Assembly: GCA_030524715.1 (NCBI GenBank)
Contig: JAUNGB010000047.1
Location: 1 to 40,178, forward strand
Direction of reading: 5' to 3'
From: Eubacteriales bacterium
Lineage (GTDB): Bacteria; Bacillota; Clostridia; Lachnospirales; Lachnospiraceae
Length of the DNA stretch: 40,178 bases
Under the pieces are notes generated by a model. It was not told where the DNA came from, ran no database searches, and was given only the letters and a program-made list of their open reading frames with translations. A program made the translations under genes and the position numbers. Positions 1 to 40,178 of this stretch are shown piece after piece (the first letter of the stretch is position 1; the number at the start of each line of letters is the position of its first letter).

Positions 1-37
1 GAGGTATTCTCTTTAGTCAACTCCCTTTACACTTTAA

Positions 38-298
38 ATTATACAGGAAGCTATCCAGTATAATAAAAGATTCGACGAGCACCGGGTAAGAGAAGCATCC
101 CCCTTTATGTTTGGCGGCGACGAAAAAAGATTGAAATTCTGGTGCGACAGTATTGCCCTGGAGGCAGTTTTGGACAGGATTCCAACGGCTGAAGTTATTG
201 TAAAAGAAGAAGGAAGGAACCTGCTATTGGCAAAGGTATGCGGCGATGGAGCAGAGATGTGGCTGAGAGGGCAGGGAGAGCACGTTGAGATATTATAG
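38..298 (+). pseudogene. 3' remnant of a WYL-domain transcriptional regulator
   Basis: The frame ending at 298 reads through a stretch like the end of WYL regulators: a PFMFGGDEKRLKFWCD segment followed by a C terminus AEMWLRGQGEHVEIL. WYL proteins normally end in this way (aromatic-Gly-Gly-Glu strand, then WL.GQG..VEIL). In-frame stops at 14-16 and 35-37 cut it off from any upstream coding sequence in the window, so only about 85 residues remain, without the HTH or the WYL core. It is either a decayed gene or the end of one frameshifted near the window edge. The family call is from pattern memory and is fairly firm. Pseudogene status depends on sequence left of position 1. Confidence 0.55.
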
Positions 299-311
299 GA
301 GCGTATATAAT
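285..311 (+). promoter_or_regulatory. possible sigma-A promoter for the secreted-protein gene
   Basis: TTGAGA at 285-290 and a perfect TATAAT at 306-311 are separated by 15 nt, slightly short of the usual 17. It overlaps the end of the WYL remnant and lies about 170 nt upstream of the start codon at 485. Confidence 0.4.
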
Positions 312-401
312 AGAAGAACTGCACATTCTCACGGAGCATATATCATACAGGAGGGAGAGAACAGGACTGCCACCATTGAGCGTCCGACAGACGATAGCAG
401 A

Positions 402-482
402 GCTGTGTATTACTAAAAAAATAATGAAGAAGGAAGCAGGGCTGTGTATTATTAAACAAAATTAATGAAAAAGAAGGAAGGA
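402..482 (+). repeat. imperfect tandem duplication that includes the ribosome-binding site
   Basis: A unit starting GCTGTGTATT followed by an A-rich stretch, ATGAA and GAAGGAAG occurs at 402-439 and again at 441-482. The second copy supplies the Shine-Dalgarno sequence (GAAGGAAGGA) for the gene at 485. The copies differ at several positions. Confidence 0.6.
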
Positions 483-484
483 CG

Positions 485-1483
485 ATGAAGAGTATGAAAA
501 AAGTAAAAAGATTTAGAAGATTAAACTCGCTGCTGACAGTATTGCTGAGCTTTGCAATGATTTTAGGAAGTACTGTCCAGTATGGAGCAAAAGAGGTACA
601 GGCTGCATCAGCAGCAACCACAGCAAAAAACGCTTATTACAATTTCTTATCCAAATCGGTATACTGGGAAGATATGTATTGCGCACCCTCAGAATTAAAA
701 TTCGGACTGGTTGATGTGGATAATGATAAAGTTCCGGAGCTGTATTTATATACAAAAAAATGGAATTATTATTATGACTATAAGCTATACAAGTATTTGG
801 GCGGAAAGGTAAAATGCCTGTATTCATTTAATAGAGGTGAGAAACTCGGGAAGGTTTATCCTGCCAAAAAAGTTTTTACCAGTCGTGGTACCGGGATGAA
901 ATATGGCAGCAGCATTACGACGTATGTTCAGTGCGCAAATGGAAAAGCCACACCTAAGCTTTCGGATTTATATTCAGGCTTAACTGGAAAACATGTATAT
1001 TCTAATGGGGCGGGGAAATCACTTAGTAAATCCAGTTACCAGAGTGCTCTTAAAAAATTAATCGGAACGTCCAAGGCTTCAAATGCGCCGACATTATATA
1101 ATAATACTGTTTCAAATCGTAAGGCAAAATTAAAAAATATTACCGCTCCGGCTTCTGCGAAATTTAAAAAGACTACGCTGTTTGCCTTTACTAATGGCGG
1201 CTTCTATTTGAAGATATCCAGTGTAAGTGGAAATAAGATGAAGTTTTCCATTCATATGCCGGAGGCAACAAGGAAAAATATATCTGCGACGATAGACTCA
1301 TCCGGAAGCAAGGCAACTGCAAAATTTACATGCAGCAAAAACAAAACACATAACTTGACTTTGGAAATCTATGGCAAAGGAATAAAAGTGACAGAAAAGA
1401 CATCTTGTACAAGTAAACTTCTCGGATGGTTGCCGGAACATAAGTATCAGACATCTGTTACACAGGTATTCGCCTATAAATAG
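485..1483 (+). CDS. secreted protein of unknown function with a Sec signal peptide
   Basis: Encodes 332 residues. The N terminus has a basic stretch (residues 2-13), a hydrophobic core (15-29) and a signal peptidase I-like site ending VQA at residue 40, so the protein is probably exported and not lipidated. After the signal there is a Leu-Val-Asp-Val-Asp-x-Asp-x-x-Pro-Glu-Leu segment (about 75-86), an acidic-loop pattern common in secreted clostridial proteins. The rest is rich in Lys, Ser, Thr and Tyr, with a beta-rich look and few Cys. No enzyme motif is recognised. The start at 485 follows a good GAAGGAAG site; a second in-frame Met at residue 4 is possible. It stands alone between the WYL remnant and the GTPase operon. 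Confidence 0.8.
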   Translation: MKSMKKVKRFRRLNSLLTVLLSFAMILGSTVQYGAKEVQAASAATTAKNAYYNFLSKSVYWEDMYCAPSELKFGLVDVDNDKVPELYLYTKKWNYYYDYKLYKYLGGKVKCLYSFNRGEKLGKVYPAKKVFTSRGTGMKYGSSITTYVQCANGKATPKLSDLYSGLTGKHVYSNGAGKSLSKSSYQSALKKLIGTSKASNAPTLYNNTVSNRKAKLKNITAPASAKFKKTTLFAFTNGGFYLKISSVSGNKMKFSIHMPEATRKNISATIDSSGSKATAKFTCSKNKTHNLTLEIYGKGIKVTEKTSCTSKLLGWLPEHKYQTSVTQVFAYK

Positions 1484-1494
1484 AATATTATACG

Positions 1495-1536
1495 CGGAAT
1501 CCTATAAGCAGAATCCTATAAGAAAAATCTTATATG
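1495..1536. repeat. three tandem copies of a 14-nt unit
   Basis: Units at 1495-1508, 1509-1522 and 1523-1536 share an AATCCTATAAG core. The first two differ only near their start and the third is more diverged. They lie just after the stop codon of the secreted-protein gene. Confidence 0.55.
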
Positions 1537-1618
1537 TAGGTGTTACTGCAATATATTGCTACAAGATGTTGCTGTAGGCATCGGATATTAGTATATTTTA
1601 GAGAAAGACGATAATGAA

Positions 1619-1655
1619 TGTCCGTCAGAGATTGGAATGAAATCTCTGACGGACA
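1619..1655. repeat. perfect 15-bp inverted repeat in the gap before the GTPase operon
   Basis: TGTCCGTCAGAGATT at 1619-1633 is perfectly complementary to 1641-1655, with a 7-nt loop. No T-run follows on either strand, so it is not a textbook intrinsic terminator. It could still end transcription of the secreted-protein gene or mark an element boundary. I see no other gene in 1484-1784 apart from the tandem repeat at 1495 and the palindrome at 1711. Confidence 0.7.
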
Positions 1656-1710
1656 GTAGTGTTGTCTAATGCTGTTGGATTTTGCTATTTATGTTTGAAG
1701 ACAAAATTAA

Positions 1711-1732
1711 GAATTTAAAATTCAGGTATAGT
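1711..1732 (+). promoter_or_regulatory. palindrome next to a -10-like box upstream of the GTPase operon
   Basis: GAATTTAAAATTC (1711-1723) is palindromic around a central A. It is followed at once by TATAGT (1727-1732), a plausible -10 box about 50 nt before the first small gene. No convincing -35 is seen, which would fit an activated or repressed promoter. This is inferred. Confidence 0.3.
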
Positions 1733-1784
1733 GGCCCATCGCTGGAAACTACCCTAAATATAATAATAAAGGAAGGAAAAAATA

Positions 1785-1949
1785 ATGGGATTATTTGAAG
1801 TTTTTGATGGAATTGTTACATTTGTAGGAACGGTAGCTGCATTACCGGCTATGGCTGTTTCAGATGCTATAACTTCTCGGGCTATGGAAGATTATGATGA
1901 GGATCAAGAGGATGAATTGATTGAAAAGTGGGATCAAGAAGAATTTTAA
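1785..1949 (+). CDS. 54-residue small protein, first gene of the dynamin/radical-SAM operon
   Basis: A short gene with a strong AAGGAAGG site ending a few bases before the ATG. The peptide has an amphipathic to hydrophobic N-terminal half (about residues 3-30, with Gly, Ala, Val and Phe) and a very acidic C-terminal half ending DEDQEDELIEKWDQEEF. There are no cysteines. It lies 67 nt upstream of the first GTPase and is probably co-transcribed with it. The layout of a hydrophobic N-terminal helix plus a charged tail resembles that of the 136-residue protein further on, so it may bring a GTPase to the membrane. Family not recognised. Coding status rests on the ribosome site and its position in the operon. 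Confidence 0.6.
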   Translation: MGLFEVFDGIVTFVGTVAALPAMAVSDAITSRAMEDYDEDQEDELIEKWDQEEF

Positions 1950-2016
1950 GAGGATAAATCATTGAGGAAGTTGTATAAATATTAGAATTATGCATTCTGT
2001 TGGAGGAAGTATTATA

Positions 2017-3597
2017 ATGGAAAATACTGTAGAAAGAAAAAAAGACCTTGCTTCAAGAATAAAGGAAATAGCTGAACAGTTCCTTCAGTTTACGGAAACG
2101 GAATTTATTGATGTTAGTCCATACTTTGCGGATAAAGTTAATGAAACGGTAATGAAGCTATTAGATATAGAAAAGCCCAAGGTTATGGTTTATGGCATTT
2201 ATAATAGCGGGAAAAGTACATTGATTAATGCACTTTGTAAAGAAGAAGTTGCAGAAATGGCTGACAGACCTATGACAGATAAGATTGCGGAATATGACAG
2301 GGGAGATTATTTTCTTGTGGACTCTCCTGGTGTTGATGCACCGATTGCTCATGAAAAGGTTACTAAGGATTATATTAACAAATGTCATATTATTTTATTT
2401 GTGCTTAGTAGCAAGGGAATGTTTGAAGATAAGAAAAATTACGAAAAACTTGCCGAATTGATTACGAAAGATATCCCGTTTGTTATTGTTCTTAATGACA
2501 GAGGATGTCCGGTTGATAAGAAGTGGAATGAAGAGAAGAAAAAAAGAGCCAGGTTTGAGCATGATCAGGAATTAAAGATTATACAGTATAAAATTATTCA
2601 AAACCTGACGAAAGTAAGTGGTGATCAGCGTATTGTTGATCGGTATGAAGTAGTGATTCTAAATGCTAAAAAAGCATTAATGGGAATTCAAAAGAATAAG
2701 CCGCAATTATATGAAACCAGTGGTGTGGAGTTCCTTGATAAAAGAATTTCACAGATGTTAAATAACAGTGAGTCGATCAGTGCCTTGTTTAAACAACCAC
2801 TTGCAAACCTGAAAGAGTGCCTGAATGAGACAGAGAAGATAATTACGCAGACTATGAGCGGCAACACATCAGAGGATTTTGGAATGCGGCTTCACACTCT
2901 TGAACTGAAAAAAGAAAATATTAGGGAAAAAATGAAGATACTTACACTGCATTCGGTGAGAAGCTATTTGGAAGAACTAACAAAATCCTATATGCGGGAA
3001 GATGCAGATATTTTTGAAACAACAGCTATTCAAATATTTAATGATATAGTAGATAAATATTCGATAGAGCTTATTGGACTGAAAGCGTTTGTAAAGGATA
3101 AGTTTAAGAATTTGAAGATTAACATTGATAGTGAGCCCAATCTTTCTTTTGATTTCAGTGGAAAATATGGAAGAGAATTGCCAGTCGAAGAATGGCATAG
3201 TAGGGAAGATAAGATGGAAACTGATACGCTGCCTCCAAAAAGAAGGAGCGGTTTGTTTGACTGGTTTAAATCAAGGAGAAAACGCGAAAAGGAAAGACGC
3301 GAGCAGTTAGAAATGGAAGCAGAGTTTCGAAATGCTCAGGAACGGTATAAGATGCAGGAATTCATGAGACGAAAGCAGGAAGCAAGGCAATTGGCTAGTA
3401 GTGATTTAGATACTTTATATAGAGAGTTTAATGCAGTTGTAAACAGTGGACTGGACAAGAAATACAATGATATTATTTCTCAGATTCAGCAAATTGACCG
3501 TCTCAATAGGCAGATTATAGAAGATGGGAAAAGGCAGATGCAACGAATAAGGGAATGCAGAAAGGAGATTTTAGCAATTGAGAATTGCTTAAGCTAA
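2017..3597 (+). CDS. dynamin-like GTPase 1
   Basis: Encodes 526 residues from the ATG at 2017, which has GGAGG 10 nt upstream; the earlier in-frame ATG at 1990 has no such site. G1 (P-loop) is GIYNSGKST at residues 60-68, a candidate G2 Thr is at 87, G3 is DSPG at 102-105, and G4 is degenerate (VLNDRG, about 158-163). The C-terminal third is highly charged and coiled-coil-like with a basic patch (SRRKREKERREQ). No transmembrane helix is obvious. Family knowledge: bacterial dynamin-like proteins oligomerise on membranes and usually act in pairs or triplets from one operon, as here. The membrane role is inferred. The next GTPase starts 25 nt later. Confidence 0.85.
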   Translation: MENTVERKKDLASRIKEIAEQFLQFTETEFIDVSPYFADKVNETVMKLLDIEKPKVMVYGIYNSGKSTLINALCKEEVAEMADRPMTDKIAEYDRGDYFLVDSPGVDAPIAHEKVTKDYINKCHIILFVLSSKGMFEDKKNYEKLAELITKDIPFVIVLNDRGCPVDKKWNEEKKKRARFEHDQELKIIQYKIIQNLTKVSGDQRIVDRYEVVILNAKKALMGIQKNKPQLYETSGVEFLDKRISQMLNNSESISALFKQPLANLKECLNETEKIITQTMSGNTSEDFGMRLHTLELKKENIREKMKILTLHSVRSYLEELTKSYMREDADIFETTAIQIFNDIVDKYSIELIGLKAFVKDKFKNLKINIDSEPNLSFDFSGKYGRELPVEEWHSREDKMETDTLPPKRRSGLFDWFKSRRKREKERREQLEMEAEFRNAQERYKMQEFMRRKQEARQLASSDLDTLYREFNAVVNSGLDKKYNDIISQIQQIDRLNRQIIEDGKRQMQRIRECRKEILAIENCLS

Positions 3598-3622
3598 TAG
3601 ATGGTGGGAAGGATTGGAAAAG

Positions 3623-4519
3623 ATGAGAAAATTATCTCAAAAGGAACTGAATATTATTGGAAAGTTCTGTGGGGAAAACTATGCAAGGAGAATTCGCACA
3701 ATCCAAGAAAAAAAACAAGAGAATACGGTTCGAATTGTAAATACAGGAATGGTAAGTTCTGGAAAAAGTAGTCTGTATAATGTGCTGATTAATAGAATGG
3801 ATGAATATTTTCCGACAGGAGCCGCCAGAACTACCACCAGGGCTGACTATTTTGATTATAACCATATTTCCTATGTGGACACCCCTGGAATTGATGTTAG
3901 AAGTGAAGATGATGCCTTGGCGTTTAGTACACTTATAGAATCTGATATTATTGTAATGGTTCATAATATTCGTACAGGTCCGCTAAATCGGAACGAAGTG
4001 GAATGGCTGAAGCGGATTACAAGAAGTATGAGCAGTATTGAAATGTGTAAGGCACGTATTTTATTTGTTGCATCCTGGAAGGATACAAGAGAGAAGGATA
4101 GCGATTATAAAAAATTGATCGGAAGCTTAAAACAACAAGCATTTGAAGCTGTTGGTTGTGAGATTCCTTTTTTTGAGGTATCCGTCAAAAAGTATCAGCA
4201 GGGAATCAAGAAAGGTAAGGAAGTTCTGGTAAATAATAGCGGAATACTCGAATTTAAGAATTATCTTGAAGAATACGCAGCCGTTTATCTGGAAAAAAAG
4301 CGTGCATTAGATGAGAGGGAGATGCAGGCTCTGCTACTGGAGGTGATGGGAATCCTTCAGAATGTCCGGAATCAAAAAATGCAAGAGGTGGATAAAATAT
4401 ATGATCAGGTATGCTCCATTTATAAATCCAGAAGCAATGCTTGGAAACAGGTATATGACTTTTTTGCCGCACAGAGACAGAAATTGGCAGGATTGGAGAA
4501 AGAACTGAATAATATCTAA
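3623..4519 (+). CDS. dynamin-like GTPase 2, short form
   Basis: Encodes 298 residues from the ATG at 3623. A TTG at 3614 is in frame, but the AAGGA at 3609-3613 spaces correctly only for the ATG. Motifs: P-loop GMVSSGKSS (42-50), a Thr cluster at 70-72 for G2, DTPG at 86-89 (G3), and SWKD at 151-154 in the G4 position. After the G domain (to about residue 200) comes a short helical region with no long stalk, so this is the smallest of the three GTPases. It may be a regulatory partner of the two longer ones. The tract before the P-loop (residues 20-38) is rich in Lys, Arg and Gln. The next gene begins 14 nt downstream. Confidence 0.85.
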   Translation: MRKLSQKELNIIGKFCGENYARRIRTIQEKKQENTVRIVNTGMVSSGKSSLYNVLINRMDEYFPTGAARTTTRADYFDYNHISYVDTPGIDVRSEDDALAFSTLIESDIIVMVHNIRTGPLNRNEVEWLKRITRSMSSIEMCKARILFVASWKDTREKDSDYKKLIGSLKQQAFEAVGCEIPFFEVSVKKYQQGIKKGKEVLVNNSGILEFKNYLEEYAAVYLEKKRALDEREMQALLLEVMGILQNVRNQKMQEVDKIYDQVCSIYKSRSNAWKQVYDFFAAQRQKLAGLEKELNNI

Positions 4520-4533
4520 GGAGGCTCATTGCT

Positions 4534-4944
4534 ATGGCGGTTATAGGAGCAGTTATAGGGATTGGAGTTGTTGGGATTGCTGCATATGATAACCACAGCG
4601 ATTACAGCGATTATAATAATTATAGTAATTACAGCAATTATTCTGATGCAGCGGAACGCACAAGAAGAAGGAGAGAGAGGAAAGAAAAAGAAATCGAAAC
4701 TCAAAAACAGAATATCAATACATATAAAACAGAAAGTGTAAATGACTATTTAAAGTCGATATCACTAAGGCGGCAAAGCGGTGTAGATGTGAATGTTTTG
4801 GAAGTAAAAAAGGACGGAAATACCAAACTTGAAGAGAAGGTTAAGCTGGATGCAAGAATGGAAAGCACTGCTTTGGTGTCGGAGATTGATGAGTTGGATC
4901 AGGTAATTAAAAAAATTGACCGGATTTTGGAAGAGGAGAAATGA
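4534..4944 (+). CDS. membrane-anchored (Tyr/His)-x-(Asp/Asn) repeat protein, candidate radical-SAM substrate
   Basis: Encodes 136 residues with an AAGGAGG site before the ATG. Residues 2-17 form a Gly/Val/Ile/Ala helix (AVIGAVIGIGVVGIAA). Residues 18-38 are seven uninterrupted triplets: YDN, HSD, YSD, YNN, YSN, YSN, YSD. An Arg/Lys-rich helix (41-50) and a coiled-coil-like C-terminal part follow. Each triplet starts with an aromatic residue and ends in Asp or Asn. This is the aromatic-x-x pattern that cyclophane-forming (triceptide) radical-SAM/SPASM enzymes cross-link, and such an enzyme is encoded 1.8 kb downstream in the same operon. The protein could therefore be a modified structural or membrane peptide, analogous to other short-repeat proteins paired with SPASM enzymes. 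The substrate role is inferred; the repeat is seen directly. Confidence 0.8.
   Translation: MAVIGAVIGIGVVGIAAYDNHSDYSDYNNYSNYSNYSDAAERTRRRRERKEKEIETQKQNINTYKTESVNDYLKSISLRRQSGVDVNVLEVKKDGNTKLEEKVKLDARMESTALVSEIDELDQVIKKIDRILEEEK
4585..4647 (+). repeat. seven codon-triplet repeats encoding (Y/H)-x-(D/N)
   Basis: A 9-nt periodic coding repeat with TAT or CAC at the first codon and GAT, AAC or AAT at the third, corresponding to residues 18-38 of the protein above. The copies differ in codons, which argues for protein-level selection and not just recent DNA slippage. Confidence 0.75.
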
Positions 4945-4945
4945 T

Positions 4946-6703
4946 ATGAGAATGTTGGATAGTATAAATTTATTCGTAGATACGATGCTGGAAGAGCAAA
5001 ACAATTTTGAAAATATGCAGAACACAGTTCAAGAATGGAAGGATCAAGTAAGTGGAGTGCTGAAAACCTTGGAGTATCACGAGAATAAGGTTATTGAAGC
5101 AATAGAAGATGATATCGTGAAATCTCATGACCAGAATATGAAGGAAATTTTTTCTAAAACTTCGGAAGCTTTATCCGCTGCCATGATCGAAGCAGATAAG
5201 AAGATTGATGAAGCTGTAAATGGAATGAAATTTATCGAGGATTTTGACAAGCATTTTACGGTATCTGTTTTTGGAAAAGTAAAGGCAGGCAAGAGCTATT
5301 TGGGAAATCTTTTGATGGGATATCCGCTTAGAAATGCAGGTATACCAAGTTCCTATGATAAGATTAAGGATTTTACGGTTCATGTATATGACAAAGGAAA
5401 ATTATATGAGCAGCATAAGCTTAGCACAGCGGCTGAAAAGGAATGTAACGGTAAGGAATTTTATGTAGATAAGAATGAAGCTACGAGTACAATTCAATGG
5501 GTGAACATAGGAGGTATGTGTTGGTTTGATACGCCTGGAATCGGTAGTGTTACGATCGAAAATGAAGAATTGGCAAAGGAGTATGTACAAAATTCAGATC
5601 TTGTAATTTTTGCTTGCAATTCTGATGCGGCAGGCACACGGCAAGAATTTTATGAAATCAAGCAGCTTCATGATATGAACAAACCACTCCTTCTTCTTTT
5701 GACCCAGTCTGATACATACGACTATGATGTAGATGATGAGGGTGAGGAAATCAATATTTTAATCCCTAAGTCTGAAGAAGACAGGAAGGAACAGGAAAAT
5801 TACATGCTTGAAACTCTTCGGGAACAGGGGATGGAGGATGTGCTTAAATATGCCGATATCCTGACTGTTTCTGCATTACTTGCAACAGAAGCACTGGAAA
5901 ATGACAATGAGGAGATGTTTGAACAGAGTAATATCGGAAAACTCTTGGAAAAGCTTACAAGCATAACCCAAAATGACGCTGCAGATATAAAGAGAAATAC
6001 ACCTAAAGACCGTATTAACAAAATGATTGACAGTATTGTATCAGATTTAGGAAGTGTTTCCGATAAGATAAGCGAATATTGTTCCCAAATTAGAGACTGT
6101 AAGGAACAATTGGAAGATCGTGAGGATGATATAGTTGAGCGGATAAAAGCTTCTCTTCAGATGAAGGTGGATGAGATTTTAGGTTCGGTAAAGTCTCTGG
6201 TGGAACAAACAGGACAACCCGTTTCTGAAAGGGAGATATCGGATCAAATTAATGAAGCTGCACAAAATATTATACAGAAGGTGTGTTCAGATGAAGCAAT
6301 CAGACAGAGTGATTCGATTCCTGATATTGAAATCAAATTATCAGGAATCGGCACGATGAAGATGCAGCAGGATAGAATTCCTTATGAATATGTAAGCGTG
6401 CGTCAGGTTGAGAGAGACCCCTCAGGGTTTGGGGAGAAAGCGTTGGCTTTCATTTTCAAAAAGCAATTCTATACTTCTGAAACGAAAACAGAAACAAAGT
6501 ATTCAATATTTGACATTGGTGTGAATGATGATGAAATTGCGCATAATATTGTAGTACAGTTAGATAGAATCTGTGCGGAGACAGTTAAAGATTATATTAA
6601 TTATCTGGTAGAAGGATATTATAAGCCAGTGGAGAAATTACAGAGAGAGACAGTAGATTTAATGAATAAGGCAATCACTGCCCTTGAAGGAATGCGTATG
6701 TAA
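4946..6703 (+). CDS. dynamin-like GTPase 3, long form
   Basis: Encodes 585 residues from the ATG at 4946, one base after the previous stop, with AGAGGAG upstream. A helical N-terminal segment (residues 1-100) precedes the G domain: P-loop GKVKAGKSY (110-118, with Tyr in place of the usual final Ser/Thr), G3 DTPG at 195-198 and G4 TQSD at 253-256. A long helical stalk follows (about 340-585). The helical arm before the G domain and the long stalk are dynamin-like. No membrane-spanning hairpin is visible. The stop is followed at once by the ATG of the radical-SAM gene, so translation is probably coupled. Partnership with the two smaller GTPases is inferred from the operon. Confidence 0.85.
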   Translation: MRMLDSINLFVDTMLEEQNNFENMQNTVQEWKDQVSGVLKTLEYHENKVIEAIEDDIVKSHDQNMKEIFSKTSEALSAAMIEADKKIDEAVNGMKFIEDFDKHFTVSVFGKVKAGKSYLGNLLMGYPLRNAGIPSSYDKIKDFTVHVYDKGKLYEQHKLSTAAEKECNGKEFYVDKNEATSTIQWVNIGGMCWFDTPGIGSVTIENEELAKEYVQNSDLVIFACNSDAAGTRQEFYEIKQLHDMNKPLLLLLTQSDTYDYDVDDEGEEINILIPKSEEDRKEQENYMLETLREQGMEDVLKYADILTVSALLATEALENDNEEMFEQSNIGKLLEKLTSITQNDAADIKRNTPKDRINKMIDSIVSDLGSVSDKISEYCSQIRDCKEQLEDREDDIVERIKASLQMKVDEILGSVKSLVEQTGQPVSEREISDQINEAAQNIIQKVCSDEAIRQSDSIPDIEIKLSGIGTMKMQQDRIPYEYVSVRQVERDPSGFGEKALAFIFKKQFYTSETKTETKYSIFDIGVNDDEIAHNIVVQLDRICAETVKDYINYLVEGYYKPVEKLQRETVDLMNKAITALEGMRM

Positions 6704-7813
6704 ATGCTGACGATTATTGTAAAAGGAACTAATGGCTGCAACCTTGCTTGCAGCTACTGTTCCTTGGGAAAAAAAGATGATTTTAAGTTTGTTAATCGGG
6801 AAACTCTGGAATATATTTTTGACTGGTCCTGTAGTTATGCAAAGCAGAAAAATGAGAATACGATTAATTTTATTCTTCATGGCGGAGAGCCTACTTTAAT
6901 TCGAACAGAAACCTATCAGGCTGCAATAAATTCAATAAAGATGAATTATCCGGAGTTGAATGTGACTATTTCCATGCAGTCAAATGGCGTAGCAATTACT
7001 GATGAATTTCTTCAATTCATTATTCGAAATGATATGCGTATGGGGATATCTATAGATGGAACAGCAGAGATTCATGATCTAGAGAGGAGAACCTTTGATG
7101 GTAAAGAGTCTTATCAGCGAGTGATTAAGAATATTGAGAGGATGCGGCAGGCTGGCGTAGATGTTTCGTGCCTTATGGTTCTTACGAAAAATGCTGTAGG
7201 AAAGGGGTACGATTACCTGAATTTTTTCGGGCAGAAACATATACATCTGAAAATAAACCCGCTTCTGAACTATGGGGAAGCATACGAACATCCGGAGTTA
7301 TGCCTTGAATCCGGAGAGTATGCCGAATATTTAATCAGTGTATATCAATACTTGATTGAAAAAGACATTCCGGCTACAGTATCGCCTATTGATGATATTA
7401 TACGTGCGATTGTAAATAAACAAAGAATTGGAGAATGTTCATTTAATCCTGATTGCAGCAGCCATTTCTTATGTATTGACTATGTAGGGGATATATACCC
7501 CTGTGGGAAGTTTTCAGATATGAATAAATTTAAACTTGGAAATATTAAGGACAACATTGTGGATGAAAGTATTTTACAGACCTTGAATGACAGAAGAGGC
7601 AGTAAAAGTCCAGTGGCATGTAGGAAATGCGAATATCTGTGGCTATGCAATTGTGGCTGTAGTGCAGAAGCTTGTATAGACGGTGACTTTTTCGCCGAAC
7701 CAAAGTTGTGTAAGGACTATAAGATGCTGTTTGATTATTTCTCCAAAGATGGATTGATTCTGCTGCGAAAGGAGCTAATAAGACAAAAGAGAATATTGGA
7801 GGAAAAACGATAG
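6704..7813 (+). CDS. radical-SAM/SPASM peptide-maturase-like enzyme
   Basis: Encodes 369 residues, with the ATG abutting the GTPase stop. The radical-SAM [4Fe-4S] motif is C12-x3-C16-x2-C19 (CNLACSYC), followed by HGGEP at 59-63 for SAM binding. The C-terminal third is a Cys-rich SPASM region (ECSFNPDC, YPCGKF, CRKCEYLWLCNCGC, KLCKDY) for auxiliary Fe-S clusters. This layout is that of anaerobic sulfatase maturases and RiPP maturases such as the cyclophane-forming enzymes. No separate RiPP-recognition domain is visible and the motif starts almost at residue 1. The nearest candidate substrate is the triad-repeat protein at 4534-4944. The class is firm; the reaction is inferred. Confidence 0.88.
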   Translation: MLTIIVKGTNGCNLACSYCSLGKKDDFKFVNRETLEYIFDWSCSYAKQKNENTINFILHGGEPTLIRTETYQAAINSIKMNYPELNVTISMQSNGVAITDEFLQFIIRNDMRMGISIDGTAEIHDLERRTFDGKESYQRVIKNIERMRQAGVDVSCLMVLTKNAVGKGYDYLNFFGQKHIHLKINPLLNYGEAYEHPELCLESGEYAEYLISVYQYLIEKDIPATVSPIDDIIRAIVNKQRIGECSFNPDCSSHFLCIDYVGDIYPCGKFSDMNKFKLGNIKDNIVDESILQTLNDRRGSKSPVACRKCEYLWLCNCGCSAEACIDGDFFAEPKLCKDYKMLFDYFSKDGLILLRKELIRQKRILEEKR

Positions 7814-9513
7814 TGGATTATGAACTATTGCTTATTAATGTATCCAGGGATTATAGTGGCCTTTCGGAGTCATTCCGTGACAGTATAGGTCAGTATTTAA
7901 TCGCAGCGTATTTGCGGAGTATGGACTTTAAGGCATTTGTTTATTCTGGTGATATCAAAGGTTGTAAAACCGTCATAGAGAAAGAACTTAACAATCATAG
8001 AACAGGGATGATTGGTTTCTATGTTGCAGCAGACAATATTCGTGTAACGGAACATGTGATTTATTGGGTAAAGCAAAAGTACCCGTGGTGCAGAACCATT
8101 GTAGGAGGGCCGCAGGCAGTGGGGTTGGACTATGATTTTTTTGAACGGACGGGAAATGACTTTGCAATCATGGGAGAAGGAGAAATTCCTGTGTATTACC
8201 TGCTTTTATCAGTTGTAGATCATGATTTTGGGCTTGAGAAAGTACCGTCTCTGATTAGAAGAGATGATGAGAAAACATCATTAGTGATAAACGGGTGTAA
8301 AGATGCGGTAATTAATAATCTGGATATGCTTGATTTTCCGAGAAATGCAGATAGCATTACCGGAAGACTCAGACAAGGAGAGGTTGTAGGTATCATTACC
8401 GGAAGAGGCTGCCCTTTTAACTGCTCCTTTTGTTATGAAGGTGCCAATGCAAAAAATGTTCGTTTAAGAAGTATATCAAAAGTCATGGAAGAGATTGACT
8501 ACATTAGGGAAAATAATCCGAAATTGAAGTTTATATATGTTTATGATGATACGTTTACGTTGAAAAAAGAGCGGGTACTCGAATTTTGTACGGAAATGAA
8601 AAAACGTGAGCTGATGTGGTTTTGCGAAGGTCACATTACATTTGTGTTAAAGCATCCGGATGTTCTTGAAAAAATGGTTGAATCCGGCCTTGTTTGCATT
8701 CAATTTGGAATTGAGAGTGGTTCAGATAAGGTATTAGATGCGTATCATAAGCATACGAGTTTTGATATGATTCTGGAGGCTGTAGATATTTGCAAAAAAG
8801 CAGGAGTTCATAGTATAACCGGTAATTTTATTATTGGCGGTGCCCATGAAACCAGGGAAACTATAGAAATGAGTAAGCATCTTGCAGGAGAGCTGATACG
8901 GCGGGCAAAAGGGATTATTGAGCTTCGAACAGTATATTTTGCCCCATATCCAAATACGAAAATGGTCAGGGAACCGGAACAATTTGGAATAGAAATTCTT
9001 AAGGATGCGCAGGAGATAAGTATTAATACAATGAGGACGCCTGTTGTCCGTACCAAAGAATTATCAAGAGAAAATATATATGATTTGAAGCATGAGTTTG
9101 ATGAGTTTTTAAAGGCAGAATATAGAGTTGCTGCCCATAATGCAAGAAAGGCAGATATACAGCAAGGGTTGTTTCATAATGGAATACGAATATCTGTGAA
9201 TCCAACATGGGAGCATATATATTCGGAAACACCCCATATATCAGCGTTTTTAAACCATATGATGGAAGAAGAGCAAAATTTTCATGCTGATTATTACATA
9301 ATCAGGACGTTTGAAGATATCAAAATAAAAGGTGGAAGGCTTATTTCTGATGTAGGTGTGTTTGAAAATCTGGAAAAGGATATTTTAACTTATGCAACAG
9401 GACTCTATACCGCCAGCCAGATGGCAGAAATGTTTCATACATCTATTGCGGTGATAGAAAAATGTTATTATAGTTTGAATGAAAGATGCTTGGTTTATAT
9501 AACTGAATTTTAA
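7813..9513 (+). CDS. B12-binding-domain-type radical-SAM enzyme
   Basis: Encodes 566 residues. The GTG start overlaps the preceding TAG by one base and has GGAGG about 10 nt upstream. Residues 1-135 form a Rossmann-like cobalamin-type domain ending with GGPQA and MGEGE, typical of the B12-radical-SAM class. The DxHxxG cobalamin-ligand motif is not present, so any B12 would be bound base-off without the His ligand or not at all. The radical-SAM motif is C200-x3-C204-x2-C207, followed by a DDTF strand and FGIESGS. The C-terminal 100 residues resemble a small winged-helix or peptide-recognition domain (TASQMAEMFHTS). Such enzymes methylate or rearrange unactivated carbons, including in RiPPs. 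The function here is inferred. Confidence 0.85.
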   Translation: MDYELLLINVSRDYSGLSESFRDSIGQYLIAAYLRSMDFKAFVYSGDIKGCKTVIEKELNNHRTGMIGFYVAADNIRVTEHVIYWVKQKYPWCRTIVGGPQAVGLDYDFFERTGNDFAIMGEGEIPVYYLLLSVVDHDFGLEKVPSLIRRDDEKTSLVINGCKDAVINNLDMLDFPRNADSITGRLRQGEVVGIITGRGCPFNCSFCYEGANAKNVRLRSISKVMEEIDYIRENNPKLKFIYVYDDTFTLKKERVLEFCTEMKKRELMWFCEGHITFVLKHPDVLEKMVESGLVCIQFGIESGSDKVLDAYHKHTSFDMILEAVDICKKAGVHSITGNFIIGGAHETRETIEMSKHLAGELIRRAKGIIELRTVYFAPYPNTKMVREPEQFGIEILKDAQEISINTMRTPVVRTKELSRENIYDLKHEFDEFLKAEYRVAAHNARKADIQQGLFHNGIRISVNPTWEHIYSETPHISAFLNHMMEEEQNFHADYYIIRTFEDIKIKGGRLISDVGVFENLEKDILTYATGLYTASQMAEMFHTSIAVIEKCYYSLNERCLVYITEF

Positions 9514-9526
9514 GGGAGGGAAAAAT

Positions 9527-10384
9527 ATGCTGAATAATGATTATAAAGAACAGGCAATTCGTGATCTTAAAAAGATCGATCACGAATATACAACCGTCTT
9601 TAAAAAAACGGTAAATGATATGGAGAGATTGCAAAGTACAAGAAAAATAACAGTCCGCACGATACAATGTGTGGAAAGGTATATTATTTCACTGGCGAAT
9701 CGGCCGAGAAATTTTGATACGAAAATTAGTGAAAATAAAATTCGTTACCTGAAATTTGAGGACACATGTAGAAAAATTTTGGAAATAGAACAAAAAAAGG
9801 AAGGACAGCAGGCTATCAAAGGGATTGGTACAGCCAGTGCGTTGGCAGGAGCTGGTATTGCGGCTTTGGGACCAACTGCGGCAATGGCCATTGCAACGAC
9901 TTTTGGTACCGCTTCTACAGGTACAGCCATTGCTTCGTTGTCCGGAGCTGCGGCTACAAACGCAGCCTTAGCATGGTTGGGAGGTGGTGCTTTAGCAGCA
10001 GGTGGAGCTGGAATGGCAGCAGGAGAGATGTTTCTTGCTATGACAGGTCCTATTGGATGGGCGATAGGAGGTATTTCTTTGACAGCAAGTTTGGTAGCGG
10101 TCAATTTGTCAAATAAAGAAATTGCTAAGAAAACGGAAAAGAGTATTGCTGCAATTAAGAAAGAGATAGAACGAATCAAGGAAATCGACATCCAAGTTCT
10201 TAGCTGGAATAATGAAACAAAGGCTCTTTCTAATGGAATAATGAACAGACTAAACTATATCCGTTCTAACAGGAAGCGAGATTATCAGATGTTTACGGAT
10301 GATGAAATGAACGAATTAATCAGTATAATGAATTCCACCGAGGTTTTATCAAAGCTTCTTGGAAAGACTATTGAGGAAAAATAA
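9527..10384 (+). CDS. Gly/Ala-rich membrane-active-looking protein
   Basis: Encodes 285 residues with a strong GGGAGGG site. The N-terminal 95 residues are helical and charged. Residues 99-194 form a long Gly/Ala-rich hydrophobic domain containing AWLGGGALAAGGAGMAAG and MTGPIGWAIGG. The C-terminal 90 residues are again charged and helical. Such glycine-zipper blocks are common in proteins that insert into membranes and recur beside bacterial GTPases and toxins. It may be a membrane-inserting partner of the GTPases or a pore-type effector. No catalytic motif is seen. The gene is directly joined to the next one (stop at 10384, start at 10385). Confidence 0.75.
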   Translation: MLNNDYKEQAIRDLKKIDHEYTTVFKKTVNDMERLQSTRKITVRTIQCVERYIISLANRPRNFDTKISENKIRYLKFEDTCRKILEIEQKKEGQQAIKGIGTASALAGAGIAALGPTAAMAIATTFGTASTGTAIASLSGAAATNAALAWLGGGALAAGGAGMAAGEMFLAMTGPIGWAIGGISLTASLVAVNLSNKEIAKKTEKSIAAIKKEIERIKEIDIQVLSWNNETKALSNGIMNRLNYIRSNRKRDYQMFTDDEMNELISIMNSTEVLSKLLGKTIEEK

Positions 10385-11761
10385 ATGAGTATGTATGATG
10401 TGGCTTTGGACAAAAAAGAGAAGGAAATTGTGTGGTCGAAAGATACTTGTGATCGGCAGGATTATCTGATAGCTGTTTCATGTGGGGCATTGGCGGGTCT
10501 GGTTGATATATTTTTTGTAGGCGGTGCGGCAACAAAGTTTAACGAACTAAGTCTGCTAGGAAAAATGTCAGATAAAATGTTTGATGAAATTGTCAAAAAT
10601 ATCAGTAGAGCTTTAGGATGGACTCCTCGGGCAGGGAATGAAAATAATATGTCCTCAGCCATTCATTTTTTGGAGAACAGATATAAGGTTCCATATGAAC
10701 ATACCAGTACAAAGGATGTTCATGGACTGTTTAAAATGAATGCAAAGGACCATCATATAAAATCACTAGCTCATGCCCCAGATCCTATAGGTTTGTTTTT
10801 TTCTATATTAGATCAGTTTACAAATTCAGCATCATTTGTAAGTAATGGTAAAATCATCAGAATTGATGCTTCAGAAAGAGGATTTGAGTTACAGGGAAGC
10901 AATTTTATTTCAAAAATATATTGCGGTTTTTGCAACTGGATCGGACATTTGCTTTCAGATGTTGTTGGGAGCAACGGGGTAAGACAGGTTGGTTCCGATG
11001 GACGAGGAACAGGATTACCCATTCCATTTATGGAATTGTTCCTTATGTGTGATTTTGGAACTTTTCAGATAGGAAAAGATAGGCAATCTTTAGCTGTTTT
11101 GATGACGAGAGTCTTTTCAAGTGGCTATGATATGCGCTATTCTGGAGCGATGGCAATTCCGGTCATCCTGGAAGAATTGATGATAAAAGTTCTTTGGGCG
11201 TTAAAACGGCATTTTTATCACAAAAAAGACTGGAGTGAATGTATTCCGACATCAAAACATGCGGATTTACGGATGATGGTATTGATCGGAAATGGAACTC
11301 TCTGCATATTCGATGGTGTTGATGCTGCTGTGAGGGCTGGGATTCAGGGAGGAAATGCATTGATATTTGTTCTTCATTTGAATCTTGTAGCGTGGGCACG
11401 GCTAATTGTTCTTGTTTTTAGAGAACTGCGAATTCGCTATGGTGTTAAGATTGATCAGGCCGTATCAAGATATTTGGCTGAAATAGGTCTTAATGATGCA
11501 TATGCACTTAAGCAATATTATGAGCGTATGAATATATTAGATCAGAAATTGGATCAGATGCTGAAGGATTTTGCCGTTTATGCAGAAAGAGAATACCGTA
11601 AATTTATGGAAGGGATGAACAGAAGTTTAAATCCTGCGATGGGAACATCTCTACAACGAAGAAACGCAAGTATAGAGTTTGCGAGAAACCAGGGAGTCGA
11701 CCCGAAAAGAATTATGAAAACACCAGAGGAACTACGCTATTGGCTAGATGGAGGAAAGTAA
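10385..11761 (+). CDS. unknown protein with putative membrane segments
   Basis: Encodes 458 residues starting at the base after the previous stop. One hydrophobic helix is likely at residues 27-48 (YLIAVSCGALAGLVDIFFVG) and another near 330-352 (ALIFVLHLNLVAWARLIVLV). Between them are His-rich and Gly-Pro-rich stretches (KDHHIKSLAHAPDPIGLFF) and many aromatic residues. The C terminus (TPEELRYWLDGG) looks soluble. I do not recognise a named family. Its place in the operon, and its tight spacing with the Gly/Ala-rich protein, suggest the two act together at the membrane. Confidence 0.75.
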   Translation: MSMYDVALDKKEKEIVWSKDTCDRQDYLIAVSCGALAGLVDIFFVGGAATKFNELSLLGKMSDKMFDEIVKNISRALGWTPRAGNENNMSSAIHFLENRYKVPYEHTSTKDVHGLFKMNAKDHHIKSLAHAPDPIGLFFSILDQFTNSASFVSNGKIIRIDASERGFELQGSNFISKIYCGFCNWIGHLLSDVVGSNGVRQVGSDGRGTGLPIPFMELFLMCDFGTFQIGKDRQSLAVLMTRVFSSGYDMRYSGAMAIPVILEELMIKVLWALKRHFYHKKDWSECIPTSKHADLRMMVLIGNGTLCIFDGVDAAVRAGIQGGNALIFVLHLNLVAWARLIVLVFRELRIRYGVKIDQAVSRYLAEIGLNDAYALKQYYERMNILDQKLDQMLKDFAVYAEREYRKFMEGMNRSLNPAMGTSLQRRNASIEFARNQGVDPKRIMKTPEELRYWLDGGK

Positions 11762-11773
11762 TAGAATTGGCTG

Positions 11774-12274
11774 ATGAAAAAAATAGGTAGCAGAAAGTAT
11801 ATCAATGATTGCGGTGAAATGTCAGATGTATATATGAGAATTGCCGAAGAAGATGAAAAAGCGGCAAATATTTTGTCTCAGGCAGGATATTATAATCAAT
11901 CCGTATATTATATGATACAGTCTATGGAGAAATATATAAAGGGCCTCATATGTAAAAAAGTTAATGTTATGAATGGGTATTTTGAAACAAAATTGTTTAA
12001 AACAGGACATTCTTTAGATGATTCCTTAGATTTTCTTATAGAAATAATGGCAGGAGGAGATAAATTATTAGAGGAACATCTTAAAACGCAGATGAAAGAA
12101 GAAATTTTGGAAAATGTCAAATATTCAAAATTATATAATGAGGTAAGATATCCTGGTTATAAAAGACATAATCAAAGGTATTCTATATTAGAAATATCTT
12201 CAAAAGATTATCAAGAGATTCATAACACCTTCAGTATTTTAAAAAGATTTTTGGATGATTTGATCAGAATGTGA
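11774..12274 (+). CDS. HEPN-domain protein
   Basis: Encodes 166 residues. The N-terminal half has the HEPN helix pattern (repeated Ala, then YYNQSVYYMIQSMEKYIKGL at about 39-58). The catalytic signature R125-x6-H132 is present (RYPGYKRH), preceded by the conserved Asn-Glu. HEPN proteins with Rx4-6H are often RNases in toxin-antitoxin and antiviral systems; others are only structural. No MNT nucleotidyltransferase partner is adjacent. It is the last gene of the operon (12 nt after the previous stop, 133 nt before the next gene). The fold call is good; activity is not proven. Confidence 0.78.
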   Translation: MKKIGSRKYINDCGEMSDVYMRIAEEDEKAANILSQAGYYNQSVYYMIQSMEKYIKGLICKKVNVMNGYFETKLFKTGHSLDDSLDFLIEIMAGGDKLLEEHLKTQMKEEILENVKYSKLYNEVRYPGYKRHNQRYSILEISSKDYQEIHNTFSILKRFLDDLIRM

Positions 12275-12364
12275 ATAATTCGAGAAATAAATGTTTGCAT
12301 CGCATTAAATTTAGCTAATAAATAGAAAACCTATTATTTACTAAAACATGTAAATGTTAATAAG

Positions 12365-12400
12365 CACATACCTGTAACTACTAACCCTGCTCAGAAAGGA
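12365..12400 (+). repeat. 36-nt leader repeat, copy A
   Basis: Ungapped match at 29 of 36 positions to 14131-14166. It ends in AGAAAGGA, which is the ribosome site of the downstream gene. Shared blocks include GTAACTA and AACCCTG. Confidence 0.7.
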
Positions 12401-12407
12401 AAAGAAT

Positions 12408-12890
12408 ATGGAATATTTTTCAACAGAATTCATAAACACTATGAATGAGTTAAAAAGCGAGCGTTTTCAAAATGGATTCAGAAATTGTGTGCATGAAATT
12501 GATAAATATATTGAAAACGAAGAAGAAAAAAGACGCATACATATGTCGATAGAAGCGAATATGAGACTTGCGGAAAAGGGGAATATGATATGTCCATATT
12601 GTTTATTTAGTGGTTCTGATTTTGAAAATCAAGATGAAGCAATCAAATTTGTGGTAGAAGATGTTACAGGCAGATATATGTTCGATGAGAATATCCTTGA
12701 AGCTACAATTGTTGTCATGTGTTTACATTTCAATGGAATATCATTGGCAGATAAAACTTTAAAAGCATTGCCAGTGGTAATTGGAATAAACTACGTAGAA
12801 CAAGGTCGTCCTGTTCCGGAAATAATTATCTGTGAGAATGCTAAAGACAGCGATTTGGGAAATGGATATAAAATATATTGGATGAAATAA
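12408..12890 (+). CDS. unknown small CxxC protein
   Basis: Encodes 160 residues with AGAAAGGA upstream of the ATG. It has an acidic/basic helical N-terminal region with a CPYC motif near residue 62 (MICPYCLFSGSDF), a compact block with VVMCLHFNG, and a C-terminal strand-rich part. The CxxC could bind metal as half of a zinc site or be redox-active; only one pair is evident. No family recognised. It overlaps no other gene and is 29 nt upstream of the serpin, so the two probably form one unit under the leader repeat at 12365. Confidence 0.7.
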   Translation: MEYFSTEFINTMNELKSERFQNGFRNCVHEIDKYIENEEEKRRIHMSIEANMRLAEKGNMICPYCLFSGSDFENQDEAIKFVVEDVTGRYMFDENILEATIVVMCLHFNGISLADKTLKALPVVIGINYVEQGRPVPEIIICENAKDSDLGNGYKIYWMK

Positions 12891-12919
12891 ACACCCATTT
12901 GCAAAGGAGAATTCAAAAT

Positions 12920-14047
12920 ATGACGAATAATACAACATTAAAACTGGTTGATTTTTCAATGGATTTATTTAAAAATTGTGTAAAAAACGATAAAAATAAT
13001 AATGTGTTAGTTTCGCCATTTTCCCTGTTGTACGCTCTTGGGATAGCTGCTAATGGCGCTGTCGGTGAAACAAAGAGCGAAATGGAAAAATTATGGGGAG
13101 TCCCCACAGAAGAATTGAATCAGTATTTATACGAATATGCGCAGTCATTGCCTCAGGATGGCGACTGCACATTTAAGATTGCAAATTCTCTTTGGGTGAA
13201 CCCGGAAGACGGATTGACGCTTTCACAGGATTTTCTGGAAAAAAACAAAAGCTATTACGATGCTTTGGTAGTTCGGGAGCCTTTTAATGATGGATGCAAA
13301 GATAAAATTAATGGCTGGGTAAAAGAAAAAACAGACGGTATGATTGATAAGGTCGTAGATTCTTTTTCTGATGCGGATATGCTGCTCTTGTTAAATGCTT
13401 TGGCATTTAATGCAAAATGGGAGAAGTCACGCATGAAAATAGAAGAGCAAATATTTACTGCCTGGGACGGAACTGCTCAGAATGCCAGGATGATGTTTAG
13501 CAGTGAACGCGACTATTTATCAGATGAACATGCGTCTGGCTTTCTGAAATTTTATAATAACTCAAGATTTGCTTTTGCCGCTTTACTTCCGGATGAATCA
13601 ACAAATATTAATGACTATCTGTCTGAGCTTACGGGAGAAAAACTGAGAACAATTTTGTCAACAGTTCAGAAGGCAGAGGTGAGAGTTAAACTTCCGATTT
13701 TTACTATTGAGGCGCAGTATAGCAATCTGAAGGAAACCTTAAAGGAAATGGGAATGGTAAAAGCTTTTTCAGGAGAGGCGGATTTTTCCGGATTGCTGAC
13801 AGCAGTCGGTGAGGATACTGTTGTTGATGAAAATCTGAATATCAATGAAATCCAACAAAAGACATTTATTACTGTGAATGAGTACGGTACAAAATTAAGT
13901 GCTTTGGTAGGGGCATGCATGTCAAGAAGTTTAAGGCCTGAACCAAAATCAGTAGTATTAAACCGTCCGTTTGTTTATATGATCATTGATCGTGAGAAGA
14001 ATCTGCCGATTTCTATGGGAGTTTTAATGAAGCTGAAAAAAGATTAA
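12920..14047 (+). CDS. serpin (serine-protease inhibitor family), cytoplasmic
   Basis: Encodes 375 residues from the ATG at 12920, which has AAAGGAGA 9 nt upstream; an earlier in-frame ATG at 12878 overlaps the preceding gene. The length is normal for serpins. Recognisable features are VLVSPFSLLYALGIAANGA (helix B), FNAKW, the breach strand, and the C-terminal RPFVYMIIDREKNLPISMG. The reactive-centre loop lies at about residues 321-345; counting from the hinge Gly323 puts P1 near Ser337, with Arg336 and Arg339 as alternatives. The hinge (GTKLSALVG) is less Ala-rich than in classical inhibitory serpins. There is no signal peptide, so the target would be intracellular or released on lysis. Confidence 0.9.
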   Translation: MTNNTTLKLVDFSMDLFKNCVKNDKNNNVLVSPFSLLYALGIAANGAVGETKSEMEKLWGVPTEELNQYLYEYAQSLPQDGDCTFKIANSLWVNPEDGLTLSQDFLEKNKSYYDALVVREPFNDGCKDKINGWVKEKTDGMIDKVVDSFSDADMLLLLNALAFNAKWEKSRMKIEEQIFTAWDGTAQNARMMFSSERDYLSDEHASGFLKFYNNSRFAFAALLPDESTNINDYLSELTGEKLRTILSTVQKAEVRVKLPIFTIEAQYSNLKETLKEMGMVKAFSGEADFSGLLTAVGEDTVVDENLNINEIQQKTFITVNEYGTKLSALVGACMSRSLRPEPKSVVLNRPFVYMIIDREKNLPISMGVLMKLKKD

Positions 14048-14077
14048 AAAATCTTTCGATATCTTCTGATCGCGGTA

Positions 14078-14106
14078 TTGACAGATGAAAATCACACTGT
14101 TATAGT
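14078..14106 (+). promoter_or_regulatory. consensus sigma-A promoter for the leader-peptide/rtcB unit
   Basis: A perfect TTGACA (14078-14083), a 17-nt spacer and TATAGT (14101-14106). The predicted transcription start is near 14113. Confidence 0.75.
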
Positions 14107-14118
14107 AATTACGTAATT
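14107..14118. promoter_or_regulatory. 12-bp palindromic operator over the predicted start site
   Basis: AATTACGTAATT is a perfect palindrome directly after the -10 box and spanning the expected +1. This is the usual place for a repressor site. The regulator is unknown. Confidence 0.5.
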
Positions 14119-14130
14119 GGAAGTTCCAAA

Positions 14131-14166
14131 CACACAACCGTAACTATCAACCCTGATAAGAAAGGA
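14131..14166 (+). repeat. 36-nt leader repeat, copy B
   Basis: Second copy of the leader found at 12365-12400. It includes the AAAGGA that forms the ribosome site of the 24-residue peptide. Confidence 0.7.
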
Positions 14167-14174
14167 GGACAACT

Positions 14175-14249
14175 ATGACATATGTAACATTTAGTTTCAA
14201 CAACTTAACAACAGCAAACAGAGGTCTGGTTGTCCGGAAGGTCGATTAG
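14175..14249 (+). CDS. 24-residue leader peptide upstream of rtcB
   Basis: A short open frame starting at 14175 with a near-perfect AAAGGAGG site. It encodes a peptide beginning MTYVTFSFNN, followed by LTTANRGLVVRKVD. It lies in the transcribed leader between a strong promoter and two terminator-like hairpins, the classical layout of a translation-coupled attenuator. No single amino acid is strongly enriched, so it does not look like a biosynthetic attenuator. It may instead sense ribosome stalling or RNA damage. Inferred; it could also be an independent small protein. Confidence 0.5.
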   Translation: MTYVTFSFNNLTTANRGLVVRKVD

Positions 14250-14280
14250 GGTTTTTCTATCATCTTATCCGTAATTGTAT

Positions 14281-14303
14281 AGGGAGATTCTGTCTCCTTT
14301 TAT
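14281..14303 (+). terminator. first leader hairpin of the rtcB unit
   Basis: AGGGAGA pairs with TCTCCTT around a 5-nt loop (one G-T pair) and is followed by TTTATA. It is a weak intrinsic terminator or attenuator. Confidence 0.45.
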
Positions 14304-14318
14304 AAATCCGGCATGGCA

Positions 14319-14347
14319 AACAGCACCTCAAGAGGGTGCTGTTTTTG
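14319..14347 (+). terminator. intrinsic terminator/attenuator before rtcB
   Basis: A 9-bp perfect stem (AACAGCACC with GGTGCTGTT) with a 7-nt loop runs into a T tract. A further stem, 14361-14367 with 14408-14414, follows before the rtcB start, so the leader RNA is highly structured. Confidence 0.7.
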
Positions 14348-14467
14348 TGCACTTTTTCAGAAGGGAAAACTTTGATACGGAGTCGGCTGATGCAGACGAC
14401 GGTCGCATTCCCTTTTAGTTCCGCACATTCCGCACGGCAGCGCCCGCCATAGAAAGGATATTTATTT

Positions 14468-15610
14468 ATGAAAACAATTAACGGAGTCTATACCTCTGCT
14501 ATTATTTTTACCACAGAAAATGAAAAAACAAATATTGACCAGTATGCTGTAGCGCAGCTTCAGGCGCTTTGCGATAATCCTGTTAATGCTGGCTGTAAAA
14601 TCCGGGTGATGCCGGATGTTCATCCGGGAAAGGTGGGGACGATCGGGCTTACGCAGACCATTGGCAGTGCAGTCATTCCAAATGTTGTTGGAATTGATAT
14701 TGGCTGTGGAATCACTTTGGCGCAGATAAAAGGAAAGAAATGTGAATTTCAGAAGCTGGATACCGTTATCAGAGACAGTATTCCTTCCGGTTTTCAGGTG
14801 CGTGATAAGGTTCACCGTTTTGCACAGAAATTTGACTTTTCATTGCTTTATTGTGGGAAGAGTATCCGTAAGGATAAAGCGCTTTTAAGCCTTGGAACCT
14901 TAGGTTCGGGAAATCATTTTATTGAGTTGGATAAGGATGAAGATGGAAATCTTTATATTGCCATTCATTCCGGAAGCCGCCATCTTGGAAAGGAAGTTAC
15001 GGAGTACTATCTGAATGCAGGTCAGGGGAAATTGAAGGAGCAGGGCGTGGAAATTCCTTATGAGCTTACTTATCTTACAGGAACTCTTATGGAGCAGTAT
15101 CTCCATGATATTCAGATCATTCAGGAGTTTGCGGCGCTTAACAGAGAAATTATGATAGACGAGCTTTGCAGAGGAATGAAGTGGAAGATTATAGATATGT
15201 ATAGTTCTGCTCACAACTATGTAGAAGGCGCAGAGACCTCTTATAATGGGCTTCCGATTCTCAGAAAGGGCGCAATTTCAGCCAAAAAGAATGAAAAGGT
15301 TATTATTCCGATCAATATGCATGACGGCATTATCCTTGGCACTGGTCTGGGGAATGAAGAATGGAATGCTTCCGCCCCTCATGGAGCGGGACGGATTATG
15401 AAGCGTGAAGATGTAAAAGCAAATTATACGGTTTCCTCATTCAGAACAGCCATGAAAGGAATCTATTGTTCGTCTATTGGAAAAGATACTCTGGATGAAG
15501 CGCCGTTTGCTTACCGGGGAATTGATGAAATTGCGGAAGTAATTGGCGATACCGTAAAAATTGAGAAGGTTATCAGACCCATCTATAATTTCAAAGCCGG
15601 CAACAAATAA
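14468..15610 (+). CDS. rtcB: RtcB-type RNA ligase
   Basis: Encodes 380 residues, the short bacterial form. RtcB joins 2',3'-cyclic-phosphate or 3'-phosphate RNA ends to 5'-OH ends using GTP and Mn2+, repairing tRNA or rRNA cut by endonucleases. Visible signatures are PDVHPGKVGTIG (49-60), GIDIGCG with metal-ligand Cys80, LGSGNHF (145-151), HSGSR (167-171) and HGAGR, whose His305 is the guanylylation site. The start at 14468 follows AAAGGA. It is preceded by the leader described above and followed by a small Cys-rich protein and a broken MoxR gene. Its position beside a HEPN protein suggests a damage/repair context, which is inferred. Confidence 0.93.
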   Translation: MKTINGVYTSAIIFTTENEKTNIDQYAVAQLQALCDNPVNAGCKIRVMPDVHPGKVGTIGLTQTIGSAVIPNVVGIDIGCGITLAQIKGKKCEFQKLDTVIRDSIPSGFQVRDKVHRFAQKFDFSLLYCGKSIRKDKALLSLGTLGSGNHFIELDKDEDGNLYIAIHSGSRHLGKEVTEYYLNAGQGKLKEQGVEIPYELTYLTGTLMEQYLHDIQIIQEFAALNREIMIDELCRGMKWKIIDMYSSAHNYVEGAETSYNGLPILRKGAISAKKNEKVIIPINMHDGIILGTGLGNEEWNASAPHGAGRIMKREDVKANYTVSSFRTAMKGIYCSSIGKDTLDEAPFAYRGIDEIAEVIGDTVKIEKVIRPIYNFKAGNK

Positions 15611-15714
15611 ACAGCCAGTTCCATGAAATACACATGAAATATTCAATAAACAAATAAACAGCACATTGCTATAAAATCATATATAGCGTACATCAAAGAA
15701 AGAAGGTAGTGAAA

Positions 15715-15897
15715 ATGGCAAAATACAGAGAAATTCCTTGTAGATTTTATCTTGCTTATGGTCAATGCAGTAAAGGAAGAGACGCCAGCCATGCAGGTTA
15801 CTGTCAGCATTGTGATAAATATGAACCCAGAGCAAGAAGAAAATGTGTGAATAAAAAGAAGCTTTATAACGAAAAAATCCGCAGCAAATTTTCTGCG
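15715..15897 (+). CDS. small Cys-rich zinc-binding-like protein associated with rtcB
   Basis: About 60 residues from the ATG at 15715 (AGAAGGTAG upstream; a GTG six bases earlier is also in frame). The frame runs to the TGA ending near 15900. Cysteines are arranged as CRFYLAYGQC followed by YCQHCDKY, with a His between them (SHAGYC). This resembles a C-x8-C, H, C-x2-C metal site. The C terminus is strongly basic (ARRKCVNKKK), suggesting RNA contact. It lies about 100 nt after rtcB in the same direction and is likely co-transcribed. No name is known to me. Confidence 0.7.
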
Positions 15898-15954
15898 TGA
15901 AAAGGGAGTGATCTTTTCTTATGGAGATGGGCTCCCATGGAAAGGAATTAATAT

Positions 15955-16223
15955 ATGAATTTACCAATTTCTGTCACTCAGAGTGACTTATTAGAAGTAT
16001 TACTGAATGTTGCTCCCGTCAGACCGGTTTTTATCTGGGGAGCGCCCGGAATCGGAAAATCTGCTCTGGTGGAGCAGTTTGCGGAGGAAGTAGGACTGCC
16101 TTGTGTTTCTTTGCTTGGAATATTGAAAATGATCTGTTTATTCATCATGAGCATGCGTATCTCCTTCCTAAAGGAAGTAAATTGCCGTTTCGCCCAAAAG
16201 GAAAGGTGTTTTATTTCGAATAG
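15955..16223 (+). pseudogene. chimeric remnant: MoxR-type AAA+ ATPase N terminus joined out of frame to another gene's 3' end
   Basis: From 15955 the frame reads as the N terminus of a MoxR ATPase, including the Walker A sequence GAPGIGKSALVEQF, up to VSLLG near 16110. It then loses similarity and continues as unrelated residues to 16305. In a different frame, from about 16113 to the TAG at 16221-16223, there is a natural-looking C-terminal segment (WNIENDLFIHHEHAYLLPKG, then SKLPFRPKGKVFYFE). The simplest reading is an internal deletion that removed most of the ATPase and the start of a downstream gene. MoxR/VWA gene pairs are known companions of RtcB. Confidence 0.7.
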
Positions 16224-16253
16224 TAAATTTAGAGTTCTTCACAATTCCGTTGC

Positions 16254-16282
16254 TTTACAACCCTTTCAATGTATGCTAGAGT
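16254..16282 (+). promoter_or_regulatory. possible promoter upstream of the ribokinase gene
   Basis: TTTACA (16254-16259), 17 nt, TAGAGT (16277-16282). TTGCTT at 16250 with TATGCT at 16272 is an alternative pairing. Neither is strong. Confidence 0.3.
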
Positions 16283-16321
16283 GTAATTATATCAGATGGA
16301 TCTAAAAATCCTACGGATTTT

Positions 16322-16422
16322 CAGATGTTTTTAGAAGGCTTCAGATATTATTTAGAAGATTTTAGATTTTTTAGAAGGTTTCAGATTTTTTAGAAAGCTA
16401 TCAGGTGATTTTTAGAAGGAGG
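16322..16422 (+). repeat. five tandem degenerate repeats of about 20 nt ending in the ribosome site
   Basis: Units begin near 16322, 16342, 16364, 16382 and 16402, each close to CAGATTTTTTAGAAGG followed by two to four bases. The last unit ends in TTAGAAGGAGG, which is the Shine-Dalgarno sequence of the kinase gene. It is AT-rich. A more degraded sixth unit may precede it. Confidence 0.7.
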
Positions 16423-16430
16423 TGCCAGTA

Positions 16431-17303
16431 GTGAAGGTGTTAAATTTTGGTTCTTTAAATCTTGATTATGTGTATCAGGTAGAGCATATTGTGATCCCGG
16501 GGGAGACGCAGGCTGCCAGAAGCCGCAATACTTTTTGCGGCGGCAAGGGACTCAACCAGTCCATTGCTCTTGCAAAGGCAGGAGTTCCGGTTTATCATGC
16601 CGGGATGGTCGGGGAGGACGGCGATCCGCTGATCAGCGCCTGCAGGGAAAACGGCGTGAAAACGGAGTTTATCAGACAGATCCCCGGTCCATGCGGACAT
16701 ACGGTCATTCAGGTGGATGAGAACGGGCAGAACTGCATTCTTTTATTCGGGGGCGCTAACAGAAGCATTACAAGGGAGTTTGTGGATACGGTTCTGGATT
16801 CCTTTGAAAGAGGGGACATCCTGCTTTTGCAGAATGAAATAAATGAGTTGGATTATATTATTGACGCCGCCTATGAAAAGGGAATGATGATCATTCTGAA
16901 TCCGTCTCCCTATGATGGGGCGCTGAAGGCATGTGATCTGTCGAAAGTAAGCCTCTTTCTTGTAAATGAGATCGAGGGCTGGCAGATTACCGGGGAGAAG
17001 GAACCGGATAAGATTCTTGACAAGATAAAAAGCCTGTATCCCCATGCAAAGATCGTTCTTACCCTGGGCGGGGAAGGCTCCGTTTATCAGGATGAGACAG
17101 GGGTTTACCGGCAGGGGATTTTTAAAGTAAAGGCGGTGGATACAACGGCCGCGGGAGATACCTTTACAGGATATTTCATTTCTTCTATTCTGGACGGAAT
17201 GCCGCCACAGCAGGGACTGGAGCTTGCGGCAAAGGCGTCTGCCATCGCCGTTTCCAGAGCAGGCGCGTCGGCTTCCATTCCTCTTCGGGAGGAAGTGAAA
17301 TGA
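16431..17303 (+). CDS. rbsK: ribokinase-family (PfkB) sugar kinase
   Basis: Encodes 290 residues from the GTG at 16431, which spaces correctly (8 nt) from AGGAGG; a GTG at 16422 overlaps that site. PfkB signatures are present: NFGSLNLDYVYQV near the start, CGGKGLNQS (ribokinase GGKGxNQ), an NPSPY/NEIEG block, and the catalytic DTTAAGDTFTGYF motif with its Asp base and anion hole. It is most like ribokinase, which phosphorylates D-ribose at O5 with ATP. No ribose transporter is adjacent, so another sugar or nucleoside is possible. It ends 10 nt before the next promoter. Confidence 0.85.
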   Translation: MKVLNFGSLNLDYVYQVEHIVIPGETQAARSRNTFCGGKGLNQSIALAKAGVPVYHAGMVGEDGDPLISACRENGVKTEFIRQIPGPCGHTVIQVDENGQNCILLFGGANRSITREFVDTVLDSFERGDILLLQNEINELDYIIDAAYEKGMMIILNPSPYDGALKACDLSKVSLFLVNEIEGWQITGEKEPDKILDKIKSLYPHAKIVLTLGGEGSVYQDETGVYRQGIFKVKAVDTTAAGDTFTGYFISSILDGMPPQQGLELAAKASAIAVSRAGASASIPLREEVK

Positions 17304-17313
17304 TATCAATTTC

Positions 17314-17342
17314 TTGCACCCCTTTTGTTTCTGGTGTATAAT
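17314..17342 (+). promoter_or_regulatory. sigma-A promoter of the DUF5717 unit
   Basis: TTGCAC (17314-17319), exactly 17 nt, perfect TATAAT (17337-17342). The predicted start is near 17349. This rules out the longer reading of the downstream gene, whose extension would begin inside the -35 box. Confidence 0.8.
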
Positions 17343-17385
17343 AAGTACCACGAAAGAGCATGATGATACGATAAGGGGACCTACT

Positions 17386-20300
17386 TTGAAAAAGAAGATA
17401 GAACAATTACTAACAGGAAAATTTGAATACGACCACCCGACCCTGCTGTTTTCCGAGGATAATCTGGCAATTACTCTGAAAGCAGGACAGACGGCCCGCG
17501 GCGAGCTTCATATCGGCACAGACCCGAATATCCGTATCCGCGGATATATTACTTCTTCCAGCCGCAGGCTTGTACCCGGGCTTGAGAAATTCTCAGGAAG
17601 CAGCATTTGCCTTCCCTACGGAGCCGACGGTATCGGAATGAAACCGGGGGAAGCCTGCAGGGGATGGCTGTGCTTTACCACAAATATAGGGGAATATAAG
17701 ATCCCGTTTACCATACAGACAGAAAAGGATCAGATCAAGACCTCCACAAGCGAGATCAACAGTCTGGAAGAATTCCGGGAGATCGCCAGAACGGATTTCC
17801 GCGAGGCTTACCAGCTTTTTATAAATGAACGTTTCCCGGCGCTCCTTTCAGATGCGGATTATAAAGAAAAAGCTCTTTTTGCGGGCTTTTCCCGAAATCC
17901 GGTCACTTACCAGAATCTGGAAGAATTTTTTATCGGGATGAATATGAAGGAACAGGTCACGGTATCCTTAAGAAGACCCGGCGCGGAGTTTTATGAGGTA
18001 TGTCAGACGCGGAAGGAATCCTTTTCTATACAGCGCAGCGGCTGGGGGCATATCCGGCTGGATATTGAAACCAGGGGAGGCTTTCTTGAGGTTGGCAGGC
18101 GCGTAGTGACGGAAGAGGATTTTATCGGCAGCAGCTATGAGGTTGAGTACGTGATTCATAAGGATAAGCTTGGAAACGGAAACCAGCTTGGGGAGATCGT
18201 GGTGAAAAGCCCTTACCAGGAGCTGACGTATAAGATTCTGGCGTCGAAGGGCTCCGGAATCAAAATAAACCGGAATATCGGGGAGAAGCGCCATAAGCTT
18301 GCCCTGTTTCAGGATTTTCTGGAATACCGCAGCGGTAAAATGGAATTTAAGACCTGGATAGGCAGCAGCCATTTTACCCTGAACCAGCTTCGGGAATCAG
18401 GATTTGCTTACCCGGAATACCAGATGTACGAGGCATATCTTCTCTATCTGGAGGGCGACGGCGAGGCGGCCAAAGAAATCCTGCGGCAGTATCAGGACAA
18501 ATCCTATTCCAAGGACGATCTGGAATTTGCCGGACTATATTTATTTCTTTGTACACTGACCGGGCTTTATTCGGATAAGGCTCAGGCATTGCGGCGCGTC
18601 CAGAATTTTTATATGCAGAAGGAGGACAGCTTTCTTTTATTCTGGATCCTGCTGCAGATGGACAGCGGCTATTCCGACAGTTTGTCCCAGGCTGTTTTTA
18701 TGATGGAAGAGCAGTTTGACAGGGGCTGCAGAAGTCCGCTTTTATATCTGGAGGCGTGGCACAGTATTTGTAAGGATATGTCGCTGCTTCACAGACTCAG
18801 CCGCTTTTGGATACAGGTATTTCTGTATGCGGGGAAGAACGGGCTTCTGACGGAAGAACTTGTTATGCGGCTTTCTTATCTGTCCGGCTACGAAAAGAAC
18901 TTTAACCGCAGTCTTTACCGTGCCCTGTCCATGGGCTATGAGGCGTTTCCCTCTGACGATACGCTGGAAGCGATCTGCAAATATATCATGAAAGGCAATC
19001 CAAGAAAAAGCGAGTATTTTTCCTGGTTTTCTCTGGCGGTAGATCATGGCCTGCGGCTTACGAGGCTTTATGAGTATTATGTGGAAACAATGGACACCTC
19101 CTACCAGAGAGAACTGCCAAAGCCTCTTCTGATGTATTTTACTTATAATGACAATACCCTTGGAGACGCCAAAAAAGCCTTTGTCTATGCAAGTATCGTA
19201 GGACATAAGGCGCAGGAACCGCAGGTTTATGAGAACTATAAAGAAAATATGCGTACCTTTGCCGCCCATAAGCTTTATGAGGGGCGGATGAACGAAAGCT
19301 ATGCGGCGTTATATCAGGAATTTTTCGGCAGTCCCAGGGATGAACGGGAAGCCCGGATGCTGGCCGGGAAGATGTTTACCTGCCGTTTGTACTGCGACGA
19401 CAAAAAAATCCGGCAGGTAATTGTCTGCCACAGTCAGATGGAAAGAGAAGAAATCTATCCGTGTGTGCAGGGAATCGCTTATCCCCGGATCTACACAGAG
19501 GATGCGGTGATTCTGTTTCAGGATGATAAGCAGCGCCGGTATGCGTCGACAGTGGCTTATAACATCAGCCGCCTTATGGACGAGCGGGAAATGCTTCCAA
19601 GGGTAATGGCTTACGGCGTTCAGGAACCGGGGCTCCTGCTCCATTACTGTGAAAATACGGCGCTTTGCCGTGAAAATCTGGAGGTCTTCCAGATGCTTGT
19701 GAAGTCCGATGCTTTTACGGAAGCCTACAAGCGATCCGTGCGCAAAAAAATTCTGGATTATTATGCAGGGCACGTTCACGGGGAAGATCTGGATGATTAC
19801 CTTAAAAATATGGACTACCGTAAATATGCGCAGGTAGACAGGAAGACTCTTCTGGAGGTACTGATCTCCAGACGTTTGTTTTCTCAGGCGCTGAGCCTGA
19901 TCGAGGAATTTGGCTATGAGGGTGTGGATCTGAGCAGCCTGCTGAAGCTTACCAGCCGTATGATCATTAAAAGTGAGATGGCGGAGGACGAGGAGCTTCT
20001 TGCCCTTGCCTCGGAGGTTTACCGGGCAGGGAAGTATGATGAGGTGATCCTGCATTATCTGATGGAATATCGTGTGGGCCCCATGGATGAGCTGCTTTCC
20101 ATCTGGAAAAGCGCCAGAGGCTTTGACATGGATACCTATGATCTGGAGGAAAAGATTCTGGAGCTTTTGATGTTTGCTGACGATTTCCGCAAGGAAGGGG
20201 AAAGCGTCCTTCAGGCGTATGTGAAGCAGTCGGGTAAGGAACGGCTCATCGGCGCGTATCTTACGCAGGCTTCTTATGGGGTCTTTGTGAAGGAATATAC

Positions 20301-20919
20301 CATGAGCAGCTTTATCCGGGAGTGTCTGGAAAATGCATATGAGCGTAAATGGCCGGTGAACCGGGTCTGCTGGATGGCGCTTTTGAAGGTAATGTCAAAG
20401 GACCGGATCACAGAGGGCAGGTATCTGGAGATGGAACGGGAGCTTTTGAAGGAGTGCACAAAGGATGGGATGGCATTTGCCTTCTTCCGAAGGCTTCCCT
20501 CTAATCTGCTGAGCCCGTATCAGTTGGACGATAAGACTTATGTGGAATACCATACTCACCCGGATGCAAAGGTGACTCTGTTTTATGCCCTTGATACCGG
20601 CCTTGGCATTGAGCCGGAGTATAAGAGCGAGCCCCTCCGGAATGTCTATGAGGGGATTTTCACAAAGACGTTTACACTGTTTTACGGGGAAACCCTGCGC
20701 TACTATTTCAGTGTGGAAAAAGACGGCAGGACGACACGTACAACAGAGCGTGTTGTTACGATGAATAAAATAGAAGAAACTCCTATGAGCAAGTACCAGC
20801 TTCTGAACCAGATCCTTTCTGACCGAAGGTTGGATAAGGATCAGGAGGTTGTAAAGGGCTTAAAAGAGTATCTTCGTCAGGAGCAGTTTGTTAAGGAAAT
20901 GTTTGCGATCATGAAGTAA
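17386..20919 (+). CDS. DUF5717-family large protein
   Basis: 1177 residues from a TTG at 17386, preceded by AAGGGGA. An upstream in-frame extension would begin within the promoter, so TTG is favoured. The N-terminal 270 residues look beta-rich, like paired carbohydrate-binding or immunoglobulin-like modules. The remainder is a long alpha-helical solenoid with repeated Tyr/Leu/Glu helices and no catalytic motif; the last 120 residues return to strands (VTLFYALDTGLG). No signal peptide or transmembrane helix. I recall this as DUF5717, a Lachnospiraceae protein encoded next to an Hsp70-like DUF5716 protein, which is the case here. It is probably a large scaffold or chaperone client-binding protein. 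Confidence 0.78.
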   Translation: MKKKIEQLLTGKFEYDHPTLLFSEDNLAITLKAGQTARGELHIGTDPNIRIRGYITSSSRRLVPGLEKFSGSSICLPYGADGIGMKPGEACRGWLCFTTNIGEYKIPFTIQTEKDQIKTSTSEINSLEEFREIARTDFREAYQLFINERFPALLSDADYKEKALFAGFSRNPVTYQNLEEFFIGMNMKEQVTVSLRRPGAEFYEVCQTRKESFSIQRSGWGHIRLDIETRGGFLEVGRRVVTEEDFIGSSYEVEYVIHKDKLGNGNQLGEIVVKSPYQELTYKILASKGSGIKINRNIGEKRHKLALFQDFLEYRSGKMEFKTWIGSSHFTLNQLRESGFAYPEYQMYEAYLLYLEGDGEAAKEILRQYQDKSYSKDDLEFAGLYLFLCTLTGLYSDKAQALRRVQNFYMQKEDSFLLFWILLQMDSGYSDSLSQAVFMMEEQFDRGCRSPLLYLEAWHSICKDMSLLHRLSRFWIQVFLYAGKNGLLTEELVMRLSYLSGYEKNFNRSLYRALSMGYEAFPSDDTLEAICKYIMKGNPRKSEYFSWFSLAVDHGLRLTRLYEYYVETMDTSYQRELPKPLLMYFTYNDNTLGDAKKAFVYASIVGHKAQEPQVYENYKENMRTFAAHKLYEGRMNESYAALYQEFFGSPRDEREARMLAGKMFTCRLYCDDKKIRQVIVCHSQMEREEIYPCVQGIAYPRIYTEDAVILFQDDKQRRYASTVAYNISRLMDEREMLPRVMAYGVQEPGLLLHYCENTALCRENLEVFQMLVKSDAFTEAYKRSVRKKILDYYAGHVHGEDLDDYLKNMDYRKYAQVDRKTLLEVLISRRLFSQALSLIEEFGYEGVDLSSLLKLTSRMIIKSEMAEDEELLALASEVYRAGKYDEVILHYLMEYRVGPMDELLSIWKSARGFDMDTYDLEEKILELLMFADDFRKEGESVLQAYVKQSGKERLIGAYLTQASYGVFVKEYTMSSFIRECLENAYERKWPVNRVCWMALLKVMSKDRITEGRYLEMERELLKECTKDGMAFAFFRRLPSNLLSPYQLDDKTYVEYHTHPDAKVTLFYALDTGLGIEPEYKSEPLRNVYEGIFTKTFTLFYGETLRYYFSVEKDGRTTRTTERVVTMNKIEETPMSKYQLLNQILSDRRLDKDQEVVKGLKEYLRQEQFVKEMFAIMK

Positions 20920-21066
20920 GAAGAAGTATCATGAAGCAGGACAGAATGCAATGGCATAAAAGAGCATGCAGCGTCATAAAAGACAAGTATTAGCAAAGCA
21001 AAGCAGAACATGAAGTAAGACAGAACATGAAATAAGGCAGAACGTATTGAAGGAAGACGGATTAAT

Positions 21067-22314
21067 ATGAACGAGATTCGTGACTTGATGATTGGAATTG
21101 ATTTTGGAAAGGATTACTCCCAAATCTGTTATTATGACCGTAAGGCGGAGGAACCCCGCTCTGTGACCATGAAGGTGGGGAGCGCCCAGTATGAGGCTCC
21201 CACCTGTCTGTGCAGGAGAGAAGGGCAGGACGACTACTGCGTAGGGCTGGAGGCGGAATATTTTGCACAGCAAATGGGCGGTGTGCTTGTGGACGGCCTG
21301 TATGGGATTTCCGCTTCCAAAGAACCTGTACAGGTTGCGGGAGAACAGAAGGAACCCTGTGAGCTGCTGGCATATTTTTTTAAGGGGCTTTTGAAATTTC
21401 TGGGGATCACGGATATTGTGAAATATACCAAATGTCTGGTGATTACCGTCCCGGAGCTTGGCGGCGTTCAGGTGGAGAATTTACAGAAGGCATGCGCCCT
21501 GATGGGATTTCCCAAGGAAAAGTGTATGCTGCAGGATTATGCGGAAAGCTTCTATTATTATGTGCTTACCCAGAAAAGAGAGACCTGGAACCGTAATGTC
21601 GCCTGGTATGCGTTTACCCCTGACGGCGTAACCTTCCGGAAGCTGACCATGAATTCCGGTACAAGGCCGGTTCTGGTGCGGCTGGAGCCTGCCGTTTCTT
21701 CAGAACTCAGCGCGGAGCCAATGGTCCGGGATGAGGATTTCTGCAGATTTATCCAGAAAACCCTTGGGACGGATTTATATTCCAGTATTCAGATGACAGG
21801 AGAGGGCTTTGACCAGGAATGGGCAAAGCATTCTGTAAAATTGCTCTGCTACCAGAAGCGGAAGGTCTTTTTTGGAAACAATCTGTTTGCCAAGGGAGCC
21901 TGCGCCGCCGGCGTGGAACGGCTGGAAAATAAAAAACTGAAGGGATACCGTTATTTCAGCGACTCGCTTGTTATGTCGGATGTGGGCATGGATATGAGAG
22001 TGATGGGTTCTCCTACCTATTATCCGCTTATTGAGGCCGGAAACAACTGGTATGAGTGCAGGGCATACTGTGAATTTATCCTTGACAATACACGGGAGCT
22101 TGTGTTTATTATCAGCACCTTTGGGGAGCAGGAGAAAAAGCGTATGGTCATGAAGCTGCCGGGGCTTCCGGAACGTCCCAACAAGACCACAAGGCTGTCT
22201 TTAAGCCTGCAGTACCTGTCTCCGAAGGAATGCAGCATAACGGTGAAGGATCTGGGCTTCGGAGAGATGTTTCCCTCAAGCGGGAAAGTATGGACAGAAT
22301 CGGCGCAATGGTAA
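21067..22314 (+). CDS. DUF5716-family Hsp70/actin-like protein
   Basis: Encodes 415 residues with GAAGGAAG before the ATG. Residues 8-22 (LMIGIDFGKDYSQIC) match the phosphate-1 motif of the Hsp70/actin ATPase fold, and VITVPELGG near 120 fits the connect region. The C-terminal half is beta-rich and lacks a clear substrate-binding domain, so this is a divergent actin-like ATPase and not DnaK. It is 147 nt after DUF5717 in a gap with repeated CAGAACATGAAG-like short words, and 14 nt before the TPR gene, so the three form one unit. Nucleotide binding is inferred. Confidence 0.8.
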   Translation: MNEIRDLMIGIDFGKDYSQICYYDRKAEEPRSVTMKVGSAQYEAPTCLCRREGQDDYCVGLEAEYFAQQMGGVLVDGLYGISASKEPVQVAGEQKEPCELLAYFFKGLLKFLGITDIVKYTKCLVITVPELGGVQVENLQKACALMGFPKEKCMLQDYAESFYYYVLTQKRETWNRNVAWYAFTPDGVTFRKLTMNSGTRPVLVRLEPAVSSELSAEPMVRDEDFCRFIQKTLGTDLYSSIQMTGEGFDQEWAKHSVKLLCYQKRKVFFGNNLFAKGACAAGVERLENKKLKGYRYFSDSLVMSDVGMDMRVMGSPTYYPLIEAGNNWYECRAYCEFILDNTRELVFIISTFGEQEKKRMVMKLPGLPERPNKTTRLSLSLQYLSPKECSITVKDLGFGEMFPSSGKVWTESAQW

Positions 22315-22328
22315 AGGAGGGAGACTGA

Positions 22329-23111
22329 ATGGGCGGTTATATTTTATGTCAGACAAAAAAAGCAGAGGTTCCCTATTTTATCGAAAATATCAGCACGAAT
22401 ATTTATTCACTGGAGGAGCTTTGCTATTATCTGTATCATAATCTTTATCTGGTGGATAAAACGATCATTAACGAAAATCTGTGCAATTGGATCCAAAAGG
22501 AACTGGATTTACCCAAGCTGGCGGCGAAACTCCGCCCCTGCGTAGGCAAGTTCGCCAGCGCGGAGGATATCCTGTATCCTGTTTTTAAAGAGATCAATTA
22601 TCTTACCTACGAGGAATTAAAGGCTTTGAATATGCAGATCCAGAAGCTGGATTCCGAGCCGGTGCCGGTAAGGGAGAAGCATAAAGGGGATTCTCTGGTG
22701 GAAAACGGCATGTATGTCAATGCCATCCACGTTTATGAGAAGCTGTTGGAGCGGGAGGATCTGAAAGACGCAGGAGCAGAGCTGGCAGGAGAGGTCTGGT
22801 ATAATCTGGGTTGCGCGTATAGCTATCTGTTCCAGATGGAAAAGGCACTGGAGTGCTTTTGGAAAGCCTGTGAGAACGGCGGGGGCAGGGAGGCTTTGAA
22901 GACTTACCTGATCTGCTATTTTACCATCCATACCCAGGAGGAATACGAAAACAGGATAAAGGAGCTTGGCGTGGAGAAGGAGCTTGCAGACGAAGTGCAT
23001 GAAACCCTGGTGAAATTTACGAAAGTCCCCAGGCAGGAGGTTGAACCTCAGAGAATCGACGCCATGATAGAGGAATTTATGAAGGAATACCACAGAAGCA
23101 CAGGCTCGTGA
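22329..23111 (+). CDS. TPR-containing partner of the DUF5716/DUF5717 unit
   Basis: Encodes 260 residues with AAAGGAGGGAG upstream. The N-terminal 110 residues (YILCQTKKAEVPYFIENIS) are of unknown fold. Residues 120-190 form TPR-like helical pairs (GDSLVENGMYVNAIHVYEKLL; WYNLGCAYSYLFQMEKALECF). The C terminus is a charged helix. TPRs usually bind partner proteins, here presumably the adjacent Hsp70-like ATPase or the solenoid protein. The stop codon lies within a terminator hairpin. Confidence 0.78.
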   Translation: MGGYILCQTKKAEVPYFIENISTNIYSLEELCYYLYHNLYLVDKTIINENLCNWIQKELDLPKLAAKLRPCVGKFASAEDILYPVFKEINYLTYEELKALNMQIQKLDSEPVPVREKHKGDSLVENGMYVNAIHVYEKLLEREDLKDAGAELAGEVWYNLGCAYSYLFQMEKALECFWKACENGGGREALKTYLICYFTIHTQEEYENRIKELGVEKELADEVHETLVKFTKVPRQEVEPQRIDAMIEEFMKEYHRSTGS

Positions 23112-23127
23112 GCCTGTGCGCTTTTGT
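23098..23127 (+). terminator. intrinsic terminator overlapping the TPR-gene stop
   Basis: GCACAGGCT pairs perfectly with AGCCTGTGC around a tight CGTG loop and is followed by GCTTTTGTTT. The TGA stop is inside the loop/stem. Confidence 0.85.
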
Positions 23128-23204
23128 TTACTGCGTTTGCGGCGGCAGGTTTTGGCGATATTCGGAAATTTGGCAATGCAGTTTTCAGACTTTTTTATTG
23201 GCTC

Positions 23205-23233
23205 TTGACAGGGGGCATCCCTTATGTTACGAT
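23205..23233 (+). promoter_or_regulatory. promoter of the amino-acid importer, with a long leader
   Basis: TTGACA (23205-23210), 17 nt, TACGAT (23228-23233). It leaves a leader of about 225 nt before 23468. The leader holds a 14-nt near-perfect direct repeat (23247-23260 and 23263-23276, TACGTGNTAGAGTG), the palindrome CCCACAATTTGTGGG near 23307, and several small hairpins. No known riboswitch or T-box is recognised. Confidence 0.65.
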
Positions 23234-23467
23234 ACCTACATACTTTTACGTGGTAGAGTGGCTACGTGCTAGAGTGTACTTGAAAATTGCTTTCTGCAAG
23301 ATGTATCCCACAATTTGTGGGAGATTTGTCACAAATGAGGGAGGCGTAGCGGGCTACGGCGACCGAATGCGGGGCAAATATACCGCAAATTGGGGATGCA
23401 GATTGCGGGAATGAATTTTTAAACACGCTCTCAACAAGAAAACTAATAGAAGAGGAGATACTTTATT

Positions 23468-24397
23468 ATGAAAAAGAGAGTAATCGCTGTCATGATGGCA
23501 GCAATGATGGCTGCCGGAACAGTGTCCGCAGTGAATGTATATGCTGAAGAAGAAGAGAGAAGCACCTTTACCGTAGGTTTTGACGCAGAGTATCCGCCTT
23601 TCGGATATATGGACGACGATGGAGAATATGTGGGCTTTGATCTGGATGTGGCGCAGCTTGTCTGTGATAATCTGGGATGGGAGCTTGTAAAGAAACCGAT
23701 CAACTGGGATTCCAAGGATATGGAGCTGAATTCCGGGAATATCGACTGTATCTGGAACGGATTTACCATCAACGGACGTGAGGATGATTATACATGGTCT
23801 GACCCGTACCTGAATAACGAGCAGGTAATGGTAGTCGCTGCGGATTCCGGTATTGAGAAACTGGCTGACCTGGCAGGCAAGAACGTGGTCGTTCAGGCTG
23901 CTTCCGCTGCATTGGACGCTCTGAACAGCGATGATAACAAGGAACTGACAGAGAGCTTTGGCTCCCTTACAGAGAATCCGGATTACAATACCGCGTTTAT
24001 GAACATCGATTCCGGCGCTGCCGACGCTGTTGCCGTAGATATCGGCGTTGCCAAATATCAGCTTGCACAGAGAGAAGAGGGCAAATATGTCATTCTTGAG
24101 GAGCCTATCCAGAGCGAGCAGTACGGTATCGGATTCGCACTGGGCAACGACGAGCTGAAGGATACCGTATGGGCAGAGGTTATGAAGCTGTATGAAGAAG
24201 GCAAGGTTACAGAACTTGCTGAGAAATACGAAGTGGCAGATATGCTTTGCCTTGGGGAAGAGGATGCAGAGGCAGAAGATGCCGGTACAGAGGAAGCCGA
24301 TGCAGAGGCAGAGGATACTGCAGAAGAGGCTGATGCCGATGCAGAAAGCGCAGAAGACGCTGGCGCAGACGAAGCGGAAGAGACAGAAGCTGAATAA
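23468..24397 (+). CDS. polar amino-acid ABC transporter substrate-binding protein with acidic tail
   Basis: Encodes 309 residues. The N-terminal signal peptide (MKKRVIAVMMAAMMAAG...) ends near VYA-EE and has no lipobox Cys, unlike most Gram-positive binding proteins. The mature part is the bacterial periplasmic-binding-protein type 3 fold for polar amino acids: FTVGFDAEYPPFGY, GFDLDVA, WNGFTINGRED, YGIGFALGNDE. Residues 264-309 form an unstructured tail made only of Glu, Asp, Ala, Gly, Thr and Ser. The gene is the first of three importer genes. Ligand not predictable from sequence; glutamine, cystine, glutamate or histidine are candidates. Confidence 0.88.
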   Translation: MKKRVIAVMMAAMMAAGTVSAVNVYAEEEERSTFTVGFDAEYPPFGYMDDDGEYVGFDLDVAQLVCDNLGWELVKKPINWDSKDMELNSGNIDCIWNGFTINGREDDYTWSDPYLNNEQVMVVAADSGIEKLADLAGKNVVVQAASAALDALNSDDNKELTESFGSLTENPDYNTAFMNIDSGAADAVAVDIGVAKYQLAQREEGKYVILEEPIQSEQYGIGFALGNDELKDTVWAEVMKLYEEGKVTELAEKYEVADMLCLGEEDAEAEDAGTEEADAEAEDTAEEADADAESAEDAGADEAEETEAE

Positions 24398-24438
24398 GCG
24401 GCAGTGCTTCAGATAACAGAAATCGTTACTGTTCATAC

Positions 24439-24471
24439 ATACGGTGTAAACAGTAACCAGAAATCCATTAA
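24439..24471 (+). repeat. hairpin between binding protein and permease genes
   Basis: GTTACTGTT and AACAGTAAC form a 9-bp stem with a loop of about 15 nt just before a second hairpin. Coordinates are approximate. It probably protects or limits the 3' end of the binding-protein mRNA. Confidence 0.45.
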
Positions 24472-24482
24472 AATAGAGAAAC

Positions 24483-24515
24483 AGAGGGTACGTTATGCAC
24501 CCTCTTTTCTTACTG
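24483..24515 (+). terminator. partial terminator inside the importer operon
   Basis: AGAGGGT pairs with ACCCTCT across a 9-nt loop and is followed by TTTCTT, 15 nt before the permease start. Such a site would make the binding protein more abundant than the membrane components. Confidence 0.6.
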
Positions 24516-24530
24516 TATAGGAGAGAAAGC

Positions 24531-25181
24531 ATGAGCTTAAGTGTAATGTTAAAGCAGTTGTCAGGAGGAATGCTGGTTTCCTGTGAAATCTTTTTTGTGA
24601 CGTTGCTGGTATCCCTTCCCCTGGGGCTTCTCATCTGCTTCGGCAGAATGTCGAAGAACCCGGTGATCCGCGGTATCGTGACAGCCTACATATCTGTAAT
24701 GCGCGGGACTCCTTTGATGCTGCAGCTGATGGTCGTTTATTTCGGGCCGTACTTTATCTTTGGTATCCGTATCTCTATGGGATACAGCCTGATCGCCGTA
24801 TTGATCGGGTTTTCCATCAATTACGCGGCGTATTTCGCGGAAATCTACAGAGGCGGTATTGAGTCCATGTCCGTAGGGCAGTATGAGGCTGCTTATATTC
24901 TTGGTTATAATAAGGTACAGACATTTTTCCGTATTATCCTGCCCCAGGTGATCAAGCGCATCCTGCCGTCTGTGACCAATGAGGTGATCACGCTGGTAAA
25001 GGATACCTCTCTGGCGTTTGTGGTAGCCGTGGCGGAAATGTTCACCATTGCCAAACAGATCGCAAGCTCCCAGACCACTATGATGCCGTTTATTATCGCG
25101 GCTGTTTTTTACTATATATTCAATCTGGTTGTGGCGGTTGTGATGGACAGGATCGAGAAGAAGCTGAACTATTATCGGTAA
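24531..25181 (+). CDS. amino-acid ABC transporter permease
   Basis: Encodes 216 residues from the ATG at 24531 (GGAGAGAAAGC upstream); earlier in-frame codons fall in the terminator hairpin. About five transmembrane helices are evident, starting with FFVTLLVSLPLGLLICFG. The cytoplasmic EAA loop is clear (SMSVGQYEAAYILGYNKVQT). The short length and MRGTPLMLQLMVVYF place it in the His/Glu/Gln (HisM/GlnP) permease family, which works as a homodimer. It is followed by the ATPase gene 64 nt downstream. Confidence 0.9.
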   Translation: MSLSVMLKQLSGGMLVSCEIFFVTLLVSLPLGLLICFGRMSKNPVIRGIVTAYISVMRGTPLMLQLMVVYFGPYFIFGIRISMGYSLIAVLIGFSINYAAYFAEIYRGGIESMSVGQYEAAYILGYNKVQTFFRIILPQVIKRILPSVTNEVITLVKDTSLAFVVAVAEMFTIAKQIASSQTTMMPFIIAAVFYYIFNLVVAVVMDRIEKKLNYYR

Positions 25182-25245
25182 TGATGGTATCTGTCCGGTT
25201 TCGCCGGGGATACCGCATGATTTCATAGTATAAAGAGGAACTGAC

Positions 25246-25950
25246 ATGAAATTATTTGAAATGAAACATATTAAAAAGAGCTTCGGAAGCCTTGAGGTGC
25301 TTAAGGATATTTCCCTGGATGTGGAAGAAGGCGAGGTCTTAAGTATCATCGGCCCGTCCGGCTCCGGCAAATCCACCCTTCTGCGATGCGCTACCGGACT
25401 TGAAACTGCCGATGAGGGAGAGATCGTCAAGCAGGGGGAGGTCGGGCTGGTATTCCAGAATTTTAACCTGTTTCCCCATTTTTCTGTAATGAAAAACATC
25501 ACGGACGCTCCCATTAAGGTGCAGAAGCGCAAAAAGGACGAGGTATATGCCCAGGCAAGGACGCTTCTGAAAAAGATGGGACTTGCAGATAAGGAGAAGG
25601 CGTATCCCTTCCAGCTTTCCGGAGGACAGCAGCAGCGCGTGTCCATTGCACGGGCGCTGTGCATGAATCCGAAGATCCTGTTCTTTGACGAACCCACATC
25701 AGCGCTGGATCCGGAGCTTACGGGAGAAATCTTAAAGGTTATCAAGGATCTTGCGGCGGAACATATTACCATGGTTATCGTTACCCATGAGATGAGCTTT
25801 GCCCGGGATATCTCCGACCGGATCATTTTTATGGACCAGGGAGTGATCGCGGTAGAGGGTACTCCGGAAGAGGTATTTTCATCCGATAATGCCCGTATGC
25901 GGGAATTTCTGGGCAAATTCCATCAGGGAGCGGACCAGAGCGTGTTCTAA
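25246..25950 (+). CDS. glnQ: amino-acid ABC transporter ATP-binding protein (GlnQ type)
   Basis: Encodes 234 residues. Walker A is GPSGSGKST (36-44), the Q-loop is FQNFNLFPH, the signature motif is [15 protein letters not shown], and Walker B is [14 protein letters not shown] with the catalytic Glu, followed by the switch His in THEM. This is the complete motif set of a polar-amino-acid importer ATPase. The FNLFPH segment after the Q-loop Gln is characteristic of the GlnQ/HisP group. It completes the binding protein-permease-ATPase set. Confidence 0.9.
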
Positions 25951-25963
25951 AGGAGAACACGCT
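25939..25963. terminator. hairpin over the ABC-ATPase stop codon
   Basis: AGCGTGTTCT and AGAACACGCT form a 10-bp perfect stem with a 5-nt loop. No T-run follows, so termination may be weak or act by another route. Confidence 0.5.
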
Positions 25964-26062
25964 ATTCCGCATTATTGGCCCATAGCCTTGCAGCCAGTGC
26001 AAGGCTTGGGAGTGAATATTAATAACACGGCGACAGTAACGAGAAAAGTTTACGGTTTGTTA

Positions 26063-26091
26063 TTGCTTTTAAATGAGTGATGTTATATAAT
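26063..26091 (+). promoter_or_regulatory. promoter of the purC-purB unit
   Basis: TTGCTT (26063-26068), exactly 17 nt, perfect TATAAT (26086-26091). The leader is only about 60 nt, with no purine riboswitch visible. Confidence 0.75.
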
Positions 26092-26160
26092 TTCTGTGCA
26101 AATAATTATAGAATGGATAGCGACATCTGAAAAATCTATTGAAAGGAACAGGTGAAAGAC

Positions 26161-26868
26161 ATGGAGAAAAAGGAACAGCTTTATGAAGGAAAAGCGAAAA
26201 AGGTTTTCGCAACCGAGGATCCGGATGTAGTGATCGTAAGCTATAAGGATGATGCAACTGCATTCAACGGTGAGAAGAGAGGCACCATCGTAGGAAAAGG
26301 TGTGATCAATAACCGTATGACAAATCATGTTTTCCAGAAATTTGAGGCTGCAGGTATTCCGACACATTTCATCGAAGAATTAAATGATAGAGAAACTGCT
26401 GTAAAGAAGGTCGATATCGTTCCCCTTGAGGTTATCATCCGCAACGTAGCGGCAGGAAGCTTTTCCAAGAGAATGGGCGTGGAAGAGGGAAGACAGCTCC
26501 TTTGCCCGATCCTTGAGTTCAGCTATAAGAACGACGCCCTTGGGGATCCGTTTATCAACGACGACTATGCGCTGGCACTTGGCCTTGCGACTAAAGAGGA
26601 AATCGACCAGATCAGAGAATATACCCTGAAGGTAAATGAGATTATGAAGGAATATTTCCTGAACGCAGGGATGAAGCTCATCGACTTTAAGATCGAATTC
26701 GGACGTTTCCACGGCAAGATCCTTCTTGCGGACGAAGTATCTCCGGATACCTGCCGTCTGTGGGATGTAAATACCAACGAAAAGCTGGACAAAGACCGTT
26801 TCAGACGTGACCTTGGAAATGTAGAGGAAGCTTACAACGAAGTATTCCACCGTCTTGGACTGGACTGA
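26161..26868 (+). CDS. purC: SAICAR synthetase (phosphoribosylaminoimidazole-succinocarboxamide synthase)
   Basis: Encodes 235 residues from the ATG at 26161, with AGGTGA as ribosome site; a GTG nine bases earlier overlaps that site. PurC condenses CAIR with aspartate using ATP in IMP synthesis. Typical segments are YEGKAKKVF at the N terminus, [26 protein letters not shown] (substrate-binding), [12 protein letters not shown] and [14 protein letters not shown]. The length is normal. It is 14 nt upstream of purB, which supplies the next shared step, so these form an operon. Confidence 0.96.
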
Positions 26869-26882
26869 TAGGAGAAGCGAGC

Positions 26883-28316
26883 ATGAGTACAGACAGATAT
26901 GTAAGTCCGTTATCAGAGCGTTACGCCAGTAAGGAAATGCAGTATATTTTTTCTCCGGACATGAAGTTCCGTACATGGAGAAAGCTGTGGATCGCCCTTG
27001 CAGAGACAGAGAAGGAGCTTGGCCTGAACATTACCCAGGAGCAGATCGACGAGCTGAAGGCCCATGCGGAGGATATCAACTATGATGTGGCAAAGGAACG
27101 GGAACGCCAGGTACGCCATGATGTGATGTCCCATGTGTACGCATACGGCGTACAGTGCCCTAAGGCGAAGGGTATCATCCACCTTGGAGCAACCTCCTGC
27201 TATGTAGGCGATAATACAGATATTATTGTAATGACAGAGGCTTTGAAGCTGGTGCGCAAGAAGCTGGTAAATGTGATTGCCGAACTGGCAAAGTTCGCCG
27301 ACCAGTACAAGGCGCAGCCAACCCTTGCCTTTACCCATTTCCAGCCTGCGCAGCCTACTACCGTAGGGAAGAGGGCGACCCTCTGGACCAATGAATTTCT
27401 GTTGGATCTGGAAGACCTGGAGTATGTGCTCGGCACTATGAAGCTTCTGGGCTCCAAGGGAACCACCGGTACCCAGGCAAGTTTTCTGGAGCTTTTTGAC
27501 GGGGATCAGGAGAAAATTGATAAGATCGATCCTATGATCGCGGAAAAAATGGGCTTTAAGGAGTGTTATCCGGTGTCAGGACAGACTTATTCCCGTAAGG
27601 TGGACACCCGTGTGCTCAATGTTCTTGCGGGTATTGCCGCAAGCGCCCACAAAATGTCCAACGATATCCGTCTTCTCCAGCATTTAAAAGAGGTGGAGGA
27701 ACCCTTTGAGAAATCACAGATCGGTTCTTCCGCGATGGCATATAAGAGAAACCCCATGAGAAGCGAGCGTATTGCCTCTCTGTCCAGATATGTGATGGTA
27801 GACGCCCTGAATCCGGCAATTACCTCTGCCACTCAGTGGTTTGAGAGAACACTGGACGACTCTGCCAATAAGCGTCTCAGCATTCCCGAGGGATTTCTGG
27901 CGATCGACGGGATTCTGGATCTCTGCCTGAATGTGGTGGACGGTCTGGTGGTATACCCGAAGGTAATCGAAAAGCGCCTGATGTCTGAGCTTCCGTTTAT
28001 GGCGACAGAAAATATCATGATGGATGCGGTGAAGGCCGGCGGCGACCGTCAGGAGCTGCACGAGCGTATCCGCGAGCTTTCCATGGAAGCAGGACGTAAT
28101 GTAAAGGTCGAAGGCAAGGACAATAACCTTCTGGAGCTGATCGCCGCTGATCCTGCATTCAACCTGACTCTGGAAGAACTCCAGAAGACCATGGATCCAA
28201 GTAAATATGTAGGACGCGCTAAAGAACAGACAGAAGCTTTCCTTACAAAGGTTGTGAATCCGATTCTGGAAGAACGCAGGGAACTTCTGGGCGTGAAGGC
28301 GGAAATCAACGTTTAG
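26883..28316 (+). CDS. purB: adenylosuccinate lyase
   Basis: Encodes 477 residues. PurB cleaves SAICAR to AICAR and adenylosuccinate to AMP, releasing fumarate. The aspartase/fumarase-superfamily signature is [17 protein letters not shown] with the catalytic Ser loop. Other conserved parts are [14 protein letters not shown] and the TTVGKRA region. The C terminus [11 protein letters not shown] looks complete. The TAG stop at 28314-28316 is followed in the same frame by the tnpB remnant with no intervening bases. Purine genes on either side support the call. Confidence 0.96.
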
Positions 28317-28820
28317 CTTGAGAAACAACTTATCCGGAAACAGAGAAGTCTTTCCCGCAAATATGAAAACTTAAAGAAAGGAGAGTCCACTCAAAGGAAA
28401 AATATACAAAAACAAAAGCATAGAGTACAGAAACTTTATCATAGGATAGACAATATCCGTACTGATTATATCAATAAAACAATCGCTGAGACCGTGAAAA
28501 CCAAGCCGTCTTATATAACGATTGAAGACCTGAATATAAAAGGAATGATGAAGAACCGTCATCTTTCAAAAACGGTTGCGTCACAGAAGTTTTATGAGTT
28601 CAGAGTAAAACTTCAAAGGAAATGCAGCGAATACGGCATAGAACTTCGAGTAGTCAACAGGTGGTATCCATCTTCAAAGATATGTCACCACTGCGGTCAC
28701 ATCAAGAAAGATTTAAAACTTTCAGATAGAATATACAAATGCAAATGTGGTTATGTCGAAGACAGAGATTTTAATGCCGCTCTCAATTTGAAAGATGCTA
28801 TGATTTACGAAGTTGCATAA
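28317..28820 (+). pseudogene. tnpB: 5'-truncated tnpB (IS200/IS605-type RNA-guided nuclease) remnant
   Basis: From the base after the purB stop, 167 codons read as the C-terminal part of TnpB: a helical KQ/R-rich region, the RuvC-II motif with Glu in TIEDLNIKGM, then YPSSKICHHCG and YKCKCG (four-Cys zinc ribbon), and RuvC-III DRDFNAALNL. The N-terminal half, including the RuvC-I Asp, is absent, so it cannot be an active nuclease. No tnpA is present. The frame is the same as purB. The junction is so exact that the element probably lost its left side by deletion or was inserted there. Confidence 0.85.
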
Positions 28821-28970
28821 TTAAACGCAAACGTAAGTATGTACCAAAGGCTATTTTGGGAATTAACGACTGTGGAGTGTACAAGAACCTGTTAGTAGAT
28901 ATGATTTCGGTCAATCAAAAGCATACACGATGAAGCAGTAAGTAGAACTCGTGAGAGTCTACATTATCTC
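28821..28970 (+). ncRNA. probable reRNA (omega-RNA) and right end of the tnpB element
   Basis: TnpB elements encode a guide RNA across and beyond the 3' end of the gene. The 150 nt after the stop are non-coding and end in a hairpin, GTAGAACTC (28942-28950) with GAGTCTAC (28955-28962) around GTGA with one bulge, like the subterminal palindrome of IS605 right ends. The exact end is not determined. Confidence 0.4.
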
Positions 28971-29017
28971 GATGTGAATATATTTAAACACATTTTGAGT
29001 GGCAGGATGAAAGTGTT

Positions 29018-30298
29018 ATGATCAAAGCAGTAGTCGGAGCAAACTGGGGAGACGAGGGAAAAGGTAAAATTACCGATATGTTGGCCCAGGAAGCTGATAT
29101 TATCGTAAGATTCCAGGGAGGTGCCAACGCAGGACATACCATTGTCAATGATTATGGCAAATTTGCGCTTCACACACTCCCGTCCGGTGTGTTCTATAAT
29201 CACACAACCAGCGTTATCGGCAATGGCGTGGCACTGAACATTCCGGTGTTTTTTAAAGAATATAATGAAATTGTGGAAAGAGGCGTTCCAGCTCCGAAGA
29301 TCATGATCTCCGACAGAGCGCAGATGGTTATGCCGTATCACATTTTGTTTGATCAGTATGAGGAAGAGCGTCTGGCAGGCAGGTCCTTCGGTTCCACCAA
29401 ATCCGGTATCGCACCGTTTTATTCCGATAAATATGCCAAGATCGGCTTCCAGGTAAGCGAGCTGTTTGATGAGGATGCGCTGAGGGAAAAGGTTGAGCGT
29501 GTCTGCGAGACCAAGAATGTTCTTCTGGAGCATTTATATCATAAGCCCCTTCTGAATCCGGATGAGATCATGGCAGAACTGAAGGAATATAAGAAAATGG
29601 TAGAGCCGTATGTAGGAGATGTTTCCCTGTATCTGTGGAATGCTCTGAAAGAGGGCAAGGAAATCCTTCTGGAAGGACAGCTTGGTTCTCTGAAGGATCC
29701 GGATCATGGGATTTATCCTATGGTTACCTCTTCTTCTACATTGGCAGCCTATGGCGCCATCGGAGCAGGCGTGCCTCCTTATGAGATCAAGAAGATCATC
29801 ACAGTATGTAAGGCTTATTCCAGCGCGGTAGGCGCAGGCGCTTTTGTTTCCGAGATTTTCGGAGAGGAAGCGGACGAGCTTCGCAGAAGAGGCGGAGATG
29901 GCGGAGAATACGGCGCGACCACAGGGCGTCCGAGACGTATGGGATGGTTTGACTGTGTTGCTTCCAAATACGGCTGCCGTATGCAGGGAACTACAGATGT
30001 TGCCTTTACCGTTCTGGATGTCCTTGGCTATCTGGATGAGATTCCGGTCTGCACAGGCTATGAGATCGACGGTAAGGTTACGACAGATTTCCCCACTACC
30101 GGCCTTCTTGAGAAAGCGAAGCCTGTTCTTGAGGTGCTTCCGGGATGGAAAACCGATATCCGCGGTATCAGAAACTATGAGGAACTGCCGGAAAACTGCA
30201 GGAAGTATATCGAATTTATAGAGAAACAGATCGGATTCCCCATCACCATGATTTCCAATGGTCCGGGAAGGAATGATATTATCTACAGAAATAAATAA
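29018..30298 (+). CDS. purA: adenylosuccinate synthetase
   Basis: Encodes 426 residues. PurA makes adenylosuccinate from IMP, aspartate and GTP. The N-terminal GTP-binding loop GANWGDEGKGK and IVRFQGGANAGHTIV are diagnostic, with the catalytic Asp and His. Further conserved parts are GSTKSGIAPFYSDK, VTSSSTLAAYGAIGAG and the aspartate-binding GATTGRPRRMGW loop. The length is standard. Upstream lies only the tnpB remnant, so its promoter may lie in or just after that element. Confidence 0.96.
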   Translation: MIKAVVGANWGDEGKGKITDMLAQEADIIVRFQGGANAGHTIVNDYGKFALHTLPSGVFYNHTTSVIGNGVALNIPVFFKEYNEIVERGVPAPKIMISDRAQMVMPYHILFDQYEEERLAGRSFGSTKSGIAPFYSDKYAKIGFQVSELFDEDALREKVERVCETKNVLLEHLYHKPLLNPDEIMAELKEYKKMVEPYVGDVSLYLWNALKEGKEILLEGQLGSLKDPDHGIYPMVTSSSTLAAYGAIGAGVPPYEIKKIITVCKAYSSAVGAGAFVSEIFGEEADELRRRGGDGGEYGATTGRPRRMGWFDCVASKYGCRMQGTTDVAFTVLDVLGYLDEIPVCTGYEIDGKVTTDFPTTGLLEKAKPVLEVLPGWKTDIRGIRNYEELPENCRKYIEFIEKQIGFPITMISNGPGRNDIIYRNK

Positions 30299-30322
30299 TA
30301 AGGCAGGAAGCTGCCGTAAGCG

Positions 30323-30350
30323 CTGCGCCGGGGAAAACTCTCCGGCGTAG
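30323..30350 (+). terminator. hairpin after purA
   Basis: CTGCGCCGG pairs with CCGGCGTAG (one G-T pair) around a GGAAAACTCT-containing loop. No strong T-run follows. Plausible weak terminator. Confidence 0.4.
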
Positions 30351-30364
30351 CCTATATATCAGAT

Positions 30365-30438
30365 GTGCAGGGATTCAGTTTGGAATTATGTCAGCGTAGC
30401 TGACCCGAATCCCGCACCAAGACTCGCGAGCGAGTCTT
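30365..30438. repeat. structured palindromic intergenic element before the aminotransferase gene
   Basis: GTGC-A-GGGATTC (30365-30376) pairs with GAATCCC-GCAC (30407-30417), enclosing a GTCAG/CTGAC mini-hairpin. It is followed by a second stem, AAGACTCGC with GCGAGTCTT (30419-30438). It may be a repeated intergenic palindrome or a leader RNA structure for the gene at 30500. Confidence 0.55.
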
Positions 30439-30499
30439 GAAGAGAACGGAACGGGAACGTTCGTTTTACCAGAAAATTTTTATGCAAAGGAGGGTTTTT

Positions 30500-31348
30500 A
30501 TGGAACGAGTTGGGTATTATAACGGGGAAATTGCACCTTTGGAGGAACTGAAGCTTCCGGCTCTGGACAGAGCTTATTATTTCGGAGACGGTGTGTATGA
30601 CGCGACTTCCGTGGCAAACGGGACGCCTTTTGCCCTGACAGAGCATCTGGACCGGTTTTATAATAGCTGCCGTCTGCTTGAGATTCCTTTTGATATGTCA
30701 AGGGAAGAGCTTACCGGGGAGCTTAAGAAGGTCATCCGGGAGTTTGACGGGGAGCATGGGCTGTTATACTGGCAGGCTTCCAGAGGAACTGCTTACCGGA
30801 ACCATAAATTTCCGGAAGGGGATGTGAAGCCGAATCTGATGATCATGCTCAATCCCATCCATCCTTCCCCTATGTCTGAGAAGGTAAGGCTGATCACCAT
30901 GGAGGATACCAGATACTTCCACTGCAATATCAAAACCTTAAACCTGATCCCCAATGTCATGGCGGCGCAGAAAGCAGAATCCATGGGCTGTGACGAGGCT
31001 GTTTTCCACAGGGGAGACAGGGTAACGGAGTGCGCGCACAGCAATGTGTCGATCATTAAGGACGGCGTTTTGCGCACAGCGCCCTGCGATAACCTGATCC
31101 TTCCGGGAATTACAAGAAAGCATATGCTTGAGCTTGCCGTGAAGCTGGGCATTCCGGTAGTGGAGGAACCCTTTACTGTAGAGGAACTGTTTGCCGCCGA
31201 CGAGGTGATCGTCAGCCGTTCCGGCGCACTGTGCCACGCGGCGGAGTCCATCGACGGAAAGCCTGTAGGCGGAAAAGCACCGGAAATCCTGGAAAAGCTT
31301 TATGCAGCCTATGAGGAAAAATTTAAGAGAGGAACCGGACAGGAATAA
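30500..31348 (+). CDS. dat: D-amino-acid aminotransferase (D-alanine transaminase), PLP class IV
   Basis: 282 residues from the ATG at 30500 with AAAGGAGGG upstream; the frame is open further upstream but enters the palindromic element. It interconverts D-alanine and 2-oxoglutarate with D-glutamate and pyruvate, feeding peptidoglycan synthesis. Fold type IV signs: PALDRAYYFGDGVYD, the PLP Lys in NIKTLNLIPNVMAAQKA, the Glu of RVTECAHSNV (PLP N1 contact) and GITRKHMLELA. The IK-S/T-LNLLPN pattern favours D-amino-acid over branched-chain aminotransferases. The next gene is 8 nt away. Confidence 0.85.
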   Translation: MERVGYYNGEIAPLEELKLPALDRAYYFGDGVYDATSVANGTPFALTEHLDRFYNSCRLLEIPFDMSREELTGELKKVIREFDGEHGLLYWQASRGTAYRNHKFPEGDVKPNLMIMLNPIHPSPMSEKVRLITMEDTRYFHCNIKTLNLIPNVMAAQKAESMGCDEAVFHRGDRVTECAHSNVSIIKDGVLRTAPCDNLILPGITRKHMLELAVKLGIPVVEEPFTVEELFAADEVIVSRSGALCHAAESIDGKPVGGKAPEILEKLYAAYEEKFKRGTGQE

Positions 31349-31356
31349 AGTATTTT

Positions 31357-32181
31357 ATGAAAAAAAAATTTAAAAGATATGCGGCGATTGCAGGCGTTGT
31401 TCTGCTTCTTGCAGTGTTCTGCCTGCCGATGGTATTTGCCTTTGGAAGCAGCGGGGAATCCCAGACATTGTTCCGGGGAGCGCTGGCAGCGGCATTTCTG
31501 GTGCCGGTCCTCGCGTATATAATTTTGATGGTCTATCAGATGTTAAATAAAAGAAAACCGCAGCAGGAGGAAGAACGCATGATTGAAAATATTATCTTTG
31601 ACGTGGGGCAGGTACTCATGGCATTTGAGTGGGAAAAATATCTGAAGGGTTTCGGCTTCTCCGAGGAAAAATACGAGAAGATCGCGGACGCAACCTTCCG
31701 AAGCTCTGTCTGGGATGAAAGGGACAGGGGATGCTTTGAGGAAGAGGAATATCTGCGCCAGTTTTGTGCGCTTGCGCCGGAATATGAGGCGGATATCCGT
31801 GAGGTGCTGAGAAGAAGCGACGAGACGCTGAGCTGCTTTCCTTATTCCAAAACCTGGACCCAGTATTTAAAAAGCCAGGGATATCATCTGTATATTCTGT
31901 CAAACTACAGCGATTATATGCTCAGGAAAACCCGTAAGGATATGAGCTTTTTAAAATACATGGACGGAGTGGTTTTTTCCTGCGAGGTAAAGGAACTGAA
32001 GCCGGAAGAGGGAATCTACCGGAAGCTTCTGGATACGTATCATCTGGATCCCGACAAATCTGTTTTTCTTGATGACCGTGCCGCCAACTGCGAGGGCGCA
32101 AGGAAGCTGGGAATCCATGCGATTCAGTTTGAAAGCTTTAAACAGGCGGCCGCCGAACTTGAGAAATATGGCGTGAAATAG
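31357..32181 (+). CDS. HAD-family phosphatase with N-terminal membrane segment
   Basis: Encodes 274 residues. Residues 9-29 and 41-63 are two transmembrane helices with a short loop. From about 76 the HAD fold begins: nucleophile D82 in IIFDVGQVL, motif II YILSNYS, Lys in VKELKPEEG, motif IV FLDDRAANCEGA. The sequence resembles the YihX-like alpha-D-glucose-1-phosphatase group. An in-frame ATG at 31579 is preceded 8 nt upstream by a perfect AGGAGG, so a soluble HAD protein of about 200 residues could be made as well, and the membrane part may be an added fusion. The gene lies in a row with the aminotransferase. Confidence 0.82.
   Translation: MKKKFKRYAAIAGVVLLLAVFCLPMVFAFGSSGESQTLFRGALAAAFLVPVLAYIILMVYQMLNKRKPQQEEERMIENIIFDVGQVLMAFEWEKYLKGFGFSEEKYEKIADATFRSSVWDERDRGCFEEEEYLRQFCALAPEYEADIREVLRRSDETLSCFPYSKTWTQYLKSQGYHLYILSNYSDYMLRKTRKDMSFLKYMDGVVFSCEVKELKPEEGIYRKLLDTYHLDPDKSVFLDDRAANCEGARKLGIHAIQFESFKQAAAELEKYGVK
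31565..31581 (+). promoter_or_regulatory. internal ribosome-binding site and start codon in the HAD gene
   Basis: AGGAGG at 31565-31570 with ATG at 31579-31581, in frame with the larger gene, just before the HAD domain starts. It is better than the site at the annotated upstream start. Confidence 0.55.
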
Positions 32182-32268
32182 AGGCGGAGCAGGTGATGTG
32201 CTCCCACCGCTTAAGAGGTGTGGGCTTATTGATGGTGAAAGTTAAAAAAGTATGCGGAAGAACAAAAA

Positions 32269-32310
32269 CATCCCATCCGCTGCAGCAATGCGGCGGATGG
32301 GATGCGTTTT
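32269..32310. terminator. bidirectional intrinsic terminator after the HAD gene
   Basis: CATCCCATCCGC (32269-32280) pairs perfectly with GCGGATGGGATG (32293-32304) over a 12-nt loop. GTTTT follows on the plus side and AAAAA precedes it, so it can work both ways. The rest of 32182-32553 holds only a weak hairpin near 32205-32229 (CCCAC / GTGGG) and no gene I can support. Confidence 0.8.
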
Positions 32311-32553
32311 AAGGGGAGGATATAAGTATTTCTGAATTTATCCTTTGTAAGCGTCTCATTGAAGGGGGTTCCAATGAACAATTATAGTATGACCGGAGAA
32401 ACGGGACTTTATACAAAATTATAAAAATTTTTTTCCGGGCAGGCTGGACGGCGTGAGTTTTGTAAAATTTTCTGCCATAAAAGATGATTTGCGGGGAATC
32501 ATTCAAGCACTGGAAATTTCACTCCTTTTTCACAAAAATCATAAGAATAGGAT

Positions 32554-32582
32554 TTGTGTTTTAAGGAAAAAGGTGATATAAT
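32554..32582 (+). promoter_or_regulatory. promoter of the SEC-C gene
   Basis: TTGTGT (32554-32559), exactly 17 nt, perfect TATAAT (32577-32582). The leader is about 190 nt. Confidence 0.7.
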
Positions 32583-32780
32583 ATGGCAGGAATGCTTGAA
32601 GACAGCGCATTTTGGACGCAGATAAGCATTCCCTGCTTTAAGTGTACAGAGAACTAAGCGGCAGATATGGGAGATGCGCTTATGAGCATGCAGCAAAGCG
32701 GAATGCAAATATCCGCTTTATTATGCCGGAAATTATCCCGGCAAAAGTCAGTGAACAATTTGGAAAAGAGGAATAAAGAA

Positions 32781-33290
32781 ATGAGCGATAAAACAATTTT
32801 AGAGCAGTGGCGCAGCATTGCCTACGATCAGCAGGCTGACCGTAATAAACTCCAGAGATTCTGGGCTAATTATTTCAACATCGAAAAAGGAATCTACGAA
32901 CAGCTTCTGACCAATCCGGATGAGGTTGTAACCGGAACAGTAAAGGAACTGGCTGAAAAATACGGACAGGAAGTTCTTACAATGGTAGGTTTCCTTGACG
33001 GTATTAACGACAGCCTGAAGAATCCCAACCCAATTGAGACAATGGATGAGAACACAGTTGTAAATCTTGGGTTTGATAAAGAACTCCTTTACAAAAATAT
33101 GGTAGACGCAAGAGCCGACTGGCTTTATGAGCTTCCTCAGTGGAAAGCAATCTTCTCCGACGAGCGACGCAAAGAGCTGTACCTGGAGCAGAAGAAGTCC
33201 GGCACAATTGTAAAAGCGCACAAAATCGGACGTAACGATCCGTGCCCGTGCGGAAGCGGTAAAAAATATAAATTCTGCTGCGGAAGATAG
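32781..33290 (+). CDS. SEC-C metal-binding motif protein
   Basis: Encodes 169 residues from the ATG at 32781, with AGAGGAA upstream; the frame is open for 38 more codons but without a good start. The N-terminal 130 residues are helical. The last 21 residues are a classic SEC-C zinc motif, with Cys155, Cys157, Cys166 and Cys167 in the C-P-C ... F-C-C arrangement known from the SecA C terminus. The body does not resemble SecA. SEC-C proteins may bind ribosomes or SecB-like partners; the role here is unknown. It stands alone and ends in a terminator. Confidence 0.85.
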
Positions 33291-33313
33291 AGAAAAATAA
33301 GCAGCTTGCAGAA

Positions 33314-33358
33314 AAGCCCGCGGTACTGACAGTATTAAAAGGTCAGTACCGCGGGCTT
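33314..33358. terminator. bidirectional terminator between the SEC-C gene and the mobile-element block
   Basis: A 17-bp perfect stem (33314-33330 with 33342-33358) with an 11-nt loop. The minus strand reads into a T-rich run and also overlaps the end of the minus gene at 33343. Confidence 0.8.
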
Positions 33359-33693
33359 GGTTCATAAGTCTGTTTTTGTCTGTAATGGTTCAGCAAATCT
33401 TCCTCGTTAAAATCGTCCGGGCTGTCGGAATCGTCACTGTCGCATAAAAGCCAGACCGCCACATTGTCCATAAACCACGCCTGCTTTTTCAGTGTATTGA
33501 CAATCTTCCCAAACCGTCCGTAATCTTTTGTATGCCCATTGTCTCGGTAGACTAAAGAGCTGGTCGAATCCTCCATACGCGGAAATCCCATTTTGACGAA
33601 GGTACTGTCAATTGTTCTGTATATTCCATCCAGACGGTATTTCTTTTCAATATTGATTTTATCATCATCCATACGAATAATCATTTTCAGCAT
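33343..33693 (-). CDS. small acidic protein at the edge of the mobile element
   Basis: Encodes 116 residues on the minus strand with AAGGAGGTC upstream of the ATG. The N-terminal half is basic, with a strand pattern (MIIRMDDDKINIEKKYRL). A central GRFGKIVNTLKKQAWF block follows, and then an acidic Ser-Asp stretch (LLCDSDDSDSPDDFNEEDLLNHY). No family recognised. Similar short genes occur at the end of Gram-positive conjugative modules. It has its own promoter at 33726-33754, and its end coincides with the shared terminator. Confidence 0.6.
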   Translation of the reverse strand: MLKMIIRMDDDKINIEKKYRLDGIYRTIDSTFVKMGFPRMEDSTSSLVYRDNGHTKDYGRFGKIVNTLKKQAWFMDNVAVWLLCDSDDSDSPDDFNEEDLLNHYRQKQTYEPSPRY

Positions 33694-33725
33694 AACAAAA
33701 GACCTCCTTCCGAATCTTTATGGTT

Positions 33726-33754
33726 ATTATACCATTGGGAATCCGTTTCTACAA
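33726..33754 (-). promoter_or_regulatory. promoter for the 116-residue minus-strand gene
   Basis: On the minus strand TTGTAG (33749-33754), 17 nt and TATAAT (33726-33731) precede the start at 33693 by about 25 nt after the expected +1. Confidence 0.65.
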
Positions 33755-33884
33755 TCATGAAAATGAAGTTGAGCTTGCCAGAGGAACTTCAACCCAACTT
33801 GCAAAGAGCCGCATCCCTCCAATCATTTCTCCCTCAGTGCCGAAAATTCTTTTAGCACATCTCTCCAATCGTTCATAACCCTCC

Positions 33885-33924
33885 TGTAAAATCAGCGGCA
33901 GGGAACTACTTATCCCCGCCGCTG
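33885..33924 (-). terminator. terminator of the PcfJ operon
   Basis: On the minus strand CAGCGGC (33918-33924) with an inner GGGA pairs with TCCC and GCCGCTG (33893-33899), and is followed by ATTTTA. It lies 20 nt after the pcfJ-like stop. Confidence 0.65.
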
Positions 33925-33943
33925 CAATTCCTGCTTCTATAAA

Positions 33944-36106
33944 TTATGCCGCATCCGCTATCTCCATAAGATCCGATTCCAGAAGGTCTGCCAGCAGCTG
34001 GCCTCCATAGGTTCCCTGCGCAATTTCTACTTTGTCCTTACGCAGTTTTTCGTATTCCTCTATCCGGATTTTTCTGCTTTGCTCTGCCATCATCAGGTCA
34101 TCCTTCGTCATCCTCTTTCTGACTTCTTTCTGCCAGTTTTTCAGGAACGCGGAAGCTTCCTTGATATCCTCATTCTGGCGGTTAAATTCTGTCCGCTTCT
34201 GGCGGATAGTGCCTCCCGGCTCTACCTCCAGTGTATAATACGGGACAGATAACTCACTGGCTTTCCTGAGGAACAGGATGTAAGTTTCCCCTTTTGAGAT
34301 CCGCTCAAAATAATTGTCTGTTTTATCGACACAGTGATGCAGGGTGTCCCCTTCACGGATCAGGTCCTGTACATTCTCCGGTACTACAACCGCGTATGTT
34401 TCATCCTGGTAGCTGTATTTCTCTTTCAGTGACGCAAGGACCTGGTTCAGGTTGGGATACTGCTTCAGTAGTTCCTGCTCCCTGTACTCATTTTTATGTT
34501 CTTCCAGACGCTGCACAATCTCATCATGCCTCTGCCATAAATCGGCAGCCCTGTAAACGATCGGGTCATTCACATCAAGCCCGCACTTTTTTGCCATTCT
34601 GAGATAATCCTGCCATGCCGAAAGGACCTCTGAGTAAGATTCATCCGGTTTCTTTTTCTGCTGCCTCACCAGATAGTTTATTACCTGCCTCGGGCTCATC
34701 CTGCCTTTCAGGAAGGATATCTGCCATGCTCCAATCTCCGCACCGATAAACCACGCAATCATTCCGTCATCCATTGCTTCCCGTGATTCCCATTCATACT
34801 GCAGCCACGCCAGGAATCTGGCGCCTCCATTATTTGCCCTGAGCCTCTTTAACTGGTTCCGGCTGATGCCCAGGCACTGATGCAGTTTTCCTTCATTACT
34901 TAACCAGAGATCCCAGCTTTGCTTTGTCAGGTCAAGCGCCAGCTTCCCCATGCCTGCCTTTGCTGCCTTTTCGATCACCGGCGCTTCCTTTACCGCCGGC
35001 AAATAAATCTCCGGGGCAAAGGGCAGGCCTAATTTTGCCATGGACCAGATTCCGGTCTTTTTCAGTTCCTTTTTTGCAAGGTCAGGCAAGGTCCGCCTGT
35101 ATACCGCTCCTGGTTCCGTAAAATAACGCGGGTTGTGGACATAAAATACCGCCTCCCTGCGGCATACATCCGTTTCAATCCAGTGCAGCTTCCTGTCCTT
35201 ATATTCACCCCAGTAATAGGCCTTCCCATTCCCGTCCGGATCCAGGAGAAACCGGCGTTCTTCCCAGAAACTGAGTTCCGGCTTGTCAAAATGCCACTTT
35301 GGATAAAAAGCGTATACCCGGAACTGGCGGGACACAATGCGGTTTCCCATTCTCTGCAAAAGGTGGGCGGTATAATATTTCGTCAATAGCCTGCCGCATT
35401 TTCCAACAGACTTATAGACCACCGGATGGTGGCAGCTCCTGCAGACGCCCTTTTTATTATACTTCGGCTTATAAAGTACCTGCTTCTTTCCGCACCGGCT
35501 GCATCTGCCGGTAACCTCTCCCCTCTTTTTATATGCGTAAAACATATAGTGCTCGGTGATTACGTTTTTTGCCAGCCACGCGCGCCAGTCCTTCGGAAGC
35601 GGCGGGATGCCTTCCATGATGGCATCCCATTTCCCAGCCTTGCGCCCATAGGCGTCCATTCTCTGCTTTTTTCTGGTTTCATACTGCCAGCGATCCAGCT
35701 CATCTATTCTTGCCAGCCCGAGGTAATCCGCCACGCATTTTTTCTCTTCCCTTTCCATGTACAGCTTCTGGTCATCCCAATAGGAACCGTCCTCTGACCA
35801 TTCCAGGTTATCAATTCTTGAAGTGCGCCATTTCTGTCTTTCCATATCAAACGTAATAAAATCATCCGCTTTTTTATCGAAAAACATCCGGTAAGCCGGA
35901 CTTACGCATCCGCGGCGTATCCGCTCTGTAAAATAAATATCGATCCGCAGGATCTCCTTTTCCACCGCCGCACGGAAATACGCGTTGTAGTCATACTCAT
36001 CTGCTATCCGCCATGGATATTTCCTGGGCTTCTCATTCAGCGCCTTCTGCCGCATTTCTTCTGTTAGTGCCAGAACCGGCATTTCCAGTAACATTTTTTT
36101 CCTCAT
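33944..36106 (-). CDS. pcfJ: PcfJ-like conjugative-element protein
   Basis: Encodes 720 residues. The length, the mid-protein zinc ribbon (Cys202, Cys205, Cys222, Cys225) and the GDTLHHCV motif at 586-593 followed by a strand-rich C-terminal domain are the signs of the PcfJ family, first named from enterococcal plasmid pCF10. Members accompany PcfK and relaxase modules in integrative elements. A central region (about 330-430) is basic and helical. It overlaps the previous gene by 4 nt (ATGA), so translation is coupled. Molecular function unknown; nucleic-acid binding is plausible from the zinc ribbon. Confidence 0.82.
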   Translation of the reverse strand: MRKKMLLEMPVLALTEEMRQKALNEKPRKYPWRIADEYDYNAYFRAAVEKEILRIDIYFTERIRRGCVSPAYRMFFDKKADDFITFDMERQKWRTSRIDNLEWSEDGSYWDDQKLYMEREEKKCVADYLGLARIDELDRWQYETRKKQRMDAYGRKAGKWDAIMEGIPPLPKDWRAWLAKNVITEHYMFYAYKKRGEVTGRCSRCGKKQVLYKPKYNKKGVCRSCHHPVVYKSVGKCGRLLTKYYTAHLLQRMGNRIVSRQFRVYAFYPKWHFDKPELSFWEERRFLLDPDGNGKAYYWGEYKDRKLHWIETDVCRREAVFYVHNPRYFTEPGAVYRRTLPDLAKKELKKTGIWSMAKLGLPFAPEIYLPAVKEAPVIEKAAKAGMGKLALDLTKQSWDLWLSNEGKLHQCLGISRNQLKRLRANNGGARFLAWLQYEWESREAMDDGMIAWFIGAEIGAWQISFLKGRMSPRQVINYLVRQQKKKPDESYSEVLSAWQDYLRMAKKCGLDVNDPIVYRAADLWQRHDEIVQRLEEHKNEYREQELLKQYPNLNQVLASLKEKYSYQDETYAVVVPENVQDLIREGDTLHHCVDKTDNYFERISKGETYILFLRKASELSVPYYTLEVEPGGTIRQKRTEFNRQNEDIKEASAFLKNWQKEVRKRMTKDDLMMAEQSRKIRIEEYEKLRKDKVEIAQGTYGGQLLADLLESDLMEIADAA

Positions 36107-36654
36107 GCTGCCTCCTGTTCCATCCTTCTGCCGTTTACATCATACCAGACGTCCGGAAGATACTCTTTGCCGTCAACCACAAACAGCGCCGCCTCCTGTA
36201 TTTCCCGGGAGTCAGGGGCTTCCTGCGCAAGCGCAAGAATATCGCCCATTTTCCCGGCTGCCCTGGGGGATTTTCCTCTGACAACGACAAATCCGTCCGC
36301 GCTTTTCCCTGCTTCTTTCCGGACATAGCGGTTCCATTCCCGCCCCGGATACCGGACCATATAGGCCAGTGCGTGGAGCAAAAGCTCCTGCATCGGTAAT
36401 TTTTTCAGCAGTGTCATACGGGTACAGGAGATTTTACTGTCTATGCCATCTTCATCAATGTCTCCCTCCGCCTTTACGACATAGTAAACCGAATTGCGCC
36501 AGTTCCCGTAATAGCACAGGCAATCCAGCGGGTTCTCTGCACAGTGGAAACCATTCTGCGCGCAGTTTGCTTTTTCTGTCACGTTTGTCCTGCCTTCCAA
36601 AAACTGGTATCCCCTGCAGGTTAAATCCTCTTTTAAGCCTTTATACGCAATCAT
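36103..36654 (-). CDS. mobile-element accessory protein of unknown function
   Basis: Encodes 183 residues with GGGAGG upstream. The N-terminal half has a recognisable pattern in phage and element genes: AYKGLKEDLTCRGYQF..., NGFHCAENPLDCLCYYG, VKAEGDIDEDG. This suggests a small beta-rich domain. The C-terminal half is helical and basic. No enzymatic motif. It overlaps pcfJ by 4 nt and follows pcfK by 18 nt in the same operon. Confidence 0.72.
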   Translation of the reverse strand: MIAYKGLKEDLTCRGYQFLEGRTNVTEKANCAQNGFHCAENPLDCLCYYGNWRNSVYYVVKAEGDIDEDGIDSKISCTRMTLLKKLPMQELLLHALAYMVRYPGREWNRYVRKEAGKSADGFVVVRGKSPRAAGKMGDILALAQEAPDSREIQEAALFVVDGKEYLPDVWYDVNGRRMEQEAA

Positions 36655-36672
36655 GTATCCTCCCTGTTTCCG

Positions 36673-37386
36673 CTATTGCTGCAGGTCAAATAATGACATC
36701 TGCCCGAACGACTCTTTCTTCTTTTCCGGAGCGGATGCCTGATCCGCTTTTTTCTGTGTTTTTCTCTTTGCTTTTCCATTTTCTGCTTTCTTCACCTTCA
36801 CGGCTTTCCCTGCATTTGTTCCCTTTTTCTCTGCCGCTTCCCACGCAGCCAGAATCTTTTTCTTTTCCGCCGCCGCTTTTTCCTCCACTTCTGCCTCATC
36901 CTCTTTGCGGTAGTATTCTTCCGCCCATGGGAACACTTCCTTTTCTGTTATGGCAAGCGCTGTATTTTCCTGCACACGCTCCATGCCTTTCTGCTTTACC
37001 TGCTCCGTTGCCAGTTCAAACGCCTTCCCCGTTATAAAGTCCAGGCAGCGCTGGAGGGACTTCTGTTTCTTTAAAACCTGCGCCGACAGTTCCTCATCCT
37101 CCCTGCACTTTTGGAAAAGATGCCATCCGACAATATCCGCAAAGCTTTTATCATCCAGGGCAAGCATCTCCTCACGGAGCTTTTCAAACGGCGTGCGGAA
37201 GTTCTTTTCCGCGATTGGGTCCTCTGCCAGCCGGTACCGTTTCCCGTGGATAAAATCCTCCGTCTGCGGATAGGGTATCACCCATTCTTTTGCCAGCTTC
37301 CTTATCTCCTCCAGATTCCCGTCCTGGCGCAGGCGCAGGGCCACCGCATTTAATTCTGAAACATTCCGTATGATTTTTTCTAACAT
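36673..37386 (-). CDS. pcfK: PcfK-like protein with C-terminal beta-clamp-binding motif
   Basis: Encodes 237 residues with AAAGGAGA upstream of the ATG. The middle part (ALAITEKEVFPWAEEYYRKED) matches the PcfK family pattern of an acidic, Trp/Tyr-containing block before a long Lys/Ala-rich linker. The last residues are QMSLFDLQQ. QMSLF at 229-233 fits the consensus by which DNA-polymerase accessory proteins dock on the sliding clamp (Q-x-S/D-L-F). PcfK is encoded with PcfJ in conjugative elements. The clamp contact is inferred from motif and position only. Confidence 0.8.
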   Translation of the reverse strand: MLEKIIRNVSELNAVALRLRQDGNLEEIRKLAKEWVIPYPQTEDFIHGKRYRLAEDPIAEKNFRTPFEKLREEMLALDDKSFADIVGWHLFQKCREDEELSAQVLKKQKSLQRCLDFITGKAFELATEQVKQKGMERVQENTALAITEKEVFPWAEEYYRKEDEAEVEEKAAAEKKKILAAWEAAEKKGTNAGKAVKVKKAENGKAKRKTQKKADQASAPEKKKESFGQMSLFDLQQ

Positions 37387-37439
37387 ATCCGCTCTCCTTT
37401 AAATAGAGGCAGGAGCCTTATCCCTCCTGCCGCATAGTG

Positions 37440-37844
37440 TCAGGCTGCATTTGCAGCTTCTTCCATCTCCTTTTCCACTTCCATCGCAATCCTGCGCCGC
37501 TCCCGGTCATCTTCTTCCAACAGATAGACCATCTCCATGAGCGTCCTGCGGTACCAGAGGTTTTCTCCCCTGTTTTTATCCATCTCGCCCGCTCTGTCAC
37601 AGATTTCTTTCCAGTCCTCATCCTCCAGGTCCCTTCCGCGGTATTCCTTATAAAAATCGTAAATCTCCTTCATGGCCTTCGGCACTTCCATATGAGCTGC
37701 CTCGTCCATATTGGAAAGAAGTCTCATCAGCACCGGGTGGTTCTCATATTTTTCACATAACTGCCGTATCCCCACCGGATGTTTGCCCGTGTACAGGTCC
37801 CTGAAGTCTGTAAAAATATTTGCGATCATCTTCTGGTTTACCAT
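37440..37844 (-). CDS. small helical mobile-element protein
   Basis: Encodes 134 residues with AAAGGAAGGAAA upstream of the ATG. It is charged and mostly helical, with a long Glu/Arg-rich C-terminal helix (EEDDRERRRIAMEVEKEMEE). No known domain recognised. Its place between pcfK and the HTH-like gene suggests an accessory role in the same transcription unit. Confidence 0.65.
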   Translation of the reverse strand: MVNQKMIANIFTDFRDLYTGKHPVGIRQLCEKYENHPVLMRLLSNMDEAAHMEVPKAMKEIYDFYKEYRGRDLEDEDWKEICDRAGEMDKNRGENLWYRRTLMEMVYLLEEDDRERRRIAMEVEKEMEEAANAA

Positions 37845-38298
37845 TCGTTTCCTTCCTTTCTTTGTGGTGCAAAATTATAAATGTTCCTCTGTCTTTCCGG
37901 CTGCCAGCACGTTTTTCCTTTTTCTGCTTTTCCATTCCGCTATTTGTCCAGCAGCCCCATTCTGCCTCCTGTTTCAGAGGCGCCGGGTCATCCTCCTCCC
38001 TCTTTGCTTTCGTCCTTGCCTCCCGCGTTCTCCGTCTGACCGTCGATGGGAAGCAGTAAAACGCCTCCGATACCGCATCCACACTGTAGCCCTGCTTTAA
38101 TAATGCTTCCATCACTTCCCCGGATTTTCTCCTGTCCAGAGTTTCCAGGCCGGCCATATGTACTTTCCTGCGCAGTATCTTCCGGCAAAGGGGATGCTCC
38201 GGGCCATACTCATACATCTTTCTGGCCTCATCCGCATTCAGGTTGCATAAAATCGCAATCGCAAGGCAGCAGTAGCCAGCATATTCTTCATCTCTCAT
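37753..38298 (-). CDS. small HTH-like regulator
   Basis: From the ATG at 38298 (AAGGAC about 9 nt upstream) the frame encodes 181 residues. The front region (GYCCLAIAILCNLNADEARKM) and GYSVDAVSEAFYCFPSTVRR resemble a helix-turn-helix. A TTG at 38358 overlaps the preceding gene's stop by 4 nt and could be the start instead. The frame's last 30 codons overlap the start of the 134-residue gene by 92 nt and look unlike coding sequence, so the true C terminus may be altered by a frameshift. Regulatory role inferred. Confidence 0.5.
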   Translation of the reverse strand: MRDEEYAGYCCLAIAILCNLNADEARKMYEYGPEHPLCRKILRRKVHMAGLETLDRRKSGEVMEALLKQGYSVDAVSEAFYCFPSTVRRRTREARTKAKREEDDPAPLKQEAEWGCWTNSGMEKQKKEKRAGSRKDRGTFIILHHKERKETNGKPEDDRKYFYRLQGPVHGQTSGGDTAVM

Positions 38299-38354
38299 AC
38301 CGCACACCGTCCTTACTGTGCATGGGCAGGGAATGCCTGCCGTTTCCTGCATGG

Positions 38355-38630
38355 TCAAAAAACATCTTTTTTCTTATCCGTTTTTCCTTTCCGCCTCACT
38401 TTCACTTCCATCTTTCCGCTCTCAGGACGTACCCTGATCGCCACGCCGCTAAAGGAACTGCCAAGCTGCTTTAAATGGCTTCTTTTGCCCGATATCAGCC
38501 TTTGGGCGACCCCGAAAGCCCTGCCTTCACAGGAAGCGACATAAAGCCTGCTTCTTTCATCCAGTTCAAAATCAATCTTTTTCCCACGCGCGATTCCCTC
38601 TTTCATGGCCATCAGCACCTGTAATTTCAT
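38355..38630 (-). CDS. short basic mobile-element protein
   Basis: Encodes 91 residues with GGAGGAAC upstream. A Lys/Arg-rich C terminus (VRRKGKTDKKKDVF) and a central strand pattern (SRLYVASCEGRAFGVAQ) suggest nucleic-acid binding, but no family is recognised. It is part of the minus-strand operon. Confidence 0.6.
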   Translation of the reverse strand: MKLQVLMAMKEGIARGKKIDFELDERSRLYVASCEGRAFGVAQRLISGKRSHLKQLGSSFSGVAIRVRPESGKMEVKVRRKGKTDKKKDVF

Positions 38631-38667
38631 ACCGTTCCTCCATCTCTTCCTTGTTGTAAAGCAGGCT

Positions 38668-39108
38668 TCAAAACATGGGGTAGCTGGTAAGGATACGGAA
38701 TCCCCAGTCCGCCTCTTTATCTTTTACCAGCACCAGACAGGCTTTTTTCAGGTTTTCCCGAAGCCGGTCCTCTCCCCTGCAGAATCCATAGCCTACCGTT
38801 CTTTTAAACCTCTTTACCAGCGGCAGGCAGTCGCTGTAGCTGCTGCGGAGCCAGAAGGAAATTTCCTCGTCAAAAAACATTTGCATAATCTCCTGCGCGA
38901 CCGCCACCGCAACTTCCATATCCCAAAAGGATGTGGAATACCGGATATCCTCTTTTGTCAGGCGGTACTTTAATGCCTGCACCTGTATATCCGTATGCTT
39001 CCTCAACGTATGCCCTCCATACAGTTCCACCTTGTCCAGATTTTCCCGGATCGCCTGCAGCGCACTCTCTATGATTTCTTCCGGGATACCATCAAACAGA
39101 TCTACCAT
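38668..39108 (-). CDS. free-standing RNase A-like (CdiA-CT type) domain protein
   Basis: Encodes 146 residues with AAAGGAGC upstream. The signature GGHTLRKH at 31-38, followed after about 20 residues by STSF and the C-terminal ILTSYP, matches the bacterial RNase A-like toxin domain found at the ends of contact-dependent inhibition proteins. Two His residues (33 and 38) could act in RNA cleavage. No secretion domain is attached and there is no export signal. It is the first gene of the minus-strand operon. No obvious immunity gene is next to it; the 91-residue protein downstream is the nearest candidate. RNase activity is inferred. Confidence 0.65.
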   Translation of the reverse strand: MVDLFDGIPEEIIESALQAIRENLDKVELYGGHTLRKHTDIQVQALKYRLTKEDIRYSTSFWDMEVAVAVAQEIMQMFFDEEISFWLRSSYSDCLPLVKRFKRTVGYGFCRGEDRLRENLKKACLVLVKDKEADWGFRILTSYPMF

Positions 39109-39169
39109 GTTCGCTCCTTTCTGGTAACAGATGCCGGTATCCCTGCTGCGGATACCAGTCTCCTTTCAA

Positions 39170-39202
39170 AAAAAAGAAGGGGATTCTTTCCCTTCTCCTG
39201 TA
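39170..39202 (-). terminator. second leader terminator before the mobile-element operon
   Basis: On the minus strand AGAAGGG and CCCTTCT form a stem followed by a T7 tract, only about 60 nt before the first start codon. A small GGTATCC/GGATACC hairpin follows before the ribosome site. Confidence 0.65.
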
Positions 39203-39332
39203 AAAGCAGATTATTTTATCTGTTATCCGCAAAACTTTTTATCTTTTCTATTCGGATTATGGCTGCCCTCCTTCTCCTTATTTGCATAAGCGCTTCTGCG
39301 AAAACCTACACATACCGCATTTTTCGGCATAA

Positions 39333-39372
39333 AAAAAGACACCAAAAACCCTTTATCAGATTTTTGATGTCA
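39333..39372 (-). terminator. first leader terminator before the mobile-element operon
   Basis: On the minus strand GACATCAAAAA pairs with TTTTTGGTGTC (one G-T pair) and runs into a T7 tract. It lies about 100 nt after the predicted start of transcription. Confidence 0.75.
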
Positions 39373-39474
39373 TTCTATATTTTATAGGATTCCCTGAAAC
39401 TATACTTCCGGCAATCTCACCGGAACCAAATTTTCTGCATAAAAGCCCTATGCACAAATCTATAATCCACTTAT

Positions 39475-39503
39475 AATTTAACACAATATATTGTGCGTGT
39501 CAA
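39475..39503 (-). promoter_or_regulatory. minus-strand promoter with a palindromic operator in its spacer
   Basis: On the minus strand TTGACA (39498-39503), exactly 17 nt and TAAATT (39475-39480). The spacer contains CACAATATATTGTG (39482-39495), a perfect 14-bp palindrome, so a repressor would block polymerase directly. Transcription would start near 39468 and run through two terminators before the first gene. Confidence 0.65.
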
Positions 39504-39882
39504 TTCATCATTTTCAAGATATGGTTTTTAAGTGGCAACAGTACCATCCTGCCGCCTTTCAATTATTTTTCATGCCAGCAAAAATATTTAAAAACTACGT
39601 CCCATGAGCTGTGAGAGGTTGTAAATTTCAGAAATGACAACCCATGTACTAATGCAATCCACCTTGGGTCTGTCTGTTACGATGCAATCCCACTTTCCGT
39701 AATCTACCATGTATCAAGAGTGTTCCCAACTTCTCTTTCATGCAATCAACGATATAGGAATTATTGTTTGATATGATTCACTTTTGTTCCTCTTCCAAGG
39801 ATAAAAAGCATCGCCAACAAAATAATTGGGAATACAAGCCCGAATCTCCGAAATGAATGGCCTCGCATCGCTTTCCTGCTCA
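39504..39882. other. non-coding stretch between the mobile-element promoter and the MocR remnant
   Basis: I see no supported gene here. An ATGCAATC word recurs at about 39653, 39683 and 39742. The element boundary probably lies in this interval, but no attachment-site repeat is recognised. Confidence 0.4.
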
Positions 39883-40178
39883 TCAAAGTGGTGCATCGTT
39901 TCGGCCAGGCTGCTCTATGGCTGCACGAATAGCCGACACGGCAGGAGGCAGTTCCACGAGAGGTATCGAACCATAGCCCAGTAAAAACTGATTCACCGGG
40001 CAGTTGCTTTGATGATTCCAAAATGGAGATAATGAGTAAATCCTGACCGTGTTTTTTTCAAGTTCTTCTGTCAATGCGGCATTTCCAAAACCATTTTGCA
40101 AAGTCATAATAAAATGCAAACCTGCGTCTGCGCCCGATAGAATAGCCCGATCCCAAAGATTTTCTTTAAAATAATTCA
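39883..40178 (-). CDS. C-terminal part of a MocR-type (GntR/aminotransferase) regulator, cut by the window edge
   Basis: About 98 codons on the minus strand, open to the window end. The reading (AILSGADAGLHFIMTL, then VRIYSLSPFW, then NQFLLGYGSIPLVELPPAVS) matches the end of the aminotransferase-like domain of MocR regulators: a GLHF strand, a short helix, a hydrophobic loop and the LLGY segment before the final helix. The wHTH domain and the PLP Lys lie outside the window. It may be host chromosome bordering the element. The family call is by pattern. Confidence 0.65.
   Translation of the reverse strand, partial: NYFKENLWDRAILSGADAGLHFIMTLQNGFGNAALTEELEKNTVRIYSLSPFWNHQSNCPVNQFLLGYGSIPLVELPPAVSAIRAAIEQPGRNDAPL

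Follow-up and report, generated by a model that had tools for sequence, protein, structure and literature searches.

In the 40,178-nucleotide stretch of contig JAUNGB010000047.1 analysed here (hereafter the window), a SPASM radical-SAM enzyme probably forms a series of three-residue cyclophanes in the linker of a membrane adaptor that belongs to a dynamin-type, defence-like machine, with a B12 radical-SAM enzyme adding a second modification; a probability of about 0.6 is given to this reading. As far as the sequence tells, the anatomy of the adaptor, its operon, the co-occurrence of array and enzymes, the triad pattern and the enzyme classes are clear, and the array of triads is the putative substrate of the SPASM enzyme. 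The features concerned are the following.

1990..3597, + strand: GTPase 1, dynamin-like (LeoA-like), 535 aa (Pfam Dynamin_N 9.7e-15; PADLOC LeoA 7.2e-26, a partial match)
3614..4519, + strand: GTPase 2, short dynamin-like, 301 aa (Pfam MMR_HSR1 2.1e-9, Dynamin_N 1.2e-7; PADLOC LeoA 9.8e-18)
4534..4944, + strand: small adaptor, 136 aa, with hydrophobic N-terminus, triad array, basic stretch and helical coil (aligned with six homologues)
4585..4647, + strand: seven (Y/H)-x-(D/N) triads, proposed SPASM substrate (comparable arrays in five distinct homologues)
4946..6703, + strand: GTPase 3, dynamin-like (LeoBC-like), 585 aa (Pfam Dynamin_N 4.3e-8; PADLOC LeoBC 3.4e-25, a partial match; homologues)
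6704..7813, + strand: radical-SAM/SPASM peptide-maturase-like enzyme, 369 aa (profile matches; cysteines invariant in five)
7813..9513, + strand: B12-binding radical-SAM enzyme, 566 aa, with a C-terminal winged-helix (RRE-like) domain at about 9292-9510
9527..10384, + strand: glycine-zipper protein, PDC-M09A-like (PADLOC PDC-M09A 4.7e-95)
10385..11761, + strand: BnzB-like defence protein, a neighbour (PADLOC BnzB 1.1e-123)

The adjoining genes of the adaptor operon are separated by at most 16 bp or overlap, and the adaptor ATG is preceded by AAGGAGG. The start of GTPase 3 was taken as the ATG at 4946, the program-made list of open reading frames placing it earlier, at a TTG. The glycine-zipper protein is probably an associated cargo rather than a core component; a weaker PDC-M09A match (3.7e-27, PADLOC) lies near the homologous locus L161.

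The adaptor reads MAVIGAVIGIGVVGIAA-YDN-HSD-YSD-YNN-YSN-YSN-YSD-AAERTRRRR..., so that the seven uninterrupted triads, the basic and coiled C-terminus and the SPASM gene two genes downstream in the same operon, all described in an earlier sequence-only reading of the window, were recovered. The same reading placed a hydrophobic helix before the array: the 17 N-terminal residues are indeed hydrophobic and uncharged (Kyte-Doolittle mean 2.49), but because residues 1-33 have an AlphaFold pLDDT under 50 and the predicted helices span residues 32-81 and 88-135, with none before residue 32, the helix is presumed rather than modelled. Weak matches of the adaptor to FPRL1-inhibitor/FLIPr models (E 0.004-0.005), seen for the window adaptor alone, were set aside as chance coil matches.

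The codons of the triads vary while the residues are kept, and the array is therefore not a product of slippage. Besides, four successive TAYNNNRAY units occur within the window in the array only (matching at two overlapping positions), 100 dinucleotide shuffles contain no such run, and seven linker triads were reached in 0/5000 residue shuffles (mean 2.36). Chance and slippage are ruled out on these three grounds.

Relatives of the adaptor locus were found in Lachnospiraceae and Synergistota, with three or four GTPases per locus and adaptors of 134-142 aa whose helical C-terminus is conserved in the alignment. A close relative of the SPASM enzyme lies downstream on the same contig in 5/6 distinct array-bearing loci, the sixth pairing with one through an identical overlap with another assembly, and the B12 radical-SAM enzyme comes next in every array locus whose contig extends far enough. 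Homologous operons that keep the enzyme and lack the repeat, which the sequence-only reading had set as the observation that would speak against it, were looked for, and no SPASM enzyme stands beside an array-less adaptor among the loci found. The association of array and SPASM enzyme thus holds; cyclophane formation itself is inferred.

The arrays contain six or seven triads. Over the 41 triads of six adaptors (the two G795 copies entered once, one extra His in L161 set aside and the L161 HYS counted as a triad), position 1 is Y, H or W in 40, and position 3 is D or N in 35, with A, E and S also seen there. Each array opens with Y/H and closes with D (6/6), and both Y-x-D and H-x-A triads are present; the His of the second triad is variable, with Leu in L007. 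On this evidence, the triads vary as expected of a cyclophane substrate, with Y/H/W at position 1 and D/N/A/E/S at position 3. It is very improbable that the array binds iron or another metal while the radical-SAM enzymes have their targets elsewhere: Tyr, His and Asp can coordinate metals and are the conserved residues of the array, but Asn, Leu and Trp also occur at these places, and neither the spacing by three residues nor the association with an enzyme of the peptide-maturase type would be accounted for.

Regarding the SPASM enzyme, C12, C16 and C19 of the radical-SAM CxxxCxxC motif are invariant in the five enzymes aligned, as are C245, C251, C267, C306, C309, C315, C319 and C336, whose spacing we take to be the SPASM pattern. 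It stays below the curated cut-offs of all named families listed, including the cyclophane families YhhB (123.5 bits against 445), GrrM/OscB (115.7/310), FxsB (98.8/370), AmcB (93/425) and XyeB (57.4/450). Its best named match is DynA (NF041298; 208.4 bits, under the cut-off of 450), which is matched by all five members scanned. A dynobactin or darobactin system (DynA, DarE) differs in that the score here is far under the cut-off and that no exporter was found by Pfam among the ten window proteins scanned (1990-12887). Similarly, the anaerobic sulfatase maturase model (TIGR03942) gives 192.3 bits for a cut-off of 349.45, and no sulfatase, nor any protease or transporter, is among these ten proteins.

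Three-residue cyclophanes are known mainly from short, excised, exported peptides. According to the review PMC11002830, the enzymes forming them include YxdB, HaaB, YhhB, XncB, OscB and MscB, and cyclophanes are described for Y-x-D (YxdB) and H-A-A (HaaB, ScaB). As in the triceptide systems covered by this review, a SPASM radical-SAM enzyme adjoins a protein with triads running from an aromatic residue to a third residue. In contrast to them, neither a protease nor an exporter was found among the ten window proteins scanned and, in place of a short leader-bearing precursor, the putative substrate is 134-142 aa long, combines a coiled coil with a hydrophobic N-terminus and is encoded in a GTPase operon. 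Triads of the triceptide kind are found here in a linker, that of a protein which is probably anchored in the membrane and belongs to a dynamin-like GTPase set.

It is rather unlikely that the SPASM enzyme acts on the array by another reaction, such as Tyr-Tyr or Tyr-His links joining adjacent triads (i to i+3), epimerisation, an oxidised middle Ser, or ether instead of C-C bonds. The co-occurrence of array and enzyme would suit these reactions equally, the enzyme's named relatives DynA, DarE, PapB, sulfatase maturase and quinohemoprotein maturase presumably cover varied chemistry, and Ser is the commonest middle residue (22/41); however, a fixed Ser is not needed, since D, G, E, N, A and Y occur in the middle too, and the D/N preference at position 3 together with the constant Y/H start and D end fits a link from i to i+2 better than from i to i+3.

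In the preferred reading, the 136-aa protein would act as membrane adaptor in a dynamin-type machine with several GTPases, its uncharged hydrophobic N-terminus presumably serving membrane attachment and its C-terminal coil contacting the GTPases, with six or seven aromatic-x-acidic triads separating the two parts. The SPASM enzyme would abstract a hydrogen from C-beta of residue 3 (Asp/Asn, sometimes Ala/Glu/Ser) and join this carbon to the ring of residue 1 (Tyr/His/Trp), and the resulting run of three-residue cyclophanes may stiffen an otherwise flexible linker, giving a spacer that resists proteases. With its RRE-like domain as guide, the B12 radical-SAM enzyme would modify the same protein, most simply by C-methylation, and the machine would probably act in phage defence or membrane stress. 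A more specific picture is offered tentatively, with the odds somewhat against it: that of a rigid polycyclophane rod made by the SPASM enzyme and methylated by the RRE-guided B12 enzyme. The rod would be a lasting mechanical component of a dynamin machine for phage defence or membrane repair and would fix how far the GTPases lie from the membrane, flexible poly-Ser taking its place in relatives. If true, radical-SAM peptide chemistry would serve inside the cell to alter how a membrane-remodelling and probably anti-phage machine works mechanically, and the product of RiPP chemistry would be a permanent component of cellular machinery instead of a peptide for secretion. With as many as seven sites open to modification, the adaptor would also be a useful substrate for following SPASM action along a chain.

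The triad array is found in none of three homologous modules devoid of the radical-SAM enzymes. Two of these, on Klebsiella (L025) and Photobacterium (L026) plasmids, likewise have an operon of GTPase, small adaptor (hydrophobic N-terminus and charged part), dynamin and GTPase, but a poly-Ser linker takes the place of the array and no radical-SAM gene is annotated alongside; their dynamin is 20-25% identical to those of the enzyme-bearing loci. The third, which has also lost a GTPase domain, nests inside the enzyme-bearing clade and looks as if array and enzymes were lost together. Poly-Ser and triad linkers form a ready test pair for the role of stiffness in such machines. The two plasmid modules come from searches that returned 37 and 36 plasmid records with GTPase 3 relatives, six of which were examined: one of the 29 from Klebsiella/Raoultella/Citrobacter, those from Photobacterium, Acetobacter, Caballeronia and Diaphorobacter, and one from Acinetobacter. 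An annotated adaptor is present in the Klebsiella and Photobacterium records only, and these two were counted; the Acetobacter, Diaphorobacter and Acinetobacter plasmids carry paired GTPases without an annotated adaptor, and the Caballeronia record, which carries no annotation, was left out of the adaptor count. The Klebsiella adaptor was read from an inner Met in the residue-shuffle and triad/hydropathy tallies.

Such poly-Ser stretches are what one would expect if the array were a mere polar low-complexity linker and both radical-SAM enzymes modified something else, e.g. a GTPase or a membrane lipid, and the similarity of the B12 enzyme to HpnJ and to lipid enzymes of the ladderane type points the same way. 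Viral contigs add to this, with at least 120 matches to a five-triad DNA pattern: of the 120 loci listed, 91 contain an in-frame run of five or more triads within an open stretch of at least 30 residues, and only one has a SPASM match nearby, a weak one (6e-9), and one a B12 radical-SAM match. Many of the 40 viral arrays translated are perfect repeats at the peptide level. The idea that any Y-x-D array marks a SPASM system is thereby ruled out, and since Y-x-D/N-type arrays are not rare, the array means little without its context. Nevertheless, a mere linker is distinctly unlikely here, given that residues are kept while codons differ, that conservation is higher in the array than in the coil for 14/15 pairs of adaptors, and that, among the modules seen, it is kept across two phyla solely where the enzymes are present. 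In a reverse control, the 71 viral loci that carry distant SPASM relatives (1.04 Mb) contained neither a run of four [YHWF]-x-[DN] triads nor one of five [YHWF]-x-[DNEA] triads, two scans that recover 4/6 and 5/6 of the arrays described here, the stricter one missing two.

As to the B12 enzyme, ApyD (NF050148) is a named relative in 5/5 members (best 4.3e-33), although the window enzyme reaches 114.6 bits for a cut-off of 750 and HpnJ scores slightly higher. ApyD is described in PMC10635010 as a B12-dependent radical-SAM enzyme making beta-methyltyrosine. It has an RRE, and the window enzyme has an RRE-like C-terminal domain, which by sequence search gave no PqqD/RRE match in Pfam or PDB and only weak matches, helix-turn-helix families among them. 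The B12 enzyme, the poly-Ser linkers of the enzyme-less relatives and the defence-like setting were absent from the first reading of the window.

All three window GTPases match LeoA or LeoBC in PADLOC, the LeoA-LeoBC defence system being, as we take it, the one named Eleos; these matches are partial, the library gives no cut-offs, and the locus differs by its three or four GTPases, its adaptor and its two radical-SAM enzymes. LeoA, LeoB and LeoC are bacterial dynamins (PMC4159319), and bacterial dynamin-like genes are mostly paired in operons (PMC6104087). No radical-SAM-modified dynamin or defence adaptor turned up in searches of an open-access library.

A phage or plasmid origin of the SPASM enzyme is set aside: its 11 relatives in phage records are 23-28% identical, and none is on plasmids at 1e-30. 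GTPase 3 was found in no viral contig or phage, the L006 adaptor had no match on plasmids, and the Klebsiella module stretch had none in E. coli genomes. As a query in a first genome-contig scan, the SPASM protein gave no match, and GTPase 3, in a second scan, led to L005-L007; in G025, whose contig starts just before GTPase 3, GTPase 2 was not found. Homologues are rare: with the source genome included, the SPASM enzyme occurs in 2/145 relatives at 1e-40, 1/392 genomes of the order at 1e-50 and 1/265 of the class at 1e-70, and it occurs in 2/185 genomes of the phylum of G763 at 1e-70. GTPase 3, counted over overlapping genome sets, is present in 2/64 genomes (genus), 2/397 (family) and 1/299 (phylum), and in 4/119, 1/61 and 4/43 genomes of further sets.

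Contig C172 of a 5.28 Mb assembly (completeness 100, contamination 5.02) makes up the window, which carries an operon of eight co-directional genes, spaced by at most 16 bp or overlapping:

1990-3597, +, GTPase 1, dynamin-like by Pfam, matching the PADLOC LeoA/LeoBC models
3614-4519, +, GTPase 2, dynamin-like by Pfam, matching the PADLOC LeoA/LeoBC models
4534-4944, +, small adaptor protein with the triad array
4946-6703, +, GTPase 3, dynamin-like by Pfam, matching the PADLOC LeoA/LeoBC models
6704-7813, +, SPASM radical-SAM enzyme
7813-9513, +, B12-binding radical-SAM enzyme
9527-10384, +, PDC-M09A-like glycine-zipper protein (PADLOC)
10385-11761, +, BnzB-like protein (PADLOC)

The adaptor starts with 17 hydrophobic, uncharged residues, followed by the array, a basic stretch and then a helical coil. 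The seven triads claimed by the sequence-only reading are indeed present, and seven were reached in 0/5000 residue shuffles of the linker; besides, a four-triad DNA pattern has the array as its sole site within the window (0/100 shuffles). Y-x-N/D arrays are also frequent in viral contigs (at least 120 loci with a five-triad DNA pattern, L031-L150), several being perfect peptide repeats, such as ten YLN or eight YHD.

Relatives were found by GTPase 3 profile searches, which retrieved the Blautia contig L005 (by its length the same contig as L003), the Synergistales contig L006 and the loci named below. The closest relative with the enzyme is G025, from the window's genus, which seems to be the genome of this Blautia contig. 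The Lachnospiraceae contig L007 holds the upstream half of the locus and overlaps L003 by 431 identical bases. Three further genomes of the genus of L006 carry the locus (L157, L158/L159, L160), as does L161, in another genome from the window's family. Gene order is conserved (GTPase 1, GTPase 2, adaptor, GTPase 3, SPASM enzyme, B12 enzyme), except that L158/L159 of genome G795 have a further short GTPase of 394 aa after the adaptor, just before GTPase 3. These two contigs bear one locus, and the listed flanking genes agree on either side; the locus could be truly duplicated, or the assembly could have produced the second copy.

Six distinct arrays were thus available, L007 included:

Window: YDN HSD YSD YNN YSN YSN YSD
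L157: HED HSA HSD YDN YSN HSD YSD
L158: HGD HSA HSD YDN YGN YGD YSD
L160: HED HSA HSA YGD YDN YSD
L161: HDD YSD H YSD HYS YDD WGE YSD

Over their 41 triads, position 1 is Y26 H13 W1 L1, position 2 S22 D7 G7 E2 N1 A1 Y1, and position 3 D25 N10 A4 S1 E1. The proposed association with a SPASM enzyme proves stronger than could be known from the window: the gene lies downstream on the array's own contig in five of the six loci, L157 being counted although its contig stops 132 residues into the gene. For L007, the SPASM gene comes after the locus on L003, a contig from another assembly, L007's own assembly giving distant SPASM matches only (best 2.7e-32).

With regard to selection at the residue level, 14 of the 21 array residues are common to the window and L007, and 9 of those 14 codons differ. 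Over 15 adaptor pairs, mean identity is 55% in the array, 51% in the N-terminus and 39% in the coil; array identity exceeds coil identity in 14 pairs, barely in some, and is inflated by the array's small alphabet. Triad counts were likewise matched in 0/5000 shuffles for L007, L157 and L158, more weakly in L161 (7/5000) and L160 (85/5000).

That the adaptor, as a lasting component encoded in a dynamin operon, undergoes triceptide-like chemistry is a well-founded, if unproven, inference. In all six arrays, an aromatic residue comes first after the membrane part and an Asp last before the basic stretch, limits that fit ring-to-i+2 units. Since the basic stretch would, by the positive-inside rule, stay inside, the array and coil are suggested to face the cytoplasm, where the enzyme and the GTPases are. 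Cyclophanes in a row would make a stiff spacer that separates the membrane from the GTPases, where relatives manage with poly-Ser. The arrays mix triad types of kinds known from published enzymes: according to PMC11002830, YxdB makes a bond between Tyr C3 and Asp C-beta, HaaB and ScaB one between His C2 and Ala C-beta in H-A-A, a His-to-Tyr change is tolerated in the ScaB substrate, and Trp and Phe are used by other cyclophane-forming enzymes. The reaction of the B12 enzyme may be guessed by likeness to ApyD, which makes beta-methyltyrosine (PMC10635010).

Modules without the enzymes were also found. Klebsiella and Photobacterium plasmids carry a four-gene module (GTPase, adaptor, dynamin, GTPase) beside which no radical-SAM gene is annotated; their adaptors combine a hydrophobic N-terminus, with two charged residues in the first 17 in Photobacterium, and a poly-Ser linker, and the shuffle comparison found no triads in them. 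The L006 locus holds GTPase 2, adaptor and GTPase 3. Some 65 bp further on begins the next frame of the listing, on the opposite strand. The L006 adaptor has neither hydrophobic N-terminus nor array (2 triads, reached in 404/5000 shuffles), and a SPASM search of the L006 genome was negative at 1e-70 (best match distant, 2.1e-26). Because GTPase 3 of L006 nests within the enzyme-bearing clade, sister to L157 (98/97), in a tree where window, Photobacterium and Acetobacter are flagged as long branches, the array and both enzymes were probably lost together. GTPase 1 is there a 216-residue C-terminal remnant without G domain (L006 7913-8563; 47% match to residues 289-512 of L157 GTPase 1), and the whole module may therefore be decaying.

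The neighbours are defence-like. Besides PDC-M09A and BnzB in the window, the fourth gene past the B12 enzyme in L161 matches PDC-M09A more weakly, and a protein after that enzyme in L003 weakly matches phospholipase effectors, which we read as patatin-like. On the Photobacterium toruni plasmid (L026, 1-15152), the poly-Ser module is flanked by csm6/cas1/cas2 and a RAMP gene. In L158 and L160, no defence-like neighbours were seen by eye in the gene listing. The module is patchily distributed, being present in 4 of 43 genomes in one genus and in 2 of 64 in that of the window; together with these neighbours, this makes a candidate defence role plausible. In L003, the stretch 4595-11018 encodes this phospholipase-like protein and, further on, a 1421-aa protein matching PD-T4-6 models; L026 has two additional GTPase genes upstream of the module.

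Immediately 3' of the BnzB-like gene, the window encodes a HEPN-domain protein (11774-12274; Pfam 9.7e-9), possibly of the same island. A little past these genes lie a full serpin (12878-14047; Pfam 9.9e-80), then an RtcB RNA ligase (14468-15610) and a 116-aa ORF (15955-16305) whose match covers just part of an AAA ATPase model and which looks like a truncated gene.
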